Shown: positions 1 to 41,722 of the stretch, piece after piece
How positions within the stretch are numbered: position 1 is the first letter of the stretch
How the letters are laid out: each line of letters starts with the position of its first letter
NCBI GenBank assembly: GCA_001768195.1
Contig: MENI01000126.1
Span: forward strand, 1 to 41,722
Direction of reading: 5' to 3'
From: Bacteroidetes bacterium GWA2_40_15
GTDB lineage: Bacteria; Bacteroidota; Bacteroidia; Bacteroidales; VadinHA17
Length of the DNA: 41,722 bases
Translations under genes and position numbers: made by a program
Notes under the pieces: generated by a model
The model's database searches: none
What the model was told of the DNA's origin: nothing
Seen by the model: the letters and a program-made list of their open reading frames with translations, nothing else

Positions 1-80
1 AGCATGGCAGAATGTAATTAATTTTTACAATTTAATTTTGTGAATTGAATTTCATATGATGCTGTTGATCATGAATCAGT

Positions 81-111
81 CAAATTTAATCAACAAAACG
101 GAAGAGTCAAT
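81..111 (-). promoter_or_regulatory. Candidate Bacteroidota promoter reading leftward out of the window
   Basis: On the minus strand an ATTG at 108-111 is followed after 19 nt by TAAATTTG at 81-88, which matches the Bacteroidota -7 element TAnnTTTG and most of the -33 TTTG element. It points away from the URO-D gene, so the driven gene would lie beyond the left edge. The rest of bases 1-209 is AT-rich and holds no recognisable gene. Confidence 0.35.
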
Positions 112-209
112 TTTTTCAAATCGTTTTTATAATTATTAACATTTTTGTACGAGGGCCCGGGTTCAAAGGGATAAATCAGACAGCTGAGAGTTTTACTGAC
201 ATATGTTCA

Positions 210-1289
210 TCAGGGGTTTATGGCAGCATCAAAAAATGCCATAATGTTTTCAACCGGAGTATCGGGCTGGATGTTATGAGCCGGAGCTATTATGTATCCT
301 CCTTCTTTCCCCAGAATATCGATCCTGCGCCGTACTTCATCTCTTATCATCTGAGGTGTTCCAAAAGGTAACAGATGCTGAACGTCTATCCCTCCGAAAA
401 AAACCAGGTCTTTTCCGTAAGTCTTTTTAAGAAAAACAGGATCCATACCCTGTGCAAGCGGCTGAATCGGATTTAGGATATCCAGTCCCACTTCTATAAA
501 ATCCGGAATGATCGGTAAAATAGAACCACAGCTATGCCAGGCAATTTTAATATCAGGTCTGACTTTCCGGAATTCTTCAAACATATATTTAATTCTGGGC
601 TTGAAAATTTTTCTCCAGGTCTCAGGATCCATTATCATTCCGCCCTGAGTACCAAAATCGTCTCCGCACCAGAGAATATCAACTCCCATCTCAATCAGTT
701 TCTTGCCGGCAACAATAATATAATTCATGATCTTATCCATCAGGTGAGCCTGATATTCAGTTTCCATCATCAGATCCATCAGGAATTTTTCCATCCCGGT
801 AAGATACCAGGACATTTCAAAAAACATGGTTTCCACATCGCCGATAACTGCAAATTTTTCAGCATAACATTCCATCATCTTCACAGCCTGGTCATACCGG
901 CCGGGAGCATTCGGATCCGGAAACGGATATTCCAATATATCTTTTTCTGAAGAAGCATTGGCAAGCGGATATTCGGCGAATTCGGTATATATTCCAACAT
1001 TCCGGAATATCATTCCCCATTCGTTTTTTATTCTCCCGTCGGGAAGAGTTATGGTTGGAGCATTCGTCGGAACAGTAGGTGCAATAGCAATGATATCCAC
1101 TCCCATACTGGTAAGCAATCCCATATGCGACATCCTTGCCGATTCCATTGCATCGAACGGTTCTTCATATGGAAGATGAAGGGCTTCACTCAATTTCTCC
1201 GCCACCTGGGGTGTGAGTGAGACATATACAGGCGGCCTGTCGGGTTGCCGGTGGTTGATGGCAGCCAGTGTGCGTTCTTTTGATTCCAT
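210..1289 (-). CDS. Uroporphyrinogen decarboxylase-like (URO-D superfamily) protein
   Basis: A 359-residue cytoplasmic protein without signal peptide. The fold assignment rests on the C-terminal half: GDDFGTQGG near residue 210, the WHSCGS motif with H252 and C254, and FFGGIDVQ followed by LPFGT near residue 310, all typical of the URO-D/MtaA/CmuA superfamily. The N-terminal MRQAGR-type signature of true HemE is absent, so heme synthesis is unlikely. In MtaA-type methyltransferases the His-x-Cys motif binds zinc and activates a thiol; whether this protein does so is unknown. It lies 6 bp downstream of the MORN gene and is probably cotranscribed with it. A second, diverged family member occurs at 34768-35772. 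Such proteins recur next to Bacteroidota and Planctomycetota glycan genes without a settled role. Family assignment is secure, function is not. Confidence 0.85.
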   Translation of the reverse strand: MESKERTLAAINHRQPDRPPVYVSLTPQVAEKLSEALHLPYEEPFDAMESARMSHMGLLTSMGVDIIAIAPTVPTNAPTITLPDGRIKNEWGMIFRNVGIYTEFAEYPLANASSEKDILEYPFPDPNAPGRYDQAVKMMECYAEKFAVIGDVETMFFEMSWYLTGMEKFLMDLMMETEYQAHLMDKIMNYIIVAGKKLIEMGVDILWCGDDFGTQGGMIMDPETWRKIFKPRIKYMFEEFRKVRPDIKIAWHSCGSILPIIPDFIEVGLDILNPIQPLAQGMDPVFLKKTYGKDLVFFGGIDVQHLLPFGTPQMIRDEVRRRIDILGKEGGYIIAPAHNIQPDTPVENIMAFFDAAINP

Positions 1290-1295
1290 GTTATC

Positions 1296-1991
1296 TCAAT
1301 TGGTTAGGGTTACCTCCCATCTGCCTGGGTCATGGATAGTAAATTCGAAAACTACATTGGACTGGGAGGTATGTAATTGATTCCAGGTCCGGTACCTGAT
1401 CTTAACCTCGAGTGGGAATCGCAGATTCTGGATGCCGATTGAAGTTCCCGCCTGGTATTCTTCACCGCTGTCTGAAACCATAGAGAATCCTTCAATATCG
1501 GAATTAATCCTTCCCCCGATTATGATTTTTATAATTACGTCATTGCCTGAATCGGATATTTTTCGAAAGTTGGAGCGCACCACACCCAGGTTTCTTATTA
1601 TTGTAAAAGGCGAAGGAATTCCTTTCCCGACGTAATTGTCATACTTCCAATATCCCGTCACAATGGAATCTCCTGCTGAAGCACGGTAAACCATTTTCCC
1701 TTTGCCCTCCTTAAGTCCATTTACCCACTGACCCTGATAAAACGAACCGTTTGCCCAGGTATATATTCCTTTCCCATGTGGCAAGCCGCTGCTGAATTGT
1801 CCTTCATAATGGTCAATCCCCTGTGCTATGCCTTTACCTTGAGCAAGGCCTTTTTTGCAATCTCCCGAGTATGCCCCGCCAATGGCAGGCATTATCACCT
1901 TGCAGCTTGCCTGCTGCCCAAGGGAATAGTTCGCAACAAAGAGGAAGAGAACGAAGAAAAATACCTTTAATGAATATATTTTTACTTTCAT
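1296..1991 (-). CDS. Secreted MORN-repeat protein
   Basis: A 231-residue protein with a clear signal peptide (residues 1-25, ending SLGQ). Residues about 38-125 carry four MORN-type repeats of the form YxGxxxxGxxxGxG, visible as YSGDCKKGLAQGKG, YEGQFSSGLPHGKG and YQGQWVNGLKEGKG plus a weaker fourth, YWKYDNYVGKG. MORN repeats form beta-hairpin ribbons used in protein or lipid contacts. The C-terminal 100 residues look like a beta-sandwich with no recognised family. The URO-D-like gene follows after 6 bp. A -7 element lies about 40 nt upstream at 2030-2037, so this gene may start its own transcript. Role unknown; an envelope scaffold is a guess. Confidence 0.75.
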   Translation of the reverse strand: MKVKIYSLKVFFFVLFLFVANYSLGQQASCKVIMPAIGGAYSGDCKKGLAQGKGIAQGIDHYEGQFSSGLPHGKGIYTWANGSFYQGQWVNGLKEGKGKMVYRASAGDSIVTGYWKYDNYVGKGIPSPFTIIRNLGVVRSNFRKISDSGNDVIIKIIIGGRINSDIEGFSMVSDSGEEYQAGTSIGIQNLRFPLEVKIRYRTWNQLHTSQSNVVFEFTIHDPGRWEVTLTN

Positions 1992-2029
1992 GAATATTTA
2001 ACTTAAGTTGCTGGTTATTTAATTGATTA

Positions 2030-2037
2030 CAAAGGTA
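2030..2037 (-). promoter_or_regulatory. Candidate -7 promoter element for the MORN gene
   Basis: TACCTTTG on the minus strand matches the Bacteroidota TAnnTTTG box exactly and sits 39 bp before the MORN start codon. No good TTTG lies 19-20 nt upstream, and the upstream half would fall within the 3' end of the preceding gene. Confidence 0.3.
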
Positions 2038-2041
2038 TTCT

Positions 2042-2983
2042 TTACCTCGGAAAATATAACCACACCTCATTATGCATTGTATATAGCCGATATTTATTCC
2101 CAACAGGAACTATGATCGGACTTGAATGATCCCCTTCAACAACCGGGTTCTTCGGATATTTTACCCAGTGCACCAGATCAGTCGACATGGCAACGTTTGA
2201 TGTCCAGAGGGAAGTTGCTCCGGGAATGGCCCAACCGGCATCATTTGAACCATGATAATACATATAATACTTCCCTTTGTATATAATTACCTGGTTTGAA
2301 GCAACAGCTCCCGAATCGTATCTTTCAGGCCCCGTATTAAGTATCGGTTCATCCTGAACATTCGTCCATGTTTTAAGATTATTTGAAGTGGCAAGCCAGA
2401 TAGCCTCATCATTTTGTTCATAAAATAAATACCACTTACCATCTTCTACTAAAACTGATGGTGTTCCATATGGACCCTGGATAGTGTCACCTCTAACAGT
2501 GAGAATTACCAGGTCACCCTGCTCTTCCCAGCTTATTCCGTCTGCAGAGGTAAGCAGGTGTGCAATATCGTTATTCCCTTCAGCATACATATAATAAATG
2601 CCTTCGTATTTCATCACGAACATATCTTCTGTCCATTTCTGACTGAATATTGGATTTTGTGCATAGCGAGTCCAACTGATCCCGTCTCCGGAAGTTGCAT
2701 ACCCAAGGGATTTCGGATCACTATCTCCACCCTTATAACCTGTGTACCACATCTTATAAATGCCCTCTTCAAAAAGAATAAAACCGCGTTCACGGATATG
2801 GCTGTCCCATGTATCAGAATCAGTTCCGTTGAACAAGGGATTGTGTTCATAAGGCACAAATTCAACCATTTCCTTCGCGAATTCTGCTTCACTGTCTGAT
2901 TTAATAGTCCTGGTTTGTTTATGTCTGCAGGCGGACAAGAGGAGAAAAGACATCAGTATTACAACATAAATTCTGTTATTCAT
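2042..2983 (-). CDS. Lipoprotein with five-bladed beta-propeller glycosidase fold (GH43/GH32/GH130-like)
   Basis: Translation most likely begins at ATG 2983 (313 residues); the upstream TTG at 2989 is a weaker alternative. Residues 1-19 form a lipoprotein signal with lipobox LLSAC. The mature protein repeats blade motifs of five-bladed propeller glycosidases: HNPLF...WD, IYKMWYTG, LGYATSGDGISW, YYMYAEG, TSADGISWEEQGD, WYLFYEQND, ATSNNLKTW, YYMYYHGS and PIIVPVGNKYRLY. These aromatic repeats resemble GH43- and GH130-like families, where carboxylates in the central channel act on arabino-, xylo- or mannosides. I cannot place the catalytic triad, so it may be a binding or degenerate member. The lipid anchor suggests outer-membrane location. 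It is followed after 50 bp by the MORN gene. Confidence 0.75.
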   Translation of the reverse strand: MNNRIYVVILMSFLLLSACRHKQTRTIKSDSEAEFAKEMVEFVPYEHNPLFNGTDSDTWDSHIRERGFILFEEGIYKMWYTGYKGGDSDPKSLGYATSGDGISWTRYAQNPIFSQKWTEDMFVMKYEGIYYMYAEGNNDIAHLLTSADGISWEEQGDLVILTVRGDTIQGPYGTPSVLVEDGKWYLFYEQNDEAIWLATSNNLKTWTNVQDEPILNTGPERYDSGAVASNQVIIYKGKYYMYYHGSNDAGWAIPGATSLWTSNVAMSTDLVHWVKYPKNPVVEGDHSSPIIVPVGNKYRLYTMHNEVWLYFPR

Positions 2984-3062
2984 TATCAATGTATTTAGTT
3001 CATTATAAATGTTTTCAGGTTCACAAATATTAAATCAATAGCAAGCTAATGAAACATATCAT

Positions 3063-3070
3063 CAAATATA
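3063..3070 (-). promoter_or_regulatory. Candidate -7 element for the propeller lipoprotein
   Basis: TATATTTG on the minus strand, 79 bp before the start codon at 2983, matches TAnnTTTG. A convincing -33 TTTG at 19-20 nt is missing (ATTA instead), so support is weak. Confidence 0.25.
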
Positions 3071-3110
3071 GAGTAATTTTATGAAAGTCTAATCAAGCAT
3101 TTGTCTTTAA

Positions 3111-3357
3111 TTATCCTTTCACTACTGGTAAAATCGTATAGCCCTGTTTCCTGAGGTACCAATCGGGCGTGAAGCTTTCAGGTACATTATCACCGGTTTC
3201 TTGCATCCATTCCATTAATATTTCCCGCAATCCAATCAGGTCACTCTTACGATCAGGAGCTGATGCAACATTCAGCAATTGCAACGGTCTGTACATCCTT
3301 GTTACCGTAGCAGCCTAAATAGTTCCAGCTTACATCATCAGCAATGAATTCATCTGT
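3111..3357 (-). pseudogene. Sulfatase remnant: N- and C-terminal ends joined by a large deletion
   Basis: Two pieces of one sulfatase sit back to back on the minus strand. Bases 3357-3298 read IADDVSWNYLGCYGNKD, the N-terminal alkaline-phosphatase-fold motif of type I sulfatases, where the Asp pair binds calcium. About 20 bases later, in a different frame, bases 3296-3111 read LLNVASAPDRKSDL...LMEWMQETGDNVPESFTPDWY, the C-terminal signature common in Bacteroidota sulfatases of the heparan-sulfamidase-like type. The roughly 400 residues in between, including the C/S-x-P-S-R formylglycine site, are gone, and the two frames do not match. The product cannot be active. The 61-codon stretch from ATG 3296 to the stop at 3111 is therefore not a real small gene. 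This shows the ancestor of the locus had a sulfatase. Confidence 0.75.
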
Positions 3358-3484
3358 TTAAAGCCTGATCTCTGGCTGCTGTGAGCTGAAGGATAAATAT
3401 GTCCCATTTTTTTCATATATTACTATTTGCTGTCGATTTAATCCCAATAAAATTAATTGTCCTTTACTTTTCACATGAATCTCT

Positions 3485-3515
3485 TTTGCAGTAAGGTAAT
3501 TAATAAATACTTTTG
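3485..3515 (+). promoter_or_regulatory. Bacteroidota promoter, copy 1 of the DoxX module
   Basis: TTTG at 3485-3488, a 19-nt spacer and TACTTTTG at 3508-3515 match the Bacteroidota -33/-7 consensus. The same arrangement and much of the following leader recur before the intact DoxX gene at 20272-20303, including an AACTTACGTTTACTTATTTT block and an ATTAACAAATATATGAAAC block just before and across the start codon. Conservation between copies supports function. Confidence 0.6.
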
Positions 3516-3601
3516 CCGGACAATCATATCGTTTTTTTTACATATTTTCTAACTTACGTTTACTTATTTTATTTCTTATTTTATTACTCATTAACAAATA
3601 T

Positions 3602-4851
3602 ATGAAACAAAATATTGATTTTACGCCTTTACAAAGATCTGTTTTAGTTGCAATGCGAGTATTGATAGGCTGGCATCTGTTATATGAGGGAATTTCAAAA
3701 CTGCTCATCCCCAACTGGACATCGGCAACTTTTCTGAATGAATCAAAATGGATCCTTTCGGATCTTTCCGGCTGGATTGTATCCAATACAGGGGTATTGC
3801 ATGTTGTGGATTTTCTTAATACCTGGGGACTTATAGCAATTGGACTGGGATTGATAATCGGCTTGTTTACAAGAGCAGCAGCTATTAGCGGGAGCATTAT
3901 GCTCCTGGTATACTATATGAATAATCCGCCACTGATCGGATTCGGCACCAGAGGTCAGCAACTGGCAAATGGACTTGGATTTATGCATCCTGAAGATACT
4001 GCAAGAAAAGAAAAGGACGAAACACTTGCGGAATGGCTCGGACAGGAATATTTAAATGTTGCATTAACCGGAATTTGTGATGTTTTTGATCTTCATGCCG
4101 AAGCAGGTACTGCAACCGCACAAAATGAAAGAAGGCCCGGAGGAAGCGCTGACACGAAGTATCCTGTAAAACGATACCGCTGTTATAAGGATATGCTGAA
4201 CGACAAGGAAATAGATGCCGTGATCATTGCCACACCCGACCATCATCATGCACAGATTACCGTTGATGCTATTAAAGCCGGCAAACATGTTTATTGTGAA
4301 AAAAGTATTGCACGAACTGAAGATGAGTTATTTGAGGTGTATGAAACAGTAAGAAACAGCGATAAAGTATTCCAGTTGGGACATCAGATCACACAAAATG
4401 TTGTTTTTCAGCAGGCAAAAGAGATAATTAAGAAAGATATCCTGGGTAAGATCACACACATCGAAACAACCAGTAACAGAAATACCGCAAGCGGCGCCTG
4501 GATAAGGCATCTCGATGAAAATGGAAACCCAAAACCAGATGATGAAAAGTCGATTGACTGGCTTCAGTGGCTTGGTTCCAGACCCTATTTCCCATTCAGC
4601 ATTGACAGGTATTACAATTGGACAAAATGGTTCGATTACGATACAGGTATGATTGGACAGCTCTTCACTCACGAGTTTGATGCTGTTAATCAACTGCTCA
4701 GGATTGGCATTCCGAAAACTGCAATCTCATCCGGAGGAGTGCAAATATCGAACGTGCATTTGAAGAGGGAGTAGCCTGCCTTATGGCACATAAATCGTAC
4801 ATTGAAAAACGACAGGTTGAATGGGACCCTGCGAACAAAAAAATTGTCTGA
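3602..4851 (+). pseudogene. Chimera of DoxX and Gfo/Idh/MocA oxidoreductase created by two deletions
   Basis: The open frame from ATG 3602 to the stop at 4774 encodes 390 residues: about 112 residues of a DoxX membrane protein (MKQNIDFTPLQRSVLVAMRV...NNPPLIG) run directly into a Gfo/Idh/MocA oxidoreductase (GFGTRGQQL, TPDHHH, HVYCEKS). Comparison with the intact pair at 20378-22461 shows two losses. The first (419 bp in intact-copy coordinates) joins the genes in frame at TGATCGGA (3933-3940), removing the DoxX C-terminus and the oxidoreductase's Tat signal. The second (about 415 bp) follows SSGG near 4738, removes much of the C-terminal domain and shifts the frame; the original ending, ANIERAFEEGVACLMAHKSY, is readable in another frame down to TGA 4849-4851. 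An NAD-binding domain fused to the end of a membrane helix without a complete first beta-strand is unlikely to fold. I call it a pseudogene, although the 390-residue product may be made. Confidence 0.8.
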
Positions 4852-4853
4852 TC

Positions 4854-5732
4854 ATGAAAATTATCATTTTAGTTTTTACCCTTTCACTAACATTTGTCCT
4901 GTCAGCACAGGAAAACGGGATTATGTTCACAGAAGATTTTGAATCTGCATCAAAAGAGGAAATGTTACTGAAGTGGAATGACTCCTATAATACGGAGGGT
5001 ATGATGTTTTCTTCCGATGTACCATCAGGAAGTAAAGGAAAACAATCCCTGATGATGACTTACAAACCCGGTTCAGACAGTGGTGGATACCTGTATAAAA
5101 TGTTCCCTGAAGGTTTCGATACACTATATGCCCGTTTTTATGTAAAGTTTATCACTAATTACAGTCAGATACATCACTTTTCAGGAATGGGTGGTTACAA
5201 TCCTCCTTCGGAATGGTCGGTTGGGCGTGCCGGTATCAGACCAAAGGGGAACGAAAAGTTTAATTCCGGCATAGAGCCCAACGGAGACAATGGGACATGG
5301 GATTTTTATACCTACTGGATGAGTATGCATGGCTATGCCGATCCTGAATATTTCTGGGGCAACTCGTTCAATCCCGATCCGCCGGCCAAAGTTCCTTTCC
5401 GGGAGTGGATATGCGTCGAGATCATGATCATATTGAATAATCCCGTTGAACAATCAAATGGGGAACAGGCCTTCTGGATTGACGGGAAAGAAATTATCCA
5501 TCTCGGAAGAGGATTCCCTTCGGGATACTGGAAATGGGACAGATTTATTCCCTCAGCCGGAGAGGGACGTTTTGAAGGATTCCAATGGCGCAGTAATGAT
5601 TCTCTGAAAATAAATTATTTCAAGCTCAGTTATTATATGACTAAAGGGAAACCCGGAGAAATTGACAAAGTCCTTTTCGACGATGTAGTTGTTTCAACCA
5701 ATTATATTGGCCCTCTTAAAGAGGATCTTTAA
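4854..5732 (+). CDS. Secreted jelly-roll protein, polysaccharide-lyase-like
   Basis: ATG 4854 is chosen because it gives a clean signal peptide (MKIIILVFTLSLTFVLSAQ) and the same TGATCATGAAA stop/start junction is used by the paralogous module at 22459. The mature protein (about 273 residues) begins FTEDFES and contains MMTYKPGSDSGGYLYK, YARFYVKFITNY, HHFSGMGG, QAFWIDGKEI and DKVLFDDVVVSTNYIGP, a pattern of concanavalin-A-like beta-jelly-roll domains found in polysaccharide lyases (PL14/PL20-type) and DUF1080-like proteins. I cannot name the family. It is the third gene of the first DoxX-type module, in the slot occupied by the PmoA-like gene in the second module. It may act on or bind the product of the exported oxidoreductase, but this is inference. 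Confidence 0.6.
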   Translation: MKIIILVFTLSLTFVLSAQENGIMFTEDFESASKEEMLLKWNDSYNTEGMMFSSDVPSGSKGKQSLMMTYKPGSDSGGYLYKMFPEGFDTLYARFYVKFITNYSQIHHFSGMGGYNPPSEWSVGRAGIRPKGNEKFNSGIEPNGDNGTWDFYTYWMSMHGYADPEYFWGNSFNPDPPAKVPFREWICVEIMIILNNPVEQSNGEQAFWIDGKEIIHLGRGFPSGYWKWDRFIPSAGEGRFEGFQWRSNDSLKINYFKLSYYMTKGKPGEIDKVLFDDVVVSTNYIGPLKEDL

Positions 5733-5766
5733 TTACCTGGTATTAAGATTATTTACTTATGATCAC

Positions 5767-7488
5767 TCAATAAACATTAATCTCACTTTCAGCCTGAAGA
5801 ATCTCACCATCATCCGATAATCCGACAACTTTAACAACAAAGATCCCTTTCACATCTCCGGTATAAAATTGGATTAATGCCTCTCCTGATTTTTCAATCC
5901 GTACAACAGGTTCCCAGTGAAGAAGAAACCTGAGATCCGGTATCCTGTCCGAAGGATCGGCAATGGAATAATCGAGCGATAAAAATCTCCATTCGGCTAC
6001 ATGAGATAACGGATAAATGAACCGGGTCATATTCGGTAACGGTTTCACGCTATTAAAATCCGATTTTTTAGTATGGATATCAATAATACCACCGAATGAA
6101 AAATCTTTATAATAATATGAAGTAGGAAGTACCGCTATCCTGTCGATCTCTTCAACAGGGATATCAGCTATAGCGGAAAAATTATCATAAAGAATTCCGT
6201 CAAGAAAAATACCGGGCTTATCTTCAACATAAGTCATGGTTAGCGGATCAAGGACTGAAATCTCAATTTCACCATTTCTTTGAGCGAACTTAACCGCGGG
6301 AACCAGTTCATAAAAATATTCCCTGAGCGAATCAAGATCTATATAATTACCTAATTTAATCAGTTGGTGTGGTTTTGAGTAAAACACATTAGTGTCCGGT
6401 ACGTTTTCGACAGGTGTGTTTTTTATGAAATATTGTTTTTTAAATCTGTCGAGCAACTGGTAACAGGCATACTTCTCCTTCAGAAAAGAGACAGCCTCCC
6501 GATTAAGGATTAACACCAGACTATCAGGAGGTCCCCTGAATCCGTTCCAAAACGACTCTTCGAGGCTGATTTTCATATCTCCGGCAGGCAGAGTAATTAC
6601 TATTTCCTTTTCTCCCTCTTTTGGTTCCAGGAGAAAATGAAAGTTGCCGTTTCTATCGGTAATATGACTTTTTATATCAGTTCCCTTACCGGGCGATGAT
6701 GCCGTAACAAATGCAAAGGGTGTTGCATGACCTGAATTATCAGTTAGCTTCCCTGACAACAATATCCCATGATAATCGGGCATGAAGGTTATATTCTCAG
6801 GGGCTTTTATTAATTCCTTTTCTTTGCTTTTTTTAGCACTGAAAATCATCTTTGGTTCTTTCCGGTAAACAGATACAGAGAGGCGTCCGGTTATAGTTTT
6901 ACCAGGTAAACTGACTGTTTCAATCTTCATGGTGACATGCTCACGTGTTGAATATTTGTTCTTGTCAGGTATTATCTTTAGTTTATTGGCATTGATATCA
7001 GTTACTGATGTTTCATCATGTTTTTCTACAAAACTCAAACTGTCATATTTATTACTAAAAGGTTGATAAGGATTTACAATAATCATCTCCTTCCGGAAGA
7101 AAGATTCTTCTCCGAAATTCTTCATCCAGTTTGTATATGCAAGTATGTAATATATCCCGGTCGGGAGATTTTCCGGTATTTTAAATTCTCCTGTTCCTTC
7201 ACCATGCTTCAGCAGTATTTTTTTCCTGAGAATAGAAGTGTTTTCACTGCTGACAAGCTCAATAAAAGCAAGGCTGCTTAACTCTTCCCCCGGAAACAAA
7301 ATGGAGGAGCAATAAATCTTAAACCATAGTATTTCACCTGTAAAAACATTCTCCTGAGAAAGAAGTGCACTGATCTTTTCCCGGGGACAATCCACGGAAG
7401 AAATACTTTCAGGATACTGAGCTGCCAGTTCGTTCCATAATAGCATAACCGCGGTGGCAAGTACAATTATTTTGACTTTATGGTGCAT
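5767..7488 (-). CDS. Periplasmic MG2-like / TonB-plug-like protein of the receptor operon
   Basis: Start ATG 7488 (573 residues) is preferred over TTG 7506 because it gives a signal peptide ending NELAAQ and avoids overlap with the upstream stop; GGAGA lies about 11 nt before it. Residues about 30-125 resemble an MG2-type macroglobulin domain (ENVFTGEILWFKIYC, LPTGIYYILAYTNWM). Around residues 225-310 a carboxypeptidase-regulatory-like segment is visible (LLSGKLTDNSGHATPFAFVTASSPG). Around residues 395-485 the text resembles a TonB plug (GIFLDGILYDNFSAIADIPVEEIDRIAVLP, FGGIIDIHTKK) without any following barrel. Such proteins often follow DUF4249/TonB pairs in Bacteroidota. It may stabilise the receptor complex or bind its ligand; the exact role is unknown. 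Confidence 0.7.
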   Translation of the reverse strand: MHHKVKIIVLATAVMLLWNELAAQYPESISSVDCPREKISALLSQENVFTGEILWFKIYCSSILFPGEELSSLAFIELVSSENTSILRKKILLKHGEGTGEFKIPENLPTGIYYILAYTNWMKNFGEESFFRKEMIIVNPYQPFSNKYDSLSFVEKHDETSVTDINANKLKIIPDKNKYSTREHVTMKIETVSLPGKTITGRLSVSVYRKEPKMIFSAKKSKEKELIKAPENITFMPDYHGILLSGKLTDNSGHATPFAFVTASSPGKGTDIKSHITDRNGNFHFLLEPKEGEKEIVITLPAGDMKISLEESFWNGFRGPPDSLVLILNREAVSFLKEKYACYQLLDRFKKQYFIKNTPVENVPDTNVFYSKPHQLIKLGNYIDLDSLREYFYELVPAVKFAQRNGEIEISVLDPLTMTYVEDKPGIFLDGILYDNFSAIADIPVEEIDRIAVLPTSYYYKDFSFGGIIDIHTKKSDFNSVKPLPNMTRFIYPLSHVAEWRFLSLDYSIADPSDRIPDLRFLLHWEPVVRIEKSGEALIQFYTGDVKGIFVVKVVGLSDDGEILQAESEINVY

Positions 7489-7496
7489 ATATTGAT

Positions 7497-8681
7497 CTAT
7501 CTCCAAAAATCAGGTTTAACATTTGTACCATAAGCACGACAATCTGCGCAGAAATCGGCTGAACAATATACTTTTGCCCCGGTTTCATTTATTATACCAA
7601 AGTAACTTTTGGGGATCCATGGCAACTGTTCGTAGTCATAGTATACGCAACCTTTGTAAGCGCTGACAGTCTCCAAATGATGTTCACTTTTATTTATAAA
7701 TAACCTTTTCTCCCTGATTGAAGAAGCGGAGAAATAACCCAGAGCCTTTGCTGTTCCATTGCAGCAGGTAATATTCCCGTATACCTGAGCAGGCATTTTG
7801 TCATAAATATCACCCGCATTTTCATTGGCATCCATTAATTGTTTCCAGAAATTATACAGATCTCTGTTGATTGATGATTGCCTGATCAGAATACTGTACT
7901 TAATATGAAGCTTCTCATCACCCGGACCTATTGTTTGCACAGGGAACCTTTTTAATTCATTTACCTGGTTATTGACTGTAGTAGCTACATTGATTGATTT
8001 TGAAGGCTTTGTAACCCAGCATACTTCCTTTTCAGGACTAACATTTACACTCTCCCGGGTAATATTGCTTGGTGACCCGGGAGCTGAATGTTCAACCATT
8101 ACATAAGCTGTTAACAACCTGACTTCCCATGTCTCTTCAAACTCAAAGAGCCAGTACTTGATCTTTCCCTCAGAATCATGAGTATCAATGAGAATATTCA
8201 TCCAGTTATCCTCAAACGCCTCTCCTCCTTCAAACCTTGTTCGTTTAACCTCCTCAAAATAGACACTATCAACATCAGCCATCTCCTCCATCAACACCGA
8301 TGAAGACTCATATTGTTTTCCGTCAGGAGTAATAATTGACAAAGTATAACTGTTTCCGGATACCCCTTTCAGGTATTTTTCTGTTGTTTCATACCATCCG
8401 AAATTGTTACCGTTAAGCTGATATTCATTACCCTTATCGTCATAAATCCGGACAATCGCATTTAAAACAGGATCCGGAGGTTGCATTGTATTTACAGGAA
8501 TTGAAGTTGTAAGTTTCACTCTGAACGGGCCCTCTTTATCTGTTATTTGTCCTGCAACTACAAGCATTGATTCGGAATCATTTTCATTCAATTGTAGAGA
8601 AATTGGTTCTATGCAGGATCCAAATTGAAGTAATAAACCTATTACAATAAAGAAACAGCGTATTTTATACTTGCAGAACAT
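7497..8681 (-). CDS. DUF4249 lipoprotein (third of three)
   Basis: A 394-residue lipoprotein with a signal ending FGSC. The N-terminal block SMLVVAGQITDKEGPFRVKLTTS and the following Ig-like blocks VRIYDDKGNEYQL and GVSGNSYTLSI are typical of DUF4249. The extreme C-terminus reads FCADCRAYGTNVKPDFW, a Cys-x2-Cys motif shared with the other two DUF4249 proteins here. The start codon overlaps the stop of the TonB receptor gene (TAATG), indicating translational coupling. DUF4249 proteins accompany SusC-like receptors and are thought to be outer-membrane partners, in the position that SusD occupies elsewhere; the ligand is unknown. Confidence 0.85.
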   Translation of the reverse strand: MFCKYKIRCFFIVIGLLLQFGSCIEPISLQLNENDSESMLVVAGQITDKEGPFRVKLTTSIPVNTMQPPDPVLNAIVRIYDDKGNEYQLNGNNFGWYETTEKYLKGVSGNSYTLSIITPDGKQYESSSVLMEEMADVDSVYFEEVKRTRFEGGEAFEDNWMNILIDTHDSEGKIKYWLFEFEETWEVRLLTAYVMVEHSAPGSPSNITRESVNVSPEKEVCWVTKPSKSINVATTVNNQVNELKRFPVQTIGPGDEKLHIKYSILIRQSSINRDLYNFWKQLMDANENAGDIYDKMPAQVYGNITCCNGTAKALGYFSASSIREKRLFINKSEHHLETVSAYKGCVYYDYEQLPWIPKSYFGIINETGAKVYCSADFCADCRAYGTNVKPDFWR

Positions 8682-11428
8682 TAAAACCTGATGTTATAAG
8701 TTATTGTTGGTATTACCGTTCCAAAGATCGAAAGCTTATAGGCTTCAAATTTTCCACCTTCACTTTTGAAATATACCGAATAGGCATTTTTTCGTGCTGT
8801 CAGATTGTAAAGAGAAAAGGTTAGTGAACTATGCGTCAGCTGATTTTTCTTAAGATTACCATGAAGGGTAACTGACAGATCTGTACGGAAATAATCGGAA
8901 ATCCTGTACTGGTTATATTTCGAATACTGAAGAAATACCTGATCGCCCAGCTGATATTTTGCTACAGGGTAGGTTATGGGTCTTCCTGTGGAGTAACTGA
9001 CACTCGTTGAAATAATGAACCTGCGTGAAGCTTTAAGATTGGTCAGTACGTATAAATTATGCGGTTTATCATAGTTGGCCGGAAAGTACTCCCCGTCATT
9101 TATCAGTTCTTCCTTAAATTCCGAAACAGACCTGATCAATGTACGTGAATAGGTATAATCAATCCGGCCATATATCCTGCCACCTCTTTTTTCAACAGAT
9201 AACTCAAGTCCATAAGACTTTCCTTTCCCATTAATAATTTCCGTTTCAATATGATCATTCAGAAGAAGATCGGCACCGGCTTTATATTCTTTTATATTGT
9301 TAATCAGCTTATAATAAACCTCTGCTGAAACTTCGATCGTGTTTCTTTTGAAGTTCCTGAAATAACCTGCAGATAACTGGTGCCCGGTTTGGGGCAACAG
9401 GTAAATATCGCTGAGTTTCCATGTATCGGTTGGCGATATAGCTGTAGTATTGGTAAGCATCTGGATATACTGGGCAGTCTTGTTGTAACTGAGTTTTACA
9501 GAACTGCTCCTGCCGGTTGAATAGTTCATTGAAACTCTCCATTCAGGATTCAGATAAGTTTTCCCGATACTGCTTTTACTTTTATAAAGCGTGTCGATTA
9601 TATTATCTACTGCATATGGCATTGAACCGGCATAAATATATTTCCTGCCATCGTCAAAAGAAATCAATCCTGAAAGTCTTATGCCACCCTCAATCTTCAG
9701 GTTACCTGAAACATTATATTCGGTGCCGGCATAAATACCATACTCCATGGCGTGGTCATTTGAAGTTAATACAGGGGTTATGTTCGAGTTTCCAGGCACT
9801 CTTCTTTCCCCGGGATTAATTGAGTAAAAGTTCAAAGCAGCGCCAAAAATATACTTCTTCCTGCTATCGGTGAAATACTCAAAATCATTTATAAAGGAGA
9901 TATTGGCCAGGTTATGGGTTAAACTAAAGGATTGATTGGTTGAATTTTCATTGGATATCTCATAGTTGAATAAGCTGCAGATCAATGATGTGTTTGATTT
10001 CAGATCAGGATTGTACTTGTGCTTAAGAATTAAAGAACCTATTGTATTGGAATAGTTATAGGTTGTATCGCTGTGCAACTGGAATTTATCTTTGCTGTTG
10101 TAGAAATTTACCAGTAAGTTATTGTTCTCATTGATATATAAGTTAAGCTTTACCTGGCCATCGTAAAAACCTGCCCTGCTGTTATACAGATCAGCAACCT
10201 TTATTTTGCTGAACAACCAGTTCGAGTATGTGCTCCGGAAACTTGTTACAAAAGTAGATTTATCCGGGAACAAGGGGCCATCGAGATTTATCCTGGCTGA
10301 AATCGGGCTGATACCGGCAGAACCCGAGATTTTTTCATGATTGCCTTCAATTGTGTTTATTTCGAATACCGAGGATATCCGGCCGCCATATTTTAAAGGA
10401 ATGCTCCCTTTGTAGAGAGTTGCATTATCAATTATTTCGGAGTTGATGGCTGAAAAATTCCCGAAAAAATGAGATGGATAATAAAGAGGCGCCTGGTCAA
10501 TCAGTATCAGGTTCTGATCGGTATTTCCACCGCGCACGTTGAAGCCTGAAGTACCCTCTCCGACAGTTTGCACCCCCGGCATTGTCAGAATGCTTTTCAT
10601 TATATCCGGCTCTCCCAACAGGGCAGGGACCGATCGGATATTTGAGATATCAACCTTTTCCATACCAATATGCATCTGTCCTATGGCGCCTTCTCCCTGA
10701 CCGAAAATAACAGCTTCTTCCAGTACATTTATCTTTACTTCCATGTCAATATCCAGTCTGCCATCAGAATACATGTTGATGTTACGGGTTACAGGTTCCA
10801 TGCCCATGCAGGTGAAGTGGACAACCTGGTTACCTGCAGGCAATACAATTCTATAAAAACCTGTGGCATCGGAAGATGCCCCTTTCTGAGTTTCAGTTGT
10901 ATATACATTACCACCGATAACAGGGGCTCCCGATTCGTAACTCTTTAGATATCCTGATAAGGTTGCTGTCCCGGAATTATTCTTGCCCGGAGTCCCTATA
11001 TTAATAATCTTATACTGAATCTGCCGGAGTTTTTCCCTCGATACTTTTTTCTCAGGAGATCTTTCTTTTGTTTCTATTTCTTCTTCATCATTGAGCTTAC
11101 TGCCGGGAAATAAACCTGAAAGCAGCAAACCCTGGTAAATCACTACCTGGTTGTTCTCTGAAATATAAAAGTTTAACGGTCTCTTTTCAAATATTGTTTC
11201 CAGGCATCTGCTTAAAGGAGTTTCATTGAAATTTGCTGTTACCAGAATATGTTCAATGGACTTCTCCTCATAGAAAAATTTCACAGGATATTTTTGTTCT
11301 GTTTCGTCAATGAATGAACTCAGAGGCATTTGCTGAAAACTCCCTGTAATAAAAACAGGCAGATTCTGAGCATCAAGGCAGAATGTTGTAATTAAAAGTA
11401 TCAATATTGAACATAATTCTTTTTTCAT
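8681..11428 (-). CDS. TonB-dependent outer-membrane receptor with STN and carboxypeptidase-regulatory domains
   Basis: ATG 11428 gives a 915-residue protein with signal peptide MKKELCSILILLITTFCLDAQ; the TTG at 11452 is rejected. Order of domains: STN at about 25-95 (FITGSFQQMPLSSFIDE...VTANFNETPLSRCLE), CarboxypepD_reg at about 155-235 (LSGYLKSYESGAPVIGGNVY), plug at about 265-350 (DIMKSILTMPGVQTVGEG, FNVRGGNTDQNLILIDQAPLY, LKYGGRISSVFEI), then a 22-strand-type barrel ending in Phe (TITYNIRF), as expected for BAM insertion. It imports a bulky ligand energised by TonB-ExbBD. The STN domain normally contacts a FecR-type anti-sigma factor, but no FecI/FecR pair lies in this window. It overlaps the downstream DUF4249 gene by one base. 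Substrate unknown; a glycan fragment is likely from context. Confidence 0.92.
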   Translation of the reverse strand: MKKELCSILILLITTFCLDAQNLPVFITGSFQQMPLSSFIDETEQKYPVKFFYEEKSIEHILVTANFNETPLSRCLETIFEKRPLNFYISENNQVVIYQGLLLSGLFPGSKLNDEEEIETKERSPEKKVSREKLRQIQYKIINIGTPGKNNSGTATLSGYLKSYESGAPVIGGNVYTTETQKGASSDATGFYRIVLPAGNQVVHFTCMGMEPVTRNINMYSDGRLDIDMEVKINVLEEAVIFGQGEGAIGQMHIGMEKVDISNIRSVPALLGEPDIMKSILTMPGVQTVGEGTSGFNVRGGNTDQNLILIDQAPLYYPSHFFGNFSAINSEIIDNATLYKGSIPLKYGGRISSVFEINTIEGNHEKISGSAGISPISARINLDGPLFPDKSTFVTSFRSTYSNWLFSKIKVADLYNSRAGFYDGQVKLNLYINENNNLLVNFYNSKDKFQLHSDTTYNYSNTIGSLILKHKYNPDLKSNTSLICSLFNYEISNENSTNQSFSLTHNLANISFINDFEYFTDSRKKYIFGAALNFYSINPGERRVPGNSNITPVLTSNDHAMEYGIYAGTEYNVSGNLKIEGGIRLSGLISFDDGRKYIYAGSMPYAVDNIIDTLYKSKSSIGKTYLNPEWRVSMNYSTGRSSSVKLSYNKTAQYIQMLTNTTAISPTDTWKLSDIYLLPQTGHQLSAGYFRNFKRNTIEVSAEVYYKLINNIKEYKAGADLLLNDHIETEIINGKGKSYGLELSVEKRGGRIYGRIDYTYSRTLIRSVSEFKEELINDGEYFPANYDKPHNLYVLTNLKASRRFIISTSVSYSTGRPITYPVAKYQLGDQVFLQYSKYNQYRISDYFRTDLSVTLHGNLKKNQLTHSSLTFSLYNLTARKNAYSVYFKSEGGKFEAYKLSIFGTVIPTITYNIRF

Positions 11429-11470
11429 GTAGATGGTCACGTATCTTAGCAAAAGAATCCGGGAATTATA

Positions 11471-12217
11471 TCATTTCAGTTTATCAAGGTAGTTGAGCAC
11501 GGCAATGATATTTTCAGGCATCCGGTTATTTATTCTTAAGCGGTTTTTGCGGATAAATCTGATTATTTCGGATTTATGTTCCGGCAATAATTTTACAAAC
11601 TGGCTTTTCGTACGGAAAAGGGTATATCCACTACCGGTGTCCAGATAATATTCATAAAATCCGATATATTCACCGGGTCCGCTGGCAGTGGAACTTGACA
11701 TAACAACCTTCATGGGCCTAATGAAAAAGGAGACATTGCTGAAGTAAATTTTTTCATATAATGCTTTTCCCCTGATACCCGGCAGCTCTATATATTCATA
11801 AAAGTGCTTTTGGGTCCATACCGTATCGGTAAAGGAAAATCCCGACAAATTATCATTACTTATAACCACATATTTTTCTTTACCTTTTTCAGGATAATAA
11901 ACTATAAGTTCGCCTTTGTTCAGATCATAATTCATCAGTATCCCTGAGTACCTGGTTCCATTGTATGAAATGTCAGCTTTTGGCCAATAATTGTCCATCA
12001 GGAGCGGGCTTCCACGATATTTTTTCTCATAAATCCATTTCTTCCCGTTAATAATTTCATAAGAATTGGAATATAGCTTATTGTGGTATATCACATCAAG
12101 GCAATCCTGGGCAGTGGCAGTAATGCCATTAAAGAAGCAGAATAAAACAAAAAGATGTAAGCAAATATTTTTCAAATATATGTTTTTTGAAAGTTTTAAT
12201 GCAAATATACATTTCAT
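11471..12217 (-). CDS. Secreted protein of unknown function in the TonB receptor operon
   Basis: A 248-residue protein with a long N-terminus and hydrophobic signal (residues about 18-37, ending TATAQ). The start at 12217 is supported by a strong AGGAGG ribosome-binding site 7 nt upstream, unusual in Bacteroidota. The rest is rich in Tyr and Lys: NGTRYSGILMNYDLNKGELIVYY, FYEYYLDTGSGYTLFRTKSQF, and it ends with a basic helical tail (IIRFIRKNRLRINNRMPENIIAVLNYLDKLK). I do not recognise the family. It lies 43 bp before the receptor gene and 54 bp after a DUF4249 gene, so it is almost certainly cotranscribed and envelope-located. Confidence 0.7.
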   Translation of the reverse strand: MKCIFALKLSKNIYLKNICLHLFVLFCFFNGITATAQDCLDVIYHNKLYSNSYEIINGKKWIYEKKYRGSPLLMDNYWPKADISYNGTRYSGILMNYDLNKGELIVYYPEKGKEKYVVISNDNLSGFSFTDTVWTQKHFYEYIELPGIRGKALYEKIYFSNVSFFIRPMKVVMSSSTASGPGEYIGFYEYYLDTGSGYTLFRTKSQFVKLLPEHKSEIIRFIRKNRLRINNRMPENIIAVLNYLDKLK

Positions 12218-12270
12218 AACATTACCCTCCTGATAAACTCAATAAAATATAAGTATAAATTAACGGATTA

Positions 12271-13518
12271 TTACCAAAAATCCGGTTTTACACTCTTTCC
12301 CCGCTCCCTGCAATCAGTACAAAACTTTTCTGTACTCCAGACATTTGTCCCGATATACGTGCCGTTGTCAACAATCTTACCATAATAATAGTAGGGGAAC
12401 ATACAGAGTGGAGGAGCTACCCAACCGCAACTGAAATATGCGTTATGGCCTGTTTTAACATGAACATCCCGGTTATCGATAAATATCCTTTTTGTTTTAA
12501 CTGTAGAGACTAAAAAGAAGCCTAACACTTTCTTATCTCCTGATAAAGATTGAATATTCCCGTAAAGCGGGGAAGGCATTTTATCGTACATTCCCCCGTT
12601 TGTTTCATTTAAATTCTCTAACTTTTTAAAGAAATCATATAATTCTTTATTTAGCGAATATTGTTTCACCAGGATACTGTACCTGATACTGAGCCGGTCA
12701 TCTTCAGGACCAATAGATATTAATGGAAAGCTTTTTATTTCACCGGTCAGGTTATCAACCGTTGATTTAACAAGTATTGATTTGGAAGCCTCTGAACCCC
12801 AGCAATGAAACTGTTCGGGAGGAATTGTTACCCACGTCATAATAGGAATACTTTCTCCAGCTCGACCAATACAGGTAGGACTATCAGAAAACCGTTTATC
12901 AACTCTGATATATTCAGGCATCTTAAATTCCCAGGTCTCTTCAAATTCCCATTTTAAGTAATGTATTCCATCAGCCGGCATCCGTGTATTAAGAAGAATA
13001 TCAAGCCACAACTCCTGAGAAACTTCATCTCTTTTAATAGAGATCCTTTGCTTTTCTTCAAAAAACAGACTTTCAATGGGCGGGACTTCCATCATCAATT
13101 CCGGTGTTGATTCGAACCGGTTACCATCTGCATCGGTTATTTGAAGCGTATAGGTATTACCGGGTACACCCTGCAGGCATGTATCGATGGTCTCATACCA
13201 GCCATTTACACCCTGATACAGGTGAAAATCATTCCCTTTGTCATCGGTGATATGAACATCAGCGCCCGATACCGGTTCAGGATTATAAACAACCTTATCG
13301 GAATACTGAATGGGATAAATGGAACCTGATTTTGTAAGCCTCACTTTAAAAGGGCCTGGTTCATCTGTAATAGTACCTTCCACAACAAGCTGGCTTTCAA
13401 GATCATTTTTGGCAAGGTCAGGCTTGAAAGGATCAATACAGGAATTTAACAAAAGCGTCATTGCGAAAAGGCTTTTAAGCAAGAAAAAACAATCTTTATG
13501 ACAGAACGATATCTTCAT
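12271..13518 (-). CDS. DUF4249 lipoprotein (second of three)
   Basis: A 415-residue lipoprotein with signal ending LLNSC. It has the family blocks QLVVEGTITDEPGPFKVRLTKSG, VHITDDKGNDFHLYQG and GVPGNTYTLQITDADGN, the mid-protein FEETWEFK strand, and the C-terminal FCTDCRERGKSVKPDFW. It is slightly longer than its two paralogues because of inserts near residues 190-215 and 340-365. It ends 54 bp before the small secreted gene and follows the first DUF4249 gene after 34 bp. Three diverged DUF4249 copies with one receptor suggest different ligand-binding surfaces on a shared transporter, which is inference. Confidence 0.85.
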   Translation of the reverse strand: MKISFCHKDCFFLLKSLFAMTLLLNSCIDPFKPDLAKNDLESQLVVEGTITDEPGPFKVRLTKSGSIYPIQYSDKVVYNPEPVSGADVHITDDKGNDFHLYQGVNGWYETIDTCLQGVPGNTYTLQITDADGNRFESTPELMMEVPPIESLFFEEKQRISIKRDEVSQELWLDILLNTRMPADGIHYLKWEFEETWEFKMPEYIRVDKRFSDSPTCIGRAGESIPIMTWVTIPPEQFHCWGSEASKSILVKSTVDNLTGEIKSFPLISIGPEDDRLSIRYSILVKQYSLNKELYDFFKKLENLNETNGGMYDKMPSPLYGNIQSLSGDKKVLGFFLVSTVKTKRIFIDNRDVHVKTGHNAYFSCGWVAPPLCMFPYYYYGKIVDNGTYIGTNVWSTEKFCTDCRERGKSVKPDFW

Positions 13519-13552
13519 ATTTTAAGATATTTATCCGGAATGGGAGATCTGA

Positions 13553-14749
13553 TCACCAAAAATCCGGTTTTACATTCGTACCGTAAGCACGACAATCGTT
13601 ACAAAACATAAACATAGTATAGACTTCATCCTTGTAAGTGATTTTTTCACCACCCTTGTCAATTGTCCCAAAAAAAATCCTCGGAGCCAGATAATTAGGC
13701 TCAGTCAGATATAGGCACGTATAATAAGGACTTACTGTTTTTATGTTGTGGTCATAAAAGTTAATAAATATCCGTTTTGTCCTCAAAGACGATGCTGAAA
13801 AATAACCTAGTGCTTTGCCGGTGCCATCGCATCGAAAGACATTTCCAAATATTTGCGACGGAATCCTGTCATAAATGCTTCCTGATCCTTCACTTACATC
13901 CTGTAATCTTTCCCAAAATGAATAGATGTCTTTAGACAGTGATGTCTGTTTGACCATGATACTATATTTAATCAGTAATTTATCTCCACCTGGTCCAATT
14001 GAGTTAATAACCCTCTTTCTTATTTGGTTTACAGGATTTCTATAAGTTGATTCGATATTGATAGTTTTGGACGGCATGGTTACCCAACAAAACTTTTTCT
14101 CCGGATCAATATTCACATTCTCATTGGTATAATATGCTATTGTTGCATCCCATCCATGCTGGATACGTAAAGAATCGGTAGGGATCATTACTTCCCAAGT
14201 CTCTTCAAAATCCCATTTCCAATATTCTATTTGCCCTGTTTCGTCTTCTGCATCGACAAGGATATTCAACCAATTATCTTCATGGGTCAATCCATTCTCA
14301 AATCGTGTTTTTTTAACTTCTACAAAATAAAGGCTGTCAATATCAGGAACATCCATCATTAACACTGGCATAGATTCATATTGGATACCGTCCTCTGTTA
14401 TAATATTCAAAGTATAGGTATTCCCTGGGATTCCTTCTAAATGTTTGTCTTCAGTTTCATACCATCCATCTTGTTTATCTATTAATTGATAACTATTCCC
14501 TTTATCGTCAATGATATGGATATCAGCGCCTAAATAGGGTTCGGCATAATACAATTGGTCAACCGGTCCAGAATTCGTGAGGTGAACTTTAAATGGGCCC
14601 ACCTCATCGGTTATCAGCCCTTCCACTACCAATAAATTTTGGGTATCAATCTTATCCAGTGTAGGAGTGAATTTCTCTATGCATGAAGGAAGAATAAGGA
14701 TAGTTCCAATAAAAACCGACAGTGCAATATTAATTTTTCTTATTATCAT
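13553..14749 (-). CDS. DUF4249 lipoprotein (first of three)
   Basis: A 398-residue lipoprotein with signal ending LPSC. Family blocks: LLVVEGLITDEVGPFKVHLTNSG, IHIIDDKGNSYQL, GIPGNTYTLNIITEDG, FEETWEVM and the C-terminal FCNDCRAYGTNVKPDFW. It is closer to the copy at 7497-8681 than to its neighbour at 12271-13518: both have the DIDSLYF/DVDSVYFEEVKRTRFE-type block, an INIESTYRNPVNQI/INVATTVNNQVNEL segment and AYGTNVKPDFW. That pattern suggests the copies did not arise as a simple tandem pair. It starts 35 bp after the upstream TIM-barrel gene and is probably in the same operon. Confidence 0.85.
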   Translation of the reverse strand: MIIRKINIALSVFIGTILILPSCIEKFTPTLDKIDTQNLLVVEGLITDEVGPFKVHLTNSGPVDQLYYAEPYLGADIHIIDDKGNSYQLIDKQDGWYETEDKHLEGIPGNTYTLNIITEDGIQYESMPVLMMDVPDIDSLYFVEVKKTRFENGLTHEDNWLNILVDAEDETGQIEYWKWDFEETWEVMIPTDSLRIQHGWDATIAYYTNENVNIDPEKKFCWVTMPSKTINIESTYRNPVNQIRKRVINSIGPGGDKLLIKYSIMVKQTSLSKDIYSFWERLQDVSEGSGSIYDRIPSQIFGNVFRCDGTGKALGYFSASSLRTKRIFINFYDHNIKTVSPYYTCLYLTEPNYLAPRIFFGTIDKGGEKITYKDEVYTMFMFCNDCRAYGTNVKPDFW

Positions 14750-14784
14750 TCTTTCATGGAAACTCTCTCTTTTCCTTCCAAATG

Positions 14785-16704
14785 CTATTTAAACGGAGTT
14801 GTCATATACCCTTCAATATCGGTCCAGTGATTAAGCATGATTTTCCTTTTCAACTTCAATTGCTCGATCAGGTCGGGACCAAGAAGAAAGGTGTCTTCAT
14901 ACCGGGGATCGGTGGCATGGCAGATCAGATCCATCCCTCCATCCTGGAGAAGAGTGATTAATTGCTGGGTATTATCCAGTTCATCACGCATGATTGTGTT
15001 AAAAACCTGAAGGTCAGGATCACCTTCCCAGGTAGGTGCTTTGTCTGGTCTGTGGGGCGGATTACTTAGCTTTTCTGCATTCCTGTCCCTGATAGCCTGT
15101 GCCTCCCCGAAATTTCCGCAGCTCCTCATGATGCTGCAATGTATGCGCAGGGCCTTGGCCATGTTTCTGATAAAATTATTCTCCGGTGCAGTTTCCGGTA
15201 ATCTTTCCATCAACATGATAGCCTTATTTACCATGGAAACATATTTGCTTATTGCTCCTGCTTCCACCGTTCTGTGTGCACCGTGAATATCTGTATAGTC
15301 CATTCTGCCCTCTGTTTCAGAGGCATTGAAAACATGGGGGAGAAAATAAGCCTCTTCATCTTTTGTAAGTAGTTGTGGTGCAATCACAAGCGGCCTTGTA
15401 ATGTGCCTGGCCGATACACCCCAATATATTCCGGAAACGCCTCCGGCAGCGGTGGACTTATAGTTATTTGCCTCTTCCAGTGCCATAAATGCATCATAAA
15501 GCCGGTCTGCCGCATGTTCACCGGCCCATTCCGCACACAGCAGACGCAACTGCTGCAGCTCCGCAATCTGTCCTTCCGGTACAGGCGTATTCATATACTT
15601 TACAAGCATTGAGGTCAGTTTGTCTACAACTGATGGGAGATCATAACCCCGGTCATACAACGACCTGAAACTGATGAATACTGTATTCGCCTCACTTTTC
15701 CCCAGCGCATTAATGCTTCTGAGGATTTCAATGGGATCAAATAAACCCCTGACGGGATAGTTGGCAATGATTTCACTTCCTATGGCCTGAACCTCATATA
15801 CATCAATATCGTCGGTATTGCTCTGGAAATAACAATATTCCGGCAAATGCTGATAGATATCTTTCTTCTCTTCATCGGAGAACATGGAACCGGTCAGGTA
15901 GATCGAGATTTCTTTCCCGGCTTTTGCAGCGCCTGATTTGAAAGAATTCATCAATGAAGCCACCCGTTCACCCATGCTATTGTTTTTACATTGTGTGGGA
16001 CCATTGGGACCTGTGTATTGCCAGTCGGACCAGCAAATGCCCGATCCGGAATCATTGGTTTTAAAAAAGAATGTATGAATTCCAGGTACGTTTTTAAGCA
16101 ATTCCGCCACCATGTTGGAATACATCTCCTGGGTTTCCTTTAGATCGATACAAGGGGCAAAGGCCGGTTGGTTCCCCCGCCTGGGATGATCAACCCGGGG
16201 TCCGCGTAATTGCGGATATGCTTCAAAAAAGGCTTCGGGTATGAAATTCGGTTCATAGCACCAGAAAGCTGCTTCCAGTCCGAATTCACGCAAGATCTTT
16301 GCTTTGGCCAGGAGCAATTCCCGGTTCTTTCTTACAAATTCAGCGGGTATAAAAGGGGTAATTTGGTGATCGGGGAAGAATTTATAAGGGGTGGGATTAT
16401 AGCTTGCATATTCATACCAGAAATTGTTTCCTGCAGGAATCTCATAAAACCCTTTATCGGCCAGGGTACTGATGTTGACTTCCACTCTTCCGAATGGCTT
16501 CAGCCGGGCGGCCTGCCGGGCCAGCTCACGAAACTCAGTAAGGTCTCTTATAGGAGCATGAATAACTAATACCTTTTCCCCTTTTTCCTGAAACACTGTT
16601 GCTGCTCCTGATTGTAACCCGGCATAGTAATTGCCGGAACCATTTGTGAAAACAAGGATTAAAAACAGAAGGGCTGTTATTGTTATTTGCCTGATACTAT
16701 TCAT
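14785..16704 (-). CDS. Secreted TIM-barrel protein, putative glycoside hydrolase of unrecognised family
   Basis: A 639-residue protein with a signal peptide (residues 1-24). The first 380 residues read like a beta/alpha barrel: VLVIHAPIRD, RVEVNISTLAD, KILREFGLEAAFWCYEP, CIDLKETQEMYSNMVAELLKNVPGIHTFFFKTNDSGSG, ISIYLTGSM, YCYFQSNTDDIDVYEVQ, TVFISFRSLYDRG. The WCYEP and KTNDSGSG strand ends could supply acidic catalytic residues, as in GH20/GH67-like barrels, but I cannot assign a family. The last 250 residues are helical, with LRLLCAEWAGEHAADRLYDAF and an LMERLPETAPENNFIRNMAKALR block, as seen C-terminal in alpha-glucuronidase-like proteins. It is the first intact gene of the receptor cluster and may act on the imported glycan. 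Confidence 0.55.
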   Translation of the reverse strand: MNSIRQITITALLFLILVFTNGSGNYYAGLQSGAATVFQEKGEKVLVIHAPIRDLTEFRELARQAARLKPFGRVEVNISTLADKGFYEIPAGNNFWYEYASYNPTPYKFFPDHQITPFIPAEFVRKNRELLLAKAKILREFGLEAAFWCYEPNFIPEAFFEAYPQLRGPRVDHPRRGNQPAFAPCIDLKETQEMYSNMVAELLKNVPGIHTFFFKTNDSGSGICWSDWQYTGPNGPTQCKNNSMGERVASLMNSFKSGAAKAGKEISIYLTGSMFSDEEKKDIYQHLPEYCYFQSNTDDIDVYEVQAIGSEIIANYPVRGLFDPIEILRSINALGKSEANTVFISFRSLYDRGYDLPSVVDKLTSMLVKYMNTPVPEGQIAELQQLRLLCAEWAGEHAADRLYDAFMALEEANNYKSTAAGGVSGIYWGVSARHITRPLVIAPQLLTKDEEAYFLPHVFNASETEGRMDYTDIHGAHRTVEAGAISKYVSMVNKAIMLMERLPETAPENNFIRNMAKALRIHCSIMRSCGNFGEAQAIRDRNAEKLSNPPHRPDKAPTWEGDPDLQVFNTIMRDELDNTQQLITLLQDGGMDLICHATDPRYEDTFLLGPDLIEQLKLKRKIMLNHWTDIEGYMTTPFK

Positions 16705-16785
16705 GATGACAAAAAATTAAGTTAAAATTATCGACTATTTCTACCGTGACTCGTTAAGAAAAGGCCCTTCACGCTTAAAGCTGTT

Positions 16786-17407
16786 TCATTTCACCACCAC
16801 CATCGCCGGTTCACTTTCGTTCCACCGGTTATCAACCGCAACAACCTCATAATACAGACCCTTCGGGCTAAATGGAACAGCATCGGTAACCGAGGTTTTC
16901 AGCACCGATCAGATCAGGGTATTTCCCGGCAATGAAAAACGACATGATCCCGCCCATGCTATGGCCGATCACCGCACGGCTGGATCGCTCTGCCAGCGTC
17001 CTGTAAGTACTGTCAATATAACTAACAAGCTCAAGAAAATAATCCTTGAACTGCACCTGGTAGTTTATGTTGGAATGATTTCCGATGTTATAAGGACGAA
17101 GATCTGTGTCTTTCGAACGACCGTTCCATGCGACAAGAATTACTCCATTATCATTTACGAGTTGCTCAACTCCTGGTATCTTCAACTCATGACTTCCGGT
17201 ATTCCCGTGAAAATAATAGATCACCGGATAGCGTTTTTGCGAGGTACCATAGTCGACCGGAAGAAATATCCTGTAAGGTTTTTCGCGGTCGAGAACCTTG
17301 CTGAAATGGGAGAAGTCCTCCTGTGCCATTAAACAGTCCGATACGATCATGATCAAAAACAAACCGGTTAATGCCGTAAGGAGGTTCATTCTATTTGAAT
17401 ACTTCAT
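16786..17407 (-). pseudogene. Decayed esterase: alpha/beta-hydrolase N-terminal half joined out of frame to an FN3 tail
   Basis: From ATG 17407 (signal peptide ending DCLMAQ) the frame encodes an esterase-D/PHB-depolymerase-like hydrolase: YRIFLPVDYG, VIYYFHGNTGSHELK, VAWNGR and the nucleophile elbow GHSMGG. After KYPDLIGA the frame runs into nonsense and stops at 16868 (179 residues). In another frame, from about 16909 to 16786, the sequence reads VLKTSVTDAVPFSPKGLYYE followed by VVAVDNRWNESEPAMVVVK, a typical FN3 C-terminal domain. The catalytic Asp and His part of the hydrolase is missing, so activity is unlikely. This fits an internal deletion within an esterase-FN3 protein, or fusion of two neighbouring genes. 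A promoter-proximal palindrome lies upstream at 17573-17589. Confidence 0.65.
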
Positions 17408-17572
17408 GGAGCAGTACTTTTTAAAGCCAGGGAACAACATTAATTTAAAAATTACAAAACCTTATTAAAATTGAAGTAATGTGCCTAAAAATAAGTTAAA
17501 AGTTTTAATTATCTTTCAATAACTTGATATTTAACAAAATATTTATTCCCTTTACTTTTTATATCATCATCG

Positions 17573-17589
17573 GTTTTACCAGGTAAAAC
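17573..17589. promoter_or_regulatory. 17-bp perfect palindrome, candidate operator
   Basis: GTTTTACCAGGTAAAAC consists of two 8-base arms that are exact reverse complements around a single central A. It lies in the 239-bp divergent gap between the decayed esterase and the beta-helix gene, 58 bp before the latter's start. No T-run follows on either strand, so a terminator is unlikely; size and symmetry suit a dimeric repressor site. Confidence 0.4.
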
Positions 17590-17646
17590 GGATGGTGTGT
17601 TAATATTTTTTTACGATCACTACATTCAGATTAATAATTTTGAATT

Positions 17647-19848
17647 ATGAAAAGGATTGCAGCGCTATGTACCGGATTGTTTTTCGCATCAGCCGGTAAT
17701 GCGCAATACCAAGCGGTCATACACAGAAGTGTTTCCGGCGCCGAAGCGCCTGTGAGTGTATCAGGAGTCTATGCCATACCCGGCACGACATACATCCTGG
17801 TAAATGATATTTCATGCGAGAAAAGTACACTCTTTCTTGGTAAGGATGTGACCCTCGATTTGAATGGCTATACCATTAAATACGCTGACGGACAGTATGA
17901 ACACATTCCCAATTCAGGATTTGAAGAGGGTCTGGCAGGATGGGACCTGTCCAAAGCTCCCGGGACAAAACTTGAGAATACAGCCGATGTGCATGTGTTT
18001 CTGGGGGAAAAACTGCTGAGCCTGCAGGCAGGGGATGAGATCACTTCGCAATACATTACCCTTCCGGTGGCAAACCGATCCTATTTTGCCATGTGCGGTG
18101 TTACGGGAAGATATTACCACGATATGAAGGAGTATCCGGATGATGAAATGAAGGTGAGCGTGTACGTGGAAGATGAAAATGGCAATGAAGTAAGGTGCAT
18201 GACAAAATACGGAGACGGGACCATGGTGAGCTGCCCGGTTGAAAAGAAATCACCGCGTTTAGGGGGAGGGTTTGTTTATGCACATCTGACCAATATACCG
18301 GCAGGAAAATACCGGGTACGCATTAAAGCCGACACGGATTGCCTGGTGGATGAAATCGATATCCGGCCGGCCATGGATGCAGGCATCAGCATTATTGAAA
18401 ATACAACACCCCTGGCGCATTATGATCATGTCATTAGGGAGTCATATCCTCCGGTTATGCCAGCTTTTTATGATTATACTGAAGATTTTGATACCGGCTG
18501 GCCGCTTTCATCATTGCCCCGGGTAAGCGGGAGGGGTACCATTACCATTAAAAACGGCATCATAGAAGGTGGTGTGGCCGGCATTCAGTCATGGGGTATT
18601 CAGTCGTCTGCCCCCGATGTGAAAATCATCCTTGAAAATGTAAAGTTCGTTACACAGGGTATTAGTTCGGGGGCTGCGGACATGTTGTGGGCCAGTGTCA
18701 ACAATTGCAGGTTTGAAGTGGATATGCCTTTTCTTATTCAGCGGCATGTTAATCTATGCTCCGTTGTAATACGAGGCAATCAGGCTTCAGAAGTAACCAA
18801 TTCTGAATTCTATGGCGGGCAGGGTTGCCTGTCCATCAAAGGGAAATACTCTTTGGTGCATGATAACCTGTTTGTGAACGACCAGTGGGTCACAAACCAT
18901 TACAGCATCATGGGAACCGGCGACAGTTCAAAGATATATAATAACAGGTTTGAACCGAAGCAGGGATCGGGCATTTATGTGGCCCGGTATACGGAGGTAT
19001 TCAATAACCTTTTCAGGATAGAAACATCGGCTCCTACCTGTGAATACGGAAGGGGGGGATACAGCACGGCGGCTGTAAGACTGGGGGACTACAACGCACT
19101 GCCCGGCTCACCGAATGCTTCGGTTGGCAACAGGATTCACGGTAATAAAATTTACATCACTGCAAAGAATTATCCCGATCCGGAGGAATTCATTCCCATG
19201 TCATGGGGGATATATTACAGTGCAAGGGGCGGGGAGAATTATGTGTATGAAAACGATATCACAGTAAATAAAACGGATACTTCCTCAAAAGTTTTGACTG
19301 CCGCATTTTATATCTGTGGGGGGCCTGAATACTTTGGCGGTCAGTTTTATAACAACCATATCACCACCAATGTGCCGGCAGCCTGGATTGCTTCGAAGTA
19401 TGGCGGGGCCTCAAATTCCGAAATTTATAATAACACGATTTTCCCGCTGGCGGATGCCAGGTTCAAAACATTCAGGATCGGAAGTATGGGTTGCGATGAA
19501 TGTGTGGCGAAAAATGTTGTATTCAGGTCGAATACAATAGTAGGACAAAAATTTGCACTGGCTGTCACTGATCAGGACCACAGTTTTGCGGTATATTGGG
19601 TATTAAAAATAAAAGTTGCAGATACCGAAGGGTTTCCGGTTAAGAATGCTGATGTTACCATCCTGGATAACCGTAATGCCGTTACACTGAAAACCAAGAC
19701 GGATGAGAATGGGAATTTAACTGTTGAATTACCGGAATATACAGTAGAGGGAACGAAGAAGAAAGTTTCTTCCCCCTATACGATTGCAGTGGGCAATATC
19801 AGAAAAGAAGTTGAATTGGACAGCAATAAGGAAATCCTTATTCACTAA
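17647..19848 (+). CDS. Secreted right-handed parallel beta-helix protein (pectate-lyase-like fold)
   Basis: A 733-residue protein with signal peptide MKRIAALCTGLFFASAGNAQ. Residues about 45-85 have the cap of beta-helix enzymes (YILVNDISCEKSTLFLG, VTLDLNGYTIKY). Residues about 88-240 look like a carbohydrate-binding beta-sandwich inserted early (NSGFEEGLAGWDLSKAPG...IPAGKYRVRIKAD). Residues about 290-600 carry parallel-coil repeats rich in Asn, such as GTITIKNGIIEGG, NSEFYGGQGC, YNNRFEP, FNNLFRI, IHGNKIYI, YENDITV, YNNHITT and YNNTIFP. Residues about 645-733 form an Ig/CNA-like domain (VKNADVTILDNRNAVTLKTKTDENGNL). Lyase or isomerase action on uronic-acid polymers is the usual role of this fold; catalytic residues cannot be assigned. 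It stands alone, and by eye it is more GC-rich than the receptor operon. Confidence 0.75.
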   Translation: MKRIAALCTGLFFASAGNAQYQAVIHRSVSGAEAPVSVSGVYAIPGTTYILVNDISCEKSTLFLGKDVTLDLNGYTIKYADGQYEHIPNSGFEEGLAGWDLSKAPGTKLENTADVHVFLGEKLLSLQAGDEITSQYITLPVANRSYFAMCGVTGRYYHDMKEYPDDEMKVSVYVEDENGNEVRCMTKYGDGTMVSCPVEKKSPRLGGGFVYAHLTNIPAGKYRVRIKADTDCLVDEIDIRPAMDAGISIIENTTPLAHYDHVIRESYPPVMPAFYDYTEDFDTGWPLSSLPRVSGRGTITIKNGIIEGGVAGIQSWGIQSSAPDVKIILENVKFVTQGISSGAADMLWASVNNCRFEVDMPFLIQRHVNLCSVVIRGNQASEVTNSEFYGGQGCLSIKGKYSLVHDNLFVNDQWVTNHYSIMGTGDSSKIYNNRFEPKQGSGIYVARYTEVFNNLFRIETSAPTCEYGRGGYSTAAVRLGDYNALPGSPNASVGNRIHGNKIYITAKNYPDPEEFIPMSWGIYYSARGGENYVYENDITVNKTDTSSKVLTAAFYICGGPEYFGGQFYNNHITTNVPAAWIASKYGGASNSEIYNNTIFPLADARFKTFRIGSMGCDECVAKNVVFRSNTIVGQKFALAVTDQDHSFAVYWVLKIKVADTEGFPVKNADVTILDNRNAVTLKTKTDENGNLTVELPEYTVEGTKKKVSSPYTIAVGNIRKEVELDSNKEILIH

Positions 19849-20271
19849 AAAAAGTTCAGAATGCATGCCGGATATTTAAGATCATATGGCAAATCCATTT
19901 AATTAATATATGAGTATTTGGTTGCGTTTAATTCTATTTTGATTGATAGAATGAGTATTCCTTATTAGATCCGTTGTTGTACCTCATGGACTCGATTATT
20001 ATTTGAAACTGGTCACTTATAGTTGAATAAAGGCGCCATTTAGGTTCCTTAAATAATGAAATTTTAAGCTTTGAATCCATTATTATTAGTGATAAATCTT
20101 GGCCTATAGCCCTCCACGTAGAAGATTTTTACTAATGAAGCGTTTGATAATCAGGACAATTGTTAAACCTCGGAAAACATCATGGCCAAATAGTCTTTTA
20201 GAATTCTCCATATAAATGATTACTGTATAAGGAACAGAATTAGATTATTATAGCGTTTTTTCAAAATGTCT
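19849..20271. other. Long gap without recognised genes
   Basis: This AT-rich stretch between the beta-helix gene and the DoxX promoter holds no gene I can name. The only open frame of note is on the minus strand, 20128-19934, 64 codons without an ATG near its beginning (STWRAIGQDLSLIIMDSKL...). It has a protein-like composition and could be the remnant of an unknown gene. No terminator hairpin or repeat was seen. Confidence 0.4.
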
Positions 20272-20303
20272 TTTGCAAAATTTGTAATTAATAAATACCT
20301 TTG
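20272..20303 (+). promoter_or_regulatory. Bacteroidota promoter, copy 2 of the DoxX module
   Basis: TTTG at 20272-20275, a 20-nt spacer and TACCTTTG at 20296-20303 match the Bacteroidota consensus. The leader from about 20336 to the start codon at 20378 is nearly the same as in copy 1 (3485-3601), including AACTTACGTTTACTTATTTT. A similar leader in both modules suggests common regulation. Confidence 0.6.
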
Positions 20304-20377
20304 CTAACCAATCAATTCGTTCTTTTTTGATAGGTATTAACTTACGTTTACTTATTTTATTAATTATTAACAAATAT

Positions 20378-20881
20378 ATGAAACAAAATATCAATCTTAT
20401 ACCCTTACAAAAATTTGTTTTGATAGCCCTTCGAGTGTTGATCGGCTGGCATTTGTTGTACGAGGGTATATCAAAGTTACTCATTTCCGACTGGTCATCA
20501 GCAGGATTCTTAAGTGAATCAAAATGGATCCTGAAAGGATTTTCCGGTTGGATTGTCTCCAATGCAGGTGTATTGAATGTCGTGGACTTTATGAATATCT
20601 GGGGACTTATGGCAATTGGAGTGGGGCTGATCATTGGTCTGTTTACCCGGACGGTAGCTATTAGTGGGACAATTATGCTCCTGTTATATTATTTGAATAA
20701 TCCACCTCTGATCGGACTGGAATATACACTCCCCTCGGAAGGGAGCTATCTGATCGTCAGTAAAACCCTGATTGAGGCAGCAGCATTATTTGCTCTGGCT
20801 GTATTCCCGGCAGGATCTTTTGCAGGATTGGATAGTATCAGACGGAGGTTTAGATTTCGTAATCATAAAAAAGAGGCATAA
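20378..20881 (+). CDS. DoxX family membrane protein
   Basis: Start ATG 20378 (167 residues) is chosen because the paralogous module begins with the same MKQNI and the upstream ATG at 20327 lies in the conserved leader. Four hydrophobic helices are visible: FVLIALRVLIGWHLLYEGISKL, VLNVVDFMNIWGLMAIGVGLIIGLF, AISGTIMLLLYYL and IVSKTLIEAAALFALAVF. The first helix carries the RxxxGxxxxxxGxxK-like pattern of DoxX proteins. DoxX/DoxD proteins are linked to quinone-dependent redox reactions (thiosulfate:quinone oxidoreductase, and the mycobacterial DoxX-SodA-SseA complex). Five bp separate it from the Tat-exported oxidoreductase gene, so the two are cotranscribed and probably work together at the inner membrane. 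Confidence 0.85.
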   Translation: MKQNINLIPLQKFVLIALRVLIGWHLLYEGISKLLISDWSSAGFLSESKWILKGFSGWIVSNAGVLNVVDFMNIWGLMAIGVGLIIGLFTRTVAISGTIMLLLYYLNNPPLIGLEYTLPSEGSYLIVSKTLIEAAALFALAVFPAGSFAGLDSIRRRFRFRNHKKEA

Positions 20882-20886
20882 TTATT

Positions 20887-22461
20887 ATGGAAAAAGAAAA
20901 AGACCCCATACAGAAACCCACAACTTCGCTTAAGCGCAGGACATTATTGAAAGCGTTAGCCGGTATACCCGTTCTTGGCGTTTTTAGCTTTGAGGTGATT
21001 AAGAAATGGAGTTTTGAGCAAAAAAAGAAAAACAGGGTAATTGAGTTACTGGGATTAGAAAATCTGAAGGCGCCTATTGCCGTAAAAAGTTTATCGTCCA
21101 AACTGGGCGATCCACTCCGGATTGGGATGATCGGATTCGGCAGCAGGGGCCGGCAGTTATCAAATGGGCTTGGCTTTATGCATCCGGCTGAAGTTGAGAA
21201 AAGAAAAAAAGATAATTCTCTGGACGGATGGCTTGAGCAGGAAAACTTAAACGTGGCCATGGTTGGCATTTGTGATGTGTTTGATCTGCACGCGCAGAAC
21301 GGGCTGGCAACTGCACAAAATGATATCCGGCCGGGTGGCGGCACAGGATTAAAACTTCCTGTGAAACGATACCGTACATACCAGGATATGCTGGCCGATA
21401 GCGATATTGATGCCGTGATGATTGCCACCCCGGACCATCATCATGCACCCATTACGGTTGAAGCAGTGAAGGCCGGCAAACATGTATATTGTGAGAAGAG
21501 TGTAGCCCTTTCGGAGGATGAATTAAATACTGTATATAATGCAGTTAAAAACAGCAATGCTGTATTTCAACTTGGGCACCAGGGTCCCCAGAATGTCATT
21601 TTCCGGCAAGCTAAGGAAATTATTAAGAAAGATATTTTGGGGAAGATCACACTGATAGAGACAACCACCAACCGAAATACGGCCGACGGGGCCTGGATCA
21701 GACACCTCGATGCAAATGGGAACCCGAAACCCGGTGATGAGAAATCAATTGACTGGCTGCAATGGCTGGGATCCCGGCCATACGTGCCTTTTAGTATTGA
21801 CAGGTATTACAGCTGGACCAAATGGTTCGATTACGATCTGGGCATGATCAGTCAGCTTTTCTCCCATGATTTTGATGCAGTGAATCAGTTGCTCAGGATC
21901 GGAATTCCAAAATTCGCGGTTTCATCGGGAGGCATCTACTATTGGAAAGACAACCGTGAAATCCCCGATGTTCTCCACTGTGTTTTTGAATATCCTGACC
22001 GCGATATGACATTGATATACAGCGCCGATCTTGCCTGCAGCAGGGACAGGGGTCAGGTATTCATGGGACATGATGCCTCCATGGAACTGGGTGAGTCATT
22101 AAGCATCACGGTCGATTATGATTCAACACGCTATAAGAAAAAAATTGAAGATGGGATTATCGATACTTCAGGTCCAATGATCTCAATACAACCAGGATCG
22201 GGCAAGGTGGATGCGGTAACTTCTGCCACTGAAAAGTACTATGTCTCAAGAGGCCTGACCACGACCAGTATCAACGGGCGTCAGATTGATCTTACTCATC
22301 TGCATATCAAGGAGTGGATCGATTGTATTCGCAACGGCGGAATTCCGAGTGCCAATATTGAGCGCGCTTTTGAAGAAGGGGTTGCATGCCTTATGGCACA
22401 CAAATCTTACCTCGAACATCGGCGTGTTGAATGGGATCCTGTGAACAGAAAAATAGTCTGA
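20887..22461 (+). CDS. Tat-exported Gfo/Idh/MocA oxidoreductase
   Basis: A 524-residue protein. Residues 14-38 are a twin-arginine signal (SLKRRTLLKALAGIPVLGVF, R17-R18). The Rossmann fingerprint GFGSRG is at 83-88, TPDHHHAP near 180 and the EK signature at 203-204 (HVYCEKS). The C-terminal alpha/beta domain holds WLQWLGSRPYVPF, WTKWFDYDLGMISQLFSHDFD and a long sheet region. Family members oxidise or reduce sugar hydroxyls with tightly held NAD(P); exported members such as glucose-fructose oxidoreductase carry the cofactor across the membrane by Tat. Recently described Bacteroides enzymes of this family oxidise glycosides at C3 to allow non-hydrolytic cleavage. Here the cotranscribed DoxX and PmoA-like genes suggest a periplasmic sugar-oxidation unit. 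The copy at 3602-4851 is its decayed paralogue. Confidence 0.88.
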   Translation: MEKEKDPIQKPTTSLKRRTLLKALAGIPVLGVFSFEVIKKWSFEQKKKNRVIELLGLENLKAPIAVKSLSSKLGDPLRIGMIGFGSRGRQLSNGLGFMHPAEVEKRKKDNSLDGWLEQENLNVAMVGICDVFDLHAQNGLATAQNDIRPGGGTGLKLPVKRYRTYQDMLADSDIDAVMIATPDHHHAPITVEAVKAGKHVYCEKSVALSEDELNTVYNAVKNSNAVFQLGHQGPQNVIFRQAKEIIKKDILGKITLIETTTNRNTADGAWIRHLDANGNPKPGDEKSIDWLQWLGSRPYVPFSIDRYYSWTKWFDYDLGMISQLFSHDFDAVNQLLRIGIPKFAVSSGGIYYWKDNREIPDVLHCVFEYPDRDMTLIYSADLACSRDRGQVFMGHDASMELGESLSITVDYDSTRYKKKIEDGIIDTSGPMISIQPGSGKVDAVTSATEKYYVSRGLTTTSINGRQIDLTHLHIKEWIDCIRNGGIPSANIERAFEEGVACLMAHKSYLEHRRVEWDPVNRKIV

Positions 22462-22463
22462 TC

Positions 22464-23402
22464 ATGAAATCGAACAGGCTGGTTTTTCTTTCTTTTTTAG
22501 TATTAATAAGTATTGTTGGCTTTAATGCCAGGAGAAAATCTCCATTTACTTTCAGGGAAAATACGCAGGGTGTTGAACTGCTTGAAAACGGCCGGCCCGT
22601 GTTTTTTTACCAGCGGGAGCCGAGATCGTTGACCAACCAGTATGTATATAACAACTACCTGCATCCTTTATACTCCCTTACAGGTGATACCCTAACCGAG
22701 GAGTTCCCCGAAGATCATCCGCACCACAGGGGAATTTTCTGGGCATGGCACCAGCTTTATATTGGCAATCAAAGTGTTGGAGATGGATGGGTGATGGAAA
22801 GCATACATCAGGAGGTTGCTGACGTTAAGTCCGGGATACAGAAGAATTCGGCCCGGCTTGATCTTAATGTAAGGTGGAAATCTAAGTTGTGGCAGAATGG
22901 CAAGCCTTTTGTTCATGAACATACCACCATTGAGGTTCATCTCCTGCAATCGGACATCCGCATAATTGATTTTGAAATTGCCCTGGTTGCACTTGTTCCG
23001 GGAGTCAGTATAGGTGGATCGGATGATGAGAAGGGGTATGGCGGTTTCTGTACCCGTATCAGGCTTCCTGATGATATGGAATTTACATCGGCCGGTGGAA
23101 AGGTAATTCCTCAAACATTGCAAATCGTGGCAGGCTCGTGGATGGATTTCTCAGCATCTTTTGGAAAGAGCGACAAGAAAAGCGGACTAATAATCCTGTG
23201 TCATCCCAGTACGCCCAATTACCCGGCCCCCTGGATCCTCCGACAGGTTACAAGCACACAGAATATTGTTTTTCCCGGCAGGCAACGAGTAAATTTATCA
23301 ATGGACAAACCTGTTGTTTTGAGATACCGCCTGGTACTACATAAAGGCAGCGCCCTGGATGTGAATATTGCTCAGCTAAAAGAACAATATGATAAGATAT
23401 GA
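22464..23402 (+). CDS. PmoA-like protein (DUF6807), secreted
   Basis: ATG 22464 gives a 312-residue protein with an N-terminal hydrophobic signal (NRLVFLSFLVLISIVGF); an in-frame ATG 33 bp earlier lies in the end of the preceding gene and is rejected. The family is recognised by EDHPHHRGIFWAWHQ (near residue 85-100), NQYVYNNYLHPLYSL, the conserved GGYGGFCTRIRLP-type block (here KGYGGFCTRIRLP), and SGLIILCHPSTPNYPAPWILR. DUF6807/PmoA proteins are beta-sandwich proteins common next to Gfo/Idh/MocA genes in Bacteroidota and Planctomycetota; despite the name they are not methane monooxygenase subunits. The His cluster suggests metal or sugar binding. It follows the oxidoreductase after 2 bp, and its stop overlaps the next start (ATGA). 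Confidence 0.8.
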   Translation: MKSNRLVFLSFLVLISIVGFNARRKSPFTFRENTQGVELLENGRPVFFYQREPRSLTNQYVYNNYLHPLYSLTGDTLTEEFPEDHPHHRGIFWAWHQLYIGNQSVGDGWVMESIHQEVADVKSGIQKNSARLDLNVRWKSKLWQNGKPFVHEHTTIEVHLLQSDIRIIDFEIALVALVPGVSIGGSDDEKGYGGFCTRIRLPDDMEFTSAGGKVIPQTLQIVAGSWMDFSASFGKSDKKSGLIILCHPSTPNYPAPWILRQVTSTQNIVFPGRQRVNLSMDKPVVLRYRLVLHKGSALDVNIAQLKEQYDKI

Positions 23403-23755
23403 AAGGGACTGGAATATTATTGTTACACCTTGTTTTTTTAATTCCTTATACCGTTAATGGTCAGGGAGTTGATTTTATCAACAGAACCCTTCAGGATTTT
23501 GCAGCAGAACTGCGGTTTGTTGGTTCCTCAACCAGTAATAATATAACAGACGGAGTCAAAGAAACTATTGAGGGTTCAGAATATCTGAATGATATTTTTA
23601 TTAAAGGGGAAATATTTACACGGAGTTCTGAACGGTTTTCAGGTATCCCAATGCACTACAACGCCTTGGAGGTTGAAATTGAAGTTCAAATGCCAGATGG
23701 AATAAAACCTGTTTGCCACGCTGGCACGCATGGGTGCCATGGTGTTAGGTTATGA
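23399..23755 (+). pseudogene. Truncated secreted protein running into an alpha/beta-hydrolase fragment
   Basis: The frame starts by ATGA overlap with the PmoA-like gene and encodes 118 residues with signal peptide ending YTVNGQ. Residues 40-100 (TDGVKETIEGSEYLNDIFIKG, GIPMHYNALEVEIEVQMPDG) resemble the N-terminal part of secreted Bacteroidota proteins of about 250 residues with a GSPYLND-type block and unknown function. After residue 102 the frame is odd (KPVCHAGTHGCHGVRL). In the +1 frame the same bases, about 23710-23752, read FATLARMGAMVLGYD, which resembles the alpha/beta-hydrolase (acetylxylan-esterase-like) block ATLARMGAxVFxYDMVG. This looks like a deletion joining two genes, leaving neither whole. 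A short product could still be secreted. Confidence 0.5.
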
Positions 23756-23834
23756 TATATCCTTCAAGCTTTCGTCCGCACCTCCACGGCCTTATTCCTT
23801 TTCTGACATCAGTTTATCCTGCGTTATATCCCAC

Positions 23835-26276
23835 TTACCACCATCCTTCCTGCATGTTTTCGATATCATCGGAAGCATTTGGGATTCCATTTGCCGGACC
23901 ATAAAATACACTTCCTCCATAGGTTGTCAGGAAAAGCATACCCTGATTATTTATATCTGGAATTGCACGCTGTCCCCATTTGAACCGGTACCCTTCAATC
24001 TGTTTCCACGATTCACCATAATCTTCACTCCGGTAAGCCGCGTTCTGAAAAGTATTTATATAAATAATATTGGATTGCTGCGGATCCATTCCCGCTGAAT
24101 TGACGCGCACCCTCTCATCGAAAACCTGTTTCCATGTCAATCCTCCGTCTTCAGTTTTGATTAGTCCTCCTTTCATATCTGTTCCGTTTCCTGTGCGGGG
24201 CCAGCAACTGACATACATGATTTCAGGATGTACGGGATCTATGAGCAGGTCATGCGGGCCATTTACAACTTCAGGCAATGGCAGTTGTATCCAGGATGCT
24301 GCCTTATCATCACTGTAATATATAACACCATCCACAACCTTTCCCACGGATTCCCCCCGTGAAAAAAGTGCAAAAAGCCTTCCATTTGAATTTTGCCGTA
24401 ACTGCCATGCGAACAGGTTTTTACCAAGGCCACTGTTTGTCAAATTCCAACTATTACCTCCGTCAGAAGATTTGTAAATACCTCTCTCGAATACACTGAC
24501 ATAGAGTGTCCGCGATTCAGCCGGTGATGACGGATCAAGTAAAATATTGGTACAAACCGAATTTTCGGGAATGCCGGTATTATTTTTCTGCCACCTCCTG
24601 CCCCCGTCCGCGGAAACTGCTACTCCGCCCTTAAACCTGCCAAAGCCTTGTCGACCGAACATCTTTGTCCTGGGAAGATCATGAGCATTCGCCCAGACTG
24701 ACCACACTTTTCCTTTTACTCCTGGATCGAACTCTACTTCATAACAGGTGTTCTGCCATTCCCTGGGAACATTACTAATAGAATGATACCAGCTTTCGCC
24801 TCTGTTAAATGTATGGAAAAGGCCTATATCTGTATAACATATAAAAAAATGATCCTTGTCGAACGGATCGAAATGGACACCATAGCAGGTAGTTACATTC
24901 AGACCGGTATTAGAATAAGAGCCATCGGTATTATTATTGCTGTACACCTGTTCCCATGTTTTTCCTCCATCAGTAGTTTTATAGCCTCGTCCGTTATCTC
25001 CTGCAAAACATACATCAGGATTGCCAGGTGCAACTCCCAGGTCAATGGGACTGCCGCCCCAGCCCGGATCATAACTTTCCTCCATCCATGAACCTTTGAA
25101 ATTATTGGTAATGTAACCTCCGGGAGTAGATGATAAAAGTACCGGTTCCCAGTTTCTTCCGGCACTTATGGTTTTATATATGCAATATATTTCTTCGCTT
25201 TTACCATTCAGATTAATTACAGGATTTATTGTGGATATATAAGCCACTTCAGGTTTTGAATAACATACAGCTAATCCCTGCCTGAAATCAGGCACTCTTC
25301 TTTCAGCGACCCCTTTCAATAAGCCCTCATTGACCTGTGTCCATGTTGCGCCCATATTATCGCTCACATACATTCCTCCTTTGAATGTATCCTTATCAAT
25401 TTTTAAATCAGATTGAATGTAAATCAGGTTATTATTGACGTTTTTGCCTCCTTCAACTGCAATAAGTGATTTAACAGGCAGTGGTAAGATTCCGGATTCT
25501 CCTGTTATCTCATTCACAAGAGTACAGGAACTTTCTGTAAACACAGTTACCTGATTGGTTCTGTTATCAGGAAAAATTCCCAGAACTCTTTGTCCAGGCA
25601 ATTTGGCGACGATCTTCCATGTTACTCCCTGATCTGTTGACAACACTAATCTGGCAGTTTCACTTTTTTCAATATTTCCCCCCCTGGCCATATAATCAAC
25701 AAGGGGCGCCACACCCAGGTAAATTCTATTGTTATCTGCAGGGTCAACTCTGACTTTCTGAATGGTACCATCCAGAGCGCCATCAATCAGATCAGAAGGT
25801 TTGAGACTGGTGCTTTGTAACCGTTCAACTTTCTTCGATTTGCTGACATCGGGAAAAACTATCTTCCATTTTTCACCTTTATCATCAGATCTGAGGAGCA
25901 TACTTATTCCCGATCCCCTGTCCTCACTATGCAGGAATCCACGGGTGGCAATGTATACTGTATTTGAATCAACAGGATCAAATTCAAAATCATCAGGTAC
26001 ATTCCAGAGATTCTTCATCTTCCAGTTTTGCCCCCCATCGTGTGAAACATATACGCCGGTCATGTCGCAATGGGTAATTACAAAATTTTCATCGAACGGA
26101 CTGATGGTAGGTTTTAAAACTCCGCCACCTCCACCGGGCCCAATCACCTTCCATACATTGTCCTGCACCTTATTCTCTTCATTATCAGAAGGATTGGTTT
26201 GACCTTTGCATCCGCCAGCTACTAATATACTCAGGAATATCACTATTGATTGTTTAAAAATTGTAATCGTGCCCAT
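23835..26276 (-). CDS. Large Asp-box (BNR/sortilin-type) beta-propeller lipoprotein, GH74/sialidase-like
   Basis: An 813-residue lipoprotein (lipobox VAGGC, Cys23). It contains at least eleven Asp-box motifs S/T-x-D-x-G-x-x-W, for example SHDGGQNWKM, SDDKGEKWKI, STDQGVTWKI, SDNMGATWTQ, TTDGGKTWEQ, SADGGRRWQK, SSDGGNSWNL, TEDGGLTWKQ and SEDYGESWKQ, spread over the whole length as in two tandem seven-bladed propellers of GH74 xyloglucanases and VPS10/sortilin. The Gly-rich start VIGPGGGGGVLKPTISP is typical of this group. A catalytic Asp pair as in GH74 is not obvious, so a binding protein or an unusual lyase is possible. It is monocistronic, divergent from the 26505-34563 operon across a 228-bp gap. 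Confidence 0.75.
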   Translation of the reverse strand: MGTITIFKQSIVIFLSILVAGGCKGQTNPSDNEENKVQDNVWKVIGPGGGGGVLKPTISPFDENFVITHCDMTGVYVSHDGGQNWKMKNLWNVPDDFEFDPVDSNTVYIATRGFLHSEDRGSGISMLLRSDDKGEKWKIVFPDVSKSKKVERLQSTSLKPSDLIDGALDGTIQKVRVDPADNNRIYLGVAPLVDYMARGGNIEKSETARLVLSTDQGVTWKIVAKLPGQRVLGIFPDNRTNQVTVFTESSCTLVNEITGESGILPLPVKSLIAVEGGKNVNNNLIYIQSDLKIDKDTFKGGMYVSDNMGATWTQVNEGLLKGVAERRVPDFRQGLAVCYSKPEVAYISTINPVINLNGKSEEIYCIYKTISAGRNWEPVLLSSTPGGYITNNFKGSWMEESYDPGWGGSPIDLGVAPGNPDVCFAGDNGRGYKTTDGGKTWEQVYSNNNTDGSYSNTGLNVTTCYGVHFDPFDKDHFFICYTDIGLFHTFNRGESWYHSISNVPREWQNTCYEVEFDPGVKGKVWSVWANAHDLPRTKMFGRQGFGRFKGGVAVSADGGRRWQKNNTGIPENSVCTNILLDPSSPAESRTLYVSVFERGIYKSSDGGNSWNLTNSGLGKNLFAWQLRQNSNGRLFALFSRGESVGKVVDGVIYYSDDKAASWIQLPLPEVVNGPHDLLIDPVHPEIMYVSCWPRTGNGTDMKGGLIKTEDGGLTWKQVFDERVRVNSAGMDPQQSNIIYINTFQNAAYRSEDYGESWKQIEGYRFKWGQRAIPDINNQGMLFLTTYGGSVFYGPANGIPNASDDIENMQEGWW

Positions 26277-26504
26277 AGGTTTAATTTTATTGAGTTATGA
26301 AAATCATCCTTAGTATTATCATTACCTTATCTTAAATTAATATTTAATAATGAAACATAAGTTAAATGCAATATTATGAAATTTTATGAAATTTTAAGTA
26401 GGAATTTTTGAATACTTTTATAATTTTGGGAAAGAAAAGGTTAATGTTTATCCTTTCCGGTCATTCAGGAATTGTTGCTATCCTCAACCTGATAACTGAA
26501 TATT

Positions 26505-28394
26505 ATGAGCAGAATGATAAAACTTACAAAACAGATATTGGTATTTCTTCTATTACTGGCAGGTGCATCATGGAATGTTTTATCTGCAGAAATAATCCCG
26601 GGTAAGCTAAAACCTTTCAGGGTTCTGGTTATTATCGGAGATCAATGGAAAGATCCTGCAAGTTATTTGGTAGATATACCAAAACCAACAGGTGAATATT
26701 CAGGTTATGAAGCAACTCCTGAGGTACGCGGGGCAAGCGATTTTCATCATCTCACAATTTTATTAAAGTCGTGGGGGATTCCTTTTGATATTGTGCGTTT
26801 GGATCAGCAATTTCTTGACCGGTATATGTTCCTGAACATATCCGGGAAGCCCAGGTATGGCACCATTATCTGGGATGTAAATAAAACGGATAAATTACTG
26901 CATCCTGATTATTCGATTATTCCTGAAATGGTGAAAGACTTTGGAATTGGTCTGATCGCCCTGTCCGACCGAATTTCCCAGCCTGAAATACAAGCTCTTC
27001 TGGGTTTAAAATACACAGGAAGCTGGGAGAGCAATACTTCCATGAAGATCATGGATAGGCATTTTATTACTGAAGGTCTTTCCTCTCCTTTTGTCGTTGA
27101 CAGCGGTATCATTGGCCATATGCAGCGTCAACAGGTGGAGATGTTGCCGGGGACGGTTACCATTATTGAACAGGGCTCATATCCTCAGGCCACGGCAAAA
27201 GAGTATCCATCAGGCGGACGTACGGTATGGATTGGAAATGACCATAATTACTTATTTTATTTTCAGGGTATCCGTACCCTGTTGAGAAGAGCCATTACCT
27301 GGACCCTTGGTTATAACCTGTATAAGACCTGGGAGAACGATTTGATCATGATCATGGATGATCCCGGGGGAGCCCAGAGCAGTTGGCTGGAACATTGGAA
27401 TTACCCGGCATTGACCGAAGACATCATTGAAAAATATTTGATTCGGCCATTACAAGAACACCGGGCTGTGCTCAATATAAATTTCGTGGCAGGCTTTGTG
27501 AACGACCGCAAGCAAAGGCTGGAACCTACCTGGAAAGAAAATTACGTGGATGGATTTGGGGTTAAACAAGACTTTATTTCAAGTAAACGCGGTTACGACA
27601 AAGGAGTGAAACTGGGAGTTTTCGAGGTTATGTGCCATGGACTTACCCACATGCAACCTGACCTGGTTTCGGATCCGGGCTGGTACGGGGCATCACTCGA
27701 TAAAGAAAGATCCGAGGTTGGGTGGTACCGGGAATTTGGAGATACAAGGCGGAAGAAGGAAATCCCTCCCGCTGAACAGGTATGGAGGATGAGAACTTCC
27801 AGGGATTGGTTAACTGAGCAATTTGGTGTCACTCCGCTGGAATTTTGTGCGGGAGGACGGGGTACCTCAATTTCTTATTTCAATAATACGGCCAAACTGG
27901 CAGGTGAGGCAGGATATGGCTGGTGCGGATGGGAATCGGGATATCTCGGGAAGGATATGGTGATAATCGGGTGGAAGTTTTTTGGGACTTCCGAATCCCC
28001 ATTACTCGTTCCTTCACTTCCCGATGCTCATGATTTCGGTATAACACGGGAACCGGAAAAATTTGCTGAAATATTTGATCAATATCCAAGGGGACGATTC
28101 ATGAGTATGAATGAATTTATCGGATACTTGCATGCAGGCAATTCCGGAAACTGGAATACAGATATGAATAAACTCACCATCACTCTCGATTATGATCCGC
28201 ATTATTGTCAATACTTTGAAACGCATGCTTCAAACTGGAACCTGGAATTGTCCGACTGGTTGGAAAAGGATATGGGAAAACTTTCTTCTGTCATTGTTGA
28301 TGGCAATAATGTGAAAATATCTACCGGGAAAATAGAAATCCCTCAGGGAATTGGGAAACACAAGGTTGAAGTCAAGTTCTTTGCAGAGAATTAA
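26505..28394 (+). CDS. Secreted polysaccharide-deacetylase-like protein with N-terminal amidotransferase-like domain
   Basis: A 629-residue protein with a signal peptide (1-28, ending NVLSA); ATG 26514 is an alternative start. Residues about 35-265 (FRVLVIIGDQ, FDIVRLDQQ, YGTIIWDVN, IPEMVKDFGIGLIALSD, WIGNDHNYLFYF) look like a ThuA/class I amidotransferase-like flavodoxin fold. Residues about 280-560 look like a NodB-type barrel: IMIMDDPGG gives D285-D286 and MCHGLTHMQ gives H378 and H382 (HxxxH), matching the Asp and two His metal ligands of carbohydrate esterase 4 proteins, and EFCAGGRG may be the next strand motif. The likely role is deacetylation of a polysaccharide or a related metal-dependent step. 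It is the first gene of a five-gene operon; the next starts 15 bp later. Confidence 0.6.
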   Translation: MSRMIKLTKQILVFLLLLAGASWNVLSAEIIPGKLKPFRVLVIIGDQWKDPASYLVDIPKPTGEYSGYEATPEVRGASDFHHLTILLKSWGIPFDIVRLDQQFLDRYMFLNISGKPRYGTIIWDVNKTDKLLHPDYSIIPEMVKDFGIGLIALSDRISQPEIQALLGLKYTGSWESNTSMKIMDRHFITEGLSSPFVVDSGIIGHMQRQQVEMLPGTVTIIEQGSYPQATAKEYPSGGRTVWIGNDHNYLFYFQGIRTLLRRAITWTLGYNLYKTWENDLIMIMDDPGGAQSSWLEHWNYPALTEDIIEKYLIRPLQEHRAVLNINFVAGFVNDRKQRLEPTWKENYVDGFGVKQDFISSKRGYDKGVKLGVFEVMCHGLTHMQPDLVSDPGWYGASLDKERSEVGWYREFGDTRRKKEIPPAEQVWRMRTSRDWLTEQFGVTPLEFCAGGRGTSISYFNNTAKLAGEAGYGWCGWESGYLGKDMVIIGWKFFGTSESPLLVPSLPDAHDFGITREPEKFAEIFDQYPRGRFMSMNEFIGYLHAGNSGNWNTDMNKLTITLDYDPHYCQYFETHASNWNLELSDWLEKDMGKLSSVIVDGNNVKISTGKIEIPQGIGKHKVEVKFFAEN

Positions 28395-28409
28395 TAATCA
28401 TCTGAAAAC

Positions 28410-30023
28410 ATGAATCCAAATCATATGAAAAGAGCCTTAAATATAATATTCTGGTTACAGTTAATCATTATTTTACCAGGTATAGCACAGAAGAATACCA
28501 TTCCCGGGGCAGTAACAACTCCATATCCTACTCTCATCAATCTTGCTGTTGAATGGGCTATTCAGGGAGACGACAACATGAACGGTGCTGTGACTGTAAA
28601 GTTCAGGGAGAAGGGTGCTGAAGAGTGGAGCCAGGGCATGCCTTTGTTCAGGGTTCCTGCGGGTCAAAATATAGGATTTACCTGGACAAACAAACATTCA
28701 GGTAGTATTTTTGATCTTAAACCAGGTACAGGGTATGAGATCCTGCTTACACTGACCGATCCCGACGGAGGTTCAGAAGAAAGAGTAGTTGAAGCATCTA
28801 CCAGGGCTGTCCCTGATCCTGGCAATAATGCTGAATATTTTGAAATACAACCCGGCGTTTATGATACTCTTCGTACCCAAAACGGCAGTAAGGATAAACC
28901 GGTTGTTTACATATGCCGGAAAGGAAAAGCAACTTTTTCCTATATTGATCTTAATAACAGGAAATGGGTTTACATCATAGGACTCAATATTGGCAACCTC
29001 CGCACGGATGGCATTGGAATTCAGATGAATGGCGCATCAAATTGTATGGTTAAAGGATGTTCTGTCAACGCTGTTTATGGTATTGTCGCCTACAAACCCG
29101 GTGCAGAAAATTGTTATATCAGTGATAATGTAATTACGGGAACATGTGAATGGACCAACGAAGCTATGGGAGCTCACGGCGCTAACATCGGTGAAGGAAT
29201 TGAAATGACAGGCCCCGGAAATGTTATATGCTATAATAAAGTTACAGGATTCAGGGACTGTATATCCACCATGGAAGATCAGCATGTGGTGAATCAGACC
29301 TGCATCGACATATACAACAATGATATCAACCTGGGCCTGGATGATGGTATCGAAGCGGATTTTTGCTTTTCCAACTGCCGGATCTTCCGCAACCGGCTTA
29401 CCAACTGTTTTGTCGGATTGAGCTCCCAACCCGGACTTGGAGGGCCAAATTATTTCTACAGGAATTCCATGTATAATATCATTTATGGAGGTTATAAACT
29501 AAGGCGTTACAGTCAGGGTGATGTTGTACTCCATAACACTGTTATTAAGGTAGGTTCGGGAATGGGAGGCAACGACTCTCTGGATTATGCCTATTTTAGA
29601 AATAACGTGGCGATCGGAGGCCCCACCGGAGGAGTGAACTGGGGTGACTACGGATCAGGAAATCCCTGTGCGGCTGATATATATAAACCCAAGATCCATT
29701 GTAGCTTTGATTACGATGCAGTGGGGGTATTTGAGGTACCCTATTTCGCAAAAATCGGTAAGCTACCTTTTTCAGAGGTTGAAAAGCATGGTATCGAACG
29801 TATTACACTCGATGAAACTTTTATAAATATTCAATTTCCGAATCCGCCTCTTCCCGAAAGGGAGATACAGGACTTAAGACCCAAATCGGGTGCAAGGATT
29901 ATTGATGCCGCCATTCTAATTCCGAATATAAATGATAATTATACAGGAAAGGCACCGGATATAGGTGCTTATGAGCTTGGACAGGAACTTCCACATTATG
30001 GACCTCGAACAAGTCAACAATAA
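28410..30023 (+). CDS. Secreted FN3 plus parallel beta-helix protein
   Basis: A 537-residue protein; the start may be ATG 28410 or 28425, both giving a signal peptide ending LPGIAQ. Residues about 35-130 form an FN3-like domain (PYPTLINLAVEWAIQGDDN, FDLKPGTGYEILLTLTDPDG). Residues about 140-470 form a right-handed beta-helix with coils such as YIIGLNIGNLRTDGIGIQ, NCMVKGCSVNAVYGIVA, NCYISDNVITG, ICYNKVTGF, IDIYNNDIN and NCRIFRNRLTN, closing with the C-terminal PDIGAYE box common in Bacteroidota beta-helix proteins. Such proteins are often polysaccharide lyases or epimerases; the DGIEADFC segment could carry acidic metal ligands. Operon position suggests action on the same glycan as the deacetylase-like enzyme upstream. 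Confidence 0.75.
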   Translation: MNPNHMKRALNIIFWLQLIIILPGIAQKNTIPGAVTTPYPTLINLAVEWAIQGDDNMNGAVTVKFREKGAEEWSQGMPLFRVPAGQNIGFTWTNKHSGSIFDLKPGTGYEILLTLTDPDGGSEERVVEASTRAVPDPGNNAEYFEIQPGVYDTLRTQNGSKDKPVVYICRKGKATFSYIDLNNRKWVYIIGLNIGNLRTDGIGIQMNGASNCMVKGCSVNAVYGIVAYKPGAENCYISDNVITGTCEWTNEAMGAHGANIGEGIEMTGPGNVICYNKVTGFRDCISTMEDQHVVNQTCIDIYNNDINLGLDDGIEADFCFSNCRIFRNRLTNCFVGLSSQPGLGGPNYFYRNSMYNIIYGGYKLRRYSQGDVVLHNTVIKVGSGMGGNDSLDYAYFRNNVAIGGPTGGVNWGDYGSGNPCAADIYKPKIHCSFDYDAVGVFEVPYFAKIGKLPFSEVEKHGIERITLDETFINIQFPNPPLPEREIQDLRPKSGARIIDAAILIPNINDNYTGKAPDIGAYELGQELPHYGPRTSQQ

Positions 30024-30086
30024 CCTGGTTAGTATAAATGCACCTGCGTAAAAGCAACTATTTATAATAAATTAAACCATTTTTAA

Positions 30087-31523
30087 ATGAAACGTAGAAA
30101 ATTCTTTCAACTGACTTCAGTTGGTGCGGCGGGATTGGCATTGACAGCATCCTGCAAACCATTCAAACAAGATGCGGAAGCGCCTGAAACAGGTAGCAGG
30201 ATTTCGGCGGACATTCCTCCCTACCGGAAAACCATTAAATCCTCCTTTACAATCACCGGAAACAAAGGTGCCGGCGATAAGGTAATACTGGCCCTTATCG
30301 GTGCAGGTTCCTGGGGTACTAACCTAATCCTGGAGGCAGCAAAAGCAGGCGAAAATATCAGGATTAAATATGTGTGCGATGTGGATGATACCCGTGGTGG
30401 CCGTGCCATTTCAGAGCTTGAGAAAATTCAGGGCTTCCGGCCTATTGCGGTAAGGGATATGCGAAAAGTTTACGATGATAAAGAAGTTGATGGCGTGTTC
30501 ATTGAAACACCGGAACACTGGCATGCCCTTGCCACAATATGGGCCTGCCAGGCCGGTAAAGACGTGTATGTCGAAAAAACTGTATCTCACTCCATTTTCG
30601 AGGGTCAGCAAATGATACAGGCTGCTATGAAATACGAACGGATTGTGCAGTGTGGCACCCAAAACAGGAGTGCCGATTACGCCCTCACCGCCAGTGAATA
30701 TATAAAAAGAGGTGAACTGGGTGATATTGTCGCCGTTCACGTCAGAGAACTGCTCGATGGTCCGGTTCCATTCAATCAAAAGGAAAACACAGACGCTCCT
30801 GATACCATCGACTGGGATATGTGGCTGGGGCCGGCTCCGAAAGTACCCTACAATGTTTCACGTAACAAATCATGGGTATATTACTGGGATTATTCCGGAG
30901 GAAATGTTACCTCCGGGGGATCCATTCACCAGTTGGACATGGCAAGATTGATTCTGGGCAACCCTGATTTTCCCAAATCGGTATATTGTGCCGGGGGCAG
31001 GTATTTCTTCAACGACAAACGCGATGTCCCCGATTACCAGATGGCTACCTTTGATTATGGAAATTTCGTACTCACCCTGCAGACCGGAGAATGCACCCCT
31101 TATATGGAAAAGGAGGGTGTTGATGTCCGCTTTGGCGACATATATCCTAAATGGATGCAGAATGCCACCCGGATTAACATCCTGGGCACAAAAAGAATGA
31201 TGTATGTAGGACGAATGGGCGGTGGATGGCAGGTATTTGACAAAGGGGAAAAACTGGTTGCACAGGATAAGGGAATATTCCCCCTTAAAGCGCATATTCT
31301 GAATTATATCGATTGTATCCGGACAAGGAAACAGCCCAATGGCAACATCCTGGAAGGGCATCGCAGTTCAGTGATGATCCACCTGGCCAACCTGGCATAC
31401 CGTGCTGGAAACAAGCAACTGTTATTTTCACCTGAATACGAAACCATATTGAATGACAGCAATGCGCAGGCCCTGGCTCTGCTTTCGTACCGGAAAGGTT
31501 TTGAAATAACCAGCAACGTATAA
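30087..31523 (+). CDS. Tat-exported Gfo/Idh/MocA oxidoreductase, second type
   Basis: A 478-residue protein beginning MKRRKFFQLTSVGAAGLALT with the twin arginine at 3-4 and a possible lipobox LTASC, so it may be an exported lipoprotein. The Rossmann motif is LALIGAGSWGTN (near 70-80), the sugar-binding strand VDGVFIETPEHWHALATIWA, and the EK signature VYVEKTVSHS. Later blocks are WDMWLGPAPKVPYN, SGGSIHQLDMARLILGNP and a sheet domain with DVPDYQMATFDYGNF. It differs strongly from the DoxX-linked enzyme (EKTVSHS versus EKSVALS, shorter linker) and belongs to the bacterial subgroup often annotated as secreted dehydrogenase. There is no DoxX gene beside it; its stop overlaps the next start (TAATG). 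Likely role: oxidation of a sugar or oligosaccharide in the periplasm. Confidence 0.85.
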   Translation: MKRRKFFQLTSVGAAGLALTASCKPFKQDAEAPETGSRISADIPPYRKTIKSSFTITGNKGAGDKVILALIGAGSWGTNLILEAAKAGENIRIKYVCDVDDTRGGRAISELEKIQGFRPIAVRDMRKVYDDKEVDGVFIETPEHWHALATIWACQAGKDVYVEKTVSHSIFEGQQMIQAAMKYERIVQCGTQNRSADYALTASEYIKRGELGDIVAVHVRELLDGPVPFNQKENTDAPDTIDWDMWLGPAPKVPYNVSRNKSWVYYWDYSGGNVTSGGSIHQLDMARLILGNPDFPKSVYCAGGRYFFNDKRDVPDYQMATFDYGNFVLTLQTGECTPYMEKEGVDVRFGDIYPKWMQNATRINILGTKRMMYVGRMGGGWQVFDKGEKLVAQDKGIFPLKAHILNYIDCIRTRKQPNGNILEGHRSSVMIHLANLAYRAGNKQLLFSPEYETILNDSNAQALALLSYRKGFEITSNV

Positions 31524-32263
31524 TGTTCTTTATCATGAAGTTCGCGGTTACAAAGAATATCATAGTTACGGCAATATTTTCAACGTTTTTCATCGCCGGG
31601 TGTCTGGTGTTGTTTGCATTGGCCAAGACCTGGAACAAAACTGAAATCGAGTTCAGGATACATATCAATAAGCAACTTGTTAGAGAATCTACTTTCGGGG
31701 AATCGCCCACATTTGCCATTTGGTTAGAGGAGCCGGAAACCGGGTCAACCCAGACAATATTCGTAACCAACCGGGCCGGACTGGGTGACTGGGAAGGAAA
31801 AACTTCCGTTCCTGTTGCCCTTCCCAAATGGTTTGAAGTGAATAAGAGTGAACAACAATCAAGAAATATGCTCAAAAATAAAATTTCTGAACGGCTTACT
31901 ATTACCGGAGCGACTCCAAAACCCGGATATTTCAGCACCAGGGTAAGAGTAACCCCCGGAAGCATGTGGAATTGCTGGATCGAGGTTAACCTGGCCGGTG
32001 ATTTTAATGAGAAATTCAAGGAATACGATGAAGAGGCAAAAACTTCGGATGAATACAAAACCGGACAGCCGGCATTGCTTTATAAGGCAATAATCAAAGC
32101 GGAGGAAGGTAACCGGGTAGTCCCAGATATTGCCGGCATGTGCATTCTCGATCCTGAAAAGGGAGTTACCATTCAACCGTTAACAGGGATTACCAACGCA
32201 ACAAGGATTTTTGATGAAATTATCATCGCGGTTGCCCGGCCAAAGCCGAGAATTGTTGAATAG
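31523..32263 (+). CDS. Membrane-anchored protein resembling DUF2271
   Basis: A 246-residue protein coupled by a TAATG overlap to the oxidoreductase gene; ATG 31535 (MKFAVTKN) is an alternative start. One N-terminal membrane helix (NIIVTAIFSTFFIAGCLVLFAL) places the remainder in the periplasm. The body has PTFAIWLEEPETGSTQTIFVTNRAG, ALPKWFEV, ERLTITGATPKPGYFSTRV and WNCWIEVNLAGDFNE, a beta-sandwich pattern similar to DUF2271, a family found with ApbE-type flavin carriers and PepSY membrane proteins. If right, it could link the exported oxidoreductase to membrane redox chemistry, in a role comparable to DoxX in the other module. The family assignment is tentative. Confidence 0.5.
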   Translation: MFFIMKFAVTKNIIVTAIFSTFFIAGCLVLFALAKTWNKTEIEFRIHINKQLVRESTFGESPTFAIWLEEPETGSTQTIFVTNRAGLGDWEGKTSVPVALPKWFEVNKSEQQSRNMLKNKISERLTITGATPKPGYFSTRVRVTPGSMWNCWIEVNLAGDFNEKFKEYDEEAKTSDEYKTGQPALLYKAIIKAEEGNRVVPDIAGMCILDPEKGVTIQPLTGITNATRIFDEIIIAVARPKPRIVE

Positions 32264-32343
32264 CAAATGAATCACGACAGGAACAGCTTTTAAAAATTAT
32301 AAAACTAACAACGGAGTCATTAATATAAACAAAAGTAAATGCC

Positions 32344-34563
32344 ATGAAGAATGTCCGGCCGATTATTATCGGGATTCCCTTTATTTTAATATTTATTGGT
32401 GAGAGCAAACCAAAGACATTGCAACAGCAACCTGAGAATTTCCGGTATACCAGGAATGCAGAAATCAGCCTGATAAGCGAAACCCCGGGATCTCTTTCCC
32501 GTCCGGCGTGGCTCGATTCTTTGCCCATAGTCCTGGTGGGTAATTGGGATGGTGGTCCTATGTTTCGTAACAGAAGAGGCGGTAGTCCTGCCTGGTACCT
32601 GGAAGATTATCAACGAGAATATACCGAGGAGGCGGTGATCAAGCTCAAAGAAATGGGTGTGACAATGGTAATGACCGATGGTTTTAAAGGATATGGACTT
32701 GAGGCGGAAAAAGAACAGTTTGAAAATTCTAAAAAACTTGCCCTTCTGTGTCATAAGCACGGCCTTAAAGTAGGCGTTTACGTTGGCAGTACTATCTTTT
32801 TCGAGACATTTTTGCTTGAAAGACCTGATGCCAAAGAATGGTTCGTTCCCGACTTTATGGGACAGCCGGTGCTTTGGGACTGGAAGCAGCCGTTTCGCAA
32901 AAGAGTTTATTTTATGCATCCGGAATACAGAAACTACATAAAAAAGGCAATAAAGACCTTAATTGAGGAATTAGAAGTAGATTTGATCCATTTCGATAAT
33001 ACAAGTGAACGAGCAGAAGCTCCTATCTTTTTTCATCCCTTGGCGAAAGAGGATTTCAGGTCGTATCTGAGAGAGAATTTTTCGGCTGAGTATCTAAAGA
33101 GCAGGCTCGGATTCAGTGAAATAAAATATGTCGAGCCGCCTTTTTATGTCGAGCCGTCCTGGTATTCAGGTTCGACAAGCAAGATCGATAACCCCCTGGT
33201 CCAGATGTGGACGGACTTTCGTTGCCGTCAGATGAACGCTTTTTACGGAGAAATGGAACGATACATCCGTGGCCTGAATCCTGAAACGGCTGTTGAAAAT
33301 AATCCCTGCTTCGGCCTTGGGGGATGGAATCATATCTGGATGATGGGGATGGATTATCCGAAATTGCTCTCGCATACGGATATTATCTGGACTGAAGAAG
33401 GGAATGAAGCTGTTTACACTGGGGATAGCATATTGGTTTCCAAAATCAGAACGTATAAAATGGCCAGCACCCTGAATAACAAGATCTTTACCTATACCGG
33501 AGAAAGTGCGCTCCAGATGGCGGAGGCGATGGCCTATAACCGCCAGTGTATCGGCATGGTGGGCGGGATGCTCGCCGGATATGAACTCTCGGAAAAACGG
33601 GATAATATCGGCTTCGACGATCCGTATTCGCTGGGTGCCTATACGGAAGATTATGCACAGATGAAGAAGAAGGCGGAATACATAAAATTTTATCAGCGGA
33701 ATTTCGATTATTTCCGCGATATAGACAATATAGCGGATGCCGCCGTGCTTCATTCCTATTCGACCATGGCCTTCAACAACGACAGACCTTACCAGAGTAT
33801 CTATCTCTTTGAACAGGCCCTGATCCAGGCCAAAGTGCCGTTCGACATTATTTTCGACGATAACCTGAAAGATCTGTCCAAATATAAGGTGCTGGTACTG
33901 GCGGATGTGGAATGCCTGAATGATGAACAAATTGATTTGATTCGGGAATTCGTAAAGAAAGGCGGCGGACTGGTCGCCACCGAGCATACTTCTCTTTACA
34001 CGGAATGGCGTCGCCGGAAAAAGGATTTCGGTCTGAAAGATCTTTTCCAGGTAAATGCGCCCCGTTGGCTCGGGACAAATACTCCTGAGTCGATACTTGA
34101 AATAGAGCCCGTGAAAAACAGTTTCGGCCGGGGGCGAATAGTTTACCTGCCGGAAGTCATTCCTGCGATCAAAAAACCGCCAACTGAATCGATGTTAAGT
34201 CCTTACTGGAAGTTACCGCTGAATTGGTCGGAATTGATCGAATCGGTGAAATGGGCTGCCGGCAACGAACTTTCATTGTACACAGATGCTCCTGAGACAG
34301 TGACAATTGAAGTTACAGAAAAAAAAGACCGGAGTTGTATGATGGTCCACTTGTTAAATTATAACACAGAACGTGATTCCATCCTGGAAAATATCAGCCT
34401 TAGTATTAAACTACCCAATGTCCGGAATATTGATCGTGTCGAGCTCTTTTCACCTGATACGGATAAAACGTATAACATTGATTTTCAAGTTAAAGAAAAC
34501 AGAATTGAATTTACCGTGCCGGAATTGAGAGTATATGACCTGGTAGCTATTCAGTTAAAATAA
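32344..34563 (+). CDS. Secreted GH42-like glycoside hydrolase with trimerisation domain
   Basis: A 739-residue protein with an N-terminal hydrophobic segment. Residues about 50-440 look like a clan GH-A barrel: AVIKLKEMGVTMVMTDGFKG, LALLCHKHGLKVGVYVGST, LIEELEVDLIHFDNTSERA, ETAVENNPCFGLGGWNHIWMM and SHTDIIWTEEGNEA, where the final Glu pair ends a strand and may be catalytic. Residues about 470-620 match the beta-galactosidase trimerisation (flavodoxin-like) domain: YQSIYLFEQALIQAKVPFDI, LSKYKVLVLADVECL, LIREFVKKGGGLVATEHTSL. The C-terminus is a small beta-sandwich (CMMVHLLNYN, RVELFSPD). Substrate cannot be deduced; GH42-like relatives cleave beta-galactosides or other exo-linked sugars. It is the last gene of the operon, 80 bp after the DUF2271-like gene. 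Confidence 0.7.
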   Translation: MKNVRPIIIGIPFILIFIGESKPKTLQQQPENFRYTRNAEISLISETPGSLSRPAWLDSLPIVLVGNWDGGPMFRNRRGGSPAWYLEDYQREYTEEAVIKLKEMGVTMVMTDGFKGYGLEAEKEQFENSKKLALLCHKHGLKVGVYVGSTIFFETFLLERPDAKEWFVPDFMGQPVLWDWKQPFRKRVYFMHPEYRNYIKKAIKTLIEELEVDLIHFDNTSERAEAPIFFHPLAKEDFRSYLRENFSAEYLKSRLGFSEIKYVEPPFYVEPSWYSGSTSKIDNPLVQMWTDFRCRQMNAFYGEMERYIRGLNPETAVENNPCFGLGGWNHIWMMGMDYPKLLSHTDIIWTEEGNEAVYTGDSILVSKIRTYKMASTLNNKIFTYTGESALQMAEAMAYNRQCIGMVGGMLAGYELSEKRDNIGFDDPYSLGAYTEDYAQMKKKAEYIKFYQRNFDYFRDIDNIADAAVLHSYSTMAFNNDRPYQSIYLFEQALIQAKVPFDIIFDDNLKDLSKYKVLVLADVECLNDEQIDLIREFVKKGGGLVATEHTSLYTEWRRRKKDFGLKDLFQVNAPRWLGTNTPESILEIEPVKNSFGRGRIVYLPEVIPAIKKPPTESMLSPYWKLPLNWSELIESVKWAAGNELSLYTDAPETVTIEVTEKKDRSCMMVHLLNYNTERDSILENISLSIKLPNVRNIDRVELFSPDTDKTYNIDFQVKENRIEFTVPELRVYDLVAIQLK

Positions 34564-34767
34564 CCGGAGAAGTATATTATTGTCACTCCTTCGAGGCAAA
34601 ACTGCAAATAGTTTTCAGGCTAAATTGTAATAAGAGACAATGCCTGATATGAACAGGAACAATAATTAACCTCCTAAATCTGATTGTAGAATACTTGATT
34701 ATTTATCACCCGGAATAAGATATTATTCACTCTGATCCATCACTCTGGTGCGGGTATTTTTTTATGG

Positions 34768-35772
34768 TTATATCAGTTGATTTCTTGCCTCTTCAATAAA
34801 GGCAATGATATTATTAATGGAAGTATCTCCCTCAACAGCATGTGAAGGTGAAAAGATATAACCACCCCTTTTACCGGCTTCCATCAGTGTATGGGTCTCT
34901 TTGACAACGTCATGAACCGTGCCGAATGGCAACGTTTTCTGAATGGATAAACCTCCCCAGAAGGAAAGTCTTTTATGATACTGAGCCAGAATAGATATCA
35001 CGTCCATTACTTCGGGCTGAAACGGGTTGAAGCAATCTACCCCTATATCAATCAGATCATCAAAGAGTTCGTCTACATCGCCACAGGAATGTATAAATAC
35101 GTATTTACCTTTGTCTTTAATGACTTTATATGTTTTCTTTAAGTAAGGATAAATGAAATCTTTCCATGATTCGTATCCCATAATTAATCCCCTTTGCTGC
35201 CCCCAATCGTCGCCCAGTTCAACAGCGTCAACATCATATGTAAAAGCTTTTTCTATCTGGGCAATATTGTAATCGGTAATGGCAGACATCAATTCATGCA
35301 CAAATTCCGGATTAATACAAAAATCCATCAGCAGGTTCTCCATACCCCGCATTGTCCAGGCTCGTTCGAAGAGGGAAAAACCGATAGCAAAAAGCCTGAA
35401 CTTGTCTCCATACATTGTGATCTTTCCGGGGATATCCTCAAAGAATCTGCTGTCCAACGGATCAGGAAAATGATATCCTTTGAGCGTGGGTTCTGCCAGG
35501 AGCGTGCCTTTCACATTTCCTATGTCTTTATCAATACTTCTGTCCCATACCACACCAAATACATCTTTATACAGGTTATCGCCCAGGTATTCAAAGAAAC
35601 CGATATCATTTCCCAGTTCAAGCATATGATTCTGAAGATATTCCTCTATGTCCTTCCCTTTTAAATGTGCAAGCAGTTTATCTTTGGCCTCTACGGTAAA
35701 TTTAAAATGCCAGGGAATGTAGGGTATTTCTTTGAAAGCAAGTGCCCTTTTTACTACTTCTCTTTTTTCCAT
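34768..35772 (-). CDS. Uroporphyrinogen decarboxylase-like protein, second copy
   Basis: A 334-residue cytoplasmic protein. Shared landmarks with the protein at 210-1289 are GDDWGQQRG, FIHSCGD (H228, C230), DCFNPFQPE, FWGGLSIQKTLPFGT and GGYIFSPSH. The true-HemE MRQAGR signature is absent. It is shorter and clearly diverged from the first copy, so the pair is not a recent duplication. It follows the GH20 gene after 61 bp in the GalNAc-type operon. Its presence beside sugar catabolism genes suggests a role in metabolism of a released substituent (for example a methyl group, as in corrinoid methyltransferase relatives) rather than heme synthesis; this is inference and no corrinoid protein gene is in the window. 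Confidence 0.82.
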   Translation of the reverse strand: MEKREVVKRALAFKEIPYIPWHFKFTVEAKDKLLAHLKGKDIEEYLQNHMLELGNDIGFFEYLGDNLYKDVFGVVWDRSIDKDIGNVKGTLLAEPTLKGYHFPDPLDSRFFEDIPGKITMYGDKFRLFAIGFSLFERAWTMRGMENLLMDFCINPEFVHELMSAITDYNIAQIEKAFTYDVDAVELGDDWGQQRGLIMGYESWKDFIYPYLKKTYKVIKDKGKYVFIHSCGDVDELFDDLIDIGVDCFNPFQPEVMDVISILAQYHKRLSFWGGLSIQKTLPFGTVHDVVKETHTLMEAGKRGGYIFSPSHAVEGDTSINNIIAFIEEARNQLI

Positions 35773-35833
35773 AATAGCTTCATTCTTCCATTTTCCGTCA
35801 CCGGTTAATTCGAACAGGAATGAATGATCAGAA

Positions 35834-38014
35834 CTAATTCAAACTGTTGTCCTTAAAAAATTCAATATATGCTTTTAATTTTTCAAGATAGCCCTCCATG
35901 TCAAGCAGTTGTTCATCATAAATAACGAACGACATATCAGGTCTCCGGAAAGCAAAATGACGAGCCCGGTCCTGCTGCCAGAAGAAGGGTTTGTCTTCAG
36001 TAGAGAAACCTTTAGGTAATCTTGTTTCTTCATAAGTCTTTACCAGATCATTGAATACCAATTCCCTTCTTTTCAGGCTGATTTCGATTATCTTCTGTGC
36101 TTTCTGTAAATTGTTCAGGGAAACATTATAATCCACAAACCGGTTTACATGGGCCTCTTTTATGGCGTATTCAAGGTTTGATAAGTCGATGTAAGTCAGG
36201 CAGGTATGTTTTATCAGCTCAGCAGTGGTACGGAATATCTCAAAATCGTGATTATTGCTGACTCCGGATTCTTTGTTTTTCTCAATTATTTGCAGGGCCA
36301 AGTCCATTTTAGCCAGCATCTCCTCAGATTGGTTGACCTTTTCCTTATACTGAGTATTCCAGAAGGGGTCATATTCGAGGGCATCTCCCCTGGGCAGGTC
36401 AGGTAAATGTGTCTGCCCGATTTCTCCGTAGTGCCAGACATTGCGTTCCATGGTTCCGGCGAAATAGTAAGCACCTTCATTCAGGAGTTTAAAAAGTTCA
36501 TCCATATTTGTAGCAGAATTCCCATAATAACTTGTAAAGTACGATTCCCTGAATTCATCGAGCGAAGGTCTGCTGCCGTTCCATGACCATGCGGCTGCAT
36601 TGATAAAATGCATCATCCACATCTGGTTGTGCAGACCATCGTCATCCCATGAAGTACAGATCATTCCTTCAAATACTCCGGATTTGGCTGCCGGTGATAA
36701 AAACCTGTAAGATTTTTCCAGGCTTCCTGTCCGGAGTTCTCCTCCCTCACCCTTTTCAAAGACATAGGGCACCATCAGTGGCACAACTCCCGGATTTGGA
36801 TCATAGGCAAATACTTCAAATCCCAGTGCTTTTGCTTCATTGGCATAGGTCAGGCCCGGGGTTTCATAATCATAACTTTCGGTAAAGACCAGACCTTTAA
36901 CAGGTTCAATTCCTTTTGCAGGAGATTCGCTTATCTTCCATCCCATTGGTGTCTCCCAGGCCATTACCTTCCTTCCTTTTTTACTAAGGTATTCAGCTGC
37001 TTTGTTGATGAACAACTGGTAAAGGCCGCTTTTTCCGATATCATCTGATTTGGTCTTACATTTTTCGCAGGCTGCCAGTTCATAGGCCTCATCGGAACCG
37101 ATATGAATATAGCCTGAACCCGGGGTGGCATCAACGGCATCTTTCCACAGATCAAAAAGCAAATCATAACTTCCATCCTTAAGCGGGCAGAACTCCCAGT
37201 TCGAAGCTTCAATTTCCCTTAAATTCTTATACTGCGGCCATTTCAGAATAAAGCTTACATGTCCGAGACCCTGTACCAAAGGAACAATCTGAATATGGTA
37301 TTGGTTGGCATACCTGGTAAATTCCTGCATTTCTTGCAGGGTAAAAGCACCGGGCGCTCCTATTTCGGGATGACCAGGGTAGGCGAACTTATCTTCCCAT
37401 TCCCATACCAGCATGTTAACCTTATATCTTGAAAGGTCTTTAATAAAGGATTTTACATATGAAGCTTTGTCCTGGTGGTGTTTGGTATCATAGTGTATGG
37501 CACGTCTTAGAATATCCGGCCAATCGGTTATTGTTAATCCCGGAACCTTAAAGCCGCTATTATCTGGCTGAATAAGCTGGAGGAAGGTTTGGGTTCCATA
37601 AAACAACCCGGCTTCTCCTTTGGCACTTATTAGCACTTCTCTTTCTCCTGTGATGATCTGATATCCCTGATCTTTCATTGATTTCGCGACCTGACGACGT
37701 GTAAGAACAACCGATGGGTATTTTCCCCGAATACCTATATTAGCTATAATATTCCATTCGTTTTTCAGGTCCCTGATCAATTCATCAGCTGTAAACCGGT
37801 CGGAAAGAGAATGATCTTTGTCCAGTACAACTGTTAGTTCATTTTTGAAAGTAAGATCGGGACTCCCTTGCTTCACCTCCTTTGGAAAGGGGATAAGATG
37901 TAATCCGGATATCGATAATTCACTGGCAAACAACAAATTAGTTGATGTTGATATGACTGTAACTACCAGAAATAATAAAAACACTGGTTTCAATTGACTC
38001 AATTTGTTAATCAT
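35834..38014 (-). CDS. GH20 beta-N-acetylhexosaminidase, secreted
   Basis: A 726-residue protein with signal peptide (1-30, ending LLFA). Residues about 38-165 form the GH20b alpha/beta domain (LHLIPFPKEVKQG, GYQIITGEREVLISAKGEAGLFYGTQTFLQL). The catalytic barrel starts at DWPDILRRAIHYDTKHHQDKA and contains the diagnostic HIGSDEAYE with D308 and E309, the Asp-Glu pair of substrate-assisted catalysis. Family activity is release of terminal beta-GlcNAc or beta-GalNAc. The long C-terminal part (about 500-726) is helical. Unusually, the usual GMD-type block after the second barrel strand is changed (HYDTKHHQD), so substrate choice may differ. The next gene upstream is gatZ (49 bp), which favours GalNAc as the product. 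Confidence 0.9.
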   Translation of the reverse strand: MINKLSQLKPVFLLFLVVTVISTSTNLLFASELSISGLHLIPFPKEVKQGSPDLTFKNELTVVLDKDHSLSDRFTADELIRDLKNEWNIIANIGIRGKYPSVVLTRRQVAKSMKDQGYQIITGEREVLISAKGEAGLFYGTQTFLQLIQPDNSGFKVPGLTITDWPDILRRAIHYDTKHHQDKASYVKSFIKDLSRYKVNMLVWEWEDKFAYPGHPEIGAPGAFTLQEMQEFTRYANQYHIQIVPLVQGLGHVSFILKWPQYKNLREIEASNWEFCPLKDGSYDLLFDLWKDAVDATPGSGYIHIGSDEAYELAACEKCKTKSDDIGKSGLYQLFINKAAEYLSKKGRKVMAWETPMGWKISESPAKGIEPVKGLVFTESYDYETPGLTYANEAKALGFEVFAYDPNPGVVPLMVPYVFEKGEGGELRTGSLEKSYRFLSPAAKSGVFEGMICTSWDDDGLHNQMWMMHFINAAAWSWNGSRPSLDEFRESYFTSYYGNSATNMDELFKLLNEGAYYFAGTMERNVWHYGEIGQTHLPDLPRGDALEYDPFWNTQYKEKVNQSEEMLAKMDLALQIIEKNKESGVSNNHDFEIFRTTAELIKHTCLTYIDLSNLEYAIKEAHVNRFVDYNVSLNNLQKAQKIIEISLKRRELVFNDLVKTYEETRLPKGFSTEDKPFFWQQDRARHFAFRRPDMSFVIYDEQLLDMEGYLEKLKAYIEFFKDNSLN

Positions 38015-38063
38015 GGTTTACAGATTTTTATGGTTTTACAGACTCTCTAAGCCCTTCATTAAA

Positions 38064-39395
38064 TTAACTTTTTTGATCTCCTGTCAGGCCACATGCCCGC
38101 GAATAGATTCCTGCCACAGTCCTTATATGATTATGGACCAGATCTATAGGCTGAATAGTTAACTGTTCCTCACATACCTTGCAGAACTGTACCGGCATAA
38201 ACTGACTAAGCAATGAAAGAGGAATTCTGTGACGGGTAAGGTTAGAGTACAACTTGTTTTTCGCGATATCCAGTTTTTTATCAGGCCAATAATATCTTGA
38301 TCTGTCTGAGAAGCTGTATTTTCGTTTAAATACATTTTCGTTTTTGTCTCCCCGATAATAGGATTTCCAATGCCTGGGCTTTCTAACCATGACTTTCTCA
38401 AGGGTATTTCCCAGGTTTGACAAATCAGGATTATTCTTTCCAAGTATTTCTAATTCCATGGCTTCAAGTGCAAAAAGAGCCTCACGAAAAGCAAAGGTCA
38501 GCCATGGCCCCACCTTGAGAATACAGAAATGTTCTTCGACCATAGCTTTCAGGCTGGCTTCTGTCTGGAAATCCGTAGAATGTGCTTCATAAACAAGGTT
38601 ATTGTACCCAAGTATCAATTTACTTAAGGCTTTGGTATTCTCACGCTGGTATTTAAAGATATGGTCATCCCCAAATTCAACGCCTGGTTGAACAACAAAA
38701 CCTGTTACCCTGTCCCATGCATCATGCATACCTGCATTGATGAACTCCTTTTTCAGAACATTCAGTGTTTCAGCAGCATCTTCAGCTTTTGTGGGATTAA
38801 CGAATTCCTCCTTCATCCTGGCTCCCCCGGGTACAGGTACTTCCGTCCCGACTATGTAAATAAGTCCGGATACCGGACCAATATATCTCTGCCATGTTTT
38901 TTCGGCCACCTGGCAGAGTTGCAGCGTCCTTGAAGCAACAATTTCATTTGATAAAGTTTTTGATCTGTCGTCTTTATCATTGGCGCAAAACATGCTTGTA
39001 TCCAGATGAATCTTCCGGTATCCTGCTTTGACGTATTCTTCAATGAGCACAGCAGCATTAGACATGGCCTCTTCTGCCGGAAGAGCTTTCCAGCCATTGG
39101 GTCCCAGATGATCTCCACCAAGCAGAATCATATCCTCAGGATAACTTGCCTGAGCAGCAATGGAATGAACATATCCGGCAAAATCTGCTGGTTTCATCCC
39201 TGTGTATCCGCCAAACTGGTTCACCTGATTTGAGGTGGATTCTATCAAAATGAGAGAATTGTCGAGTTTCGCCTGTTTAAAGCAGGCTTCCAACACTTCA
39301 CGATTAGACGAACAAATCGAATAAATCCCCTTTTCGGTCCCTTTCCTGTTACCGGCAATGATATCAAGGAATATTTTTCCTGCATTTTTAGTCAT
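38064..39395 (-). CDS. gatZ: Tagatose-1,6-bisphosphate aldolase accessory subunit (GatZ/KbaZ family)
   Basis: ATG 39395 (443 residues) is preferred to TTG 39401. The family is recognised from GIYSICSSNREVLEACF, LIESTSNQVNQFGGYTGM, DMILLGGDHLGPNGWK, KIHLDTSMFCANDKD, IVGTEVPVPGGA, FVVQPGVEFGDDHI, LVYEAHSTDFQTE and ILKVGPWLTFAFREALFALE; length matches E. coli GatZ/KbaZ (about 420-426). GatZ/KbaZ is needed for full activity and stability of the class II aldolase GatY/KbaY, which splits tagatose-1,6-bisphosphate into DHAP and glyceraldehyde-3-phosphate. No GatY/KbaY gene is in the window. Whether this is the KbaZ (GalNAc) or GatZ (galactitol) type cannot be told from sequence, but adjacency to agaS and GH20 favours amino-sugar use. 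Confidence 0.88.
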   Translation of the reverse strand: MTKNAGKIFLDIIAGNRKGTEKGIYSICSSNREVLEACFKQAKLDNSLILIESTSNQVNQFGGYTGMKPADFAGYVHSIAAQASYPEDMILLGGDHLGPNGWKALPAEEAMSNAAVLIEEYVKAGYRKIHLDTSMFCANDKDDRSKTLSNEIVASRTLQLCQVAEKTWQRYIGPVSGLIYIVGTEVPVPGGARMKEEFVNPTKAEDAAETLNVLKKEFINAGMHDAWDRVTGFVVQPGVEFGDDHIFKYQRENTKALSKLILGYNNLVYEAHSTDFQTEASLKAMVEEHFCILKVGPWLTFAFREALFALEAMELEILGKNNPDLSNLGNTLEKVMVRKPRHWKSYYRGDKNENVFKRKYSFSDRSRYYWPDKKLDIAKNKLYSNLTRHRIPLSLLSQFMPVQFCKVCEEQLTIQPIDLVHNHIRTVAGIYSRACGLTGDQKS

Positions 39396-39457
39396 TATCA
39401 AGTGCCGGTAAAAAATAACTTCATATATATAGTCTTAGCTGACTCTTTGTCGTGTAC

Positions 39458-40651
39458 CTACGCTTCAGCTGAATAATTGCCATGAAGATAATCTTCATAG
39501 ATAGTAACACCCTGTACAACCCGGGTGATAGAACCACTGTTAGAAGGAGAATCAGGTGAGAGTCCTAAACTAAATGACTTGAAAAATCCTATTATTTGCG
39601 CAGGAAGCAGATATATAACGGGCAGAAACTCTTCCGGAATATCGCTGATACCATTAGATAACATAATCGGCAGATCAATATTTAACTCAACAGGATCAAA
39701 GCCATTGCCAATTGCAATGGACTTATGCCCTTTTGATGTTTCATTAACCGATCGGATCAGGTCCAGTTCATATTTTTTTGCATGGACATTATTTGATAAC
39801 AGATATGCAATAACAGTCGCCTTATTGACAATAGCTTTTGGTCCGTGTCTGAATCCCAGAAAAGAATCATAAGCGCATATAACATTCCCATCAGAGAGTT
39901 CCTGCACCTTCAGGTGTGATTCATGAGCTGCCCCGATTAAAGGGCCTGATCCAAGAAATACCATTCTTTGAAAGTCAGTTTCGGCAAGCCTCCTCAGACT
40001 ATCTGTAGAATTCTCCAATATAAAATTTCCATAATCCTTAAGTTTGTTAACTATTGGCAACCTATTGTCGATTTGATTTATATCAAGGATCAGTAATCCT
40101 GTCAGCAACATTGATGTAAAAGAACTTGTCATGGCAAGCGACCTGTCATTAGTCTCTTCAGGTAATAAAAAGACAAGCGAATTTTCTGTACCTGCCCTTC
40201 TTGCCAATTCTCCGTCTTTGTTACAAGTGATATTTAAATAGTATAGTTCATCACCGTATTTATTTGCAAGTTCAACCGTTGCAAGACTCTCCGGGCTATC
40301 ACCTGAGCGGGCAAATGAGATCAACAATGTTGGCCTTGAACGCATGAAATAGTTTTCAGGGTGCGTAATGAGATCTGTAGTAGCTATAGCACGGGTACAA
40401 ACTCCCCACTTTTTCTGAAAAGGACCGACAAGAGCTTCTCCGATGAATGCCGAGGTTCCTGCCCCTGTAAGAATTACATATAGGCAATCTTTCCCCAGCA
40501 CTTTATTGATAAAATTCCTTATCTTCTCTTTTTCATTCAACAGCTTATGATATGTTTCCATCCAAAGGTCAGGTTGCCGGCTTATTTCCTTTGCAGTATA
40601 AAAGCCTCCTCCGGACTCCAGTTGTTTCGTCTCACATTTCAGATATTCCAT
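39458..40651 (-). CDS. agaS: AgaS-type SIS-domain galactosamine-6-phosphate deaminase/isomerase
   Basis: A 397-residue protein with two SIS domains. The first (about 45-190) has YVILTGAGTSAFIGEALVGP, LLISFARSGDSPESLATVEL, LYYLNITCNKDGELAR and PEETNDRSLAMTSSFTSML; the second (about 210-375) has MVFLGSGPLIGAAHESHLKVQELSDG and FLGFRHGPKAIVNKATVIAYLLS. This arrangement and length match AgaS, which converts galactosamine-6-phosphate to tagatose-6-phosphate and ammonia, rather than GlmS or NagB. The gatZ gene follows after 62 bp. A promoter at 40677-40707 and flanking 12-bp repeats precede it, so it is the first gene of the agaS-gatZ-GH20-URO-D operon. The GalNAc-6-P deacetylase and tagatose-6-P kinase expected for a full pathway are not seen here. 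Confidence 0.88.
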   Translation of the reverse strand: MEYLKCETKQLESGGGFYTAKEISRQPDLWMETYHKLLNEKEKIRNFINKVLGKDCLYVILTGAGTSAFIGEALVGPFQKKWGVCTRAIATTDLITHPENYFMRSRPTLLISFARSGDSPESLATVELANKYGDELYYLNITCNKDGELARRAGTENSLVFLLPEETNDRSLAMTSSFTSMLLTGLLILDINQIDNRLPIVNKLKDYGNFILENSTDSLRRLAETDFQRMVFLGSGPLIGAAHESHLKVQELSDGNVICAYDSFLGFRHGPKAIVNKATVIAYLLSNNVHAKKYELDLIRSVNETSKGHKSIAIGNGFDPVELNIDLPIMLSNGISDIPEEFLPVIYLLPAQIIGFFKSFSLGLSPDSPSNSGSITRVVQGVTIYEDYLHGNYSAEA

Positions 40652-40663
40652 AAAGTTTCAGAA
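40652..40663 (+). repeat. 12-bp direct repeat, proximal copy before agaS
   Basis: AAAGTTTCAGAA abuts the agaS start codon (ATG 40651-40649 on the minus strand) and recurs identically at 40718-40729. The two copies are 66 bp apart, about six helical turns, on either side of the -33/-7 promoter elements. Candidate operator half-sites; chance occurrence in AT-rich DNA is possible. Confidence 0.4.
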
Positions 40664-40676
40664 TTTTATCTCAATA

Positions 40677-40707
40677 CAAATATAATTAATTTCATTATCT
40701 TTCCAAT
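40677..40707 (-). promoter_or_regulatory. agaS: Bacteroidota promoter of the agaS operon
   Basis: On the minus strand ATTG at 40704-40707, a 19-nt spacer and TATATTTG at 40677-40684 match the -33 (one mismatch) and -7 (TAnnTTTG, exact) elements. Transcription would start near 40670, about 20 nt before the agaS start codon. It lies within the 176-bp gap after the sialate O-acetylesterase gene. Confidence 0.5.
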
Positions 40708-40717
40708 ATATAATTTA

Positions 40718-40729
40718 AAAGTTTCAGAA
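40718..40729 (+). repeat. 12-bp direct repeat, distal copy before agaS
   Basis: AAAGTTTCAGAA, identical to the copy at 40652-40663 and placed just upstream of the -33 element of the agaS promoter. Confidence 0.4.
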
Positions 40730-40827
40730 GGTTATTAATATTGTTTAAAGTAGTTAAAGATAAGCATAATGTTGTTTTTCATTAGAATTATCTCAACAGG
40801 CAGGGTATCTGAGTTATTTACAGATGG

Positions 40828-41722
40828 TTATTTTCTGTCAGAGGTTATTCCCGGCCAGTCATCTGTCCGGAAAGGTGATGCAGGCAGGTAGACTTTATTT
40901 CCCTGCTGATTATATAGGTTGCATCCTCGCGGGTGGTTAGCCCAGGCATAACGAACTGCCACAGGATGAGTTACAATGCTGCTCCAAACTATTACCTTGT
41001 CTCCTTCGATAGTGGCCTGCGCATCATAAAATCTTCTGTTGGACCCGGCAATCATAAATCCTTTCAAACTCCTGCTTTCCTTCCCAATTAAACCATCTCC
41101 TGTGCTTAAAAAGCTGAGACGACACTTGTCTCCTTCGATGTGCATCGATTTAAAAACAGGTCCGGAATACAGTATATCCTCTCCATATACAATATTACTT
41201 GCGGCAAGAAACAGACGCTTACCTACATCCTGCTTATTGACAGGGTGGATATCTGCTGAATCGCCCAGGTCAATTGTCACAGCCATAGCGGTATGGGGCA
41301 ACGAAAGGGCCATGGTTTGAGCCTCCCTGAGTTCAGGAAAAACCTGGGGTTCGAAATGGTAATTGGCCAGTTGAACAATCAGGAAAGGGAAATTACCCTC
41401 TCCCCAATTGTTACGCCACTTCTTAATCAAAGCAGGCAACAAACCCCTGTACTGATAAGAGCGGTAAGCGTTCGATTCACCCTGGTACCACGTGACCCCG
41501 CGAATACCATAGGGAATAAGAGGTGCAATTATTCCATTAAATAGTACGGAAGGCTGATTAAAATAAATAGGTTTTGATATTCCTTGTTTTTGGGCTGTTT
41601 CGACCTCTATCACGTAGTTTTCATATTCTTCTTTAAGCCATTCTTCATCATTATTATAGTCGGGCCAGTGTTTAAGGATCAGATTTAGCTCCGGATCATA
41701 TTCCAGTGTGTCTTGTGGTGTC
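40828..41722 (-). CDS. Sialate O-acetylesterase-like SASA protein, 5' end beyond the window
   Basis: The C-terminal 297 residues of a protein that stays open to the right edge (first visible residues TPQDTLEYDPELNLILKHWPD). The GTG at 41613 is only an internal Val codon and not a start. Diagnostic blocks of the SASA family are NGIIAPLIPYGIRGVTWYQG followed by ESNA, WRNNWGEGNFPFLIVQLANY, and DIHPVNKQDVGKRL, which supplies the catalytic His; the catalytic Ser in the N-terminal GQSN-type motif lies outside. Family members remove O-acetyl groups from sialic acid or xylan and are typically exported. Complete members have about 480-650 residues, so roughly a third to a half is missing from view. 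It lies upstream of agaS, with a separate promoter in between. Confidence 0.85.
   Translation of the reverse strand, partial: TPQDTLEYDPELNLILKHWPDYNNDEEWLKEEYENYVIEVETAQKQGISKPIYFNQPSVLFNGIIAPLIPYGIRGVTWYQGESNAYRSYQYRGLLPALIKKWRNNWGEGNFPFLIVQLANYHFEPQVFPELREAQTMALSLPHTAMAVTIDLGDSADIHPVNKQDVGKRLFLAASNIVYGEDILYSGPVFKSMHIEGDKCRLSFLSTGDGLIGKESRSLKGFMIAGSNRRFYDAQATIEGDKVIVWSSIVTHPVAVRYAWANHPRGCNLYNQQGNKVYLPASPFRTDDWPGITSDRK

What the first reader, a model, noticed from the sequence alone, without database searches (positions are those of the whole stretch)
3602..4851. In-frame DoxX/dehydrogenase chimera formed at an 8-bp microhomology
The intact pair at 20378-22461 allows exact reconstruction. 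TGATCGGA occurs once in the DoxX gene (20709-20716) and once in the oxidoreductase gene (21128-21135); collapse between them removes 419 bp and joins the two different reading frames in phase, giving the junction at 3933-3940. A second loss of about 415 bp (intact-copy positions about 21933-22347) shifts the frame. The near-equal loss sizes are curious. The product would be a three-helix membrane stub carrying a cytoplasmic or periplasmic Rossmann piece. Seen directly; whether it is expressed is unknown.
Basis: seen in the sequence. Interest (0 to 1): 0.7.

Follow-up and report, generated by a model that had tools for sequence, protein, structure and literature searches.

The report
Dead fused gene from two deletions
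One of several copies of a membrane-protein and sugar-dehydrogenase gene pair in an environmental bacterium has lost two internal pieces, which accidentally welded the two genes together and then broke the reading frame, so it looks like a young dead gene and not a new protein.

Summary
Against the paralogous pair at 20378-22461, the copy at 3602-4851 lacks 419 bp and 415 bp. The first loss joins DoxX residue 113 to Gfo/Idh residue 84 in frame at TGATCGGA; the second shifts the frame and the ORF ends at 4774.

Best reading: a recently broken duplicate (pseudogene).
- No other genome searched has the chimera: 61 relatives and 393 order-level genomes, overlapping sets. In 31 two-gene loci read at DNA level the genes are separate.
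- Surviving codons carry purifying selection up to recently: omega 0.068 against 0.075 in the background; a terminal neutral phase is at most about 0.10 of 2.9 substitutions per codon.
- The out-of-frame tail is still coding-like.
- A sulfatase remnant gutted by another internal deletion lies beside it.

The in-phase join is no coincidence: TGATCGGA encodes x-Ile-Gly in both genes, so collapse there keeps phase. The near-equal loss sizes carry no weight.

Side finding: DoxX is naturally fused, through an invariant twin-arginine segment, to an aldo-keto-reductase-like barrel, four times in this genome and in 28 of 393 order-level genomes.

The parts
3485..3515 (+). promoter-like site TTTG-N19-TACTTTTG kept in the broken copy
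   Evidence: pattern scan; consensus TTTG / TAnnTTTG from a passage of PMC7366714
3602..4774 (+). chimeric ORF, 390 aa
3602..3940 (+). DoxX-derived part (residues 1-113)
   Evidence: alignment to 20378-20716
3933..3940 (+). junction 1, TGATCGGA shared with 20709-20716 and 21128-21135; 419 bp lost
3933..4736 (+). Gfo/Idh-derived part (intact residues 81 to about 349)
   Evidence: alignment to 21128-21931
4736..4737 (+). junction 2, 415 bp lost, 1 bp of microhomology, frame shift
4738..4851 (+). tail in the parental frame, out of frame with the chimera, 37 codons and the parental stop
3138..3447 (-). sulfatase remnant: C-terminal piece 3138-3287, N-terminal piece within 3259-3447, about 345 residues between them missing
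   Evidence: against the C110 sulfatase (Pfam PF00884)
20272..20303 (+). promoter-like site TTTG-N20-TACCTTTG of the intact copy
20378..20881 (+). intact DoxX gene (paralog)
20887..22461 (+). intact Gfo/Idh/MocA oxidoreductase gene with N-terminal twin-arginine segment (paralog)

Best explanation
This is a young pseudogene. An ancestral segment (promoter, DoxX gene, twin-arginine Gfo/Idh oxidoreductase gene) was duplicated and both copies stayed under selection for a long time. Recently one copy suffered two internal deletions. The first most likely arose by slippage or end-joining between short direct repeats (TGATCGGA) that encode the same x-Ile-Gly tripeptide in both genes, which is why two different frames met in phase. 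The second arose with almost no homology, removed most of the C-terminal domain and shifted the frame. The product, if made, lacks the last DoxX helix, the twin-arginine segment, the start of the first Rossmann strand and Gfo/Idh residues 349-487, and is probably inactive. The intact pair 17 kb away and a third pair on another contig can cover its function. Shown: the two losses, their junctions, absence from the other genomes searched, and past purifying selection on the surviving codons. Inferred: mechanism and order of the deletions, their recency, and lack of function.
For: Alignment with exactly two large gaps. Other pairs in the same genome at 20378-22461 and on C94. Across the junction in one frame only in this genome among 61 relatives and 393 order-level genomes (overlapping sets, at most 4 candidates scored per genome, E up to 1e-60). 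Of 34 loci read at DNA level, 31 have both genes and 0 are fused. In 36 selected loci (the window's intact copy included) the Gfo match covers 492-524 residues, a twin-arginine segment is present in 36 and DoxX lies beside it in 33. Omega on the chimera branch 0.068 against 0.075, 2dlnL 0.14; a terminal neutral phase has its best value at 0 and a 95% upper limit near 0.10, of a branch of about 2.9 substitutions per codon on the neutral scale. The chimera's protein branch (0.170) is not longer than that of the intact copy (0.211). The tail, out of frame since deletion 2, differs from the intact copy at 2, 3 and 17 first, second and third codon positions. Another internally deleted gene adjoins it.
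Against: A low omega would also be seen if the chimera were functional; the test alone cannot separate recent from useful. The in-frame part prefers no neutral phase while the 37-codon tail prefers about 0.10-0.15 (2dlnL about 2.9, not significant), which is the direction a functional chimera would predict. The promoter-like site, the glycine loop and the EKS motif are kept. Absence of stops excludes only older decay: at 0.1 substitutions per codon, 29% of simulated stretches still have none. In favour of slight decay, the chimera breaks 5 of 115 otherwise invariant columns, the most of 26 sequences (0-4 in the others). No reads, transcripts or peptides were available.
Confidence: 0.85

Rival explanations
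1. Assembly artefact: the real genome has a full second pair here and the assembler skipped two stretches.
For: The genome is in 127 contigs, reads were not available, and only one genome carries the chimera.
Against: The overlaps of 8 bp and 1 bp are far too short for a usual word-based misjoin (general knowledge); the copies differ at 21-27% of bases, so reads should not cross-map; no other contig holds the missing parts at high identity apart from the two other pairs.
Confidence: 0.06
2. A functional new membrane-anchored protein: three DoxX helices hold a truncated NAD-binding domain on the periplasmic side, acting for example as a decoy or regulator of the intact pair.
For: Open across junction 1; promoter-like site kept; omega not raised. 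An odd number of helices would put the domain on the side to which a twin-arginine enzyme is exported (inference). Natural fusions of DoxX to an oxidoreductase-like domain exist.
Against: Not found elsewhere; frame-shifted end; Gfo/Idh residues 349-487 lost; no twin-arginine segment, which is present in 36 of 36 relatives examined and 15 of 15 natural fusions aligned; the out-of-frame tail is also still coding-like.
Confidence: 0.05
3. Chimera made by recombination or gene conversion between paralogs instead of simple deletions within one copy.
For: Three paralogous pairs exist in this genome.
Against: All three blocks are collinear with the intact pair and similarly diverged from it (78.5%, 72.9%, 78.7%); no block stands out as recently copied from the intact pair, or from C94 (68-74% in the pieces). 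No formal recombination test was run.
Confidence: 0.04

Closest known systems
Bacterial pseudogenes (Kuo and Ochman 2010, PMC2916853; abstract and list of sections seen)
   Same: A redundant gene copy disabled by deletions, apparently young, with no relative sharing the lesion.
   Different: Here the first deletion also removes a stop and a start and welds two neighbouring genes in frame before a second deletion breaks the frame.
Gfo/Idh/MocA oxidoreductases (Pfam PF01408; best NCBIfam match glycoside 3-dehydrogenase BT_2158_fam, 102.7 and 99.3 bits for chimera and intact copy against a cut-off of 750)
   Same: Part of the Rossmann domain, the glycine loop and the EKS motif are kept in the chimera.
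   Different: The chimera lacks the N-terminal twin-arginine segment, the start of strand 1 and intact residues 349-487.
Natural DoxX - twin-arginine segment - aldo-keto-reductase-like barrel proteins
   Same: DoxX in front of an oxidoreductase-like domain in one chain.
   Different: They keep the last DoxX helices and the twin-arginine segment, carry another catalytic fold, and recur in many genomes.

Membership tests
pseudogene (disabled duplicate) | intact relative in the same genome | tested here: met
   pairs at 20378-22461 and on C94
pseudogene (disabled duplicate) | lesions that truncate or shift the frame | tested here: met
   415-bp loss shifts the frame; stop at 4772-4774; Gfo/Idh residues 349-487 gone
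pseudogene (disabled duplicate) | lesion not conserved in relatives | tested here: met
   within the limits of those searches
pseudogene (disabled duplicate) | relaxed selection since the lesion | tested here: inconclusive
   best neutral phase 0, upper limit about 0.10 substitutions per codon: too young to tell, or constrained
pseudogene (disabled duplicate) | no functional product | not testable with these tools
   no expression or activity data
functional Gfo/Idh/MocA oxidoreductase | complete Rossmann domain with glycine loop | tested here: inconclusive
   loop kept; the start of the predicted first strand (77-82 in the intact model) is replaced by NPPL of DoxX
functional Gfo/Idh/MocA oxidoreductase | complete C-terminal alpha/beta domain | tested here: not met
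   residues 349-487 deleted; in the chimera GFO_IDH_MocA_C2 matches only 6-101 of 254, below its cut-off; in the C94 relative a C-terminal domain is matched at 302-511
natural DoxX-RR-oxidoreductase fusion | whole DoxX followed by a twin-arginine segment | tested here: not met
   last DoxX helix and RR segment lost in the chimera; RR invariant in 15 of 15 fusions aligned

The most novel reading that the evidence does not exclude
DoxX is the standing membrane partner of twin-arginine, periplasm-facing oxidoreductases in these bacteria: with Gfo/Idh enzymes as a two-gene unit (DoxX beside the enzyme in 33 of 36 loci examined, RR segment in 36 of 36), and with an aldo-keto-reductase-like barrel as one natural chain that carries a segment of the same pattern and spacing, RR-x-x-[IL]-[KR]-x(5)-P-x-x-G. 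The window chimera would then be an accidental, failed joining of two proteins that already work together.
Probability: 0.45. Interest if true: 0.5.

Novelty: new member of a known kind. Interest (0 to 1): 0.22.

Why it matters
As a chimera it is a tidy snapshot of how a short repeat that encodes the same tripeptide in two neighbouring genes can weld them in phase: microhomology of equal codon phase forces an in-frame fusion. This case is probably dead on arrival. The more useful lead lies beside it: the regular pairing, and in another family the natural fusion, of DoxX with twin-arginine oxidoreductases suggests a testable function for DoxX in periplasmic redox chemistry.

Tried and rejected
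1. Natural full-length DoxX-Gfo fusions: one search listed open frames of 716 and 703 aa in G019 and G015 over both genes; reading the DNA showed stops between them, so they are two genes in one frame. Rejected.

2. Conserved chimera: none. One 33%-identity match starts at query residue 97 (G005); its DNA was not read further. In one search every other listed match starts at residue 102 or later.

3. Meaning of the near-equal loss sizes: 0.4-1.2% for random size pairs depending on the assumed range, seen after the fact; the sulfatase loss next door has another size. Dropped.

4. Alignments of the chimera with separate DoxX and Gfo rows for folding (A1; A3): MAFFT laid DoxX rows over the Gfo part, so they were not used and the chimera itself was not folded. 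The intact enzyme was folded: mean pLDDT 56.9, good only in the Rossmann part (about 75-230); its fold search gave Gfo/Idh-type and other dehydrogenase structures at low TM-score, 0.24-0.35 on the query. Statements on the C-terminal domain rest on the deletion bounds and not on that model.

5. Literature: searches for DoxX with Gfo, with oxidoreductase and operon, with twin-arginine, and for BT2158 with 3-keto gave 0 papers. DoxX with fusion protein and domain gave 11 papers, 10 listed, of which I saw passages of one (PMC12452194: DoxX in bufferin gene clusters, not this context). Searches on microhomology, short repeats and bacterial pseudogenes gave listings only, apart from PMC2916853 (abstract and section list). 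'Not found' means not found in these searches of an open-licence library.

6. Limits of the selection test: the branches are near saturation (about 2.9 substitutions per codon on the neutral scale); a simple codon model written here was run on 13 of the 26 aligned sequences; the more distant loci (L025-L029, L040, L041, L068) and the near-duplicates L055 and L061 were left out before the tree. Some loci are copies of one place or close strains (L019 and L058 one contig, of which one was counted; L061 and L062 look alike), so the loci counted are not all independent. The 36 loci were chosen because they hold a close Gfo relative; distant Gfo family members (L011-L017, L030-L036, L038, L045-L047) were not examined for DoxX.

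Full report
WHAT IS THERE. The window lies on a 42.7-kb contig of a 4.77-Mb genome in 127 contigs. I take it as Bacteroidales. The ORF 3602-4774 reads as DoxX for 113 residues and then as a Gfo/Idh/MocA oxidoreductase. Against the intact pair at 20378-22461 the alignment has two large gaps, 419 bp at 3932/3933 and 415 bp at 4736/4737, with 78.5%, 72.9% and 78.7% identity in the three blocks. Homology starts upstream of the ATG, at about 3478, and includes a promoter-like TTTG-N19-TACTTTTG in the broken copy and TTTG-N20-TACCTTTG in the intact one (consensus from a passage of PMC7366714, which also says that the -33 motif was not seen in Flavobacterium johnsoniae). So a promoter plus two-gene unit seems to have been duplicated. 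A third pair lies on contig C94, with 66% (DoxX) and 68% (Gfo) amino-acid identity to the intact pair. In a tree the broken and intact copies fall together, apart from the rest with support 96; the protein branch of the broken copy (0.170) is shorter than that of the intact one (0.211).

WHY THE FRAMES MEET. TGATCGGA occurs once in each parent gene and once at the junction. In DoxX it is cTG ATC GGA (L111-I112-G113), in the oxidoreductase aTG ATC GGA (M81-I82-G83): both copies lie in the same codon phase of their own gene. Collapse between them therefore joins the genes in phase although their frames differ. The intact pair has 15 direct repeats of 8 bp or more between the genes, 5 of them phase-equal. 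Random junctions would show an overlap of 8 bp or more with probability 1.9e-4, which favours a repeat-guided deletion; but the parent's own sequence is unknown, since the comparison copy is a paralog, and relatives vary at these bases (L020 has the same 15 DoxX bases up to the repeat's end as the chimera). Junction 2 shares 1 bp.

WHAT IS LOST. Deletion 1 removes the end of DoxX, with its last hydropathy peak, and the first 80 residues of the oxidoreductase. These include a twin-arginine segment found in 36 of 36 loci examined and the start of the first Rossmann strand (residues 77-82 in the model). Deletion 2 removes residues 349-487 and shifts the frame. The glycine loop (LIGFGTRG) and the EKS motif remain; their roles in the family are recalled and were not tested.

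GENE OR REMNANT. In 61 relatives and 393 order-level genomes (overlapping sets, at most 4 candidates scored per genome) only the window's own genome has a chimera-type match from DoxX into the oxidoreductase; every other listed match starts at query residue 102 or later. Of 34 loci read at DNA level 31 have both genes and none is fused. Surviving codons show no relaxation: omega 0.068 on the chimera branch against 0.075 elsewhere (2dlnL 0.14), while the intact copy's branch has 0.131 (2dlnL 3.9). If a final neutral phase is added to the chimera branch, its best value is 0 and its 95% limit about 0.10 substitutions per codon, of about 2.9. The same test on the intact copy prefers 0.10 (2dlnL about 3.3), so the test is not sharp at this scale. 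The 37-codon tail, out of frame since deletion 2, has 17 of its 22 differences from the intact copy at third positions; its own best neutral phase is 0.10-0.15, not significant, with a limit about 0.33. The simplest account is that both deletions are recent. A functional chimera would give the same low omega in the in-frame part, and the tail's weak preference leans that way; I cannot exclude it. Pointing to slight decay, the chimera departs from 5 of 115 otherwise invariant columns, more than any of the other 25 sequences (0-4).

SURROUNDINGS. On the minus strand at 3138-3447 lie the C- and N-terminal ends of a sulfatase (54% over 50 residues, E 1.9e-16; 30% over 66 residues with a stop inside, E 6e-6) whose middle, about 345 residues, is missing; the intact homologue on C110 matches Pfam Sulfatase. 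The esterase ORF at 16868-17440 matches only profile positions 1-139 of 251 and looks truncated. So at least one other gene right beside the chimera was gutted by an internal deletion.

SIDE FINDING. Four other DoxX genes of this genome encode proteins of 510-524 residues in which DoxX is followed by a twin-arginine segment (for example SRREMIKNLAVLPLFGA) and a C-terminal domain. A search with one of them (at most 3 candidates scored per genome) finds matches in 32 of 393 order-level genomes; in 28 of these at least one match includes the DoxX part, in 4 (G023, G108, G258, G426) it does not. Both arginines and a proline and a glycine of the segment are invariant in 15 of 15 aligned members. 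Beyond DoxX none of the four proteins of this genome has a Pfam match; the one tried has no NCBIfam match and none by sequence in the PDB. A model (mean pLDDT 73.2) resembles aldo-keto reductases best (4exb/4exa, TM-score on target 0.70-0.75), with IMP dehydrogenases and other barrels further down. The segment has the pattern and spacing of that of the DoxX-paired Gfo/Idh enzymes (KRRTLLKALAGIPVLG). That suggests that DoxX is a standing membrane partner of twin-arginine oxidoreductases; this is an inference from gene context and fusion, and Tat export itself was not tested.

VERDICT. A real (if the assembly is right), recent, accidental in-frame gene weld inside a pseudogene: correct observation, ordinary biology, low interest in itself.

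Noticed in passing
L005:1480-3036 (G000 C32), L004:1489-3060 (C62), L006:1489-3018 (C6), L007:391-1935 minus (C5): Natural single-chain proteins: DoxX, then a twin-arginine segment, then an aldo-keto-reductase-like barrel without a Pfam match; 28 of 393 order-level genomes have a match that includes the DoxX part.
   Followed up: partly
window 3138-3447, minus strand: Sulfatase remnant with its middle missing, N and C ends in different frames, directly upstream of the chimera.
   Followed up: yes
window 16868-17440, minus strand: Esterase ORF of 190 aa that matches only the first 139 of 251 profile positions, probably truncated.
   Followed up: no
window 7497-8681, 12271-13518, 13553-14749, minus strand: Three DUF4249 genes near a TonB-dependent receptor gene (8681-11452) that also matches FecR_C at its N-terminus.
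   Followed up: no
window 22431-23402: A DUF6807 gene follows the intact DoxX-Gfo pair; DUF6807 homologues also follow the pair in L048, L050, L051, L053, L063 and L069, but a 303-aa ORF without a Pfam match and without a homologue in the loci fetched follows the broken copy.
   Followed up: partly
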